The position numbers were made by a program, and so were the translations under genes. This document shows positions 1 through 64,000 of a stretch of DNA of 64,000 nt, piece after piece. The stretch lies in assembly GCA_963682055.1 (NCBI GenBank), contig OY821749.1:25551631-25615630 (forward strand), written 5' to 3'. The notes beneath the pieces were generated by a model. It made no database searches and was not told where the DNA came from. It saw nothing but the letters and a program-made list of their open reading frames with translations. The DNA comes from Primula veris (Eukaryota > Streptophyta > Magnoliopsida > Ericales > Primulaceae). The number at the start of each line of letters is the position of its first letter. Positions within the stretch are counted from its first letter, which is position 1.

Positions 1-3000
1 CTTCTTAGAATTAGTTAGCTCCACACCATTTTTCTTCTTAGTTGCTTCCGTAATGATTATTTTCTTCCAAATCTCAAGTACATCGGTAACTTTTGTTTGA
101 ATCTTCTTTTCCGGATGCTTTGTGAGAGGTCTTAGACGTTTAGCCACCTGCAGTTTGACGCCAAATAAGCAAACTTGTGTTAATAGGGAGATACAGATAA
201 ATAAGCCAAGACCCAAGAGTAACGAGTCAGTCCATGAACCAAATGCTAGTCGCTGCATCTGGCAATGGCATCACCAGATTACAGCAATGAAACTTACGAG
301 ATATACAAATACGATAAACACATAACAACATTTTAAAAAAAGTCTCGCAGTTCATGACGATTATTCAGATTATTATTACCCATGACTACTATTCCTATTA
401 GTTTTCAAGTGCGTGCCCATCATGCTGATTTTTATACTTTTCCTGACTTAATGTTAATATCCTTTTACAATACTCGCCATGACTTTGACTCTCTATTTAT
501 TGTAAGAATTATGCTTTCCAGTAAAGTTATTTCATTATTCAGTACCTTTCAAATGTCGCTAGTGCAAATATATGGGCTCTACAAGCAATTATATTCCAAA
601 ATGGGAAAATACACATTTGTGATAAATCAAGATTAGTTAAAGCCGAAGTTTTTTTTCCTTCAAAATATCAGCACCAAGGTTTGAAAAGTCACAAGACGAG
701 GTTGAGGCGTAAGTCGGACCTGCCTAGACTACTTTTTATGTACTTAGGTTCTTCTAGTGTCTAGACACTAAAACCGGTTTTAAAACACTGGACTACAAGC
801 ACCTAATGGACTGATCATGGTCGCAGTAATAAAACTTGTAATACAAAGACAACATGACGAGGTCTCAGGTTGAACACTATGAATCCTCAAATAGGTAGTA
901 TCCGATTACTGACAAAGTACCTCAATTGTGTTCTCTCGTTTTTGGTGTACAATGAGTAATAGTTTGTCAGCTATTCTGATTACCAATATACAGGTTCAGC
1001 ATATTTTCCATACTCGGGTTACATAACACAAAATGTGAAAGAAAAGCATTGCCAGACTCGATATTAACCATCCAGTAAATCAAGAAATGTAAAAATTAGA
1101 ATGCGATCAATTCCGGTGAAAAATAATGATAACTAGCTGGTGTTCATCTAGTTGGTGTTCTTCCCCTCTTCTTAAGTTCTATAACATCAAAACCCAGTCT
1201 TTTAATCTGACTTAAAAAGTTCTCAGTCATAATTAATCAAACAATCATGTAAATCATCAATAGAACCTAACTGCAATCAAGAAGCAGAGTAGTTACGTAT
1301 ACAAAATGCAACACAGGTATGCAATCATATCAAGACAGATTTTTGTCTCGTCATAAAGGAGATTAACTTCACATCGAACACCATAAGTTCGTTACAAAAA
1401 TCGACCCTCTATACTTAATTGTTAACGAGGAACACTGGGATGATGACTCTGAAAGGCATAGAAGATAAGCTTCCAACAGAAGCTACAATGATTATCCAAA
1501 TCACAATCAACACGAATAAATGCATGGGCATGTAGAGACTTGCCCGTGAATTAGAGACCTAGAAGAGGTAGCAATAAAGTTTGAAACTTTATTACGAGCT
1601 AAAATGAAAATAGCGGATTGCAAAGATGAAGCAACAATTTTACTGTAATATACACCAATTTAACAGCTTCTCAACCAAGTAAATAACTTAAAAAGGGTAA
1701 AAATTGACTAAATTGCCTTGGGATTAAGAACCAAAAAAGAGATAAGTGACATTTAAAACTCATTTCTAAACTGAAGTATAAGAAATTGACGAAATATAAC
1801 AGCTGAAAGGCAATACATTTAAAACTTATTGCAAAAAGAGATGAGTCACATTTGGAACTTATTCCTATAATGAAGTAAAAGAAAGACACACTGTATAACA
1901 GCTTTAAAAAAGCACAAAAATATCACCCAAAAAAATTTATCGAATCGAGATCAGCAGACAAGCCGTAACTTAATACTCAAGCGGACAAAAAATACATGCA
2001 GTGGAGTAACCTTAAAAAGATAGAATTGCTTGAAAATACATGAACTTGATTGCAATAATTTGACTTGAAAGAAAACACACGCAATGAATTGACTTGGAAA
2101 CAGAAATGAAAAAATAATACTAAAATAGCCATAGGTTTGAGAAAAAAACAGCGATAGTACTATTTGAAACCTAATTTTAAACTGAACTAAAATAACAAAA
2201 TACAGCCTGAAAGGGAAGTTATTAATTTCACCAAAAAGAAATCATAGAATCGAGATTCGCATAAAATTGTAATTTGTCACTCTGTCGGAAAAGGAAAAAC
2301 ACATGTGCTGGATTACCTTAAAACGACAGGTTTGACTTGAAAACACATGAATTTGATAAGCAGGAACAGGGTAATCAACTATCCCATTTGAGGAAGTCAG
2401 ACAAAGCAAGGCATAGTCAAGAAAAGATAAGTTTCCAAAAGAAAAGACACACGGCAACTTTTTCTCAATGTGGGGGGAACTGAGAACCTAATAATTTATA
2501 CTTCATCGGAAGAAGAAGATGTACAGGAAGGATACTATCAAACAGTTATTTTTTTAAAATACAAATCATGAATTGCATATACCTAAAAGAGACAATTGAC
2601 CATTCCAGCCTTTAATGAAGGAAACAAGAAACGTTAAGGCCACTAACAAGCATTAAAGAGAAGACTGGCAGAAGAAAACACAGAACTTGAAACATATTCA
2701 TTTGGCAGGAAAAAAAAGAACAAGCAACGAATTACCTATAGGATAGGTTTAAGAAAAAACATTAACAAGAAAAGCAGACCACTTGAAACAAACATGGGTA
2801 TTAAAGACTTACCTTTAAAAGGAAAAGAAGAAAACATGAACTTATTTCTCGCAGGATACGGAAAACAAGAGAGAAAAAACACCAAAAGCATCATGAATTT
2901 GAACTTAATAAGAGGCACCCAGCATAGAAAAAATGAGGCATGAGAGAGATACTCCCAATAGGAAAACACAATGAATTACGTCACCATAGAGACAGTGAGA

Positions 3001-4077
3001 CACTTGAGGAAAAATAAGGTAATGAGAAATGCATGAAAGAGATAACTTATACTCAATACACAGAGATACTTAACTGCGAAAAACTGTGAGCACAAACAGC
3101 AGGGAACAGATAAATATTATTCCAAGAATCGTGAAATTGACAAAAAATGCACAGCACACAGATAAGGAAAAAAATAAAGGAAAAAATGCATACACGAGAT
3201 AACTTTGAGAGGAATGGGATTTGATACCCCAACGTCGCAGTTAAAAAATAAAAGCAAGGGCGACATGATCATAGAAGAGACTATGTTAAATGGAAAACAA
3301 AATGAAATTTGATACCCATATAATAGGCAAATATATAAAGAAATCATTAAGGCCAGAAGAAGACATAAAAGAGACGGCTTACACAGGAAAACTATTTGAT
3401 TTAATAAATATAAGAAGCACTTAAATAAAGAAAACGACAAGGCTATAAATAGGCATAAACAAGACGACCGTATCAGATGAAAAATTAAGTATTAAATCCC
3501 TACAAGATACTTAGGCTGAGTGACAAATAGAGTAAAACTACAGCATATATACCGTAACTAGGATTCTTGTATCGAAAGGCTCAACTTCAAGTGCACATTA
3601 TTTTTCTTATTATGCGGGACTAAAGTTTAAAATCAACAATACTTTTTTAAACTACATGGTAAAAAATCGGTTTTTCCTTAATATGCAGGGCCTACACCCC
3701 CTTCTAGATAAGATATTGTACATTTACAAGTAACGATACATGCACACTTAGAATTCTTTGGTAAAACAAGCTCAAAGCATGATATGAATGCAAGAGCATG
3801 CAAAAAGATAGTATCTTTAGCAATTTACACTAAGAATGACTTGCCGAAAAAAAACACACTAAGAATGATAAATTGAAGGAAATTCTGATAAAAACAATTG
3901 AAGAAATAATGTGACCTGAGTGGACACTAGAACATCATAAGTAACTGGGAAACCCTTTAGCTGATTAAGGGCATCAACGCAACGATCGACTTTCGGCCCA
4001 CCGCTGTCACCGTCCACGGCCGCGGCATCCGCTGCCTTTTTTGCCGCCTCGAACAGCTCCACCAAATCTCTCTCCAT
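1..4077 (-). CDS. Transcription elongation factor TFIIS, N-terminal part (5' end of gene, runs off window)
   Basis: TFIIS binds stalled RNA polymerase II in the nucleus and stimulates cleavage of backtracked RNA. Two coding exons are visible on the minus strand. Exon 1 is 4077-3916, 54 codons starting MERDLVELFEAAKKAADAAA and ending in VSTQ. Exon 2 is 147-1, 49 codons starting VAKRLRPLTKHPEKK and containing VLEIWKK. They join in phase 0, with donor CAG|GTCACA and acceptor CTGCAG|GTGGCT. Together they form the TFIIS N-terminal (LW) helical domain, including the Leu-Trp motif. From family knowledge, the acidic start followed by KKAADAAA is typical of plant TFIIS; Mediator 26 or IWS1-like LW proteins fit less well. 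The central domain and C-terminal zinc ribbon, which carries the catalytic acidic pair, must lie left of base 1 and are not seen. The start is the only ATG that gives the family N-terminus. Confidence 0.9.
148..3915 (-). other. Large intron 1 of the TFIIS gene
   Basis: This 3768-bp GT-AG intron separates the two visible TFIIS exons. It is AT-rich. Several minus-strand ORFs of 70-107 codons lie in it, but they are rich in Phe, Leu and Ser and resemble no family; they are read as chance ORFs. I see no transposon ends in it. Short A-rich purine stretches with loosely repeated words such as gaaaacacatgaa recur from about 2030 to 3100. Confidence 0.8.
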
Positions 4078-4380
4078 ACCCCTTCTCTCGCCTATTCCGT
4101 CCGAAATCTGAAAATATCTGTGTTAAAAAGCTGGCTACATAGTGAAAAGGCTTGATTCACAGCTTAAAAAATCCACTTTTCTTCTTTTTAGGCCGCTAAA
4201 AGCTCACTTTTTGAGCTTTTAGCGTAGCTCTTGCAAAAACGTTTTAGTTAAGTTTCCGCTTTTTAAAACACTAAAAACTATAGTAATAAAGATTGAAGCC
4301 CACAAGAATTTTTTTTTGGAGAATTTGGGTTTTTTTTATTTTTTATAATTACCTTAAAATTCGGTAAAATTAGTCAAAAT

Positions 4381-5170
4381 TCACAGCAAGAAAACAAAAA
4401 TAAGAGAAATTGGTGTATGTATATTTTATTGATGGGTTAACTTCTCCTAGGAAATCAAGTAACAAATAACAAAACCCAGTTGGAGAAATTGGTGTATGTA
4501 TACTTAATAGTTACCTTATATTTTTTGCAAATAGCAAATTAGATCAAACCCCACAATAAAAAATTATACAAAGTGGTGTATGTATATTTAATAGTAATCT
4601 GATGATAAAAAATTTACCCTAAAAAATAAAAGCAAGTTAGAACAAAACCCACAATAAGAATAAAAAAAATTTGGACAAATTGGTATATGTATATTTTATG
4701 CTAGTTACCTTACATTAAGGAAAATCAGATCAATACCCACAATAAAATAAAATAAAAAGTTAAGAAATATGTCAATTTTATACTTACCTTCAAATTTTAT
4801 AACAAATCTTAAAAATACTACAATAAGAAAACAAAAATCGTAGAAAGTATTAAAAATTTAAAAGCTACCTAAAAAATTGTAACAAATCAGAACTAAAAAA
4901 AAACACAATATTGATGAAACTTGCAGGGTATTTAATAAATACTACCTTTTAATAATAGTTGCCCTAAAAATTAATAGCAAATTAGAGCAAACCCCACAAT
5001 AGGAAGTAAAATAATAGTCAAATTGGTGTATGAATATTTTATAAATTACCTTACATTAAGTCAAATTAGATTAATACCTACAAATTTATTGGAAAAAAAA
5101 AACTAACAATAAGATAACAAATAATAGAGAAATTTGCGTGGGTATAAGATAACTAATACCTTTTAAAATA
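4381..5170. repeat. Degenerate tandem array upstream of TFIIS
   Basis: About six to seven diverged units of roughly 80-110 bp share the words ttggtgtatgtatatttta, gttacctta and accccacaataa. Anchor words occur near 4411, 4490, 4572, 4680, 5024 and, weakly, 5130. The array lies about 300 bp upstream of the TFIIS start codon, so it may overlap its promoter. No coding potential is seen. Confidence 0.6.
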
Positions 5171-5837
5171 TTTTTCGGAGATGTTGAAAAAAGGGTGTGA
5201 AAGTCTCACTCAGCGGCGATAGGGTTAAATTTGGAGCTTATAAATATATATATTTGATAATATAGAGAGATAAATATTTTGTATGTATATGTGTTGTGTT
5301 TTTATGTATGTTAACTACTACTCTCTATGTGTTTTATGTAATTTTGTTTTAGTTGGCCCATTTTTTTTTTATTACAATTTGGGCTTCTTCTTTTTTTGCT
5401 ATGAGAACCAACAAATTTAACCCATGTATCTTGACTTTTGGATTGGTTGTATTATTTATATGGGTGTCAATTTTACCTCATCCGACCCCATCCGATCAAA
5501 CGGTTTTTGGATATTCGGTTAGTGGTTTTAGCGGTTCTCTCATAATCTATGGATCGGGTCGGGTTTATATAACTTATTTTACCCGACTCATACCCGTATT
5601 TGTAATGAGTATAACGGTTCTCGGTGCGGATATTTACCTAAAATAACCAAAATTCGTAAAATTTATTCTACTTTTCTAGATGTTATTTTCTAAATAATAT
5701 TTTTACACATTGATAATGAATATAATTTTTCAAGTTATTTTTTAAGTTACTTGTTAAAAATAAACAAAGTAATGAAGTACTATATTATTAAATGGAGATA
5801 TAAAAATACAGAGAAAAACCCCATAAAAGAAAAAAAT
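5171..5837. other. AT-rich intergenic DNA with a transposon-like fragment
   Basis: No gene is supported here. The 97-codon ORF at 5353-5646 contains repeated gggtcggg and ttcggtt words and resembles the inner part of non-coding hAT-type repeats rather than a protein. The rest is low-complexity AT sequence. Confidence 0.4.
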
Positions 5838-6540
5838 GATAAATTAACAAAACATATTACTTTTAAAACTAAATTAACAAAAACATACCCAAATTTTTTA
5901 AATTCATACCAAAAACATTTTAATTAACAAAATTATACCCAAAAATGTTTAATTAACAAAAACATACCCAAAAGTCCGTACCCTAATTTGTATATTTCAT
6001 ACTGTTCCAAAAGTCCATACATTTATTCCAAAAGTTCATAGCCATATTCCAAAAGTTCATACATTTATTCCAAAAGTTCATATCCTTACTTACATAATTC
6101 ATATACATGATTTTCAATTTCATACTCTTAGTTCACGGAGTTCATACACTTATTTTTCAACCTTATACACTAGTTAACAAATCAAACTCTTATCCGTCAT
6201 CCGATCTCGAACTACCATGCCGCCGTTGTGGGCCTCTTCTTCGACGACCGCATCTCCGTTGACATAAAACTCGAGTTTTCGACTTCGCTCTATACACTCA
6301 CCGCACACTCCGACGGATGTATCCGTCTCAATCTTCACCTAAGAGAGAGACCGGAGAGAGAAGAAGTAGGAGAAAAAGATCGGAAATATAGAGGAATGAT
6401 GAAAGAGTGATCGGAAAGACAGATAAATTATGAGAAATTGGAGATAGGGAAAAGGAGAAGGAGAGACATCGGAGGAAGGGATAAGGAGCAGATATAGATT
6501 GGAGAGAGAGTGAGGGGAGGAGAGAAAGATATGCATTAAA
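5838..6540. mobile_element. Non-autonomous element with GA-rich core, copy 1
   Basis: The left end starts gataaattaacaaaacat and continues with aaattaacaaaaacataccc. Next comes a run of degenerate short repeats (ttcatacccttatttccaaaag type), then a purine-rich gagaga core at about 6340-6530. The same order is seen at 29735-30690, whose right end is the reverse complement of this left end. The right terminal repeat is not evident here, so this copy may be truncated. The superfamily is not assigned. Confidence 0.55.
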
Positions 6541-7925
6541 CTAAGTTAAGTCTCAACCTTATACAGTTCAACTTCTTATGCTAATTTAAACACCGCTAAT
6601 CTTGATTTCACTGTTTATCTTCACAGTAAGATGCTCGTAAAACTTTTTAATCTGAAGTGCAATGCCGTTTGTGTGGCATAACATGACATCAGCGATATAA
6701 ATAACGTCATGATTGTCGAAAATGAAAAATAAGAAAAATATTGGTAATTTATAATTCTCGTCGCTACGACCAAATAATCTAAGAATTTAGACCGGCATCT
6801 ACATAATCTAAGTGACGATTTAATTGATCACCTTCACCCGTGTTATGGTTGTTGAAAATAATAATATTTATCACTAAAACGATGTGGTCGATGTAGTTAT
6901 AGATAGAAATTGCTGAAAGTATAATAATACGAGAATATTGTGAACTTTTTTGTGTTGCGAATGGTGAGATGTCTTTATGGAAGACGTGTCTCGCTATGTA
7001 AAATGTAGTACAACTTATCGTCTAAACCAAACAATAACAACTAACGTTGCTCATATGTTACTATAAGCCCGTGTGACATGATCTTAAGCTAAATAATTTT
7101 GATACATACGTTAGTCTTTATGTCCTCTTTTTCCCTTTCCAAAAAACGCTTATAAAAAATGACCAATTATCAGTCTCACGACTGTTACCTTATCAACTCT
7201 TTGAAACGTATTCAGAGCAAGGCTATGTTTATAATAACACGTTTAACTTATAGAGTATTATCATATTGATTATTTAGTTATTGGTGATGATCTCAAAACA
7301 CTGATCACCAATATAAAATTACTTTCTTAGCTCAATAATTCATAACTCTATAGTAAAAGTTATGACATTACCATGTTTGGTAATAATATTTAGAACTTCA
7401 AAGTTAAACATGGATTCCAATCGACCCGTAATAGTGAAAGGTAATAATGATAAACTACCCCATGCGTGCCTAAATAATGGTGACAACAAAAATACGTACA
7501 CCGTTGTCTTGTAAGTTTATCATATTCAGTGGTTAAACTTAAAAAATTTCAAAATCTAATAAAATAGTTTAACTCATCCTAACTATAGCTAAGGTTTTTA
7601 GTAATTATGAGCATGCATAAAGTCTAACAATGATAAAAACAAAATATAATAAAGATAAACGTAAAAATATAAAACTTTTATCTATATAAATGGTGATATA
7701 GTCCATCGACCTAAATTACCAAAACGTAGTATTTTTAATTTTAATTATTAAAAACTATAAATCAAAACTTTTATTTTCAAAACATACAACTCTAATAAAT
7801 ATGTGTAATCGTATGTTTTTATGTTTTGGGAATAACTTGTAGGTGCTGTATGTTTTGATAATATGTTTTAATTGATTGTATGTTTTGGACATTAACCCAA
7901 TAATATTTGTTGCGGAACTTCAAAC
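6541..7925. other. Intergenic DNA, nothing recognised
   Basis: AT-rich sequence. I see no ORF of interest, no RNA gene and no clear repeat ends. Confidence 0.5.
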
Positions 7926-8850
7926 GTAAAGGGCTATGTAATTTCACATTTCACTACAATAATCCAAATAATCTAAAGTTTCACGTGTTTTTGGGATAAC
8001 TAGGTAGGGTAACGAGTATTTAAGAAAAAACCATCAACCCAGGTAATATTTCTTCCCAACTTCAAACTTAAAGCTATGTAATTAAATTTTAAGAATTTCA
8101 CTTTAATAATCTAAATAATCTGAAAGTTTCACGTATTTTTTAATTAATTAGGTAGCGTACCTAGTATTTAATAAAAAAAACCATAGTGAATACTACTACT
8201 ACTACTAATAACTCTGTTTGTGTCTATTCAAATTCTTGTCAAACAATTTTTTTTTTCCAGAATCATATTTAAAAAACCTATTTTGAAAAATCACTGAAAA
8301 GTTATATTTTAAAAATCTAGATATTTTAGATTTTTCAGCCTAATAATCAGATTTGTAGAAACTGAATAATGTAACTTGCCAAACACACAAATTTTTCAAA
8401 GCTAAAATCCAACTATTCACTAAAAAAAAATCTGTTGTAAAAGCTATAAACTATGTAATTAACTGTTAGAAAATTCACTTTAACAATTCAAATAGTAGGG
8501 GTGGGCGAAAAACCGGAAAAACCGAATCAAACCGCAAATTAACCAAAAAAAGACCGAAACCGACAAACCGGAAAAATTTCGGGTCGGTTTCGGTTTTCAA
8601 TAAAACCGAACCGAAAAAGACCGAAAAACCGAAAAAAACCGGTCCGGTTCGGTAAAAAAAATAAAAAAACCGAAACCGAAAAAAAACGAGCCGAAAAATA
8701 TGCTCGGTTTCGGTTTTGTTAAAAAGCGAACCGAGACGGACCAATCCGGTCCTAGCAAATAGTATAAAGTTTAACGTATTTTTCGTATAATTAGGTGATA
8801 GATTATCTGAGTATATTTAAATAAAAGAAATAAAAAACCACATTAGTGAA
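7926..8850. repeat. Three diverged copies of a ~120-bp repeat
   Basis: The order atgtaatt, ttcacttyaataatc, taaagtttcacgta, ttaggtagng, gtatttaa, aaaaccat recurs at about 7930-8035, 8070-8185 and 8450-8860. The third copy is interrupted by the MITE at 8496-8754. A short (tac)n microsatellite lies at about 8190-8208. Confidence 0.6.
8496..8754. mobile_element. hAT-like MITE filled with ACCGAA minisatellite
   Basis: A 259-bp insert starts TAGGGGTGGGCG and ends GGTCCTA. It is flanked by tcaaatag (8488-8495) and gcaaatag (8755-8762), an 8-bp target duplication with one mismatch. An 8-bp duplication and TAGGG...CCTA ends fit the hAT superfamily. The inside is almost entirely degenerate accgaa/ttcggt repeats in both orientations. 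The 89-codon minus-strand ORF across it is a by-product of the repeat. Confidence 0.65.
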
Positions 8851-8949
8851 TTAAATACTAGACACTGTTTTTATCTGTCAAACACGCAAAGGTAAAAACA
8901 GTAACGCACCAGACATTAATCTTATTAATAAAACAATAAAACAAAAAGG

Positions 8950-9155
8950 TAAGGGAAAAAGCCAAAAATTGTGCTCCTCCTCTCTTTCTCTCTTAATTTC
9001 TCTCTCTATTGAATTTGGTGACCTGTTACCATCCCACCGCATTAAAGCCTTTTTTACTCAGATCCCTTTTTTTTTTCTTTTTTTTTTTAAATTTTGTTAC
9101 GTTTTCAGTGCATATCAGGACCACATTCACGTCCTTTTCCATCTGTTCATCACGG
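8950..9155 (+). promoter_or_regulatory. First leader exon of the P4-ATPase gene (5' UTR)
   Basis: A CT-rich leader (tctctttctctc near 8985) is followed by a plausible donor CACGG|GTAAGCC after 9155. The transcription start is not determinable, so the left limit is approximate. This is inferred from the donor here and the acceptor CACTCAG-type site at 11589-11590, where the spliced leader resumes before the ATG at 11914. Confidence 0.5.
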
Positions 9156-11590
9156 GTAAGCCTTTTTTATTTTTTATTTTTTTTAATGTTTATAATTGTT
9201 ACCCATTTATTAAAATTGTATCTTTAAAAGGACCAATTGGGTGGGTATCTGAGTTTGCTCAGTTTTAGGATTATTCTGTGTGATGGTGATGGAATTGATT
9301 TGTGTTTTGGGTAATGTATGTGAGTTTAATATTTTGTTGGTTACTCAATTTCCCTTGATATCACATTCTTTTAGAAATTATGGGTATACCTTCATTTTCC
9401 TTTATTTTCATGTTTTTTTTTTGAGTTGGAAAATTGGTTATTTGGGTTGTTCAGTTGTAGGGTTTTTGTTGTTACCCATTTATCAAAATCGTATCTTTAA
9501 AAGGACCAATTGGGTGGGTATCTGAGTTTGCTCAGTTTTAGGATTATTCTGTCTCATGGAATTGCTTTTTCGGTATATTCTGTGAGTTTCTAAAAGAACA
9601 TGGATTTTTTTGCCTTCATTTTATTTTTTAATTGTTACCCATTTATTAAAATTGTATTTTTAAGAGGACTAATTAGGTATCTCAGTTGCTTAGCTTTAGC
9701 ATTGTTCTATATGGAATTGATTTTTGGGTAATCTATTTGATTTTAACATACTTCTAGAAATTACAGGTTAGCCTTTTTTTCTCATTTTTTTAATTGTTAC
9801 CCATTTATCAAAATTATATTTTTAAGAGGACCAATTGGGTATCTCAGTTGCTTAGTTTTAGGATTATTTATGTATCATGGAATTTCTTTTTGGGTAATTT
9901 ACGTGAGTTTAACATACTTCTAGAAATTATGGGTTAGCCTTTTCCCCTCCTTTATTTTCATGTTTTTTTTTGAAAACTGGTTAGTTGTAGGGTTTTTGTT
10001 GTTACCCATTAATCAAAATCGTATTTTTAAGAGGACCAATTGGGTACCTGAGTTGCTTAGTTTTAAGTTTATTCTGTGTATTGGAATTGCTTTATCGTTT
10101 TTTTCTGTGAGTTTCTAAAGATATGGAGTTTTTTGCCTTCATTTTATTTTTAACCGTTACCCATTTATCAAAATCGTATCTTTAAGAGGACCAATTGGGT
10201 ATCTGAGTTGCTTAGTTTTAGCCTTTAGGATTATTCTGTCTCATGGAATTGCTTTTGGGGTATTTTTTCTGTGAGTGTTCTTAAAATATGGAATTGCTTG
10301 CATACCATACATTGGAAAATAGAAATTATGGGTGATTTTTTTATTGTACTGCTGAGAATTGGTTATTTGGATTGTTCAGCTGTAGGGTTTTTGTTGTTAC
10401 CCATTTATCAAAATCGTATTTTAAGAGGACCAATTAGGTATCTGAGCTGTTTAGTTTTAGGATTATTCTGTTTCATGGAATTATTTTTTTGGGTAATTTC
10501 AATGAGTTTAATATTTTGTTGGTTATTTCATTTCCCTCGTTATTTTAGTGCTTTTAGAAATTATGGGTTAGCTTTCCCTTTTTTTTTTGAATTATTTTTA
10601 ATGTTACCCATTTATCAAAATGTATTTTTAAGAGGACCAATTTGGTATTGGAGTTGTTTAGTTTTAGCCTTCAGGATTATTTTGTCTCATTGAATTGCTT
10701 TGTAGGTAATTTCTGTGAGTTTCTAAAAACATGGAAATCATGGAATTTGTTGCCTTCGTTTTTTTCCCCATTGTGTTACTGTTACCCATTTATTAGAATT
10801 GTGGGTTTTAAGGATTGGTTATTTGGGTTGTTCAGTTGTAGGGTTTTGTTGCCTGTTACCCATTTATCAAAATTGTATCTGAGTTGTTTATTTTTAGAAA
10901 TATTCTGTCTCATGACATTGCTTTTTCTGTAATTTATGTGAATTTCTAAAAACATGAATTTTTTTGCCTTCATTTTATTTTCTATTTGTTACCCATTTAT
11001 TAGGATTGTGGGTTTTAAGGATTGGTTAAATTGCATCTTTAAGAGAACTAATTGGGTATCCGAGCTGTTTAGTTTGTAGGATTATTCTGTAGCATGGAAT
11101 TGTTTTTTTCGGTATTTTCTGTGAGTTTCTATAACATGGAATTGCGTGTATAACATTCAGATATTAGCTCTTTAGAAAACCTAGTTGAGAATTGTGATCT
11201 ACTTTGTGTTTTGAATTTTGCGATTAGTTTTTTTTTCTATCAATTGTGCTTGGATTAATTTTGTGTCAGCATTCTTATAGTCAGAGTTGATTTTCATGAA
11301 TCAGCATTGATGCTTTAGCTTGACCTGGCTGTGTTTTATTTCGTGAGGGTTAAGTAGGCTGGGGTTTACCCTATTTTGGCTTCCCCAATTTTGTAAGGAT
11401 GTTGATATTACCTTCTCGGTTGATTTTTTTAGGTATCACAATTTCTTTATCAATTGTAATCTGAGCTATTTAGTTGTAGGATCCTTTTTTTTTGTTGGTA
11501 AACTTGTAATACGATTCGTCTTTCTGAACAATTACTCCTGACCTTCATTTTCTATTTATGTACATCATGCTTCCTTTTTACGTGACTCAG
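9156..11590 (+). repeat. Leader intron of the P4-ATPase gene made of ~11 diverged tandem repeats
   Basis: The presumed 2.4 kb leader intron contains the phrase gttacccatttatcaaaa at about 9195, 9470, 9632, 9795, 10001, 10154, 10396, 10602, 10781, 10854 and 10988. Each copy is usually followed by rtatctttaagaggaccaa, ttgggtatctgagttg, ttagttttaggattattct and catggaattg. Unit length is about 150-270 bp with indels. ORFs of 80-140 codons here are repeat translations, rich in Phe and Leu, not genes. Confidence 0.8.
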
Positions 11591-11917
11591 GTTCAGCATA
11601 TTCCCGGAGGCATAGGGCCCATTGAGTCAATCTCGAGAGATTTGTCAAAATATCAGAGAATACGAAGTTTCAAGGTTCTGTAAAGCTAAAACCTGATATC
11701 ACACTATATAGTGAAGAAAAATAGAATAAATAACCCCATTACTTCGAGCCATCAATTTGCATGAGAAATTGTCAGATGAGGGGTTTAATTTGGCAGTAAC
11801 AAGAAGGAAACATGGATTGTGACTGCATAGATGGAACAAGGAGAAATTTTATTAGTGCCTTTATATTTGAATTATTTCGGTGAGATTCGGTTACTTATGT
11901 CGGACAAATATATATGA
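11591..11917 (+). promoter_or_regulatory. Spliced leader with three upstream ORFs
   Basis: uORF1 is 11761-11799 (12 codons), uORF2 is 11812-11883 (23 codons) and uORF3 is 11831-11917 (28 codons). The stop codon of uORF3 overlaps the main start as ATGA: main ATG 11914-11916, uORF stop TGA 11915-11917. This arrangement can allow termination-coupled reinitiation or repression. That role is inferred from known uORF biology; the overlap itself is seen directly. Confidence 0.6.
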
Positions 11918-14900
11918 ATTCTGATGTACCCCTGTTGTCCTCATCCAATTCATCCTCAGCTCCATCTCGTATCCCTCACAAGAGAACAGGCTCAGTAGGT
12001 GCTTTTCTCTGTCCTAGTGCGTCCTTTGCTTCTTCTACTTTTGAAGATACACCAAATAACTTAAGTGAGGTTGAGGAAGATGAGTTGATCAACAACGAGG
12101 AGGATTTTGAAGATTCATCTCCTGTGAAATCGAAGTTATTTTCAGCCGATTCTCAGTATTTTGATCAATTTCCATTGGAATGCACCCCAAGGCATAGGAA
12201 ACGTAAACGTATGGTATCTTGGGGTGGCTCCATGGAAATTCAACAAGGTAATGCACTTTCTGATAATCCTAGGGTTCCATCAAAAGCCCATGAAAATGTA
12301 AATAAGTCTCAGAGATTTCGCCCCAAAAGCATGCAATTTGACGTTGATTTCGCACATGAAGAGAATCCGAGGTTAATTTATGTTAATGATTCCCGGATGA
12401 CTAACGATAAGTACGAATTCACTGGCAATGAGATCCGGACCAGCAAATATACTATCATAAATTTTTTGCCTAAAAATCTCTTCATGCAGTTTCATCGTGT
12501 AGCTTACTTGTACTTCTTAGCTATTGCTGCGCTGAACCAGCTTCCTCCTCTTGCTGTTTTTGGGAGGACGGTGTCTCTATTTCCCCTTCTTTTTGTCCTT
12601 TGTGTCACCGCTATTAAAGATGGTTATGAGGATTGGCGAAGACATCGATCAGATCAGAACGAGAATAATCGAATGGCTTTAGTGCTCCAATTTGGCACAT
12701 TTGAGCTTAAAAAATGGAAAAAGATTCGTCCTGGCGAGGTTGTGAAGATTTTTGCTGACGAAACTATCCCATGTGACATGGTTTTGTTAGGTACAAGTGA
12801 TCCTAATGGAATCGCGTATATCCAAACTATGAATTTGGATGGTGAATCGAATCTAAAGACTAGGTATGCTAGACAAGAAACAGCTCCAATGGTGCTTGAA
12901 GGGGGTGTTGTTTCGGGAATTATAAGATGTGAGCAGCCAAACAGAAATATATATGAATTTGCTGCTAATATGGAGTTAAATGGGTTGAGATTTCCTTTAA
13001 GTCAGTCCAACATCATCTTACGAGGTTGCCAGCTAAAAAATACCGACTGGGTTGTTGGTGTTGTCGTATATGCTGGTAAAGAAACCAAGGCAATGCTAAA
13101 TAGTGCCATGTCACCTGCCAAAAGAAGCAGACTAGAGACTTATATGAATAGAGAAACTCTCTGGTTATCGGTTTTTCTTTTTACAATGTGTTTGGTAGTT
13201 TCCATTGGAATGTGCTTATGGCTTAAAAGCCGTCAAGACAGACTTGATACATTGCCTTACTACCGTAAGCGTTATTTTGGAGAAGGGGGTATCCCTGGGA
13301 AAAAATACAGGTTTTATGGGATTCCGATGGAGACGTTTTTCTCTTTTTTGAGCTCTATTATCGTATTCCAGATAATGATTCCTATTTCACTTTATATTAC
13401 TATGGAGGTGGTTCGTTTGGGTCAATCATATTTTATGATCGGGGACAGACACATGTTTTGTAGCAACTCTAACTCTCGGTTTCAGTGCAGATCGTTGAAT
13501 ATAAATGAGGATTTGGGACAAATACGTTACATATTTTCAGATAAAACAGGAACACTTACTGAAAATAAGATGGAATTTCGTAGGGCTAGTATTCATGGGA
13601 GAAGCTATGGGAGCTCCATGCATACGACTAACATAGACATATCATGTATGATTCTATACTTGTCTTTTTTTGCTATTTTGTTTTTGTTTTAAGTTAGTCT
13701 GTGTGGTAATGAGTTGGTCCTATATAGCCAAATTTTAACCTAGTCTCGTCTAAAAGACCATATTTTTATGAAAATAATTGACTAATTGGGAAGTCGTTTG
13801 ATTACCCTGTTTTGTATTTCTTATTTTATCGAATTACTTCTGTGAATTTTAAGTAGACATTGTTCCAGTTTTAAATTTGAGAGGTCGAGATCAGTTGTCG
13901 ATTTTGAGAAAGATGAACTAAGGCTTTTGGGTTCGAGTAGTTTGAATATTGAATTATGCATTTGGAGCATGTTTTTTTAAAAGAAAATGTATTCGTAGTT
14001 TTGTACTTCACTTTCAGATGGGTAATATCTCTAAATGGGTATTATTATGAAGAATTTAGGTTAGCCTCTGTTCAGATGATCTTGCTTTTTCCAGAATCAT
14101 TTTTTTTTTTTAATTGTTGTGCTCCATCAACCTTTTTCATGCATAACTGTGGATGGAAGTGTTAATGTGCCTTCAATAGTATCAGTCGTTGTTAACTCGA
14201 CAGCAACCTGGATCTTCTCAGCGGAATAAAATTATCATGTAAACAAAACAACCACCTTTTGAGAAGTGAAGAATGTTTCACATCTATAAAGCTCTGCTTT
14301 TATTTAATTGGATGTTTGCTTCTATTAAGGTAATGATTGTTGAGGAATGAGTTATGGATTTATGGCATGTGGGGGAGATTTAAATGCCTTTTCATATATT
14401 CCTATTTCCGCTTTCCTACAAGAACTCTTCTTTTGGAGAAAACTAGGAAATTCACCATCTACAAACTATGCCTATATCCCGAAATAGGAACATACCTACC
14501 AGAAAAGGAAAAAAAAGACTTGCTATTTAGAACCGCATGTTTTTATAATGCCCTGGCCTGGATCATCATTTGGACTTGATAGAGTTTTTTTTTTGGAGTC
14601 CATGTAACATCTATTTTACGTTACATTTATAACTAGTTATGAGTTGCATCTTTGTTTTGATTTATCTGTCTATATCACTATGTGTGACTATGATTCTAGT
14701 GATCAAGTCCTGTTAATAAGTTATATATTACTCCATATGTCATCAGAGTATAAAACTGATTGTCAACTTGAAATTTTTAGTTCGCTACATTTTGAAGTAT
14801 CTTGACCTTCCCTCTGTCTTTTTCTGTAGTAGTCCTTCGTACTGATACACTCATACACTGCATGAGATAACCTGGTCAGAGTTGTTCGGTTTGTGACTGG

Positions 14901-17900
14901 CTTGTAGAATAGACTGTATAGTGTGAATGTAACTTTTTTTTATATCGTTTTCAACTCTTTGCAATGAGGTTCTGATTGCTGAGTCTTTTTTTTCTAATGC
15001 AGCAGCACAACCAGATGCCCCTGTTAGTAACAGGAGATGGATCCTGAAATCTGATCTCGATGTTGATACCGAGCTCATGGCTTTACTAAATAGCAAGACT
15101 GGTGGAGACCAAAGAAACGCTGCACATGATTTTTTCCTTACTTTGGCGACATGTAATACCGTCATCCCTATTCTCACCCGGTCTCCATCTCTAACTTTAG
15201 AGAGTGAATTGCACGAGGTTGTTGAAGCTATTGATTATCAGGGTGAATCTCCTGATGAACAAGCTTTAGTAACAGCCGCTTCTGCTTACGGTTACACCCT
15301 TTTCGAGCGGACATCTGGGCATGTATCTATTGATGTCAATGGCGAAAAATTAAGGTAGAAACGCTCTCCTCTATTTTATTAAATAGTAGGGTCTATATAT
15401 TTTTGCGAGAAGCCGTTTATTCTTTTGTGGGTTAATTTAAGTTTTATACATCCTACTATCACAATTTTTATCTAGTACACCCAACTAACAGCTTTTATTA
15501 TTGCTCTAGACTTTAATTTTTTTCTCATTCAGTACACTCCCCTCACTTTTTTCGTCGAACTGGATGGTGGATGTTTTCCATTAGGATTGATTATAGCATT
15601 GTTTTTCTCTACTATCACGATTTTCGGTTTTGTAGAGCCAACTTATGGAAAAACATGACATGAGACAAAACGAGAAAATGACAAAATTGTGGTGCACTAA
15701 TAATAAATTTGTTGAATGGGTGTACAAATTAGAAAGTAGCGGCAGTACGGTGTAAAAGATTTTAACTGCCCTTCTTTTGCTGTTCAGTGGGGTGATTTTT
15801 ATTTTATTTTGTAATCTAGGTTGCATGTTTTGGGTCTGCATGAGTTTGATAGTGTGCGTAAACGAATGTCTGTTGTCATAAGATTTCCTGACGATTCTGT
15901 TAGGGTGTTGGTAAAAGGTGCCGATACTTCTATGATGAGTATAGTAAAGGAAAATTCTCTCAAGAATGCTACTCAGAGTCATTTGAATGAGTACTCATCT
16001 GAGGGACTACGGACACTTGTCGTTGCTGTTAGAGAAGTTACGGAGGTAGAATTGGACGAGTGGCAAAGCATGTATGAAGAAGCAAGTACGTCATTGATAG
16101 ATAGATCCGCAAAATTACGACAAGCTGCATCTGTCATAGAGAGAGATTTAGACCTTCTTGGAGCTACAGCAATTGAGGATAAACTACAAGAAGGTGTACC
16201 AGAAGCAATCGAGTCCTTACGACAAGCAGGGATTAAAGTTTGGGTCCTAACAGGGGATAAACAAGAAACTGCAATTTCAATTGGTCTTTCTTGTAAACTG
16301 CTTACTTCAGATATGCAGCAGATCATAATAAATGGTTCTTCCGAAGATGAATGTCGGTATCTTTTAACTGAATCAATGACCAAATACGGTGTGAAATCAT
16401 CACATTCCAAGGATTGGAATATGAATTCAAAAAAGAAAGATGATAGTCATCATTCTAAGATTTCAGATGGCGAGAAGTCGACTACAACTGAACCACTAGC
16501 TCTCATAATTGATGGAAACAGTCTGGTGTATATACTGGAGAAGGATTTGGAGAGTGAGGTACTTATCTATAGTTGACCTTCATAGCCGTATACTATTGAC
16601 TTATATTTATGTGTTACATATTATGCAACAATGTAGCAGTATATGCATCCAGTGTGCTGCGCTTTTAATTGGTTATGTTATTATTTTGCACAGCTGTTCG
16701 ACCTTGCGACCTCTTGTAGGGTGGTTCTATGCTGCCGTGTTGCACCTTTACAAAAAGCTGGAATTGTGGATCTAATAAAGAGCCGTACAGATGATATGAC
16801 TTTGGCGATTGGTGATGGTTAGTCTTCTCTTGTTATGTCACTTTTGAGTTTATCTGGTCAAAATGACGTGTTAGCTACATTTATTTTTAGGACTAGTATG
16901 TTTAGCTCAATGCATGTAGTTCACACGAGAGATGGGCAATGCTTTGAAACGAGAAATTGTAGATAAAGGGTTTAGCGTAAGCATGTTAAAGTTAAAGGGT
17001 GAAGGGTGAAGGGTGAAGTAGTATTTATGTTCTCAAACAAAAAGAACTGTATGCCTAAAGGACATTTCTTAATTCATATTCAATAAGTTTAAAACTCAAA
17101 AAGCCTTTAAAATCACAACTTGATAAATTTACGCAATTTAAAATAATATTAAAGGTTTATAATTGATTTTTTTGATAAGAAATATAATGCTAATGACCAC
17201 GAAAAAGCTTTTACTGTTTGATGTTTTCGTTATTCATAACAAAACAATAATAGTTTTATGCTTTTGCTTTTCAAAGAAATACCAAAGCTTAATATTTTGT
17301 GATGAAGCGCAAAAAGCACGCCTCTACGGAAGATTTGATATCTTAGTTAGCGAACTTCAAGGCACTTTCATTAGATTTTTTTAAAACAGAAGACTCCAGT
17401 GATGTTCTATTCTAGCAGACTTGATCTTTTGAACGAATCTGCAAACATGGTTATGCAAAATATGTTGAAGTAGTTATTATTGCTTAGCTATATTCTGAAA
17501 AGATTTTTAATAGGGGCAAATGATGTTTCAATGATTCAAATGGCTGATGTGGGTGTGGGGATATGTGGCCAAGAAGGGAGACAAGCAGTTATGGCATCTG
17601 ATTTTGCCATGGGGCAATTTAGGTTTTTGAAAAGACTGCTTTTGGTTCATGGACATTGGAATTATCAGCGTGTTGGCTATTTAGTTCTCTATAACTTCTA
17701 CAGGAACGCTGTATTCGTATTCATGCTCTTTTGGTATGTTTGCTATTCTTATGGTTTTGATATGCCTTACACTTTGATGTTAATAGCTTTATCTCGACTA
17801 CGAGTCTCCTTTTTTCTGGGTTATATTGGTATTGATGCACAGTTTCCTGATTTGAACATGACGATCTGAAGTTTCAGGAATTATGTAGTGTGTTTTGTTG

Positions 17901-20534
17901 GTCCTTGAGTATGATTATTTATGAATACTTCCATTGCACCAGTACTTTTCACTTCAACTGTAGGTAATGACTAGTCTATGAGACAATGACCATGGATTTG
18001 AAATTCCCATGTCCCGGCATTTAAAATAACTCCGTTTGAATTAATTAGTCTTGTAAGTTGACATAGCTGTCATAATGAACCCAAAGTTCTAAAATTCCAA
18101 TTCATCTAAAATTACATTAGCCGGCTCTATTATGAAAAAGAGGATACAATCTTCTATGGTAAGTGCATCATACCCATCAACTATAATGAAGCATGGGAGG
18201 TCGGGAATAAATGTTACAGTTAAATTTAGTACACTATAAAATTTGTCTAGCACTCATCTTGTTAATAAGAAAAAAAAATACATTTAGTACACAACCAATT
18301 TGATGTTAACAATTTGAATACCAACTTTCGATGCTTAACAATTTGAGTACCAATCTGTTAGTTTTCGTTTCAATCTGGGTACTTCCGTTAAATTGATTGG
18401 ATATAAGTTAGTTGCAAGTTTCTGTTTGATCCTACAACTTTTAAAATAGATCAATTCTACCCTTATTTTCCAAATTACACTATTGTTTTCAATTTTTTCT
18501 AGATATTTCTTTATGTAATGATCCTATATGATACATTTATTTATATACATATACAAACATATTTTGGGTTTCCAAACAAGGCTGTTTATGTGTTGTCCTA
18601 CTCAATTTAATACGACTAAAATGTGGGTTCTAAAAATATTTTGAATGAGTTTGTTGTTTATTAGGTTGGGTTTGTAACTTGGTTGTCAATTTTTGTTTAC
18701 TGACTGTTGTTGTATCTTTTTTATATTGAATTTGATAAAATCTTTATTGTACAAAAGATTATGAGTTTAAAACTTCCAGTGGTGATGTGTATTTCTACTA
18801 GTCTTGCTTGAAACACTTCAGGATTGTGCATTATTTACAACTTGGGATTTTGTGTTCCTTTCCCGTTATCCATTTAACTTTAATTCTTTACACTTTAATC
18901 CCTTTATACCGCATATAGGTCTGCTATTTAATTATTCTTGGTGCTTTATGGGCCGTTCATTTTAGTTCGTATTATGTTGATTATGAATGAGATTGTATTT
19001 CACATTAGGAGATACTTTTTGATTGTCTCAGACTCTCAATTGTTCATGTGTTTGTGATTCGTTTATCATTTGGTGCAGATGTACTTAGTTTCTTGATCAT
19101 TTTTGCTGTTGGAGTTAATACATTCACTTTACGTACTTAGTTTCTTGTTTCACTTTACGTACTTAGTTTCTTGTTTGGGTGGATTGCTTGTTTCGAAAAA
19201 CATGAATTTTGCCGAATAAATAAATAAATAGAAATACATATTTTTTTTCCATTGGGTGTGGGATGCCCAGTCCATGTGGACCGTTGGCTCCCCCTTGAGG
19301 CCGGCTCTGCATACTAATTGCAATATAAACTATGTTTATATTATATGATTTTGTAAACCATTTTTATTTTGTAGACATGTACTTTGTCTCTTTTTCAAAG
19401 GAATTGATTTGTAACTTACTGTTGGTATAATCTAGGGTGGAATTGATTGTGTAACTTGCAAAAACTTGTGACTAACTTCAATTCAATCAATTTAACTGTA
19501 GTACCCAAATCGAAACAAGAAGTCGTAAACTATACTCAATTGTGAAGTATTGTAAGTTGGTACCCAAATTGTTAATAAAAGTGTACTAAACAACTTTCCC
19601 CCTTTTTAATCCCACTCTATACTTTGGAGGTAATCCAAAGTGCACACCTTGCGTTTTATTCATCTTATCATTATTTACATACATTTTTAACACCGAATAT
19701 GAACCAGTTATCTTGAATATGGCATTGCTCAATGTCGTAAATTCTCTTTTAATAGATATATTAAATTTACTTTGTTTTTCTAGGTACATACTCTGCACGG
19801 GTTTCTCAACAACCTCTGCGTTAACAGATTGGAGTAGTATGTTCTATTCCATTATCTACACTTCGATACCTACAATTGTTGTTGGCATTTTGGACAAGGA
19901 CTTGAGTCATAGAACCTTACTTCAGTATCCAAAACTTTATGAATCTGGCTATAGACAGGAGAGTTACAACATTCGTCTTTTCTGGCTTATAATGATCGAT
20001 ACTCTATGGCAAAGCCTTGTCCTCTTCTACGTACCTGTGTTCACTTATAAAGAGAGCACCATGGACATATGGAGTATTGGAAGTTTATGGACAATTGCGG
20101 TTGTTATTCTAGTCAATGTACACCTGGCGATGGACATTCAACGGTGGTTGCTCCATACACATTTAGCTGTTTGGGGATCCATAGTCATTACGTATGGGTG
20201 TATAGTTGTTCTGGACTCTATTCCCGTTTTCCCTAATTATGGGTTAGTCTTTCGTTCAAATCACGAGTTTATATGCTTTTGCACAATTCTTGATCTGCCT
20301 CTAATTTTTTTTTTTTTTTATATTCTTGTCAGGACAATATACCATCTGGCAACGTCTCCAACATATTGGCTCTCCATCTTACTCATAATAGTTTTAGCTT
20401 TGCTCCCTCGATTTGTTTACAAAATTATATACCTAACCTTTTGGCCTTCGGATATTCAAATAGCTAGAGAGGCTGAGGTACTTGGTAAACGTTCTAAATT
20501 TATTGGGTCTAGGTCAGATCAAGATTCCGGTTGA
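11914..20534 (+). CDS. ALA1: P4-type ATPase, aminophospholipid flippase (ALA1-like), complete
   Basis: P4-ATPases move phospholipids from the outer or lumenal to the cytosolic leaflet, with an ALIS/CDC50 beta subunit. Exons are 11914-13645, 15003-15354, 15820-16558, 16694-16817, 17514-17733, 19784-20242 and 20333-20534. All junctions are GT-AG and in phase, giving 1275 codons plus stop (Arabidopsis ALA1 is about 1158). Seen in order: a Ser-rich acidic N-terminus of about 150 residues; the first membrane pair; actuator DGES at about residue 309; the P4 signature PISL after IMI at about 487; phosphorylation loop DKTGT with Asp at about 543; [40 protein letters not shown] across the exon 4/5 junction; then the C-terminal membrane helices and LLPRF. 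Motif and order match ALA1 better than ALA3 or ALA4-12. The longer N-terminus is the main difference. Exon 1 reading on to 13692 is intron read-through. Confidence 0.96.
13646..15002 (+). other. Intron 1 of the P4-ATPase gene
   Basis: Donor CAT|GTATGA; acceptor ATGCAG at 15001-15002, with a second AG three bases later. AT-rich, with no recognisable gene. ORFs at 13956-14165 and 14337-14579 have no family features. Confidence 0.85.
15355..15819 (+). other. Intron 2 of the P4-ATPase gene, with a probable small foldback
   Basis: GT-AG intron splitting an Arg codon as AG|G. It contains words resembling the foldback family of intron 5 (tactatcacaa, gtacaccca and their complements), but I could not define ends. 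Confidence 0.7.
18280..19592. mobile_element. Foldback element with long terminal inverted repeats inside intron 5
   Basis: The left arm (about 18280-18430) has gtacacaacc, aacaatttgagtacca and gggtacttccgttaaattg. The right arm (about 19440-19592) carries the complement of these in reverse order. The arms are about 150 bp and imperfect, and the inner part is about 1 kb of AT-rich, non-coding DNA. It sits in the 2.05 kb intron 17734-19783. Foldback or MULE-like non-autonomous origin is inferred. Confidence 0.6.
20243..20332 (+). other. 90-bp stop-free last intron (exitron-like)
   Basis: GT-AG intron whose length is a multiple of three and which has no in-frame stop. Its retention would insert 30 residues with a very hydrophobic stretch ([11 protein letters not shown]) into the C-terminal membrane domain. 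Homology with ALA1 supports splicing. Retention is a possible alternative form. Confidence 0.6.
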
Positions 20535-21434
20535 CATGTACATTATCATCCTACTTTACATAATTAAACCCCAGTTTGATCGGTCTATGTCAGAGAGCTT
20601 CTCCCGTCAGCTTTGGATTTCAGTAGTAAATATTTATATTGTTCTATTTGTATGTTGCACTTTTCTTGTTTTATAATACGTAAATGATGACTATCATATA
20701 TCTTGTTTTTACCATTTATGAATAAAGTGATTTGCTACTTCGTTAATTTGTCTTGTTCTTATTTTCTTGGCAGGCCATATAGCAAGACATACACATTAGG
20801 GAAAATATATGTTTGGAAATAAGTAGATTGAGCTCGGGAGTTAAGATGGCATCAGGGAAAGAAAAGTAGTCCAGATCCGCAAAATGAAGATGTATTTGAG
20901 ATCGCTGTTGAGTGGATGGAAAGAGGTGTATATAAATGAAGTATTTTTCTTCTTTTGGTGAAATTGTGGGATTTCACTTATTGAGAGGAAAATAACTTTT
21001 GGGTGAGTTTGTTACTGCTTATTCCCAGGGTACTTAAATATTTTTTGACCCACTGTTGAAAGTTAAGTTACTAAGTACCACTTTTACCTTTAAGCAATAC
21101 CAAACTCACCCTTGGTAGATAGCATGTTGGAAAAGGATCAACACTGGGGTTGACATCATGTTAATTTGAGAGATCGTCTTTTGTAGAAAAAACCCGGAAA
21201 CATAAATCATAAGAGTAATATCATGTAAAGGCTGGTTATTTTTTTCTTACTGAGAGGACTTTACAGAATATATATGAATCAAGTCCATTGTCTGTCTTTC
21301 TTCTATTCAGCTTTCAGTTATTTTAGTCTAACGTTCTTCAACATAGTTAGATGTTATGCCGACCCAGTATATCGGAATGCCTAAAGCTTGATTTTTTCTT
21401 TTTCGATAAATACAAATCAAAATAAAAACAAAAG
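20535..21434 (+). other. 3' UTR of the P4-ATPase gene and intergenic DNA
   Basis: Non-coding sequence after the TGA. An acceptor-like ttcttggcag|gccata at about 20774 suggests a possible 3' UTR intron. No other gene is seen before the LTR element. Confidence 0.45.
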
Positions 21435-21512
21435 TAAATTGTAACTTACGAGTTTCAACACATTGTAAACCAATCTCCTTTACCATTTGAATTATTGCAA
21501 CAAATTGTAAAC
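21435..21512. repeat. 78-bp direct repeat of host DNA, left copy, flanking the LTR element
   Basis: Starts aaattg after gt and ends gcaacaaattgtaaac, directly before the left LTR. It is repeated without a difference at 28291-28368 directly after the right LTR. This is far longer than the 5 bp that copia integrases normally leave. Confidence 0.9.
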
Positions 21513-21716
21513 TGTTGTGAGATTATTGGACTCTTGGGCTTATAATTTATGGGCCCAAGTTGGGCTTGTAACCCTACCCCTCTATCTATATAAAGAGGGC
21601 TAGGAGTCTTGTATTTGACATTCATTCACATATTCCTTCATTAATAAAGATCATGTTGTTCTCCCCTCTCTCTACTTCTGTCTCCCTATATACGTAGCTA
21701 ATAGTGTATTACAACA
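21513..21716 (+). repeat. Left LTR, complete
   Basis: 204 bp with inverted termini TGTTGT...ACAACA. Contains tctatataaagag (TATA-like, near 21587) and aataaag (poly(A)-type, near 21644), as expected for an LTR promoter and terminator. A 7-bp inverted repeat, cttgggc/gcccaag, lies near its start. Confidence 0.92.
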
Positions 21717-21718
21717 CG

Positions 21719-21728
21719 TTATCAGCAC
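21719..21728 (+). other. Primer-binding site
   Basis: ttatcagcac lies two bases after the LTR end. It resembles the tatcagagc/tatcagcac sites that copia elements use with a tRNA or half-tRNA primer. The tRNA itself is not determined. Confidence 0.65.
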
Positions 21729-22369
21729 TTTGCTCGCGGAGACTACGATATACGCTCGCGGATATGAGAGATTTTTGTTAAACGCACGGATATTAGGTAT
21801 CTATAAACCTTGAGGTTTATCCGGGTTTTAGGGTTTATTACTATATCGACCTTCATCAAAATAGCAGAAGTACGGTAAACAGTTTATTCACTGTAGAAAA
21901 TTGATGCTCACATATTTTGCTACTGCATGAACATATAGTAAATTACACTACTGGTTTACCATGAACATATTTTGCTCACTGGTTTTCTCATCATAGACTT
22001 AATAAATACTGCAGTTTATTCACGGCACGAATGCTACTGCTCAATAATAACTCTTAGACTAATATGATGGTTTACCATAAATTACACTATCCTGCAGTAT
22101 ATCCCTAAGTACAAAATAGTATAATGTTATATTTTGTCTGATATATGGTCAACACATGCTATCTTTGCAACCTATCTGATAATGTAATTTGGTAATTACT
22201 ATTAAATTAAAATTTGTTTTCCCTGCATGTGATATGGTAAAATAATAATTAAAATTTGCCCTCCCTGCATGTGATATGGTAAATTAGTAATTAAATATAC
22301 TGCACCATTGCATGTTGTAATTACACGCATGGTCCTGTAGTATAATACTTATACGAAAACAGTACATAT

Positions 22370-22558
22370 GGATTGATTGATAATCTTAAATAGATTTGAT
22401 TTGATATGTTAGAATCTTCATGGATTGATTGATAATCTTAAATAAATTTGATTTGATATGTTAGAATCTTCATGAATTGATTGATAATCTTAAATAGATT
22501 TGATTTGATATGTTAGAATCTTTATAGATTGATTGATAATCTTAAATTGATTTGTTTA
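22370..22558 (+). repeat. 52-bp tandem repeat, 3.6 copies, in the element leader
   Basis: Units start at 22370, 22422, 22474 and 22526 with a constant 52-bp period. Each begins gattgattgataatctta and contains atttgatttgatatgtt. The first three differ at only a few positions; the last is partial. It lies between the PBS and the gag remnant. Confidence 0.9.
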
Positions 22559-23394
22559 TAACACCAAATCTACTGCATGATTAGATACCTAAAATATATT
22601 TACTGCATGTTTATATATATATGGTTAATATAGACAGGTACAATCTATATTTAATTTATTGCCATGTTTATGATATGATAATTTGCGAAATCATATATTT
22701 TCACATTTAAGTTGGAAAAATTATGAACCTTCCCCAACTAGGCTCACCTATTTGGATACGATGTCTAGGAAAGATATAGGCGGAAGTCGATATCCTAATG
22801 AGGTCGGGTTTTAAGTGGCATTCGTGCCCTCCGCCCTCACCGTCTTTCCTGGTCGTTTTTCAAGTAGAGCTACCGAAAGGGGTTGACTAAATAATAATTT
22901 CCCCGAGTGTGTTTATATAGTGATGTATGTTTCGCCGAATTGGTGTCTCTGTATCGACCTGTCGTTCGATCAATGAGAACCTATTCACATTACAAGCAAA
23001 ACTATTTTTCGAACCTGTCGTTTCGAAATAAAGTTTATGATTGTGCAAACCATAAACATATAAACCAGTCGTTTTATATGATAAATAATCCAGAACTCCC
23101 AACACATGTTGGATGCCATCTATGATGAGAAAAATCGTAAAAACATACTTGCGAAATGACTGTTTAAACGTTGATTTTAATCCGTCACCACATGTTACTC
23201 ACCCTGATGTGTGAAAATGTGATGCCCAAATTTTTTTTGGATGCCATCTTTGATGAGTAAAACACGAGTTTGTTGTTACTCACCCTCGAGATGAATGCTA
23301 AGGCGTTGATTTTATTCCGCCGCCACATTTGAGACGCGATGACGTCTATGGTGAACAAATGTCTGAAATTGACATATTGGAGCTATCCTTCACC

Positions 23395-23560
23395 AAAATA
23401 CTATCTTGGAAATTGTATTCCATAAGCAGTATCGTGAATTTATATTCACCATATTCCTTTATCGCCCATCTGTTATTGGATAAAAAAAATTACCCCGGTG
23501 AGTAGTTTTAATCCTATTGGGTCAATGGCAAATTGTTTGCCTGATATTAATGCTCTTCGT
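23395..23560 (+). pseudogene. Copia gag remnant
   Basis: The DNA reads like the part of copia gag that encodes a QQYREF-type segment (cagtatcgtgaattt), an AHLLL-type segment (gcccatctgttattgg) and a PTGS..LPDINA-type segment (NPIGSM and LPDINA are readable at 23507-23551). Frames are broken between these pieces. An extra palindrome, GGCAAA-TTG-TTTGCC, sits inside the last segment at 23527-23541. Assignment is by family memory, not by alignment. Confidence 0.6.
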
Positions 23561-25009
23561 GTATATTTTTTTTCACGAATCGAGAACCGAGACAAGTGTT
23601 ATTTGCCTCGAACTGTCGCGATCCCGATGAATCGCCTAGCCAAGCGAGATTTTAGACAATCGTCAAAATCGAAAACCTGTGGCTCCAAGACAGTAATTGA
23701 AAGGAACAATATGACACGTTATCACAAAGCAAGATATAATGCTCAAGGAGCCAACTCTATGCTATAAAGACAAAGGTCATGCACGGTTACTCCTTAAATA
23801 GTTCACAACTATTATAAAGGTGGAAAAACCGATGCTAATGTGGTTAAAGTTAATTGAAAGGAAACTATTGAGACCCCCGATTTTGTGGCTCAAATGAGTT
23901 TGATACCTTTCTTTATTGATTTTGATAAATCATTGAGCCATTTTTTCGCTCATCTGGATTATGTTTTTCCATTTGGATTATGATTTTTTCCATTTGGACA
24001 TACTTTTGGATAATGGTTTGCCTGTTTATGAAATTTCTCGAAATAATTTAAAGTGTTTTGAGCAAATTCCTTTGACAAATGTGACCAAACTTTAAATTAT
24101 GAAATTTTAGGCAATACTTGTGGTGTAGTTGGTTTTTTAGAAATAGTGGGTAACAGTGTACCACATAATTTCACCAACTATTTGCCTAAAAGAGTACTCA
24201 GTGACAACGATTCTGGACCTGTCGTTCCAAATCGAAATCTTTGGTAAAACCAAATTGATTTGTCAAGTATGAGGTCTTATACTCATGTAGGTCCTGCCGT
24301 ACCTTGTTGAGTTATAAAATATTCGAGAAAACCAGTGTTACCTGTTAATAGCTCATGAAATAATTAAATTTCTTTACATAGCCTCCATTCAATACGATCA
24401 AAAACGTATTTTTAGAGGAGTTGGAATGTCTTTCAAGTGGTTGCTATCACATTCTTTAAAGCGTTTAAAGTTTCCTTATCATTTCGCCTGTCGTCGAATG
24501 ATAAAGAATTTAAATGCTAAGACATGATTGTCTTTACTATCATTCGCCTGTCGTCGATTGATAAGAGCATTTTGATATTGTGGCATTGACCGGATTAGAT
24601 ATTCCCGGGTCAAAAGACGATGCTTGATTTATAATCGCATCGCATTTGGATTCTCTTTGAGGATATATTTCGTGATTAATCCGAAATTCATGCCACTAAT
24701 GCTCACTTTGAAAGACTAGTATGTGTAAAGATCACGAAATGAACTCGTAGAATTCTTGTAAAGAATTGAAGGAGTTATTGTGGACTTATCCAACCATAAG
24801 ACGGACCATAAATATAAATGGTTATGGTTGATGCATCGACAATATGGTCACATTTTAATGTTGTCCACATAAATGCAGCATTTTCCAAACTTTTAGCCCT
24901 ATCATTAAGTTGATGGCTCATGATCCGGATTATCCTGAAAAGTCTAGCCGACTTGATAATTCCGAAGAGTAATAATCGAAATTTCGATTTGAATTACTTG
25001 AGTTTGGAA

Positions 25010-25241
25010 ATTGAAATTGAACATCCTGTCGATTATGTTCAGACCCAAATGGACTCACGGAAAGTTTGATGATGCGACTGCAAATGATTGCACGCATTTC
25101 TTGGTCTTGCGCACCAAGATTTATATTTCCGTATGGGGTTATGCTATTTTGCTGCATTGGTCTGTTATGAGGCCCATAGACACTCAAACACCATATGCGT
25201 ACCAGCTGGTTACTGGTTATGAGCCAGAAGTCTCATATTAA
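25010..25241 (+). pseudogene. Copia integrase C-terminal remnant
   Basis: A short open frame (25011-25241) reads VWGYAILLH, then QLVTGYEPEVSY. It resembles the W-GHAILHA and LVTG-EP-ISH motifs that end the copia integrase region. The catalytic D-D-E part is not recognisable upstream. Two hairpins lie just before it (24968-24998 and 25018-25041). Confidence 0.65.
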
Positions 25242-26749
25242 CGCGTGTTTAAAGTGATTAATTAATATTTTGATTGAGCCGCTCTAGCGTTCAAAATATG
25301 GACCTCTGAAGGGGACATAAGTCGATTATGAATCTCCTGCCTATCATTTGATAGAGTAACCTTGGCAAGCGATCTCTTTACCGCATGATATGCGAAAGTG
25401 ACATCGCTAAGACTGTTCTCCCCGTCGTTAGGGGGAGATTTGCACGTTACCGTTGATAAGGAACGACGTGAAGTAACGTGGCATAACTCACTCAGTCTTA
25501 GCTTGATCCCAAAACTGCACTTAGTGATAAGTAAGTGCATAGACTCCCTCAAGTCTAACTAAATGCCAGACGCATTTAATGACTTTATGAGATGTCACGA
25601 GATCATTTATACCTGCTGCAAAATGCTTGCAAGGATAGACGTCCCTGTCGGACGCCGTGTTCCTGTCGTAACACGTTGCTTTGGCCGAACCCGCCAAGCA
25701 AAGGACGCTGTCGTCGGCCGTCAGTCTGTCGTCCTTCCCAAGATATGAGGAAGTTGACCGGTTCTTAATTCGTTCAGCCCCAGAGGTGGTGAACTGAAAC
25801 TCGTTTGTTGCACGAGATTATAAAGGATCAAGGAGATGTGTGATTTCCTCCTCATCCTAAGAATCTCGAAATATCTGTCGATCATGATATCTTAGACGAT
25901 ATTGAAGCGAAACGAGACTGTCATTGATTACTTGTTCATATATTCGGTGACGACTGATAATATGAACAAATTATGACAGAGAACCATGTACCGTTGCCTG
26001 AAGTCAACGGAGAATAGACTGTACTAATGGAAACTTGCAATCCAAGTAGACTCCTTAGCGAAAGTGTGTTCGGACCTGTAGTTCCAACACCACCAATGTT
26101 AAACGAGTTCGTTTATTTGGTTATTCGTAAGGAAAAGTGATGAGAATAATGAGATTGTAGAATGCTCGCCTAGTAGCGCAAGGCTTCTCTCACACCTTGG
26201 AATTGATTACGAGATGGTTGATTTACTCGTAATGGACATTATAACAGTCCCCTACTTTACCAGTTTAGTAGTTTCCGAAAAACTGAGTATGCAGCCATGA
26301 ATGTGGTCACAGTTTTATCTCTATGGGGATTTAGACAAAGCGATATAGATGAAGGTCCCTGTGTGACTTCATAATGCTTAAATCAAGTAGTTTCTGACCA
26401 CGGAACACGATCTCAATTGACTGAGACGTTCACTATATGGATTAATATAATCCGAGCGGATGTGGTATACCGCCTAAGTGAGTACTTGATTAGCTTGGGA
26501 TACTTGAACAAGTATTATGCCCTTGCGTGTTTTATTACGCGATCCATTTTTGGATTTGCCTTCGAGATGAAGGATATTGGGAAGACACGGTAGTGACTCA
26601 ACCTGATGATTGAGTCCCGTAAATATTGAATCTAAGTCCATGATTCAGACTACACCCAGAAGGTGTTATGACGTTTTAGTCATCATGACGCTAAGTCGTC
26701 AGATTCTCCCATGATCGTTCGATCACTAGACATTGATATAGACCCAGTC

Positions 26750-27353
26750 CGTCCCTGATGAGACGATGAAGAGATATTGAACCATAATGTTCATATCTAA
26801 GTACAATAAGCGCATCATTGTACTTGGTCTAATGTGCTAGGACGAACATCTCGTCTGTTGTGAATGGTATAGCTCGACACAACATCGCGCTAACACGCTG
26901 CCATCGAAATCGCACTAAAAACACATTCCCTTACCTTATGGTAATTTTGGAAGTGGGCTAGTTTATCCCATTTGCGTCATCGAGTGTACCTACCCCCTTC
27001 GGTACTCGAATTAACGCAACCCTTTTTCGGTTATACCGATGCCGGTTACTTATCAGACCCGCATAAGGGATATTCCTAACATGGTATGTCTTTACCATTA
27101 GGAATAAGGCGACATCTTGGAGGTCTTGGAATGACTCCAAGTGAATCACTCTGATCTATTCGTGCTCTATGAGACGACTAGAGAGTGTATATGGCTTCGA
27201 GCTAGTATTAGCCATATTTTAATTACATATGTTCTGTCTCACGATCCAGATAAAACACTTGTCATAGAAGACAACTTGTTGTTATTGATCAAGAGAGACA
27301 TGACTACATTATGCTATTTAGCATTTCTCGCCGAAATTAATCTTCACAAATGA
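26750..27353 (+). pseudogene. Copia reverse transcriptase end and RNase H remnant
   Basis: The DNA follows the copia order. A DEEI...PYLSAIGALLYLAQ-type stretch lies at 26765-26830. DAGYLSDPHKG is readable at about 27038-27070. Then LYETTRECIWLR and a VIEDN motif (27165-27290) resemble the RNase H ALYEA-RECVWLR and YEDN. Stops and frame changes separate them. Several departures from the usual copia sequence fall exactly where they complete an inverted repeat, for example 26772-26798 and 27071-27106. Confidence 0.7.
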
Positions 27354-27360
27354 AGTTTAA

Positions 27361-27602
27361 GAGCATCCAGTTGAATGCTCGTTCTATTCCACATTAGATT
27401 TTCTTGCATCCAGTCGTATGTAAGTAAATGAGGCATCCAGTCGAATGCTCGTACTCTTTCTTGGAATATGAAATCTTTGCACCCAGTCGTGTGCAAGTGA
27501 GGGGGAGCATCCAGGTGAATGCTTATTGCACTAATTACCACTTAGTCGAAATCTTCGCACCCTGTCGTGTGCAAGTGAGGGGGAGCATCCAGTCGCATGC
27601 TC
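27361..27602 (+). repeat. Tandem array of seven CCAGTCG-loop hairpins
   Basis: Hairpins at 27361-27380, 27403-27424, 27433-27448, 27477-27496, 27506-27523, 27557-27572 and 27583-27602. Stems alternate between GCAT..ATGC and GCAC..GTGC types, each with an 8-nt loop (CCAGTTGA, CCAGTCGT, CCAGTCGA, CCAGTCGT, CCAGGTGA, CCTGTCGT, CCAGTCGC). Pairs repeat with a period of about 75-78 bp. Stem changes between copies are paired. Confidence 0.88.
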
Positions 27603-28098
27603 GTGTACTCTTTTTGTCCTTAGACCAAGGTTTTTTCCCACTGGGTTTTCCTTGGCAAGGTTTTTAGCGAGACACGTTCCCATTATATCTCACTTAAGAT
27701 TGCCGAAATTAGGGGGAGTATCCTGTTGTATACTTCTTACCACTGTGTACTCTTTTGTCCTTCGACTAGAGGTTTTTCCCACTGGGTTTACTCTAGCAAG
27801 GTTTTGATGAGGCACCTGTTTTGTGGTTGATCCCTACGACTACCATTGTTGCACTCTTTTTCCTTCGACTAGAGATTTTCCCATTGGGTTTGCTCTGGCA
27901 AGGTTTTGATGAGGCACACTGTTTTGTGGTTAGTTACTTACATGATATTTCGGCATATATCATTCGGCTACACAGTTTCTCCTAGGTACCGGTTTTGTCC
28001 CACACTGGGTTTTCCGGCCCTAAGGTTTTTATGTGTTTAGCACTGCGAATGAACTCGACTCAGATCGACTGCATGAAGACGAAGAATTCAAGACGTCC

Positions 28099-28108
28099 AA
28101 AGGGGGAG
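28099..28108 (+). other. Polypurine tract
   Basis: aaagggggag lies immediately before the right LTR start TGTTGTGAG at 28109. This is the usual plus-strand priming site and fixes the element on the plus strand. Confidence 0.88.
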
Positions 28109-28290
28109 TGTTGTGAGATTATTGGACTCTTGGGCTTATACTTTATGGGCCCAAGTTGGGCTTGTAACCCTACCCCTCTATCTATATAAAGAGGGCTAGG
28201 AGTCTTGTATTTGACATTCATTCACATATTCCTTCATTAATAAAGATCATGTTGTTCTCCCCTCTCTCTACTTCTGTCTCCCTATATACG
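28109..28290 (+). repeat. Right LTR, 3' truncated
   Basis: 182 bp, matching left-LTR bases 21513-21694 with one substitution. The last 22 bp (21695-21716 in the left copy, including the ACAACA terminus) are missing. Host direct repeat starts directly after tatatacg. Confidence 0.92.
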
Positions 28291-28368
28291 TAAATTGTAA
28301 CTTACGAGTTTCAACACATTGTAAACCAATCTCCTTTACCATTTGAATTATTGCAACAAATTGTAAAC
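28291..28368. repeat. 78-bp direct repeat of host DNA, right copy
   Basis: Matches 21435-21512 at every position compared by eye and continues into unique DNA (caatttgtg). With the left copy it brackets the LTR element. Confidence 0.9.
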
Positions 28369-29580
28369 CAATTTGTGTTTAATACTTTTATTTTAACTAC
28401 TCAGTATATTAAAAATATAGTCGAATGTTGTCCGTAATTTTTTTTCCGGATCAATTGTTCAAGGCTCAAAACTTACTCGATTTGGGCCTAGGCCGTCCTG
28501 TTTATATGTGATTTGTTGTATTATGAATGGCTCTAGCCCTTGATATATTTGAACGAGGAAGGCAGGCAGGCACGTTTTGCATATTTGTTTCCAAAATATT
28601 TTTCATTTGTGACAGTATAGACCTTAGCTAGTGTTTGTACTTTGTCCTATCACATAAAAACAAGACATGAACTTGGTTATATACACAACATGAGAAACGT
28701 ATATTATAACATTGAGTTTTGAAAAGGCATGCACGTAGACATTGTACATAGGTGGAGATCGATCGGTCTGAAGCAGCAACGTTCATAGGAAATCTAATTA
28801 AGGGGCCGGCCGGTCCGGTAGTTTTTTGTGTTCTTTGCTGCTTTGCCTGATTCTTGTTAAAGGAAAAACTCGAATTAAATGATGACATATTGGCATGTAT
28901 ACGTGTGTTGTAAATGATTTTTGTTGGCCAATTTTTCTATAATCGAGTACGTAAGAGTAAGACTTCAATTATCTTACCAGTAATCAATCTAATTGCAGTG
29001 GTGCTGTATTAAATATAATGAATTGGTCTATCTTGTATGCTATGTAACCTTGAATTTGTTTGTGATTAAATTTTGTATACTCTATTGGTCTCTAAATAAG
29101 TATGCTATTTTGTAAATTGGGTTTAAAACTTTAAACAATTTCAACTACAATTTAACAAAAAGGAATCAAAAGATCAAAATTGTCAAACAAAAACTAATTC
29201 TTAATTACAAAGCGAGAGAATAAATAAGTGTAAATTTAATATTTTTTTAACTGCCAAAAAATGATATTTCAAAAACCAAATAAGAGAAATATTATTTAAA
29301 AAATTGGCACTTGGTTCACCCAAAAACATGACACTGAGTATTGTATTTACATTAAAACCGCTATAAATTAATAATGTTGGGACCGTAGAAATTTATTAAT
29401 TTAGAGATGTATTAGTTAATTGATAAATTAATAATAATTATTTTAAAGAGGTTTTATTGATTGAACGATTAATGTTCACCGAACGATAATAACAAATTAT
29501 TTTTTACACTGTAAAATTTGTTCGGTCAATGAAGTTTCAATTAACAGATAAAACTACTATTGAGAAATATATTTATGAAT
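28369..29580. other. Intergenic DNA, nothing recognised
   Basis: AT-rich sequence. The 86-codon minus-strand ORF at 28628-28888 has no family features. Confidence 0.5.
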
Positions 29581-29581
29581 T

Positions 29582-29724
29582 TGAAAAAAATAATTGATGG
29601 TCTCGGTTATCTCAATAAAACATATGTTAATGAGTTGTTAGATTAACCAGGTGAAAAAAATAATTGATGGTCTCGGTTATCTCAATAAAACAGTTGTTAA
29701 TGAGTTGTTAGATTAACCAGGTGA
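29582..29724. repeat. 70-bp tandem duplication
   Basis: tgaaaaaaataattgatgg and the following bases recur with a 70-bp shift (29582 and 29652), nearly identical (catatgtt against cagttgtt). A recent slip or repair duplication. Confidence 0.85.
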
Positions 29725-29734
29725 AAATGATATG

Positions 29735-30690
29735 TGCAATTAACAAAAACATACCATACCCCTATTATATTAACAAAAATATACCATAATAATTTAAATT
29801 ATCAAAAACATACCTATATAAACTTATTATTTCTCTAATTCTAATCAGATCATAATCTAACATCTCTCTCTAACCGTAACTCTCTCTCTAATCGCACATT
29901 TCTCTTTCTAACACACGATAATCGCACATTTTTCTAACACGTGCTAATCACTCATCTCTCTATCTAAAAATAACTAAAAACTCACAAAATATTCATATGC
30001 TAATTATAAAACGTCATACCCTAATTTTAAAATTTCATACCCTAAATGTTCTGGATCACAATTAAATATCTAAAAAAGAGTTCATACCCTAATTTTAAAA
30101 TTTCATACCCTAATTTCAAAACTTCATACCCTAATTTTAAAAATTTATACCATAATTTTAAAATTTCATATCATAATTTTAAAACTTCATACCCTACATA
30201 TGAATTTATCTCAATAATGTACATATGAATTCTCATCTTTCAACTTGAAACACACAATGTTTACAATAATCTCAAATCTCAATAAATAGAAAATAATCTC
30301 ACAAATTTCATATAGTTTTCATATATTACGGAGTATCAACCAGTGTAATATTTGTGTATTACATATATATATATATATATTTATATGTATATGGATGTTT
30401 ATATAATTTAGATGTTATTCAGTAGTCAGTGACGGGTTTTCGTGGTGGATGGGGGAGAGATATGGAATGGTATATGAAAGAAAGAGACAGAGAATAACGA
30501 AGGAGACAGAGAGTAAGATCAGAGACATGATACAGAGAAAATTTTGGTGAGAGAGAGAAGAATGGAGGAGAGAGAAAGAAGAGAATAAACATCATTTAAT
30601 TTGTTTGGTATTTTTTTGATAATGAAAAGTTTTTGGGTATGTTTTTGTTAATTTAGTTTAAAAAGTATTATGTTTTGTTAATTTATCCAA
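29735..30690. mobile_element. Non-autonomous element with GA-rich core, copy 2
   Basis: Starts aattaacaaaaacatacc and ends with the complement (gggtatgtttttgttaattt, then ttttgttaatttatcc). The inside has a run of ttcataccctaattttaaaa repeats (30010-30200), an (at)n stretch near 30365 and a purine-rich gagaga core (30470-30590). Same family as 5838-6540. The 60-codon ORF at 30046-30228 is repeat translation. Confidence 0.65.
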
Positions 30691-33059
30691 AAAGAAAGGG
30701 GCATGATGAGATTCAAATAAATTTAAATTTTAAGAAAATATAAACGACTATACAATCATACTTCACTAAGTTGTTTTAGTAATTTTTGTCATTTTAAAGA
30801 ATTATTAATTTATGATTTTTTCGAGACCAATATTTATATAACAGTTTTTAAAAAATTTATTATCTTGTTAATTTACCGAAATTACTGATTTTTTATATTG
30901 AATCAAGTCGGGATCTGAAAAAATTATTATTTTAGATAGTTTATTAATATAACGACTATTAATTTAGAATGGTTGCACTGTATGGATATGATAGGGTCAC
31001 ACACGATGCAGCTAATTAACGCTAAAATAAGATAAAACCAAGCAAATGTGTATTATGCTGAATGTTCCTATCCATATTTGCCAAAACTGATAACGAACAA
31101 TAATGTTAATGAGTCAGATAGAGTCAATTAATCTCTCAACACACCAGTAAATTTAGAATTTTATTTTCACCCCGAAATCTAAGAGTATGCTATTCGGCCA
31201 TATATTTAATATTTTTAATTAATATTTAAGTTTACGATAGTTTCAAATAGGGTTATATAATATTATATTTGAGTTTTTAGTTTGTTGAATCGTCAAATAA
31301 AATATATTAAAATTATTAAAATTTTAAATATTTTAAATTATTATTTAAGTTTATGGTAGTCTCAACTAGGGTTCCATAAATATTATATTTGAGGTTTTAT
31401 TTTGCTGAATAGTTAAATAAAATATATTAAAATCATTAAAATTTTAAATATTTTACATTAATATTTAAGTTTATAGTAGTATTAACTATGGTTGCATAAA
31501 TATTATATTTGGGGTTTTATTTTTGTTTTGGTTGAGTGTCAAAAGAATTCTAAAAATTATATAAATGACTGTCTGATAATCAGTCCGATTGAACCAGTCT
31601 GATTGAACCAGTCTATCTCTATATTGTTAATGGTCTATTATCAAGTGTGAACACTTGCCATGTGAACTCATTAGCAAGTGTGAACACCTGATCTCCTTGC
31701 CATGTGCACTCATGACCCTTTAATTAATAACATTTAATATAACTCGGGTATTTATGTGGATATGTCTAAGAATAGGTAAATCACCTATCCTTTTTTACCC
31801 GGTAGTTTTGGGTATGCGTATGTGTAATTTAGTAGTACTAAAAAGACTTGTTTATTTGTGGGATTGAAATAAGGCATCGTATTTATACAATCGGTATAAT
31901 CTCTATAAGTTGTAGAATTCACAAATATAAGAGCATCGGCCTCAATCAACTCCTATGAAAATTGAGAACTAATCTTAACAATATTGTTCAATGTTCAGAT
32001 CATGAGTATGACTGAGCATAATTTTGAGTTTGACGTCTCTTCAGATCAATAAACAACTATTGACGTGGGACTTTAATATCATAAATATTGTATATGTAAT
32101 TCTTTTTTATTTTATTTTGTTGGACTTCTAGGTGAGGTGAACATAGTCTTATCGTGTTCGGTTATGGTAATAAAGAGTCATAAATTTATGTTCATGTTTG
32201 ATTCATTTATAGACATGTAAATTAACATATAAAAAATATCATAAATAGAGGAACCGAATCCAAGTTTTTTCATGATCTGTGTGTAGTTCATTTGCAGGCT
32301 AGGTTATATACATAGTCATTACTAGAAACCAAAAAATAGAAATGGCAGTTCACAAGAACAATTTACGGATTTAAATAAAATATCTTCTGAATCTAACCAT
32401 CATACTAGTAAGTAGTTGAGAAATATAAGATCACCCATTTAATAACATGTGGACTTTTAAATTGTAAACCCTTGTTTAATTGTCTTATTGGGATAATTAA
32501 ACACCTACATGATCCCGATTATTTATTTTACCTATTATCTAGCCAACTTAATATAAAAGGCCAGGGGGTAATTTTATTCGCCATGTGAACGGGTTAAATT
32601 AATAGAATGTCAAAGGGTAAAAAGGATGACGTATTTCTTTTGTTGAAATAAAGTAGAAATTATTTGATGTATCATGCATCTACAAAACGTTAAATATTTA
32701 TTGTAAATTATTTAATGTGTCCATCTAGTAGGCCCGTAGTCATAACTTCTAAGTTTTGAAGATTTGACAAATCTTTTTTCAAATGGCCAATTTCTGTGGT
32801 ATTGGGATAAGTTAGATTATCTATATATAAATAAAGTTCCCATCACCGTACCATACTATGAAGTAATTTTTTCTTTCTTGTAGGAAAATATTAATAAATA
32901 TATTACAGTTTGAAAACGGGAGAAACAAATTAAAGAGAGAATACATTTATTGTTTATTTTACAGGGTTTTATACTTTTTGATATACCAAATTTGAGTACC
33001 TATTTTTCAATTTGGCTACCACACTCGATTTAGGTACTACACTAAAAGAAGCTTTTTAA
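30691..33059. other. Intergenic DNA with a 120-bp tandem repeat
   Basis: At about 31210-31530 a 120-bp unit containing tatttaagttta, gggtt, cataaatattatatttg and aaatattttaaat recurs about 2.6 times (starts near 31221, 31341 and 31461). Nothing else is recognised. Confidence 0.6.
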
Positions 33060-33345
33060 TTTATATATCAATTAATCACAGAATCATGTCACGTGACAAT
33101 ATATGTTTGACAAACGTTAACTTGAGATGGTAATTTTATTCTTCTGTATCAAAATACATCATGTTAGAAAAACGTTTTTACCAATTTCACACATAACAAA
33201 AATCAACACATAATTCAAATTTGGAAAAACGTTGTTCTATTATGATATATTTTGATGTATAATGATAAAATTACCATCCCACGTTCAAATTTATCAAACA
33301 CATGATATCGTGTGACATGATTTCGTGATTAATTTAGACAATATA
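33060..33345. mobile_element. Foldback MITE forming a ~120-bp-arm hairpin
   Basis: The left arm contains attaatcacagaatcatgtc, tgtttgacaaacgtt, gatggtaattttat and atcaaaatacatcat. The right arm carries the complement in reverse order (gatgtataatgataaaatt, atgatttcgtgattaatt). The loop is short. A transcript would form a long imperfect hairpin. Confidence 0.7.
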
Positions 33346-34369
33346 GTTTGATGTATTAAAAGTATCTACAATAGTGTTGTTATCACTATTGTTAACTAAA
33401 AATGTTACCTAACAATGCAATTTTGTTTCTGCATTATGTATGTTAAAGTGTCTGTTAAATTTATAGATGTTAAAAATATTGTTAAACATAACAATATTTT
33501 TAATTGTTATTACTTGATGACATGGAAAAAATGTAAAACACACTCCACAATTAACTGCTATTTTCTAAAATTTGGTATCTCACACATATATTTTCTATGT
33601 AGGCAGACTGCTATTTATTTTCTTTATTTTCTTCTAGCAGCTATTCATAATATTCTGCATATTTTTTTGGTATTCAGTATTTATTTGAACACACGGTTTG
33701 TTTGACCCACCCAGTTGTTTACAATTGAATTTTAAAATAAAGATAGGGTGAAAATAGAATAACTTATTTTTTCTGTTTCTAAAATTATATTTTTCTGAAA
33801 TTTGACGCTGAAATTTGGCGTTAATGCATGACGCAAAAAAAAAACAGATAAGTCATATATTTTGGATCATTAATTTTTAATTAAAATAGATAAAAAATTT
33901 AAAGTTAAAACTAATGTGGGTGTATAACTTAATATATCCATGTGTCATTTAATAGATTTTTAAATGATTAGGTGTCACTAGTTAATAATAAAAAATTAAC
34001 AATACTACTACTTATATATGCTCTAAACTTATTTTTTATTTTTTATTTTAGTGGTAATTAAGTACTAAAATTCCCTACTTTCCAAAAAAAAGGTACAGTA
34101 CTAATCTTTCTAGCATGTGGTTTTATTTGAGTACTATATCTTAATGTATTTATTTTTCGATACATACGTAATTGAATATATGCATTAACTTTAAAAAAGA
34201 TGAATATGCTATATGCATTAAAAATGTTGAAAATTAATAAAAATGGAATGGTGACATCAATGGTGACGTAATGCCATGACACTAGCGTCATAAATCAGCA
34301 ATGTCGTCAGATCTCAATGTTTACGCGCTGTATTCACACTTTAATTGCCCCACTCATGAGTAATACTTT
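33346..34369. other. Intergenic DNA, nothing firm
   Basis: AT-rich. The 96-codon ORF at 33415-33705 is rich in Phe, Tyr and Ile and resembles no family. Confidence 0.4.
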
Positions 34370-34590
34370 TTTTAATTATACAAAATTAAGTGAAATTTTA
34401 ACACGTCACACAATTTTATTAAAATAGTCGGAATTAAAAAATTTAAAAATTAATCATATAGTTTAAGTGTTAAATTTTATGATTATATTTTAAAAAAAAT
34501 AATTTCAACAACATACAAATTATAAGCCGGTCAAAATTGTACGTAATTTTATAATAAACAATTAAATGAGAAGTCAACTAATATTAAATT
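34370..34590. mobile_element. Stowaway-like MITE, diverged copy
   Basis: Shares gttaaattttatgatta, aaaaataatttc, cggtcaaaattgtacgtaat and caattaaatgagaag with the copies at 52981 and 53800. The left end is weak. Confidence 0.55.
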
Positions 34591-35304
34591 AATTAGTAAG
34601 CATCCAACAAATGATGGACTTGTTTGGACGTGTCTACATACTATAGTCTATATACCTTCTTAATTATAAATAACGGAAATAATCTTATAATTCATTGTTA
34701 TTAAGTGTATGATCAAGCCATGTAATTTAGATGTTTAGACGTGACATCTCCATTTTAGTACAATAGTTTTTAGATATCTTTAGAATGCACTGGCTACTAG
34801 TTGCACTATATAGGCATGTAGAATCATAAACTAAAATACTATACATTTCTGTAATTTCATTTCGTACGTATCGCAAATCAGCGAGATATAATTTGTACTC
34901 ATGTCTACAACATGTGCTTAACAGATAACACAACTAATTTTGCAATGATCTCAAAATATCCTTTTTGTACATTCAGTTACATCACCTTTCTATTAAGATG
35001 GTATGCAAAAAGTGAGCCGAACATAATAATGAATTTTAATAAAAACAAAAATGTACTACAACTTGTTGTAGACTTTTATCCTAGCGCGTGATGTGGAAAA
35101 TGGAAATGATCCATAACCTACGGAATTTTCCAAGAAATTGTATTTTATTTTCCAACCAATTGGTTGTATCCAATGTAGTTGCCCAACAAGTATTGTGTCG
35201 TTTCTTGTTTTCCACCACATTAAAACCCCCTCTCCCGTGTCTCCCCTCACCTTCATTAGTACTACTAAACTGGCAAACTAAACAAAATTTAACACCCTCC
35301 AAAA

Positions 35305-37665
35305 ATGGACAAATCTTCACTGGAAATACCACTTAATCAGAAAAGATTAATAGAGGAATTATCCCAAGGGCAGGAGTTAGCAAACAAGCTTAAGGTTATC
35401 CTTGATAAGCCATACGGTGATGACAAATTCTCGGTGACTAATGATCTTCTTACTAAGTTACTGAGCTGGTTTACCGGTTCTATTTCTATGATGAACCAAG
35501 ATGATAATTTTCCGGCAAGTACTCTAGTCGATGTGCCGCAATTTTATGACCGGAAAGAAGATTCCCGCGGAAGCAGCAAGAATTCTGTTTCGAAGGATCG
35601 GAAAGGGTGTTACAAAAGGAGGTAATTTTAGATTTTGTTTATCAATGTTTTTCATGATTCTGTCATTTATTTCAGTTTCTAGTTTCTAGATTCACAAATC
35701 ACAATTATGGTTTGTTATAAACTATTCTGGGATGAGACTTGAGAGTGCTAACCGACAAAGCTCTTTGGATGAGTTTTGTAGGAAGGAAACTAATTAGATT
35801 TTCTTAAACTGAACAAAAATATTCAGTCAAACGCATATCATCACTTAAAAGTTAAAACTATACTCATTAAAAATCATTTATATGACTGTTACTGCTGCTT
35901 TTTTTGGAGTCATGTTTTTATAGTATGTACTATAACAGTACATATTAGCATGAAAAATCAGAAGACTAAAAAGTTTTTTTCTAGAGAACATATATAGAAA
36001 CACAAAATATTATTTAGGATGAATTCATTTAACTAAGTCGGGTTGAATTAAAATAATTATGTTGATAGAATTACTTTTTGCTAAAGAATTTCATTGTGCA
36101 AGATTGTCGTCTAACCAGTGCCAGCTTTTAACGTGCAGAAAGAAATCGTATACATCTATACAAATAAGTCCCCAGTTAATTGATGATGGACATGCTTGGA
36201 GAAAATACGGCCAAAAACTTATCCAAAATTCTGAACAACCAAGGTTAGATTTCAATACTACTATAAGACTCAAACAAACTCTAAACAAGATTCGAAAAGG
36301 ACATATCAATTAAAGTACATCTGCAATAATTTGGGTTATGATATTAAACTTTAAAGGACCTCATTTTTTATTAACAGGTTGCCAATATGTTAACCTCCAT
36401 TTGGTAGTATTAGCATTATGTAACCTTGTTAATGACTTTGTATGAAATAAATCAATGATGCTAAACTTTATCTCACAAGTAATTACTATTAGGTTAAAGA
36501 ACTCTTGTGACCCCTAATTAATGTCTGGAGTAATTATGTTTGGCACCACTCAAATATGTTTGAAATTACGGCTCAACCTCACCAATTTTAGCTAAAATAC
36601 ATTAGCATTGACCTTTTGGTCTAAGAATATTTTCCATGCTAAAATGTGAGCTGGTATACTATAGTTTTTCACTTTTTATATATGAATCATCTGAAATACC
36701 GATAATGAATGAAATTGGTTCCTATTTCGAAAAGTTTACATTCAGATCTTCGTACTATAATATTTTCTGAGATTTCTGTTTACAAAATATCTGCAAATTG
36801 AGATTCAATTGCTGGCCATGAAAATATTTCAAGTTAGGCTTGATGCACGCGTAATTTAACTTCCAAATCTCAAGTAAATTAACCAGCTTATTCGCTCAAC
36901 TAATGTATATCTAAACAAGAGATAATTACAAGGAAAAAGTCCAAAGCAATTGCAGAACAAGTTTTAACAAATCTAAAGGTTAGTATTACAAAAAATTATT
37001 GATACGTCTGTTGACCCTGTACATGTATATATAAGTACTTGAATCTCCTTTGTTAGACGTGACGCGAACACTGCCAAGTTAAATCAAATACTTTCATCTA
37101 ATATTTAATTATTTATCTCGTATGTGAAGCCATATATAATCAATTACTAAAGAAATTCAATATGTTTATATACAGGAACTATTTTAGGTGTACCCACAAG
37201 TTCGACCAAGGTTGCGAAGCAACTAAGCAAGTGCAGAAAACCGAGGATGAGCCGCCAATGTACCAAATAACATACCACGGCAAACACACATGCAAAAAAC
37301 AACTTCTCAATACCCCTCGGATAATCTTTGACACCACTGATTTCAACGATTCCAAGTTTTTTATAAGTTTTGATCCAAACAATAAATTACATGAAAACCC
37401 AACATTTCCAAATTTCCAAACTATCACTAAAGAGGAGTATAATCCTACCGTGGACTGCCATGTGTCACCTGAATTGGCGACCGGATCCTCAGAGCCCATA
37501 TCCGTTTTCTCATATGAATCTGATTTTGGCCAATGTGGAGATATGATGTCTTACTTTAGTGCGACGAGCGCTCCAAATTATGGTTTTGAACAAATGGATA
37601 CGGAGGAGGGTCTTCATGGGTTTTCGGACAAGTCAGAATTTGAATTTCAACAGTATTTTTCATGA
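35305..37665 (+). CDS. WRKY transcription factor, group III (WRKY70/54-like)
   Basis: Nuclear DNA-binding protein expected to bind W-box (TTGAC) promoters, usually in defence, salicylate and senescence control. Exons 35305-35621, 36139-36243 and 37176-37665 join in phase to 303 codons plus stop. The N-terminus has a Leu-rich heptad-like stretch ([15 protein letters not shown]). The WRKY domain starts in exon 2 with [20 protein letters not shown] and continues in exon 3 with [13 protein letters not shown] and ends ITYHGKHTC. That is C-X7-C followed by H-X-C, which defines group III. The intron after PR splits the Arg codon, the conserved WRKY intron position. The acidic C-terminus ([19 protein letters not shown]) is activator-like. 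The ATG at 35305 sits in aaaaATGG context. Affinity to WRKY70/54 rests on [14 protein letters not shown] and is inferred. Confidence 0.95.
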
Positions 37666-38400
37666 TATCGCTTTGATCCTAATAAATTTATCACTCAAGA
37701 TAAACAATTTAATTTTATGAGGTGGGAGTGAGAAAATTAAGTGATCAACAAGGCTTGCTGTTGATTTGGTAGTACTGAATGGAGTATTTTCTTTTTGAAG
37801 TGTCATTCCTATAAATTAAGAAACACGTAATATAGTGCCTTGATATATAGGACCATAGCTTTACTTGATGTCTTAATATATTGTATTCAAATCTCATTGT
37901 AAATATGTGGGAGGTCTTTTATCTTTGCTCAATAAATTTAATATTTTACGTAACAGTACTGTTGAGGGATAATAAACAAACACATTCAAATCTATAGAGA
38001 TCTTGTAAAAATATAAAGACCTTACTTCTTTTGTCAAGAAAGGCATATCAATGTATCATGTTTTCAATGTCGTATTTTTTTTATTTTTTTTTTCAATAAA
38101 TACGCCAGCCGCCAGGTACATCTTCAAAGTTTTTATAGAAAAGTTTCACACACTTGTAACTTGTCTGTAATATAACTTGCATAGCCTAGTAGAAGTGTAC
38201 TGAATCTTGGTTCAGAGATTTACCCATATGAATAATTATTTCCCAAGGATATACCAATTTTTTTCATATATCGATTTCCAAAAACTGAAAAATACTTTCA
38301 ATAATACTAGAGTGATCAAATAAATGACATATCCCGAGTACTTATATCGCATAATTACATTATTGATTCTATAAAATATATACGGATAATAGAAAATATA
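37666..38400. other. WRKY 3' UTR and intergenic DNA
   Basis: Non-coding. aataaat words near 37930 could serve as polyadenylation signals. No other feature seen. Confidence 0.4.
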
Positions 38401-38407
38401 TAAGGAC

Positions 38408-38761
38408 TGACTGGGGCGGAACTAGAATGGTTTTCTTCGGAATGACGTGGTGTAAAAAAATATATCGAATAGAAAAAAAAAGGGTCTAATACAATTTTTT
38501 TTCTTCTATGTTCAACATAGCATAACATAAATATGAAATCAAAACAAAGTACATTGCACAGTAAAATAATTTTTTGATGTAACAGGATTTGAACTTCTAA
38601 AATTTCACTAACTTATGGTCTAATTTCACCAATACACCAATAACTCTTTGGTTTAACTAGAGAGATTATAAATGTATATATCTAATAAATTTTGTAATTA
38701 CATATATAAAAAAAATAAAAATAAAATTAAAAAATCGTCCCAACCCACTCTGGTCCGCCCT
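38408..38761. mobile_element. hAT-like MITE (GGGGCGGA ends)
   Basis: Left end TGACTGGGGCGGAACTAG and right end CTCTGGTCCGCCCT are inverted. taaggac flanks both sides (38401-38407 and 38762-38768), a 7-8-bp target duplication. The inside contains aggatttgaacttctaa and other words common to this plant repeat type. No coding capacity. Confidence 0.65.
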
Positions 38762-41700
38762 TAAGGACATGATCATATAAAATAAATTCTCCCATTCGTT
38801 AGTACGTTATTACTTATTACACTGTCTTAAGTATTTATAGCAACGATTAAAATTTGTTATAAAAAAAGATTCAAATTTGTCAAAAGTTAAAATTTGATCA
38901 AGAGAGGGAGAGACTAAGATAAAGGAATATGTATTAATAAACGGGGGTTTTAATTTTGTAAAGTGATCAAGATTTACGGTACAAATACAAACTGATGATG
39001 ATCATCACCTATTTGACATCTTCATAATGTATTATTGTTCACAATTTTTTTGTCTTTATCATTTCATTTTATGAATTGTTTAAATAAAGAAATTTGAATA
39101 TTTACACAGTTGATAAGTTGTACTAGGTGTCCACATCGTCTTATACGTAATAGACCCACCCTGGAAAAAAAGGAGTAGCTTTCACAGTTATATTCAGCAT
39201 GTGGAAATTGGCAAATTGCAATAAAAAGAGGTTTTCTTTTTTGAAGATAAAATATTTGAATAAACTACCATCTTCGGACACGTGTACATTCAAACAATAA
39301 AAAGAAGATGTTATGCCATCAGACCTCAATAATAGAAGTGATTTTTTTAGAAAAAAGTAGTGTTCGTTATTGTTTGTGAAAAAAAGGTCCTCAAGGTTGC
39401 TTTCTAATAATCCAACGTATATTATTACTTGGAAAGGTAGAAGCTGTATGCAAATGGCGCAATTTTTTTTTTATAAGAAATGAGACAATCTAAGAAACTG
39501 AAACTAATGAACAAGTGGAAAAATTCAGTCTAAATAAACATCCCACAAAATGGCGCTAAATTAATAAATGCTAGTTTTATAATGCAGAGGATTTAATTGA
39601 TACGATTAGTACTGGGTACTAGAGGGACCAATATAAAACTAGTCTAACTAGATATTGACTATAAACAGCGGCAGAACTAGGATTCCCGATTGACGGATTG
39701 AGACCGAATGAACTTCATATTTTTTTTTATTTTTTGTTGTAATGCGGGAAGCTAAAAGACTTGATCGGTTACTTTTGGCTAAAATACTTGATAAGAATAA
39801 AAAAAAAAAATGCGGAGGATTATAGCCTTCTATCTCTTGCGACTAATGTTTGCAAATGGTCTTGGGAATAGGAGAGCTGTTATGTCCATCATAGGATATT
39901 AGTAATCATGTAAGTGAAGTTACAAGTCCGTTTAGATGAAGGGAAAAAGATATGGAAAACAAAATTGATGGTTCAATTTTTTCCTATCATCGCAAAGGTA
40001 GAGGTGTTTCGCAAGATAGGGTGATATTGGTTGTGGGGAGCATAAGAAATTGCATAATTATTTTAGGAGCGAATTCAATTAAGAAATGTTTATTTTCTTA
40101 TAATCCGAACAGGTAAGAGTTTGACTATCTTCCTTTTGTTCGACCTACGGAGTCTCGCAATATTTGTTCGTTATTGGAATCACTGGCTAGTTGCTGTCAA
40201 CAAATCATCGAACCCAATGGTCACCGTAATCTGGTGCTACCTTAAAAAAAAGGTTAAAGTTGATATGTTAAGAATTTAGTTGTAGTGTGTTTTGTATTGC
40301 AATCTCATCTATATAAAGATTACCAGACTTTCAACAAAGGGGAATAACTTGACAGTAAGACTGGCCTTCCTAGTAAGCTATTCTTCATCCACATAGGTGT
40401 TATGTTAGTTTTGCCTTTGATGTGAGGTGAATGTTTCTTTTCTTTAAAGATAACGTTTCAGTGGTTAGACCTTTGATAGAGCTCGTGACCATGTTATTAT
40501 TTTTGGGGGGAAATCACTAAAAGGCGTACTCTGTTTAGTCTTATTTATTCAAGTGTTTTCAAGTTCTGCAAAAAACTAAAAAATCTGCATACTGCCAGTT
40601 TCTTACTTATTCATCGATGAACTTGGTTGTGAAAGACAACTTGTTCAATGCGTCGGAAGTGGCTGTACACAAATTGTAGATCCATTCACTATTAGGATGA
40701 AGTTTAGATGTGTGTAAGTATTGATTTTCCTGAAAGTAATCAAAAGAAACTCATTTCAGGAAACACCCCTGCTTTTCTTTGCCAATTAGTTTCAGGGACA
40801 GAAAGATGAGAAGTTCAAGACAAGATAAAAATGCATCTTATGTATCGGGGAACATTGCAGAATAAATCCTTCTTTGGTTTGAGTTAATTTGGAACATAAT
40901 AACTTTAGTTTTATTGGTTTAGATTCAAAATTAACATTTGTTGCAATCATTTTGTTAATCCATTAAACCTTTGGAATACTCAAAAGAAGAACCTCTGGAA
41001 CAGCAGCCAGTCGTTCATGTTTCCGAAAGTTGTATACAAGTTCTTTTCAGAACGACTTCTTAGCAACATTGACTTGTGGTTTCCTCCTTGTCTGTTTCTA
41101 GTTCAGATAAGTTTATTTCTAACTTCAATTGTATTTGTCCGTCTTGTCTTATGTTCCATTTCAAGTTAAAATAGCATTTTCTGTCAAACGACAAACTTGC
41201 TATAGTTTTTCCATGAGCTAGCACAATCTATGACTTACTTGAAGTTTTGCTCTTATTTTGAGCTCTTGCAATGTCATATCTAACCGGATGTACTTTGGAC
41301 ATTACTTATGGTTCTTATTTTTCTTCTCAAAGTTCCACTTATTCTTCTTATTACAGTATTGAACAGTTTGAGCTTCTAGTGGCATTTCCTTGCGTTTGTG
41401 TTTTACGTAACTTTATATAATATTTGCAATAAGGGTAGTTCTTCATAAAGAGCTCGAACATAACTGATAGAAAAGCACCATCAATGAGTCCCAAAATTGT
41501 TTGACAGTTCTAAAATACAGCAGGCTTTACAAATACATGCACACAGCACAAGAAGACACCATTTCCCCATGCTTCAAACGCTAGAACTATGTTTGGCTTG
41601 GAGAAGCCAAATTAAGAGTGGAGTAAGAAAAAGTTTCTCTTGTTGCGTTTCATAAAACCGACACTAGAAAAAAAAATGGTTTTCTCCTGAAAACAGTGTA

Positions 41701-41870
41701 CCAATTGAGTAGCTATGGGTCACTAATGGACTCAATTTCCTGAACTAGTCTGGATGTAGCAATCTTTGTTAACAATTATATTTTAAATCTTACAGCTATA
41801 CATAGTGACATTGTTCATAAATTGTAATACATTGGTGACAAACTGACAATGTTGTCACAATGTACCAATC
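38762..41870. other. Intergenic DNA, no gene supported
   Basis: Mixed composition, less AT-rich after about 39900. I searched for splice-bounded exons without finding a frame I could support. A truncated repeat end resembling the GGGGCGGA family may occur near 39668 (agcggcagaactagga). Confidence 0.35.
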
Positions 41871-41874
41871 AGCT

Positions 41875-42553
41875 AATTTGAGCGAGGCTGGAGTCGAAGT
41901 GCTGAGGTTTGAGATGGGTCAAGCTCCATTTGCACCACTCAGGAAGTCTGCCCTGCTGGCCTGGACATGCATCGGTATTTACAAGGTCTCATCTTATGCG
42001 TAATGAAGTAGAGTGATTGTTATTGCTGATGGTTGCATTTCACACTCACTGTGGGCATATTATCAAAGCATTGTCGCTTGGTGCTTCTACTGTAATGATG
42101 CGAAGTTTCTTAGATGGAAATAGCTGGAGCATACGAGATTCAGAGTGGTCATATGGCCACTCTGGAAGCCACGAAAAAAGTGAGAGATGCTAGATACTTG
42201 GGTGACAATGCAAAAATAAAAATTTCCCAGGGCGATTGTTGGAGAAAGGCTCTTTGTTTTGAAATTTGTACCTATTACTATGCAAGTTGTTAAGCACTGT
42301 TTCCAGGACCTTGGTGCCCCTTCCGTGCAAGCTGCGCATGATCTATTACGGCCTACTGTACTAAAGCTAGAGGTTTGTATACCCAAGCTCACAACTTGTA
42401 GGCGGAGTTCACGTCCTCGTTTATTATGAAAGTTAATCTTTCTGGTTTTACAGCCTCAAAGAACCCTGGCATTCTGTTTGGTTCTTTACAATCAATTACA
42501 AAGTGCATCACTGGACCTGCAAACAGAGGAGCCTACTTGTTGTGCTCAGTAAC
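41875..42553 (+). pseudogene. Possible exon fragments of an unidentified protein gene
   Basis: Three splice-bounded open pieces lie in order. 41875-41988 reads FEMGQAPFAPLRKSALLAW and ends before gtctca. 42308-42373 follows tttccag, reads DLGAPSVQAAHDLLRPTVLK and ends before gtttgt. 42454-42549 follows tttacag and reads PQRTLAFCLVLYNQLQSAS, then stops at TAA. A further open stretch, ATLEATKKVRDARYLG, lies at 42114-42240. The peptides look like real protein but I do not recognise the family. The missing frame continuity suggests a gene relic or a gene with many small exons. Confidence 0.3.
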
Positions 42554-43236
42554 GTTTTCTTCAATGATGGCATATAAACTTTATTTGGATCAGTGTCGTT
42601 TCATCCGACAATTGAGCACTGTTTTCATAAGAACACCTTGTTCTCAGTAGTTAATTGCAGGGCATAAGTTATTTTTTAAGTCAACTTTTCTATTTCCCTT
42701 TAAATTAATGTTCGGACTGTTTAAGATTAAATTTCTTTTTTATTTTGAAAAGTTTGAAAGCTATATGGAAATCCTAAATTAAAAAGATGCATATTCAAAT
42801 ATGCCGGATCTTGAGATGAAGTTGTAATCGTTTGCTTTTGTTAAGACTTTATATGGTTTCTAAACTTCATAGATGAAAGCCTCCATAAAAGTTCACAATA
42901 TACATACTTCTATGTTCTACAGTATTAAACGGTGGTACCGTGGTGGCGTGGTGGTACTGCTCAATTTCACCATTCTTGGGGATAATAATGCCATCATATG
43001 CAGAACTTACAGATTTCACTTTAGAACAATTCACATATCCAAACACCATACAAGAAACAATCCCAAGTAGAAAAAAGAACAAAAGAAAAACATCTAATAA
43101 GTCAAGTAGTACAATATGCCGCAACACACAAACACACACAAACACGAACACAGACATATCAAGTACAAGTAGTACATATTATTGAAACAGGGAAAAGAAA
43201 CGACCCCGACTTATTGAGGATATATGACAATGTTTG

Positions 43237-43506
43237 CTATTTGGAAATATGAGCTCCCCGGAGCAAAGCTTGATAATTTTCCATTGAATTATTACGCGCC
43301 CAAATGATCCCACATGTAGCGCACCGTGTTTGCATTCCATTACCAGGTATAGAGTACGTACTTGGACCAGGTTCATGGATTGGTGGTGGTGGTTGTTCAG
43401 GTTGTGGCTTTTCATGATCTGGAGTTATTGGATCAGGAGGACATGGGGCATCATGCGTGTTTCGGCCTGCAATTTCCAGGCTAGATGGGCATTCGTTATC
43501 AGTCAT
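43237..43506 (-). CDS. Hypothetical 89-residue proline-rich protein
   Basis: Open frame from an ATG at 43506. The first half is Pro-rich (CPPDPITPDHEKP, EQPPPPIHEPGP). The second half has a CATC pair followed by GIIWARNN. No signal peptide or membrane segment is seen. The composition is more protein-like than neighbouring chance ORFs, but there is no family match from memory and the other strand is also open here. It could be an exon of a longer minus-strand gene. Confidence 0.3.
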   Translation of the reverse strand: MTDNECPSSLEIAGRNTHDAPCPPDPITPDHEKPQPEQPPPPIHEPGPSTYSIPGNGMQTRCATCGIIWARNNSMENYQALLRGAHISK

Positions 43507-44143
43507 GTTGATAATTATCGGAGAAGGTTATGAACTTATTATGACTCGATCTATGGTAATCAAAGACTCAGTCTATGGTAATGGAGGACTAGATCTATGG
43601 TAATCGAGAACCTATTTGTTCTAAAAACTTGGTTGACTAAAATGATCGGAACAATGCTAAAAAAAAGTCTATATATGGTTCTTTAGAAAAGTTGGTCCAC
43701 CAATAAACAATAAAGAATGACTATGGATCATTATATAATCTAGTTTGTTGAAATGGTTTAATTAATCATACAGTAATAAATAGAGACTTTATAATCTCTG
43801 TTAAAATAGCTTTTGCAGTTGCCGTTTGGACGGTAAAAAGGCCTATTTTTTTTTTACCTTGAAGATTTCAAGTACCGCCTAAATACCAAGAAACCGCACC
43901 ATTTTAGTGAGATGTTTCGATATGTCGACATTAAGTTCTGCATATGAAAGATACTGCAAAAATTCACAAGATACGGTAGCTGTTTCAATTTTAGAAATAA
44001 CAAGCATATAACCGAACCATTGTCTAAAGGGGATGACGCCAATCTCTCAAAACTTTCTCCAATACTATTTGAGACCTTTTTAAAACCAGAAAATGCTGTA
44101 GTACTTCTGGAGTTTTCTGAATCTTGAATGATGCAATAATAAA

Positions 44144-45075
44144 AGGGAAAAAAATACATTTTAGTGTTATACTATTAAATTTAATAACTTTCATAATGTT
44201 CACAATTCAGATACCGCTGTTAATTTAATTGGATGAAAATTAGTTTCCATTTTGGTCATATTCTTTGTAACTTGTATAAATTTAACCCTTAATTTTCTGA
44301 AATGTCTCATTTTAGCATAAATTCAAAAATATATTGTATAATTATATTATATATATATAATACACATATTTATATATATGTTATATTAATGTATGAATAA
44401 ATATATACTATATAATATAATGTATGTATACATATTATTGCAAATAATATAAATTATAGATGATGTTTGATTAAGAATAAATTATAAATACTTAACAAAT
44501 ATATTATATTTACAAAAAATAATACTTTTTTGATATATATATATATAATACATATATATGTGTTATATTAATGTATGAATAAATATATACTATATAATAT
44601 AATGTATGTAAACATATTATTGCAAATAATATAAATTATAGATGATGTTTGTGTATAAGAATAAATTATAAATACTTAACAAATATATTCTATTTACAAA
44701 AATTAATAATTTTTTGAAAAAAATAACAATTTTTGCTCAAATGTTATTCAAATACTTTCTTGCCGTTTTTTCATGAAATTATTCAAATATATTTTTTAAA
44801 TTGAGATATTTATTATGTATGTATATATATATGTGTGTTTTAGTAAAAATATTGTAAATTGTAATGTTTCGAAAAGACATGATTAAATTTATACAAGTTA
44901 TAAATAATATGATCAAAATGAAAAGTGAAACTAATTTTCATTCAACTAAATTAACGGCAGTACCTGAATTGTGAATATTATGATAGTTCAGTACGTTAAT
45001 TGTAAACTTTGATAGTCTGTTACCTAAATCGTTAAAAACAGATAGTTTAGTACATTAAATGTATTTTTTTCCAAT
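44144..45075. mobile_element. Foldback element with ~160-bp inverted arms
   Basis: The left arm (tacattttagtgttatacta, cacaattcagataccgctg, gatgaaaattagtttcc) is mirrored at 44870-45075 (gaaactaattttcattcaac, taacggcagtacctgaattg, gtacattaaatgta). The inside holds a direct duplication of about 181 bp (tgttatattaatgtatgaat near 44379 and 44560) made of AT-rich sequence. No coding capacity. Confidence 0.7.
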
Positions 45076-45352
45076 TAAAAGAGATGATGAGAATATATAT
45101 AAATAATGTCATTTGTTTTAAAAATATATAAGACCCTAATTTAGCCGATGAAAAATCTCTAAAACATATATATTCATAAAATCAAAGAACTCAGGAGAAA
45201 TAAAAATACAAATCAAGATAGTGTCGTCCATCTTCTAGGAGTATTATCTTATTCTCAGGACTTCCCGTTGATTTTCTGCTTAGATTCAAATACGCGTGTA
45301 GAGAAACCTACTTGGAGAATTAACGCGTCCCGTTTGTCCTTATTGTTTTTGG

Positions 45353-46054
45353 TGTAGTTATGTATGTAAATGAAACGAAACGAATCGAATAAAACTTTGT
45401 TTATTTTCAGTTTATAAACTAAAACTCATGTTGATGTTTATTTAAATACGAACGAATATTTGACGAACATGAACCGAATATTTGACGAGGCGAACACGAA
45501 AACATCTAATTTATTCCAAAACATTCAATAATTGAAAAAATATATATTTTTCTTTCTTTTTAAAATATATTTTAATTTTATCATATTGTTAAATAGGATA
45601 AATTAGTTTACATATAACTTTAAGTTTATATATTGTATAAATTCTTTTTTTACAAACGTATGATTACTTTAACAAGTTGAACATTTAACGATAAAATCGG
45701 TGACTGTATTTACAGTATGATGATATAAATTACTATAATAAGTTCAAAATAATACAAATATATTATTTATATTATTATAGTATAAATAAGTTTATTAATT
45801 GTGTAGTGATATTAGTTTTTGTTACATCATTAATAGATTTAGTTTTTTATTTTATCAAACTTTATATATAGTTACACGAACACGAGGTTAGACCAACCGA
45901 ACAGAGACATGTTTATGTTTAGTTCACTTAATAGACGAACACTATATTCTTGTTTATTATCGTGTTCATTTATAAATGAACGAACATGAACCGAACATTA
46001 TTCGAGCCGAACACGAATGATTCCACGAACAGCTCGTCTCATTTACATGCCTAT
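45353..46054. mobile_element. hAT-like MITE with GAACGAA-type inner repeats
   Basis: Left end tatgtatgtaaatgaaacga and right end tcgtctcatttacatgccta form imperfect inverted repeats of the TAGG-ATGTAAATGA type known from hAT MITEs. The inside carries cgaacacgaa/gaacgaacatgaaccgaac words at both ends and AT-rich DNA in the middle. No clear target duplication was found. Confidence 0.6.
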
Positions 46055-46336
46055 ATGTCCTCAGTGGATCATTCGGGATGTAGGTGTTGGACAAAATAGG
46101 GGAGACTTGAAGAAAAAAAAACTAGGGTCATGTTGCCTGTTTCCATTATCAATATTTTGCAAAATAACATGTTATCGGTTAAGGAGCACAAGTAACGGGA
46201 AAAAGTTTCCGGGGAGTTCAAACAGCCGAGATATTTAGTGTCTTCATCCTTTTGTTGGACTACGGAGGTTAACAAGTAATAACATTTACTTGATAACGGA
46301 ATTACTAGTTTCTATCAGACAAATCATCGAAGCCGA

Positions 46337-46917
46337 CAGGGGCGGATCCAGCAATATTTTTTTGGGAGGCACAAATATATTGAGATCAAGATAATACAAT
46401 TTTCAGTTTTCAAAAAAAAAAGATAATGCAATTTTCACATGTGATCAGTTTCAAACAAACGAACAAATGATCTATTGAGTTTTTACGATTATGGTCTTTT
46501 TTTCTCTCGCTGAAGCAGAATTTGATAAAGAATGAATTAAAACTGTGAAAACTGGAAAAAATAAAATAAAAAATCAAGTGACCACTTGAGCAAAATTTGA
46601 TAAAGAAAAAACAAAAAATGAAAAAACATGAAATAAACAATAAGGTAAAAACTTAAAGGACCAATTATGAAATATAGAATGAGGCAACCTTTCTATTCTA
46701 AGTTAAGTGACCGACCACACGTGTTCTGTTCAATTTGAACGAAATCTTTACCAAATAAATTGCACAAGTACTTAGCAATATAAGTTTTATACCGTAACAA
46801 ATAAACCTGATATAATCAACTGATCATGTTTCTCTATATACGGGTAATTATGTAATTTTCAGGAATAAAAAATTTAGGGGGCACATAACCCCATGCCCTA
46901 GCTTAGATCCGCCACCG
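46337..46917. mobile_element. Short terminal-repeat element with GGGGCGGATCC ends
   Basis: The left end caggggcggatccagc pairs with the right end gcttagatccgccaccg. Flanks gaagccga and gatgccgg agree at 6 of 8 positions, a possible decayed 8-bp duplication. hAT-like non-autonomous origin is inferred. Confidence 0.55.
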
Positions 46918-48680
46918 GATGCCGGTGAGAACAAACTTTTTAGTGTTTTTAGAAATATTTAGAGTAGAACCGTTTGAGCTTTAAAAGCCATTTTCTTTTC
47001 CAGGAATTTATCATGTTAAGTTTTGTTTTTAGTCTTTTTCTATCTCTCATTTGGAGGTAAAACCTGCGAAACTTTGCAGACGACATGGCTGGAACCCTGA
47101 CGGTAAGCGTGGTATACTCGGGTAACAACCAGACCGACATGATTTTTGTTAGAATCTGTCTTATTTTGTGGAATTTATAATTATACTGTCTTGGGACATT
47201 TGTAAATCTGCATTTCTTACAAAAACAATTCTGAAAATCCATTTTTCATTTTGTATGTTAAGTTTAATAATCTTTCAAACTTAGAGAAAATAAAATATAT
47301 GTCCTTTAACAAAAGGTTTCTTCTCGGATTGTAAATACTAGTATCAAATATCAATTATCCTAACCTTAATGCCAACATAATATTGACGATTAACATATTG
47401 ATATAATGACTATGAGAAACTGTACTTGTTTAAAAAGTACGGTATTTAAGAACTAAGATGAGTAATGAGTGCTTCTTTTATGATATTTCCAAACATGTCA
47501 TGTACTCAAATTACTACAAACTATATATATTGCCTTGCCTGAATATAATTATAAGGTATCGTTGATATAATGGTAACACTAAAATAAATAAACACATTAA
47601 ATTATTAGTTACTATTATTGATTTATCAATAGTGTCAACGCGTTTCCACCGCAAGCTATGAATTTTGATGATTGAAAATGAGCAGCTGTCTCTCCATTTT
47701 ATTATCAATGGGACCTACTTTACCCAAATATCATCCTTTTTATTTTATTTTATTTTAAAACTTTTACTAATTTTACAAACAAATTAAGGGACAGTTCCGA
47801 CCTTTCTGTAATCCACCCAAATAGTATTTTGTTATTTGTTTTTACGCGGTGATGGGTATATACATTAATGGTCTTAATGGTCTCCATACCTTGGACGAAC
47901 TTTTTATTAGGTCTTAAAGTTTACCTTAACAATGATAAGGTTCACCCATATGATACATCAAACTTTATATACTTCCTTTCTTCCTCTTAATTTTTCATTG
48001 ACAAATCAAGTGTAGTTGTAATCGGTCAAGAACTCTTATCAAAGATATCGAAATGAATTTTTTTTAAAGTTTCATATAGCTCAAATGTTACTATTTATGA
48101 TAATATTTTGAAAAATCCGAGACGCTAAAAAATTATGATAGGATTAGTCAATTGTGTACGTAGTAGTTTCCTAATTTATTTTTTATATATATAAAAGTGG
48201 TCATAGAAAATAATATCAATACCGACTTTATACTCGAGCTGCTAAAAAAATTTACACTATAATTTTCAATTCTTAATAGAAGTGGTCTTATTTGGATCAA
48301 ACCTCTAACTTAAAACTCTAATTTATCAGTTTATTGATCATGCCGTTAAATATAGTCAAAGATTCAAATGTTCCTAAATTCACCAAAAAATGCAATAACA
48401 CGCGACAACCTGCTGAAAAACACATTTTTTGCCCATTGTCATTCTAAAAACACATGGAGAAATCAATACAAAATTTATCTGATCTAGACAACATGATTTA
48501 ATCCAAAAATAAGCCTCCTACATCAAAATTTGAATAGAACCAATATTGTAGCAACTAAAAGTATATGGTAGAATTTGAAGTTTATTAAAAATATAGTAAC
48601 CATATATGCAATGTATAACTAAGTCCAATATCTTTTGTTCATATTTAGAAAAGCTATGTCTTAATATTAGTTGCCAGAAT
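46918..48680. other. Intergenic DNA upstream of FERONIA
   Basis: AT-rich. ORFs at 46949-47242 and 47514-47708 have no family features. The promoter of the receptor kinase gene should lie in its right part, but I could not fix a TATA box. Confidence 0.4.
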
Positions 48681-48684
48681 ACTC

Positions 48685-49560
48685 TTCTCTCTTTCTCTCT
48701 CCCTCTCTTGAATTCTCCGAATATTAGCTCAAAGCTACTGAAAATGCAGTAATTAAAGGATTTACTAAATTGGTTTTTTTCTTAAAGTGACTCAGAATCT
48801 CTGCTAGTGTTCATTCTCAAGGTAATTTACTAACTCATTTTCTGCTATTTAATCTGAGTTCATTCTTTTGAAGTGAATTTGATCAATATATTTGATTCTG
48901 ATTCTTGTTTGTGACATAGATCTGGAAGCTTTAAACTGGGTTTAAGCTAGTTTTGTTATGTTTGTAACTAATCTTTGTGTTTAGTTTTAGATCTTTATGA
49001 TGTTTCCTTAATTGAATTGTTAATATTAGTACAAGTAGTTTGGTTAATGACTTAAGTGTTTATTTTTTAGTTTAATTTGCTATATTGGAACATAGGATCT
49101 ACACTTCTATGGCCTAGTTACTTGTATATTGGGAAAAAAATAGTAAATTTAACTTGGAAAAATAAGTTACATAATGTGTTGATGTAAGTGAATAGTGATG
49201 GACCTTGTTTTTGGTTAGATTGAATTTGATTAAAGCTCTTAACTTTTAAAGAATTTGATTGTTTGTAGCTTTTTAGCTCAGGTTATTTTTGGCTTTGAGG
49301 CTGTTATTAATTGGTTAATTACTTGTAAAATGATTTTTTTGGGTAAGGACTTCGCAGTCTTATATAAGGCATCTTATTAGGATAAATGTCCTGTGTTTAG
49401 TGAAACTAAGAAAAATATTATTTTGGATTATATTCTTACAATCAGCTTACACCTTGCAGTTATTTTCAAAATATGATTATTTATGTCAACAATACTAAAC
49501 TAATGTCCTGATCCCATTTACTTTCAGTGTCACACGGTGAAAAATTCCGGTCTCAATCCA
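48685..49560 (+). promoter_or_regulatory. FERONIA leader with intron 48822-49527
   Basis: A CT-rich leader (ctctctttctctctccctct near 48687) runs to donor CTCAAG|GTAATT after 48821. Acceptor TTTCAG lies at 49522-49527. A minimal uORF, ATG CAG TAA, lies at 48744. A leader intron just before the start codon is usual for FERONIA-type genes, which have an intron-less coding region. Confidence 0.7.
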
Positions 49561-52242
49561 ATGAGGGGGTCAAACAAATACAACCCCTTGTCGATGTTAG
49601 TCATTTTATTAGTACCCCTTTTGGCAAACTTAGCTTCTGCAGCTGATTATGTTCCCGCCGATGAGATTTTCCTAAACTGCGGAGCCTCTCCCAATACTAC
49701 CGATTCAGATGGTCGAATATGGGGATCTGATATTGGGTCGACGTTTTTATCCGCAAATGCCAAATCATCAACATCACCAGCCGCTACTCAGGATCCTTCT
49801 GTACCCGAAGTCCCATACATGACCGCCAGAATTTTTCAATCCGAGTTTACATATAGTATTCCAGTAGGCCCGGGCCGTAAATTTCTACGCTTACATTTTT
49901 ACCCCAATTTGTATTCAGGTCTCAACGCCTCGAACTCGATATTTAGTGTAACTTCGGGTCCATTTACCCTTCTTAAGAATTTCAGTGCTGCCCAAACTGC
50001 CGAAGCCCTTAACTACGCATTAATAATGAAGGAGTTCTCTATAAATGTACCTAACGATGTTTTGAACATAACCTTCAAACCCTCGACAAATTACACTAAC
50101 TCATTCGCCTTCGTGAACGGTATCGAAGTTGTTTCTATGCCTGATATTTATGTTTCAAGCGGAGATGCAATGATTGTTGGGCAAAGCTCGTTTTTTGATA
50201 TTGGCAACAGTACGTCCCTCGAGAACGTGTATAGGTTGAATGTGGGTGGGAATGATATTTCTCCATCTGGCGATACGGGTTTGTCACGAACATGGTCTAG
50301 CGATACATCATATATATTCGGGGCAGCTGAAGGAGCAACACAATCTGCCGAACCAAATATGACAATTACGTTTCCTTCTGGCACACCATCCTACATAGCA
50401 CCTGTGAACATGTACTCCACCTCCAGGTCAATGGGTCCTAGCGTGTTGGTGAACCCGAATTTTAACCTAACTTGGTACTTCCCGGTGGACTCGGGGTTCT
50501 TTTACCTTGTCAGGTTACATTTCTGTGAGGTTGATCCGAACATTACTAAACCAAATCAAATCGTGTTTAATATCTATATACAAAACCAAACGGCTTTCGA
50601 AGGGGCGGACGTGATCGCTTGGGCTGATGGAAAAAACGGTGTCTCGATTCACAAGGATTACGTAGTCTACGTGCCACCTGGCGTCCCTCGGACCGACTTA
50701 TGGCTTGCGTTGGGTATAAATACCCGCATGAAGCCCCAGTTTTATGATGCGTTTTTAAACGGAGCGGAGATATTTAAAGTAAATGATACCACTGGGAACC
50801 TCGCGGGTCCTAACCCTATGCCAGTTCCTAAAGATACGAATATTGATTTGTCTAAGTTCAAGAAAGCTTCAAAATCTAGTAGCCAAGCGGCTATTATCGG
50901 AGGAAGTATTGGCGGTGGTCTAGCTGCCATATTCCTCGTTTTCTTGGCTTGTCTAATATGCCGTCGTCGTCAGCAAGTGAAATACACAACCCCTAGTGAT
51001 GGGCCGTCGGGGTGGCTACCCCTCTCTCTCTACGGAAACTCTCACTCCTCGGGATCCGTGAAAACAACCACCACGGGAAGCTATGCCTCCTCTCTCCCTT
51101 CGAACCTATGCCGCCACTTCTCCTTCGCCGAGATCAAATCCGCGACCAACAACTTTGACGAGGCCCTTATTTTGGGGGTCGGAGGGTTCGGCAAGGTCTA
51201 CAAAGGAGAACTCGATAATGGGACCCTTAAAGTTGCAATAAAGCGTGGTAACCCACTATCCGAGCAAGGTATCCACGAGTTCCAGACCGAGATAGAGTTG
51301 CTATCGAAGCTTCGTCATCGCCATCTTGTTTCTCTCATCGGCTATTGCGAGGAGAATACGGAGATGATACTTGTATATGATTATATGGCGTATGGTACTC
51401 TTCGAGAGCACTTGTATAAGACCAATAAGCCACCATTGCCCTGGAAGCAAAGGCTAGAGATATGTATAGGAGCTGCTCGCGGGTTACATTATCTCCATAC
51501 TGGTGCTAAGTACACGATCATACATAGAGATGTGAAGACGACCAATATTTTAGTAGATGAGAAATGGGTTGCAAAGGTTTCAGATTTTGGGTTGTCGAAA
51601 ACAGGCCCTACATTGGATCATACCCACGTGAGCACGGTCGTGAAGGGTAGTTTTGGGTATTTAGACCCAGAATATTTCCGTAGACAACAACTAACGGATA
51701 AATCCGACGTTTACTCTTTCGGAGTTGTGCTTTTCGAAATCTTATGTGCTAGACCGGCTTTGAACCCTACACTTGCAAAGGAGCAAGTGAGCTTAGCAGA
51801 ATGGGCTGTTCATTGTCAGAAAAAGGGTATTCTCGACCAAATCATGGACCCACTTTTAAAGGGTAAAATAGCACCCGAGTGTTTCAAAAAGTTTGCAGAA
51901 ACAGCAATGAAATGTGTGTCTGATCAAGGGATAGATAGGCCGTCTATGGGAGATGTGTTGTGGAACTTGGAATTCGCTTTACAGCTACAAGAGAGTGCTG
52001 AGGAGAGCGGGAAAGGGCTCGGAGGGTTAGATGGGGAAGTGGGTGATTCGTTTAATGACGTGTCCTGTAAAGGGAAAAAAGATTCGGATAATATTGTTTC
52101 GGAATTTAATGGAAATGTGACGGATTCAAGGAGCAGTGGGATGAGTATGAGTATTGGCGGGAGAAGTTTAGCGAGTGAAGATTCCGATGGGCTTACACCA
52201 AGTGCAGTGTTCTCGCAGATCATGAACCCGAAAGGGCGTTGA
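49561..52242 (+). CDS. FER: FERONIA receptor-like kinase (CrRLK1L family), complete
   Basis: Plasma-membrane receptor kinase that binds RALF peptides and pectin through two malectin-like domains. It works with LLG co-receptors in growth, cell-wall sensing, fertilisation and immunity. The coding region is one exon. The first ATG (49561) gives 893 residues; the open frame extends 8 codons upstream to a GTG, which is not used. Visible in order: signal peptide about 1-28 (MLVILLVPLLANLASA); malectin-like domains about 30-400 with many N-glycosylation sites; transmembrane segment about 443-465; kinase domain with GVGGFGKVYKG at about 538, Lys in VAIKRG at about 561, HRDVKTTN at about 654, DFG at about 675 and GSFGYLDPEYFRRQQLTDKS. 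The C-terminus SIGGRSLASEDSDGLTPSAV, then FSQIMNPKGR, is diagnostic for FERONIA against ANJEA, HERK and THESEUS. No lesions are seen. Confidence 0.98.
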   Translation: MRGSNKYNPLSMLVILLVPLLANLASAADYVPADEIFLNCGASPNTTDSDGRIWGSDIGSTFLSANAKSSTSPAATQDPSVPEVPYMTARIFQSEFTYSIPVGPGRKFLRLHFYPNLYSGLNASNSIFSVTSGPFTLLKNFSAAQTAEALNYALIMKEFSINVPNDVLNITFKPSTNYTNSFAFVNGIEVVSMPDIYVSSGDAMIVGQSSFFDIGNSTSLENVYRLNVGGNDISPSGDTGLSRTWSSDTSYIFGAAEGATQSAEPNMTITFPSGTPSYIAPVNMYSTSRSMGPSVLVNPNFNLTWYFPVDSGFFYLVRLHFCEVDPNITKPNQIVFNIYIQNQTAFEGADVIAWADGKNGVSIHKDYVVYVPPGVPRTDLWLALGINTRMKPQFYDAFLNGAEIFKVNDTTGNLAGPNPMPVPKDTNIDLSKFKKASKSSSQAAIIGGSIGGGLAAIFLVFLACLICRRRQQVKYTTPSDGPSGWLPLSLYGNSHSSGSVKTTTTGSYASSLPSNLCRHFSFAEIKSATNNFDEALILGVGGFGKVYKGELDNGTLKVAIKRGNPLSEQGIHEFQTEIELLSKLRHRHLVSLIGYCEENTEMILVYDYMAYGTLREHLYKTNKPPLPWKQRLEICIGAARGLHYLHTGAKYTIIHRDVKTTNILVDEKWVAKVSDFGLSKTGPTLDHTHVSTVVKGSFGYLDPEYFRRQQLTDKSDVYSFGVVLFEILCARPALNPTLAKEQVSLAEWAVHCQKKGILDQIMDPLLKGKIAPECFKKFAETAMKCVSDQGIDRPSMGDVLWNLEFALQLQESAEESGKGLGGLDGEVGDSFNDVSCKGKKDSDNIVSEFNGNVTDSRSSGMSMSIGGRSLASEDSDGLTPSAVFSQIMNPKGR

Positions 52243-52980
52243 TGAATGGAATAAGCGATAAGCCGTTTTCATATTATTTTCAAGTCTTTTAACTACTTAA
52301 GTTCCAAAACATTCCTTTGGTTTTCTTTATTTTTCCAGTTAAAATATTTATGAATTTACTTACTACTATTTATTTATGTTACCTTTTGTTTTGGTTCCAA
52401 AATTGTATGTACAATTTACAAGTTGAGTCATGAGTGTGAATTGAAAGTCGTGTAATATTTGTAATATTAGCTGTTGTGTTAGTTATGCTGATCACAAGGG
52501 AATTTTGCTATTTAGATATTTAGATGTGCTTAGCATTAACTTTTGCTGTACCTAACATGTGAAAGGTTCCCCATAACTCTATTATTGTCTTTAATTAATT
52601 TATTTAGGATTATTGGTGCGTCAATTTAGGAAGATTATTATTCAATTGTTTTGCTGTTTGGGTTGGTCGTGAAAGTTTGACTTGGCAAAGATAGAGAGGC
52701 TTTTGGCATTTGGCGCAAAGCTAAAAATATTTGGGCTGTCATAATTTTTGGTCTTAGTCTCTGACATTTTCTGCAATTTTTTTGACTTGCTATTTTTTTC
52801 TATTTTTAGTTGAATTTGGTTAACTTCTTTCACTGATATATACACCCCTAGAAAGCAGCAAAAAAAGGGTTCTAGGTTCTTATCTAATATTATAAGTATT
52901 ATGGTTTTATTTTGAAAGTAGCTAATATAAGTATCTTTTGAATTTGTAACATCTTCGAACATAATGATAGACCTAATAGA

Positions 52981-53210
52981 CTAATACCAATTCGTTTCTA
53001 TTTAATTGTCAACTATCAAACTACGTATAATTTTGACCGGCCAAGAAATTGTATCAAAATTGTCGGAATGAAAATTTTCAAAAGTTGATTATATAGTTTA
53101 AATGTTAAATTTTATGATTAGATTTAAAAAAAATATTATTTCGATAATTTTGATAAAAGTTTTAAACCGGTTAAAAGTTTCGTAATGGACAATTAAATGG
53201 GAACGGGGAA
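52981..53210. mobile_element. Stowaway-like MITE, copy 2
   Basis: Starts ttcgtttctatttaattgtc and ends gacaattaaatgggaacg, an inverted pair. The centre has aaaagttgattatatagttt and gttaaattttatgattag. About 230 bp. Very close to the copy at 53800-54040, so they share a recent source. Confidence 0.7.
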
Positions 53211-53799
53211 TAGCAATATGATACAAATTGAGGCTCAATGAGGAGGAGGAGCATCTAACTACCTTTTGTAAAACAGTTATCTTAACTGCTCTTTATGTGA
53301 GCGGTTGGATTTTAAGTGAAAAAATCAAAGGTTGAGATGGAATGGGCACTTATGAATAGATAAATAACTAAATAATTTTCATTTGTTTTATTTCTCCTCG
53401 TCTATTTCAAAACAGTACAATAGTACCCAGAACATATATTTGTTTCTCCTCCCCATTCTCCCAAATTTAATTTTCTATTCGTAGAAAATTAATTAATTAT
53501 CTAGAATTTATATGTGAAAGTTGAAACACTTTGTAGGAAACATCGATGGACTGTGTAGTTCAATTTATCATTGTTGCAACAGAAATCAATTCTAACATAA
53601 TATTAAAATCAAATCAGTTACGAATTTAAGTGATTAAATTGCAGGTAATGTTTTTTTTTTCTACATGGTATTTCTAGTTGACCCTGGGGCTTGATTGATG
53701 ATCATTGTCCAAAATGAAAATGTTGGGATTTTCCTTTTTATTAATTGGAAAAATATTTTAAAAAGTACCGGTGAGGATTAATGGATTATTCTAAGTTAG
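53211..53799. other. Intergenic DNA, nothing recognised
   Basis: AT-rich, with no ORF or repeat ends. Confidence 0.4.
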
Positions 53800-54040
53800 T
53801 ACACCATCCGTTCCGATTTAATTGTCCATTACGAAACTACGTGTAATTTTGACTGGCCAATAACTTGTATCAAAATTGTCGAAATGAAAATTTTCAAAAG
53901 TTGATTATATAGTTCAAATGTTAAATTTTATGATTAGATTTAAAAAAAAAATCATTTCGACAATTTTGATACAAGTTATAAACCGATCAAAATTGCACGT
54001 AGTTTCATAATGAACAATTAAATTAAATGAGAAACATGTT
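53800..54040. mobile_element. Stowaway-like MITE, copy 3
   Basis: Left end tacaccatccgttccgattt followed by aattgtccattac; right end gaacaattaaattaaatgag. The arms pair over most of their length (caaaattgtcgaaatga with tcatttcgacaattttg). TA flanks are consistent with Tc1/mariner Stowaway elements. Confidence 0.75.
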
Positions 54041-55264
54041 TGAAAGGAACAAGAGTATTATTTTAAAACTTTTTTTATTTTCTTCATTTAATGTCAGCCT
54101 TTAAATCTTGCATTTTAAATCCAACAGCTAAGGAATAAAATAGTTAGGATAATCATTAAATTTTCACATTCAGGGTTCCTCTTCCAATCTTGTCCCCAAC
54201 TATTACCTTTATTAGTGATGAGATCTAATTAAAGATGTAAAACATGGGTGTGAAAATGAAATTTAAGCAAAATGTTACTACTTAGGAGGTTACACAAACC
54301 AAACCAAACGAGAGGACTAAATTACAACTCCACTAAGAATATGGGTGCAAATTAGAAGTTTAGCCAATCTTTTAGTACTACGGTTTTAAAAGATACTGAA
54401 AAACCAAAAATATTTATGCTTTACAATTCTTAAACATATCTAGGAAATGTGTCATTTTAAACAATAAATTTTTGACCAATGTATAAACCCTGTAAAATCT
54501 TTTCGTTCATAATTGTTAAATAGTTTCTCTCTTGAGATCACACCAATAGGTGGATTTTCTCGTCTCACTCCGGCGCACTAGTTCCACCGTTGCCTCGTCG
54601 TGCTTAATCCCCCACTGTATTTAGGAATATAGTTTCCAATGTGGTAGACCGATAGATTTTGATAAACTTTACTATTTGAAATTGAATCAAACTAATTACT
54701 TTCATCAAATTATACAAGTATGATTAACAAAGATTCAAATTTTTTTAATATGTAATTTTTGTCCTCAAGTCTATCGGAATGCAAATAGTAAAAATATAGA
54801 TTATAGTAAAAGTAATGAATATACTTTCGTATAAACGGTATAATTTTTAAAAAAAAACAAAGGTAAAAATATTCAAATTCATGACCTCTGACACTTAAAA
54901 CTGATATTTATACACTAGCGTGTGACTATAAGTTTTATTATATTTACATTAGATATTATATATTCAAAAGAGTTCTATGTATAAACACTTACAAAAAAAC
55001 TCAAAAAAATTATTTTTTAATTCTTGTTCCGGACGAGAGGAGCGATCGCCCCCCTTACACATACAAGGATCCGCCCTGACCGTGGTTTAACCCTATCATG
55101 TTGTTTTATAAAATTCCAGCATACCAATATCCGTATTCTAGATTCTCGCCACTAGCCCAATCTAATGTTATTTTATCTTTGTATGCAATTCACCGTATGA
55201 TAATCAATATTGTTCTTTATCTGTAGTGTTTTCCTTTAAATTGTAAACCTAGTTATCTAAAAAT
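54041..55264. other. Intergenic DNA with a fragment of a GGATCCGCCCTG-ended element
   Basis: No gene. At about 54840-55080 an element end is recognisable by gcgatcgcccccctt and ggatccgccctg, related to the GGGGCGGA-ended elements at 38408 and 46337. Its other end is not seen. Confidence 0.4.
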
Positions 55265-55475
55265 GTTAATCCCCTGTTTGTGGTCTATGTATCTACGTGC
55301 AACTTTAACCGATAAATATATCGTGCTTAAATTATTGAAAAATAAAATTTTAAAATCTGTTAATAAAGTTTAACATTTGAACTATGTGATAAATTTTAGA
55401 AAAATTCGATTTCAACAGATTAAATATTAATTAGTTATTTATGGATTAAAATTATATGTAATACATCCGTATAAC
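55265..55475. mobile_element. Stowaway-like MITE, diverged copy 4
   Basis: Contains gttaataaagtttaacattt, tgtgataaattttag and aatttagaa-type words that are the complement of the other copies' centre, so it lies in the opposite orientation. Ends are weak. Confidence 0.4.
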
Positions 55476-56314
55476 CCGAAGAAATTTAAACCAGCTTGTA
55501 ACTAGCTCTGCACTGTCCACTCAAAGTATAGACTTGTGTTTCCCAAGACAAAAGTTTTGCTGGCATATATTTTCAGTAATCTGCATATTTCATGGAATGG
55601 CAAGCTAATTTTTTTTTTTTTTTTTAAGATTAACGGCAAGCTAGCTTTATTTAATTAGCCAGAGCGTCTTAGAAAGTTTTCTGATTAATTGATTTAATTA
55701 CTGAGTGATATGCAATTATGCATGACGGAGACAATATTTACTTGTGTCATATGCAACGTGTTACTAATTCATTAAATCTCCACAAGACATGCAACGTCAA
55801 AAACAAAATTTAATCCAGATACAATGGCCATATGTCGTATTTATTGCACAAGTGTAAAAATAATTTTGACTATATAACAAATTTCATAAACGTACAAAGT
55901 GACAAATTGAGATTAATTTGATTAGAAGCACAATTTCTTATTATCTAATAATTGTAGTCACTGACTCAATGGTGCGATATAATTACAGGCAAGCTTATAT
56001 TAATTAAACCGACATAATTAGAAGCTCTTATCTCATATTCATAGTTAGGAATACAACATAATTAATATTAATAATGTCTAGCCAATCAAACAAAATGAAT
56101 ACTCGGACAAAACGTGTCAAAATACAAGTCAAGTAATTAATTATGTTTATTATCTCTGGATATAAATGTATATATACAATATACACGAAGTTTAAGGTTG
56201 TCATGTTTTTGTTTAGTTTAATTTTTTTCATGTACTGTAATTTTATCTGAACTTTGTAAAGCTTTATAGTTGGCAGAGTGGACCAAGAAGTTTGACTTAT
56301 TTCTTATGGAATAT

Positions 56315-56549
56315 GAAACCGCATTTGGCTAATACCTATCAATCTTTTGATTTTCCAGTAAAGGTTTTGGTCACATTGGGTTTTGCTCATCTTTTCTGGT
56401 AGTTTTAATTGTTAAACCAAAAGTCTCCAAATTATGAATACGTGACATAAATATTGTTACACGGTAGTAACTAACCTTAAAATTCAAACATATAAAATGA
56501 CGCACAAGTTGCATTGAGTGGGATAATTATGGGCGCTGAGGATTATTTG
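56315..56549. repeat. Segmental duplication, left part of copy A
   Basis: atttggctaatacc, tcttttgattttccag, ttgttaaaccaaaagtctcc and attgagtgggataattatg match 62005-62277 in order with moderate divergence. Interrupted by the hAT element at 56550. Confidence 0.8.
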
Positions 56550-59500
56550 CGAAGCCAGGATGTGTAAATGGAGGGTGCCAAAATATACCAAAAAAAAAAA
56601 AGCAACTTAAAATAATAATTTTTTATACTCACCCATAATCTATATACCCCATTTAAGTGTTGTTGAATAAATACCAAAGCATAAACACAAAAATTATTGC
56701 AAATAACTAACATGATACCTGATAAAATCAAAAGAAATGAACCCGACGGCTGCTCGCATTCGCAAATGCATCAATGATAGTTTCCGTGCTAAATTTTGAA
56801 GCAATATCTTTCTCAATATACATCATCATACAATCTTCAAGATAATCGGCTTCCATTTTATTACGAATACTAGTTTTGATGATATTCATAGCTGAAAATG
56901 ATCTTTCTGCGGTGGCGGTAGAAACGGGAAGAGTAAGCACGAGAACCACAATTCTATAAACAAGCTGATATGTTGTAGACCATTTTGTTTCTACCAACCA
57001 TTGACAAAGCTCGGAAATCGATGATAAATTCTTGTATTCAGGAAGAGAAATAACACAATTCTCGTAATGTCAAAGTTCCAATTTCAAGTTACTTTTCTCA
57101 AACTCCGTAAAGTCCTCCGGATAAAATTTGTCAACAAGTAGACAAATATCATCAATTTTGAATATTGAAGAGTGACAATTAGGATTCAAAGTAGAACTAA
57201 AAACTAACAATTTCATTACTTGCTCATCAAAGCGACGATTTAGTTCTTGAATTTGAGAATCTATAGCACGATAGAAAATATCAACTCTATAGCGGTCAAG
57301 TACTGAAAAGTTATCACGAGTGGGATCATACCTCGAAGAATATTTTGCATTCAAGTTTGGGATATCAATGTTGCGTGATTCACAAAAGAGTTTGACGGTA
57401 GCAACCAAATCATCGAATTCATCATCTGTAAGATTTTGAAGAAGGCTTTTAGTAGATAAAACCATTGAAGTAGCCTTAAGAATGTCTTGAGTTTTAGATT
57501 GCAAAGCTAGACAAAGAGAATTCGTGATTCCTAACATTGACTTCATAAGATCAAGTATAAAGACAAATTCAAAGGAAGTTAATGCCTTATGTGTTGAACG
57601 AGCTTCTCCCTTTAGAGAAGTAGGTCCATCTTCATAAATATTAAGTAAAACCATGCAAGCAGCACTATACATTTTTATCAAGCTAGAAACAGACTTTAGG
57701 TGAGAACTCCAGCGAGTATCACCAGGTCGTTGCAGATTACCAATTTGATTTAATCCTCTTCCAGTCTCAAGCTCTTCAATGGAAATTAAGAAAGCAATAT
57801 CATCGGCATGGGCAGCTTTCAACTCATCATTTCTTTTGCATGATGCACTAACAATATTCACGATCCGAAGCAATTTAGCAAAAAATCGGTCGACTGGAAG
57901 AACTTCTTTTGCTGATGCCACTAATGCTAATTGTAATCGATGTGCGAAGCAGTGAACATAATAAGCATATGGGCAATCACTTAATATCAAAGCTTGTAGT
58001 CCATGAAACTCACCCCGCATGTTACTTGCACCGTCAAATCCTTGTCCCTGAATATTCCGAATATCGAGATTGTGGTGATTGAGAACTGAGCATATGCTAT
58101 CTTTTAGTGTCACTGCCATAGTGTTGGGAACATGAATAATACCAAAAAAACGCTCCCGTAAAACACCATTTTTATCAACAAATCTTATAACTACTGCCAT
58201 CTGCTCCTTTTTTGACGCATCTCGAGCTTCGTCCACTATAATGCATAATTTAGCATGTCCAATTTCTTCTCGAATCGCCTCTTTCACTTTTATAGAAAAG
58301 ATATGTAAAATTTCTTTTTGAATATCAGACGACTTGTAAGTGGCATTCTTTGGAACATTTATCAATGCTTTGGTGGCTTCTTCATTATATGATGCTCAAG
58401 GAAATTACCACGGTTGTTTGATGTTGATTTCTCATCATGCCCTCTGAAAGGCATAGCTTGAAAGGCCAATTTTCGAACCAAGTCAATAGAAATTTTTAAG
58501 CGAATGCGATTGTTAAAAACTTGTTCGGCAGAAAATTTTACAATCACCCTTTCAATATTTTGAGTTGGGTTTTGTATTTCCTTCCATTTATGTTCAGCGG
58601 TTCGATGACAAGAATCGGAATTAACACCAACATGCAAACGAAAAGAACAAGTTTTCCCGCTATTGACCTTCCTCCAACCATCAAAACCTTCAACAACAAA
58701 TGCACTATGTCCTGCAAAACTAGACCCATCCGGAGGCGCAAAAAGGAAACAAGGAAAACAGAAAGCCTTGTTCTTGGCCACTGAATATTCCAACCACGAA
58801 AATAAAGCAAACCATGGAGCTTGAAATCTTCGAGGACGAGCCTTGGCGGATGCAAGAGTATACGGATATTTTTTTCCTAAATCGGGACGATTTGGACCAT
58901 GTAGAGTTATGTACGCCCTTCGAACTTCGTCACGCCTATTAACAGGATACTCCCAAATTTTTCTACGTAATCCAGGATCACGCTCTAGCGAATTAATATC
59001 AAATTCTACTGTGTCGATTATTTGAATTTTTGTTGGAGGACTAGGCGTATCGATTGTCACGTGATCAACACTACTACCAACATTCTCTTCCGTCGGAGAA
59101 ACATTAGCTCTCTTAAAGAACGAATTTATTTTAGGTGTCTTTCCCATTTTATACTCGATAAAAATATTAGCGATGCCAGATCTGCAGATTAAAACTCTAA
59201 GAGTTAATAGCCTATTTTTTTTTTCCCTTTGAGTACTTTAATCAAACACCTATGGTGCAACATAACATCAATACATATAATAAAAAGAAGCATATTAAAG
59301 GAAAAAATAAATAGAAGAGTATACCTTGCCGAGCCAGAAGGATAGAATTGTTGATGTTTTTTTTAATTAAATCTAACCCCAATCAATGCGGTGCACAGCA
59401 GCACAAAGGAGTGGAGTTTTTCTTTTTTCAACTTTGTTTTTTATTTTGATACACACGCTGACACGCACGAAGAGAAGTGTTGTTGATGTTATGTTTTTTT

Positions 59501-59743
59501 TAATTAAATCTTAAAGAGTCCAATATCAAAGAAAAATATAATTGGGTCTTTCGGCCCAAATTTAATTATTGTGTTTTGGGTTCAAACATTAGCTATAAAT
59601 ATATGTACAAGTAACATATTTTTATGGGGGTGCCAAATCTACACCTAAAAAGAAATTGTACTAAAAAAAAATTGCGTCACTTGGGATTTCTAAAATTATG
59701 GGGGGTGTCGTGGCACCCCGATCGTCCCCACTTAGCTTCCCCT
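56550..59743 (-). mobile_element. hAT transposon with decayed transposase
   Basis: A 3.2 kb insert defined by comparison with the paralogous uninterrupted site at about 62277-62284. Left end gcgaagccaggatgtg...gagggtgcca and right end ggcaccccgatcgtcccc...agcttcccctg are imperfect inverted repeats (GGGTGCCA/TGGCACCCC). A clean 8-bp duplication is not visible, so the ends have decayed. It carries the transposase pseudogene at 56731-59147 on the minus strand. Confidence 0.85.
56731..59147 (-). pseudogene. hAT transposase (TTF-type zinc finger, DUF4371, hATC), broken
   Basis: Three pieces on the minus strand. 59147-58362 encodes MGKTPKINSFFKRA and the TTF-type zinc-finger region (FCFPCFLFAPPDGSSFAG, HSAFVVEGFDGW). 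58365-57070 encodes the DUF4371/RNase-H-like core (CIIVDEARDASKKEQMAVVI, GQGFDGASNMRG, CFAHRLQLALVA, DTRWSSH). 57069-56731 encodes the hATC dimerisation domain (LPVSTATAERSFSAMNIIKT, RNKMEADYLEDC). Two lesions separate them. Near 58391-58396 a short deletion (about 16 bp by comparison with the family) shifts the frame after GNFLE. An in-frame TGA at 57070-57072 probably arose from CGA. Otherwise the domains read well, so inactivation is fairly recent. Confidence 0.92.
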
Positions 59744-59880
59744 GGTCCAAGCATATTGATTTGTTTGGAAGGATATGATTATGAGTGTTAATAACAACTC
59801 TTTATATTTGGCGCATTGTATAAAGTTAAACTAGTTCGGTTAGAAATATCGGGGTCGCTAAATTAAGTAGGATCCCTTCG
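59744..59880. repeat. Segmental duplication, right part of copy A
   Basis: gtccaagcatattgatttgt, ggatatgattatgagtgtta and ctttatatttggc match 62281-62410. The copy continues the sequence cut by the hAT element. Confidence 0.8.
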
Positions 59881-61664
59881 GCTTATGCAATCTGTTAAAG
59901 TTGGTTATTAGGATTTCGTTAGAAACGCGTTTTTGAGGTTGATGTGATACTCATTTACAATATCAGATGAAACGTTTCCAAAACTTAGCATAAACTTTGT
60001 TAGTTATGTTTGTAAAATAATTATTGTTGTATTTTAATAAATTATAGTATATGTCTTACCAGTCATCATCAACATTTTGTTACTATATATGAACAGTTTT
60101 ATTGATACATTTTATTCTCCAATTTTACAAAGTATCAGTAATAATTATTTTTAAATGAAATGAAAATTGTTTTTCACTGCTAGTGATGAATAGTACTATA
60201 CGATTGAGAAAATGGTTATCATAATGGACACAAACATACCGTTACCAATACCTATATGTATATATTTTGAATAAATTTAATTTGTCTTTTTATACAACCC
60301 TAGTCTATTGGTCTCTGTCTCTTTCCTGCTAATGTACGGGGTACTATACATTTATTTATTTATGGCAAATGGTACTATATCATTTATCTATACCTACATT
60401 TTGGACAAATAGAGATTGTCTTTTCGAATTTCAAAAAAATAAATAAATTGCATTTCCATACCAGAATATATATACCCTCTCTATCGACCACATGTCTACA
60501 GTACATCTTTTTGGTGATTTTCTTGGTCGTCCTGATAAACTATCAGTCTATCATCTATATGAATATAAACCGTGTCAATATTTAGGAAATCGTCCTAAAT
60601 CCTAATAATAGCTACTAGCCGGATAACATTTTCCTTTTGAAATTGCATTACCTATAAATATTATCTAATTTAATGGTATTTTTATGATAAAAATTAGTGT
60701 TTGATTATTAGAAAGACAAATGAAAGGTTCGAATTGGGCCAATTGGCTAATATGGAAAATTGGATTAATATATATCTTGAAAACGTCGAGCCTATACTAT
60801 GTTATTGACATCTTTTCCAGCATGACTCACAGTAGGCTTTTAATATTTTGACTCCTAACAAATTAAAGCAAATAATTGTCAGTAAAAATGGAGGAACTTT
60901 AATAGTCATAACTGGGATAAAAACTACAAATCAAAGTCAAGATGTTGTTGTAGTAATGGCTATCCCAAACAAAAGAAACATTAAATAATCCTTGAGATTG
61001 CATTTATCATTTTTTGAAAGTATTTAAAACTTAAATTTTCGAAAAAACTCAACTTAATCGCTTACAATATTATGTAAACAAACACAATTAATTGGTCCAA
61101 GAGAACAACATGGATATGATGATCATTTACAATAAACGTTTCCGAAACTTAGCATAAACTTTTGTAATTTTGTAAAAGAATTATTGTTGTTTTTTAAAAT
61201 AAATTATATGTCTTTCCACTCAACATTTAGTTATTATGTGATTTATTTTTTGATAAATTAAATTCTCTAATTTTACAATATCGTATCAGTATTTCTTTAC
61301 ACGGTTCAGACAACAACTCCGTTTACAAGTTCTAGCAACCATATATACTTCAAACTTTAATTAATATTTTGTATTTCATGTTTTGAAAATGCAGAATACA
61401 TTGATTATACTAAAGTAATTATATTTTTTGTAAAAAAGAAATGGAATTTGCTTATTCAATTTTATTAATAAACGATTGAGACTAGGGTTTTCACAATGTC
61501 TCAATTCCATAAGAAGGTTATTGCTCCTATAAAACCGTTATCTATATGTATATACAGTTACCTATATTTGTGTATATTTTGGACATACTCATATTTGTCT
61601 TTTTATAGCACTACCTGCAATATTGTTCCCTCATTTTAGTATATCTTGGAAACCTATTCATACA

Positions 61665-61708
<44 letters not shown>

Positions 61709-61985
61709 CGATATTTTAGTATTTGAGAAAATGGTTCATTTCCAAAGTGTATCAATTCTAGAATAAGGTTTGAATTTTCAAAAAAAAAATTCTAGAATAA
61801 AGTAGTTGCTGCTATGTAACCGTAACCTAGATATATGAGCTATACAAGTGTTATTTTGGACCGACTTAGTTTTTGTATTTTTTTCCTACCTGCACTATTC
61901 ACTCATTCACCTTACCTCGTCCTTTTTCATTCTTATCTGTCTCCTGATAATTATATTCACCATATATATATATATACACACATAT
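59881..61985. repeat. Mosaic of local degenerate duplications and an AT microsatellite
   Basis: 59950-60170 and 61110-61300 share catttacaat, acgtttcc, aaacttagcataaactttt and attattgttg. Blocks with gttacctatat, tattttggac and tgtctttttata recur near 60240, 61540 and 61800. A (ta)n tract lies at 61669-61706. No gene is supported; the 60-codon ORF at 61835-62017 is within the repeats. Confidence 0.55.
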
Positions 61986-62004
61986 ATTGCAGTGTATCAT
62001 ATAC

Positions 62005-62420
62005 CACATTTGGCTAATATCTAAAAGTCTTTTGATTTTCCAGAAGAGGTTTGGGTCACATTAGGTTTTGCTCATCCTTCCTGGCAGAGCTTTAATTGTT
62101 AAACCAAAAGTCTCCAAATTATGAATACATGACATAACTTGTCCATATAATATTGTTATACAGTAGTAACTAACTTTAAAATTCAAACATATAAAATAAC
62201 CTAAATAATTTCAGTTCAAGGGAAGGCATGCACAAGTTGTGTATTGAGTGGGCTAATTATGAGCGTTGAGAAATATTTGGTGTCCAAGCATATTGATTTG
62301 TTTTGAAGGATATGATTGTGAGTGTTAATAACAACTAGATCTTTATATTTGGCACATTTTGTATAAACTAGTTGGGTTAGGAATTATGGGGTTGCTAAAT
62401 TATATAAGTAGGGTCTTTCA
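62005..62420. repeat. Segmental duplication copy B with empty hAT site
   Basis: Collinear with 56315-56549 joined to 59744-59880. At the place where copy A has the hAT element, this copy reads gagaaatatttggtgtccaa without interruption. It has an extra ~25 bp (aataatttcagttcaaggga) before the cacaagtt word. Confidence 0.8.
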
Positions 62421-62699
62421 ATCTGTTAACCACTATCATATATTGCAGTGTATCATATACCACTATCATCTCTCTCCCTCTCTTAACCACATTGCATTAC
62501 CTTAAAAACCCGGATTTCATAGAAAAATGCCGGTGTAAACAGAAAATATTGTCTCATATCGCCTAAATATTTGAGTATCTATATGGTATATAAGCTAAGA
62601 AAACCCTTCTTACTATCACCAATGCCTTTTAAAGCCGTGCGGTCCGAGAAGCGAGGACGAAATCGGGCCAAAACAGACAGTATTGGTGGTAGTAAGTAG

Positions 62700-63194
62700 A
62701 TGGTGACGGTCTGGTCGGAGGACCGAGTCCTTACAATTACCTTCCCCTTTCCTATCTCGGAAATGGCTCTAAACTGGAAGAGAAGCCTTCCGTTCTGTGG
62801 TCGTAAGCAAGGAACGAGCTGGAAGCCCGTGGGTGACTGTGGCTGGATCCAGTGGCGGGCAAAGCGGTCTCCAAGATGGCCAGAACTCATTTGGCTACTT
62901 GTTGCGATAGGGTCTGGACTTGGGCTCGCTGCGATGTTTTGGGCGTTGAATCTGGAAATTGCGAAGCATAAGACCAAGATAGATCAGGACAAGAATATTA
63001 CGCACCACCCTATGCCCTTCCGAACCTTCATCAAATTTGCAGGTATCTCTTTCGTGTTTGTTGTAATTACTTCTTCATTACATAAAGGATTAGAAACCGA
63101 AACCCACACCATTATAATAAGTACTTGTTTTTACTTTTTACTCGACCTAATAGTAGAACATTATTCTAGAGGCCCTATAAGACTAAAAGATTAA
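62700..63194 (+). CDS. Hypothetical membrane protein, 164 residues or shorter
   Basis: Open frame from ATG at 62700; an internal ATG at 62763 (MALNWKRSLPF) is an equally likely start. The region 62580-63000 is clearly richer in G+C than its surroundings, as expected for a coding exon. Two hydrophobic stretches are seen: ELIWLLVAIGSGLGLAAMFW and FAGISFVFVVITSS. A splice donor-like TTTGCAG|GTATCT lies at 63041, so the true exon may end there and later residues may be intron. I do not recognise the family. The minus strand is also open over 62579-62977, but its product is less protein-like. Confidence 0.35.
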   Translation: MVTVWSEDRVLTITFPFPISEMALNWKRSLPFCGRKQGTSWKPVGDCGWIQWRAKRSPRWPELIWLLVAIGSGLGLAAMFWALNLEIAKHKTKIDQDKNITHHPMPFRTFIKFAGISFVFVVITSSLHKGLETETHTIIISTCFYFLLDLIVEHYSRGPIRLKD

Positions 63195-64000
63195 ACCGGA
63201 ATTAAATGTATCATACCGGAATTATAGTATTATTCAGATACGTGTATAAGAGTTAGGTTGCCTACTAAAACTGCACTAAAACCTTCCTTACTCTTGTGAC
63301 TGTGACTTTTAATCCCTTTATTACTATTTCCTTTGATAATTAGTGTTGGAGGGTTATAAAATTAGTTTTTTTTTTGTTTTTTTTTATTATATATCTATTT
63401 CGTTTCAGATCCATAGATCTGTAATGCTCGTTGTTATTGTATGTATGTGTTTCTTTTGAGTTGATTATTGTACTACTACGAATTTAGGGTGCAACTGTAG
63501 TATTTAGTTGAAAATATCGAATGTGTGATTATAGGGATTTTGTAGTCGAAAAATCTATGCATAATTTTCTGGGTTATTTAGTCGAAAATATCATATCTGT
63601 AATTTTAGTACTTTTGTGAATTTTCAAGGTAATTTTAGTCGAAAGTATCCAATGTTTAGTTACAGGAATTTAAATATGGAATGTGTAATTTTTTTTATTT
63701 TCTTTTAGCATGCAACTGGGTTGTTTGATTGAAAATATCAAACATGTCTAGCTATGAGAACTTTGTGATTTAACTCCCATTTTTAGTATGCAACTGGATT
63801 TAAATGAATTTAGAAAATAGGCATTTTCTTATCTGGAAGGACACATTGGAAATATACGCATCTGATTTATTATATATATTGTTTTTTATGAAAACAAATA
63901 TTTGTCATCGTTATATGTTTAATGAACTGTTTTTTTAAATGAATGTAGAAAAGAGGAAATTTCTTGTCTGGAAGGGACACCTTAAGCATCTGATTTTTTT
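63195..64000. repeat. Non-coding DNA with a degenerate repeat
   Basis: From about 63484 to 63800 the words agtygaaaatatcraatgtg, taattatagg and gcaactggrtt recur about five times with wide spacing. It resembles the intron-filling repeat pattern of the P4-ATPase leader intron and may lie in an intron of the 62700 gene. No ORF of interest. Confidence 0.45.

Follow-up and report, generated by a model that had tools for sequence, protein, structure and literature searches.

A probable non-autonomous copia-type retrotransposon of Primula veris with an interior of short perfect hairpins

Short perfect hairpins follow one another as a chain through the interior of an LTR element of Primula veris, and one octamer loop recurs among them on the plus strand. 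The element spans 6.8 kb (21513-28292) of the window, the stretch of 64,000 nucleotides from contig OY821749.1 that was analysed here. On balance, we favour the view that it belongs to a young non-autonomous family of LTR retrotransposons, present in many copies, LARD-like in character and descended from Ty1/copia, in which folding of the sense RNA is maintained.

The element, its copies and its coding capacity

The following parts can be distinguished:

21513-21716, plus strand: 5' LTR (TGTTGT...ACAACA), its end located with the help of other copies
21717-21728, plus strand: putative primer-binding-site region, as in copia elements
21729-22690, plus strand: 5' leader, variable among copies and outside the conserved unit
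22700-28108, plus strand: conserved core without a long reading frame, common to copies with different LTRs, holds the hairpin chain
22953-27602, plus strand: hairpin chain, 44 perfect stems of at least 6 bp
26118-26713, plus strand: copia reverse transcriptase remnant, broken and in more than one frame, from protein alignment
27603-28108, plus strand: 3' tail of degenerate direct repeats with a putative polypurine tract at its end
28109-28292, plus strand: 3' LTR, in the window copy shorter by about 20 bp at its 3' end

The limits 22953-27602 given by the sequence-only reading hold for the chain, but the unit conserved between copies is wider, from about 22700 to 28108. The 5' LTR (21513-21696) matches the 3' LTR at 99.5%, the final 20 bp of the 5' LTR being present only there in the window copy, and the leader of this copy contains a 52-bp tandem repeat at 22368-22554. 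The genome holds 32 matches that span the whole query at 97-100% identity, the window's own copy counted; two have no locus, leaving 30 usable copies. L009 equals L010 in the core and was omitted from the stem, loop, site and pair comparisons and from the reading-frame survey, which cover 29 copies. LTR pairs were found in 23 of the 30 copies, and 11 of these 23 pairs are 100% identical over the LTR part covered. A 5-bp target duplication is visible by eye in 9 of 11 copies compared, and the window copy has an unusual flank duplication of about 79 bp in its place. The 12 letters of the primer-binding-site region directly follow the LTR in 9 of 11 copies compared (one base differs in L033, and they are absent in L034).

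Paired LTRs, a 5-bp target duplication, a primer-binding site and a polypurine tract are the features that speak for copia descent. The element agrees with LARDs in its non-coding interior without a long frame, in its length, in the conservation of the interior between copies and, as judged by the copy comparison alone and with the reservations on the pair and site tests given below, in a conserved RNA secondary structure; the definition of LARDs as longer than 4 kb, with Dasheng as an example, is given in PMC4558846. TRIM was ruled out as a class, its length limit being below 4 kb. Features of the primer-binding site and tail which we take to be those of the Ale lineage suggest a place in that lineage.

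That a copia interior had been remodelled was confirmed by the alignment of 15 of 21 copia reverse transcriptase proteins of the same genome as two ordered pieces within 26118-26713 (best scores 39.3 and 34.7 bits, 21-40% identity), under permissive settings and with matches outside the expected region left out of the count; a single copia reverse transcriptase protein alone gave an E of 0.12. A Pfam scan of seven reading-frame pieces returned no copia match and just weak non-copia ones, a protein search with a 65-aa piece of the element yielded no candidate, and none of the 29 cores has an ATG frame over 135 aa. Eleven ATG frames of at least 50 aa in the window core showed, with small counts, no evident third-position excess of shared changes that would indicate a hidden coding function. 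The former pol region has no detectable coding. Since recent copies without coding capacity imply mobilisation in trans by an autonomous partner, we infer that an autonomous copia element would supply the proteins and, judging from the genomic copies, it is the hairpin form of the element that replicates. Scanning IMG/VR with patterns for the primer-binding site and a tail motif gave five contigs (L001-L005), which we took as unrelated; the frames of L001 are phage-like by eye, and 1 of 38 frames of the five matched the element briefly (29 aa, 41%, E 0.002).

The histories of LTRs and core are discordant: among 27 of the 30 copies (L018, L023 and L028, without a polypurine anchor, were omitted), 84 of 140 pairs with an LTR difference above 20% differ by less than 1% in 25251-27602, and similar LTRs also occur with different cores. 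As these comparisons indicate, the LTRs and leader vary among copies and recombine with the core, which is exchanged between LTR lineages.

Hairpin excess and a recurring loop

In 22953-27602 we counted 44 perfect stems of at least 6 bp with loops of 3-13 nt, compared with 12.3+-3.3 (maximum 22) in 60 dinucleotide shuffles, in agreement with the more than 35 stems, and the chance expectation of about a dozen, read from the sequence beforehand. The corresponding counts are 18 versus 3.3 for stems of at least 7 bp, 6 versus 0.8 for at least 8 bp and 1 versus 0.3 for at least 9 bp. Within the same sequence, the 44 stems at loops of 3-13 nt compare with 29 at 14-24 nt and with 12.8-23 for equal spans of 11 loop lengths further out, and direct repeats, unlike inverted repeats, have no peak at short distance. 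The longest perfect stem of the chain measures 9 bp for loops of 3-13 nt and 10 bp with a larger loop; the nested stems listed below read as originally described. Stronger folding than in flanking DNA is seen in mean z-scores over 120-nt windows of -1.13 (plus strand) and -1.66 (minus strand) in the chain and about 0 in the flanks, although LTR and leader also reach down to -1.34 on the minus strand. Folding is a little stronger on the minus than on the plus strand, an observation that counts against a sense-RNA reading. A comparison of 21513-28292 with the Rfam covariance models gave 0 matches at E values up to 1.

The claim that such density is peculiar to the interior goes too far. Most flanks are at expectation, but 28293-32942 clearly exceeds its shuffles (48 versus 29.2 stems), probably due to AT-richness and many tandem repeats, the leader (21697-22952) is mildly high (10 versus 5.6+-2.4) and some copia frames equal the chain; 1-4650 has 3 stems of at least 9 bp versus 0.2 shuffled, and the rest of the eight other stretches tested have stem counts at expectation.

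The stems share no one sequence, as had been noted, but one loop recurs, which the sequence-only reading missed. On the plus strand of the core, 19 of 42 CCWG octamers are closed by at least 4 bp, compared with 1 of 343 for the minus strand of the core and the two flanks together, and 0 of 59 CCWG sites are closed in 21 copia reverse transcriptase stretches. Loop position 7, which lies outside the search pattern, is G in all 19 closed octamers, giving the plus-strand consensus CCWGNNGW. CTGTCG occurs 12 times on the plus strand of 22700-27360 (0.72 expected) and 0 times on the minus strand. Exact CCWGTCGT sites number 7-11 in the core of each of the 30 copies; 5-9 of them are closed by at least 4 bp, and in none of the 30 does one lie upstream of the core. 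Individual hairpins and stems include:

22953-22970, plus strand: shared-loop hairpin, 5 bp, loop CCTGTCGT; CCCGTCGT in at least 9 of 29 copies
23007-23028, plus strand: shared-loop hairpin, 7 bp, loop CCTGTCGT
23057-23080, plus strand: shared-loop hairpin, 8 bp, loop CCAGTCGT
23199-23214, plus strand: shared-loop hairpin, 4 bp, loop CCTGATGT
24214-24229, plus strand: shared-loop hairpin, 4 bp, loop CCTGTCGT
24289-24304, plus strand: shared-loop hairpin, 4 bp, loop CCTGCCGT
24476-24504, plus strand: shared-loop hairpin, 8-bp stem 24476-24483/24497-24504; alternatively, 4 bp that immediately enclose CCTGTCGT (24483-24498)
25218-25237, plus strand: shared-loop hairpin, 6 bp, loop CCAGAAGT; the same in all 29 copies
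25656-25675, plus strand: shared-loop hairpin, 6 bp, loop CCTGTCGT
25918-25979, plus strand: nested stems 25918-25924/25973-25979 and 25932-25941/25960-25969
25991-26010, plus strand: shared-loop hairpin, loop CCTGAAGT, 6 bp in the window copy; 27 of 29 copies lack the outermost pair
26595-26616, plus strand: shared-loop hairpin, 7 bp, loop CCTGATGA; compensated pair in one copy
26750-26765, plus strand: shared-loop hairpin, 4 bp, loop CCTGATGA
26799-26825, plus strand: longest perfect stem at loops of 3-13 nt, 9 bp, loop of 9 nt, without the shared loop
27361-27602, plus strand: shared-loop hairpin cluster, loops at 27367, 27437, 27483, 27511, 27561 and 27589; partly a 78-bp tandem duplication
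27717-27734, plus strand: shared-loop hairpin of the 3' tail, 5 bp (9 if G-U is allowed), loop CCTGTTGT

Conservation of the shared loop among copies is not clear, with 7 shared changes at 104 loop sites and 181 at 3003 other sites. Because the complement of CCWGTCGT is absent from the element, kissing between the loops and an exact complement was rejected; an IRE-like loop and a likeness to the TMV assembly loop were considered and likewise dropped.

Changes among copies and hairpins in other copia elements

With the window copy as reference, shared changes break 23 of 664 local pairs and 331 of 4052 far control pairs (p 5e-6, nominal, as are all these p-values, because the copies are related and the references overlap), and private changes break 62 local and 411 far pairs (p 0.58). 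The shared pair-breaking rate is lower for local than for far pairs with each of the 29 real copies as reference, the test on stems of at least 6 bp being not significant with L035 (p 0.15). Shared changes fall on 14 of 535 local-stem sites and on 72 of 1322 sites in long-range control sets (p 0.007), a result that weakens when stems are pooled over all copies (46/951 versus 38/518; all sites 256/4921). Shared changes that keep pairing through G-U are also rarer in local stems (13 versus 140, p 0.044 with the window reference; mean 2.02% versus 3.23%), so that the protection is not purely pair-specific. Taken over the aligned copies, the pattern of changes suggests that folding is kept by selection.

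Stems of 7 bp with one G-T are not in excess (9 versus 6.8 expected in one test, 11 versus 11.2 in another). Under selection on sense RNA G-U should be tolerated, and the absent G-U excess counts against such selection. Stems with one A-C, a mismatch that on the minus strand becomes G-U, are in excess (20 versus 10.1+-2.7), as are other single-mismatch stems (90 versus 46.4).

The comparison with other copia elements gave a divided answer, some long open frames of the same genome being about as dense in hairpins as the chain and others having no excess. The 2-kb coding pieces of L058, L067, L068 and L069 have 14-17 stems of at least 6 bp versus 3.8-4.8 in synonymous shuffles, L060 has 23 versus 7.2 and L064 17 versus 8.0 (0 of 50 shuffles in each case); these are three lineages. 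No stem excess is found in L061, L062 and L063, nor in the reverse transcriptase stretches of L064's own element (L044, 1 versus 3.0) and of L065's element (L045, 0 versus 1.8). Mean sense folding z is -0.65 to -1.03 in L058, L067, L060 and L064, the other strand being similar, and -0.52, -0.19 and -0.10 in L061-L063. In four copies of one lineage, changes preserve pairing through G-U more often in local stems (18 G-U-keeping to 11 broken) than in far pairs (26 to 62), counted in cells that are not independent and with one of four references (L067) going the other way.

Proposed role, rival explanations and known systems

We propose that in the sense RNA the former pol region now forms one short perfect hairpin after another, and that selection may act on this RNA as it is packaged or replicates. 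The CCWGNNGW hairpins are predicted to be repeated binding sites for a loop-reading protein, for which the partner's Gag is the most likely, if tentative, candidate; Gag binding via the shared loops would make the RNA a good passenger. In a wider form, which we put forward as doubtful conjecture, the genomic RNAs of several copia lineages would be selected for perfect local hairpin chains, even inside open frames via codon choice, and the whole interior of one non-autonomous family would be a portable module of RNA in which some twenty hairpins with differing stems present the same octamer loop; the module would serve as a many-site handle for the partner's Gag and jump between LTR lineages during reverse transcription.

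Of the three readings offered from the sequence, a structured RNA genome is the best supported, through the site and pair tests among copies. A mutational origin, in which strand switching in reverse transcription (quasipalindrome correction) writes perfect inverted copies of neighbouring sequence into often-replicating elements and hairpins build up where coding permits, is conceivable as a starting point and would fit perfect Watson-Crick stems as the most enriched class without a G-U excess, the restriction of the excess to short loops and inverted repeats, and its presence in several copia lineages. We consider it unlikely: on its own it leaves the recurring plus-strand loop and the deficit of pair-breaking shared changes unexplained, and some long open frames are as dense as the non-coding core, though most such mutations would harm a protein. 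The third reading, hairpins as a small-RNA source or decoy, could draw on the many short duplexes in the transcript, but it gives the recurring loop no role, and the precursor stems of miRNAs and hairpin siRNAs are far longer than 6-9 bp, making it highly improbable.

Pervasive hairpins might instead be a general RNA architecture of some copia transcripts that shields the genomic RNA from host RNA surveillance or compacts it, the shared loops being a family-specific addition. The coding pieces of three lineages that exceed their synonymous shuffles and the G-U-keeping changes in four copies of one lineage argue for this, but the frames and reverse transcriptase stretches without excess, the modest sense z with a similar other strand, and the dependent cells and opposite L067 reference argue against it, and we regard it as quite unlikely. 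An artefact of chance or composition has a negligible probability; the flank at 28293-32942, being above its own shuffles, means that shuffles alone miss local composition, but we judge this explanation refuted by the within-sequence distance control, the synonymous shuffles of coding relatives and the recurring loop.

To our knowledge, how plant LTR retrotransposon RNAs are chosen for packaging, and how non-coding elements continue to move, is poorly understood. Both questions can be put to a direct test in a family that offers dozens of recent copies, a core that is exchanged between LTRs and some twenty naturally varying forms of a single loop-and-stem element. If some copia lineages turn out to carry hairpin chains as a rule, codon-based analysis would be overlooking RNA folding as a selective force on the coding sequences of retrotransposons.

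Among the literature matches listed (titles and abstract beginnings), none describes a chain of hairpins with a common loop in a copia element. The pear TRIMs AACA3 and AACA4, of Ale type, are non-coding with a primer-binding site like that of Ale copia elements but, unlike the element described here, have internal regions of 1641-2042 bp, and the word hairpin has 0 occurrences in that text (PMC5659011). In the wheat RLC_Angela subfamilies, autonomous and non-autonomous, LTR and internal-domain trees differ, as LTR and interior histories disagree here; that text discusses cross-mobilisation and has 0 occurrences of secondary structure (PMC9744471). According to PMC8396678, Ty1 Gag prefers its own structured RNA under competition, with 5' pseudoknot stems suggested as primary sites; the Ty1 and retroviral packaging signal is 5' located, whereas our element has a chain over its interior, and since Ty1 Gag is otherwise of low specificity, the Gag step of our proposal is weakened. 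The genome-scale ordered RNA structure of RNA viruses resembles the hairpin chain in pervading a whole genome, and none of the titles listed applies it to plant retrotransposons. The LARDs Sukkula of barley and Dasheng of rice are likewise long LTR elements with a non-coding interior conserved between copies, and they are mobilised in trans, as the window element would be. LARDs are gypsy-type elements with long LTRs, and the barley LARD reportedly has a well-conserved RNA structure, described in a 2004 paper in Genetics. The window element differs from them in its copia type and its LTRs of about 0.2 kb; its pol remnant has been reshaped into hairpins, an octamer loop recurs among these, and its core is found under different LTRs.

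The element and its copies

The window holds a copia-type LTR element and, recognised by eye, genes for a lipid flippase and a malectin-type receptor kinase, which mark it as plant DNA. The features referred to below are:

21513-28292, copia-type LTR element (the window copy)
about 22700-28108, core conserved between copies, with the LTRs and 5' leader outside
22953-27602, hairpin chain (4.65 kb)
26118-26713, copia reverse transcriptase (RT) remnant
27361-27602, 3' cluster of loops

A search of the plant's own 436-Mb genome with the 4.65-kb chain as query yielded at least 32 matches spanning the whole query with 97-100% identity, the window copy counted and one match ending 2 bases short; this is a lower bound, since scoring covered only 32 of the 3638 first-look candidates. 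In 29 other fetched copies, the region of about 22700-28108 is nearly constant, with a sharp border near 22700, and the LTRs and 5' leader are strongly unlike those of the window copy. Of 30 copies, 23 have a detectable LTR pair of their own, and 11 of these pairs are identical across the available part, several being clipped by the locus end. Two of the 11, L009 and L010, form a tandem pair, apparently with a common LTR (G000:C10:17851113-17862219), and have identical cores. A 5-bp target duplication is readable by eye in 9 of 11 copies inspected for it (L007, L012, L013, L020, L021, L029, L031, L033 and L034). None of 29 cores has an ATG frame above 135 aa; the longest measures 129 or 135 aa in 15 of them and 92 aa in the other 14. 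To the RT remnant, 15 of 21 own-genome RT proteins could be aligned in two ordered pieces under permissive settings, the best alignments reaching 39.3 and 34.7 bits with 29.5 and 40.4% identity. Due to the many near-identical copies, the LTR pairs, the target duplications, the lack of a long frame and the RT remnant, we conclude that the element is not a decayed insertion but a copia derivative that has moved recently and apparently codes for nothing; what replicates is the hairpin form. Features of its primer-binding site and tail hint at the Ale lineage, to which it may belong.

Instead of 5 bp, the direct duplication on either side of the window copy measures about 79 bp (21434-21512 and 28290-28368), and some 20 bp are missing from the end of the 3' LTR; perhaps this copy was inserted by capture at a break and not by ordinary integration. 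The CpG observed/expected ratio is 1.06 in 22700-27360 versus 0.70 in the upstream flank, and the core value fits the expectation for a young insertion.

Among 351 pairs from 27 copies, the 3' LTRs differ by a median of 18%, and three core segments by 3.2, 3.0 and 0.9%. The distance between LTRs has a correlation of 0.60 with that of the adjoining 3' tail, but of only 0.39, 0.16 and 0.07 with those of the three core segments. Of the 140 pairs whose LTRs are over 20% apart, 84 have less than 1% difference in 25251-27602; conversely, some pairs with LTRs within 2% exceed 3% in 22720-25250. The core moves between LTR lineages, most simply by recombination, presumably during reverse transcription.

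Stems and the recurring loop

Both the stem count and the random expectation of about a dozen given in the sequence-only reading were correct: 22953-27602 contains 44 perfect stems of at least 6 bp with loops of 3-13 nt, compared to 12.3±3.3 in 60 dinucleotide shuffles. Thresholds of 7 and 8 bp gave 18 versus 3.3 and 6 versus 0.8 stems, respectively. Complementary stretches in the core number 44 at loop lengths of 3-13, 29 at 14-24 and then 12.8-23 per 11 loop lengths. In the same count, the short-loop rise is absent from two host coding stretches in the window, and direct repeats in the core have no short-distance peak like that of the inverted repeats. Mean folding z-scores (120-nt windows) are -1.13 on the plus and -1.66 on the minus strand of the core, -0.42 and -1.34 in the LTR and leader, and around 0 in the flanks. 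Among eight other stretches tested, 28293-32942 clearly exceeds its shuffles (48 versus 29.2 stems), probably due to AT-rich tandem repeats, the leader is mildly raised (10 versus 5.6±2.4), 1-4650 has 3 stems of at least 9 bp versus 0.2, and the remaining stretches match expectation.

The stems do differ from each other, as had been noted from the sequence, but one loop type recurs. The plus strand of the element has 10 CCWGTCGT sites, 8 of them closed by at least 4 Watson-Crick pairs; the count for the entire window is 12 versus 0.99 expected. When the search fixed the first four letters only, leaving position 7 free, 19 of 42 CCWG octamers on the plus strand of 22700-27800 were closed by at least 4 pairs. 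The minus strand of this stretch and the two flanks, read on either strand, together have 1 such octamer in 343, and 21 copia RT stretches have 0 in 59. All 19 closed octamers have G at position 7, as do 12 of 12 once the 3' cluster with its tandem duplicates is set aside, and 18 of the 19 have T or A at position 8. Read in sense orientation, the loop consensus is CCWGNNGW. The core of every one of 30 copies carries 7-11 exact CCWGTCGT sites, 5-9 of which are closed by at least 4 pairs; upstream of the core there are none. No common loop sequence is visible in stems with other loop lengths. The shared-loop hairpin, a stem of at least 4 bp closing the octamer, is absent from the copia pieces L054, L057 and L058, and the array was found in this family alone among the copia pieces tested for it.

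Proposed maintenance of folding and a possible copying error

The best-supported part of the mechanism we propose, somewhat more likely true than not, is that this element, mobilised in trans, has its sense RNA maintained in folded form, as a hairpin chain. The RNA would enter the particles of another copia element, and a protein would select one loop on many different stems; such a reader is proposed because the identical loop type sits on many unlike stems. As the RNA must get into another copia's particles, Gag is the first candidate, a putative and rather doubtful assignment. Ty1 Gag is reported to favour its own RNA in competition and to be otherwise unspecific (PMC8396678), which by analogy would back Gag only weakly. 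The main rival is miscopying during reverse transcription, in which neighbouring sequence is written in inverted form and stems are thereby made. Such an error accounts for perfect stems without a G-U excess, but leaves the recurring loop and the pattern of changes among the copies unexplained. Both processes may act together, copying error making the stems and selection on folding keeping them.

Changes shared by at least two copies mostly arose during family replication and private ones, present in one copy, mostly after insertion; as all copies are related, p-values are nominal. With the window copy as reference, shared changes break 23 of 664 pairs in local stems (at least 5 bp) versus 331 of 4052 in far stems as perfect as the local ones (p 5e-6); among private breaking changes there is no such contrast (62 local, 411 far, p 0.58). 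Shared breaking changes are rarer locally with each of the 29 real copies, which overlap as references (mean 3.94 versus 8.13%); for stems of at least 6 bp the contrast is non-significant with L035, one of four references compared at that length (p 0.15). Shared changes that preserve pairing as G-U are also somewhat rarer locally (13 versus 140, p 0.044; mean 2.02 versus 3.23%). Counted by site, shared changes affect 14 of 535 local stem sites, while eight sets of long-range controls give 72 of 1322 (p 0.007), private changes being alike (38 and 85), and pooling stems across all copies weakens the contrast (46 of 951 versus 38 of 518). Compensated double changes are few, standing at 4 to 1 uncompensated locally versus 12 to 8 in far stems (window reference). 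Three observations count against maintained folding: loop sites are not conserved above average (shared changes at 7 of 104 versus 181 of 3003 elsewhere), G-U pairs within stems are not in excess, and A-C and other single mismatches are. Along 22700-28100, shared changes thin out from 5' to 3', with 8-27 in each 200-bp bin upstream of 24900 and 1-11 downstream of it, private ones remaining steady at 8-23.

Other copia elements and known kinds

In the sequence-only reading, no known copia feature explained the hairpin density. In the genome, 21 copia RT stretches, several near-identical, contain 45 stems of at least 6 bp in total versus 66.6 expected, and ordinary copia genes are therefore not hairpin-rich as a rule. 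Some lineages are, namely those of the coding pieces L058, L060 and L064, so the density is not unique. In 2-kb coding pieces compared with 50 synonymous codon shuffles, the L058 lineage has 14-17 stems of at least 6 bp in each of its four copies (L058, L067, L068 and L069) versus 3.8-4.8 (each reached in 0/50 shuffles), L060 has 23 versus 7.2 (0/50), L064 17 versus 8.0 (0/50) and L065 11 versus 6.3 (3/50); an excess is absent in L061, L062 and L063 and not clear in L059 and L066. The reading frames around these pieces, L059 and L066 aside, measure 1025-1542 aa. RT stretches are stem-poor in the L064 and L065 elements (L044, 1 versus 3.0; L045, 0 versus 1.8) and stem-rich in the L058 and L060 elements (L054, 10 versus 1.7; L051, 7 versus 3.4). 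In the L058 lineage, changes in local stems leave a G-U pair more often than those in distant stems (18 kept to 11 broken cells locally, 26 to 62 in distant stems), the cells being non-independent and one of four references showing the opposite direction. L061 has no excess of perfect stems, yet its 7-bp stems that include a single G-T pair are in excess (13 versus 2.8). Hairpin density is common to this family and some copia elements.

The titles and abstract openings listed by literature searches, in a collection with few subscription papers, mention no comparable copia element. The interiors of LARDs are structured, and LARDs are the nearest known kind, sharing with the window family long, non-coding and conserved interiors. 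The family is unlike LARDs in its copia descent, short LTRs and reshaped pol, as well as in its shared-loop array and a core that switches LTRs.
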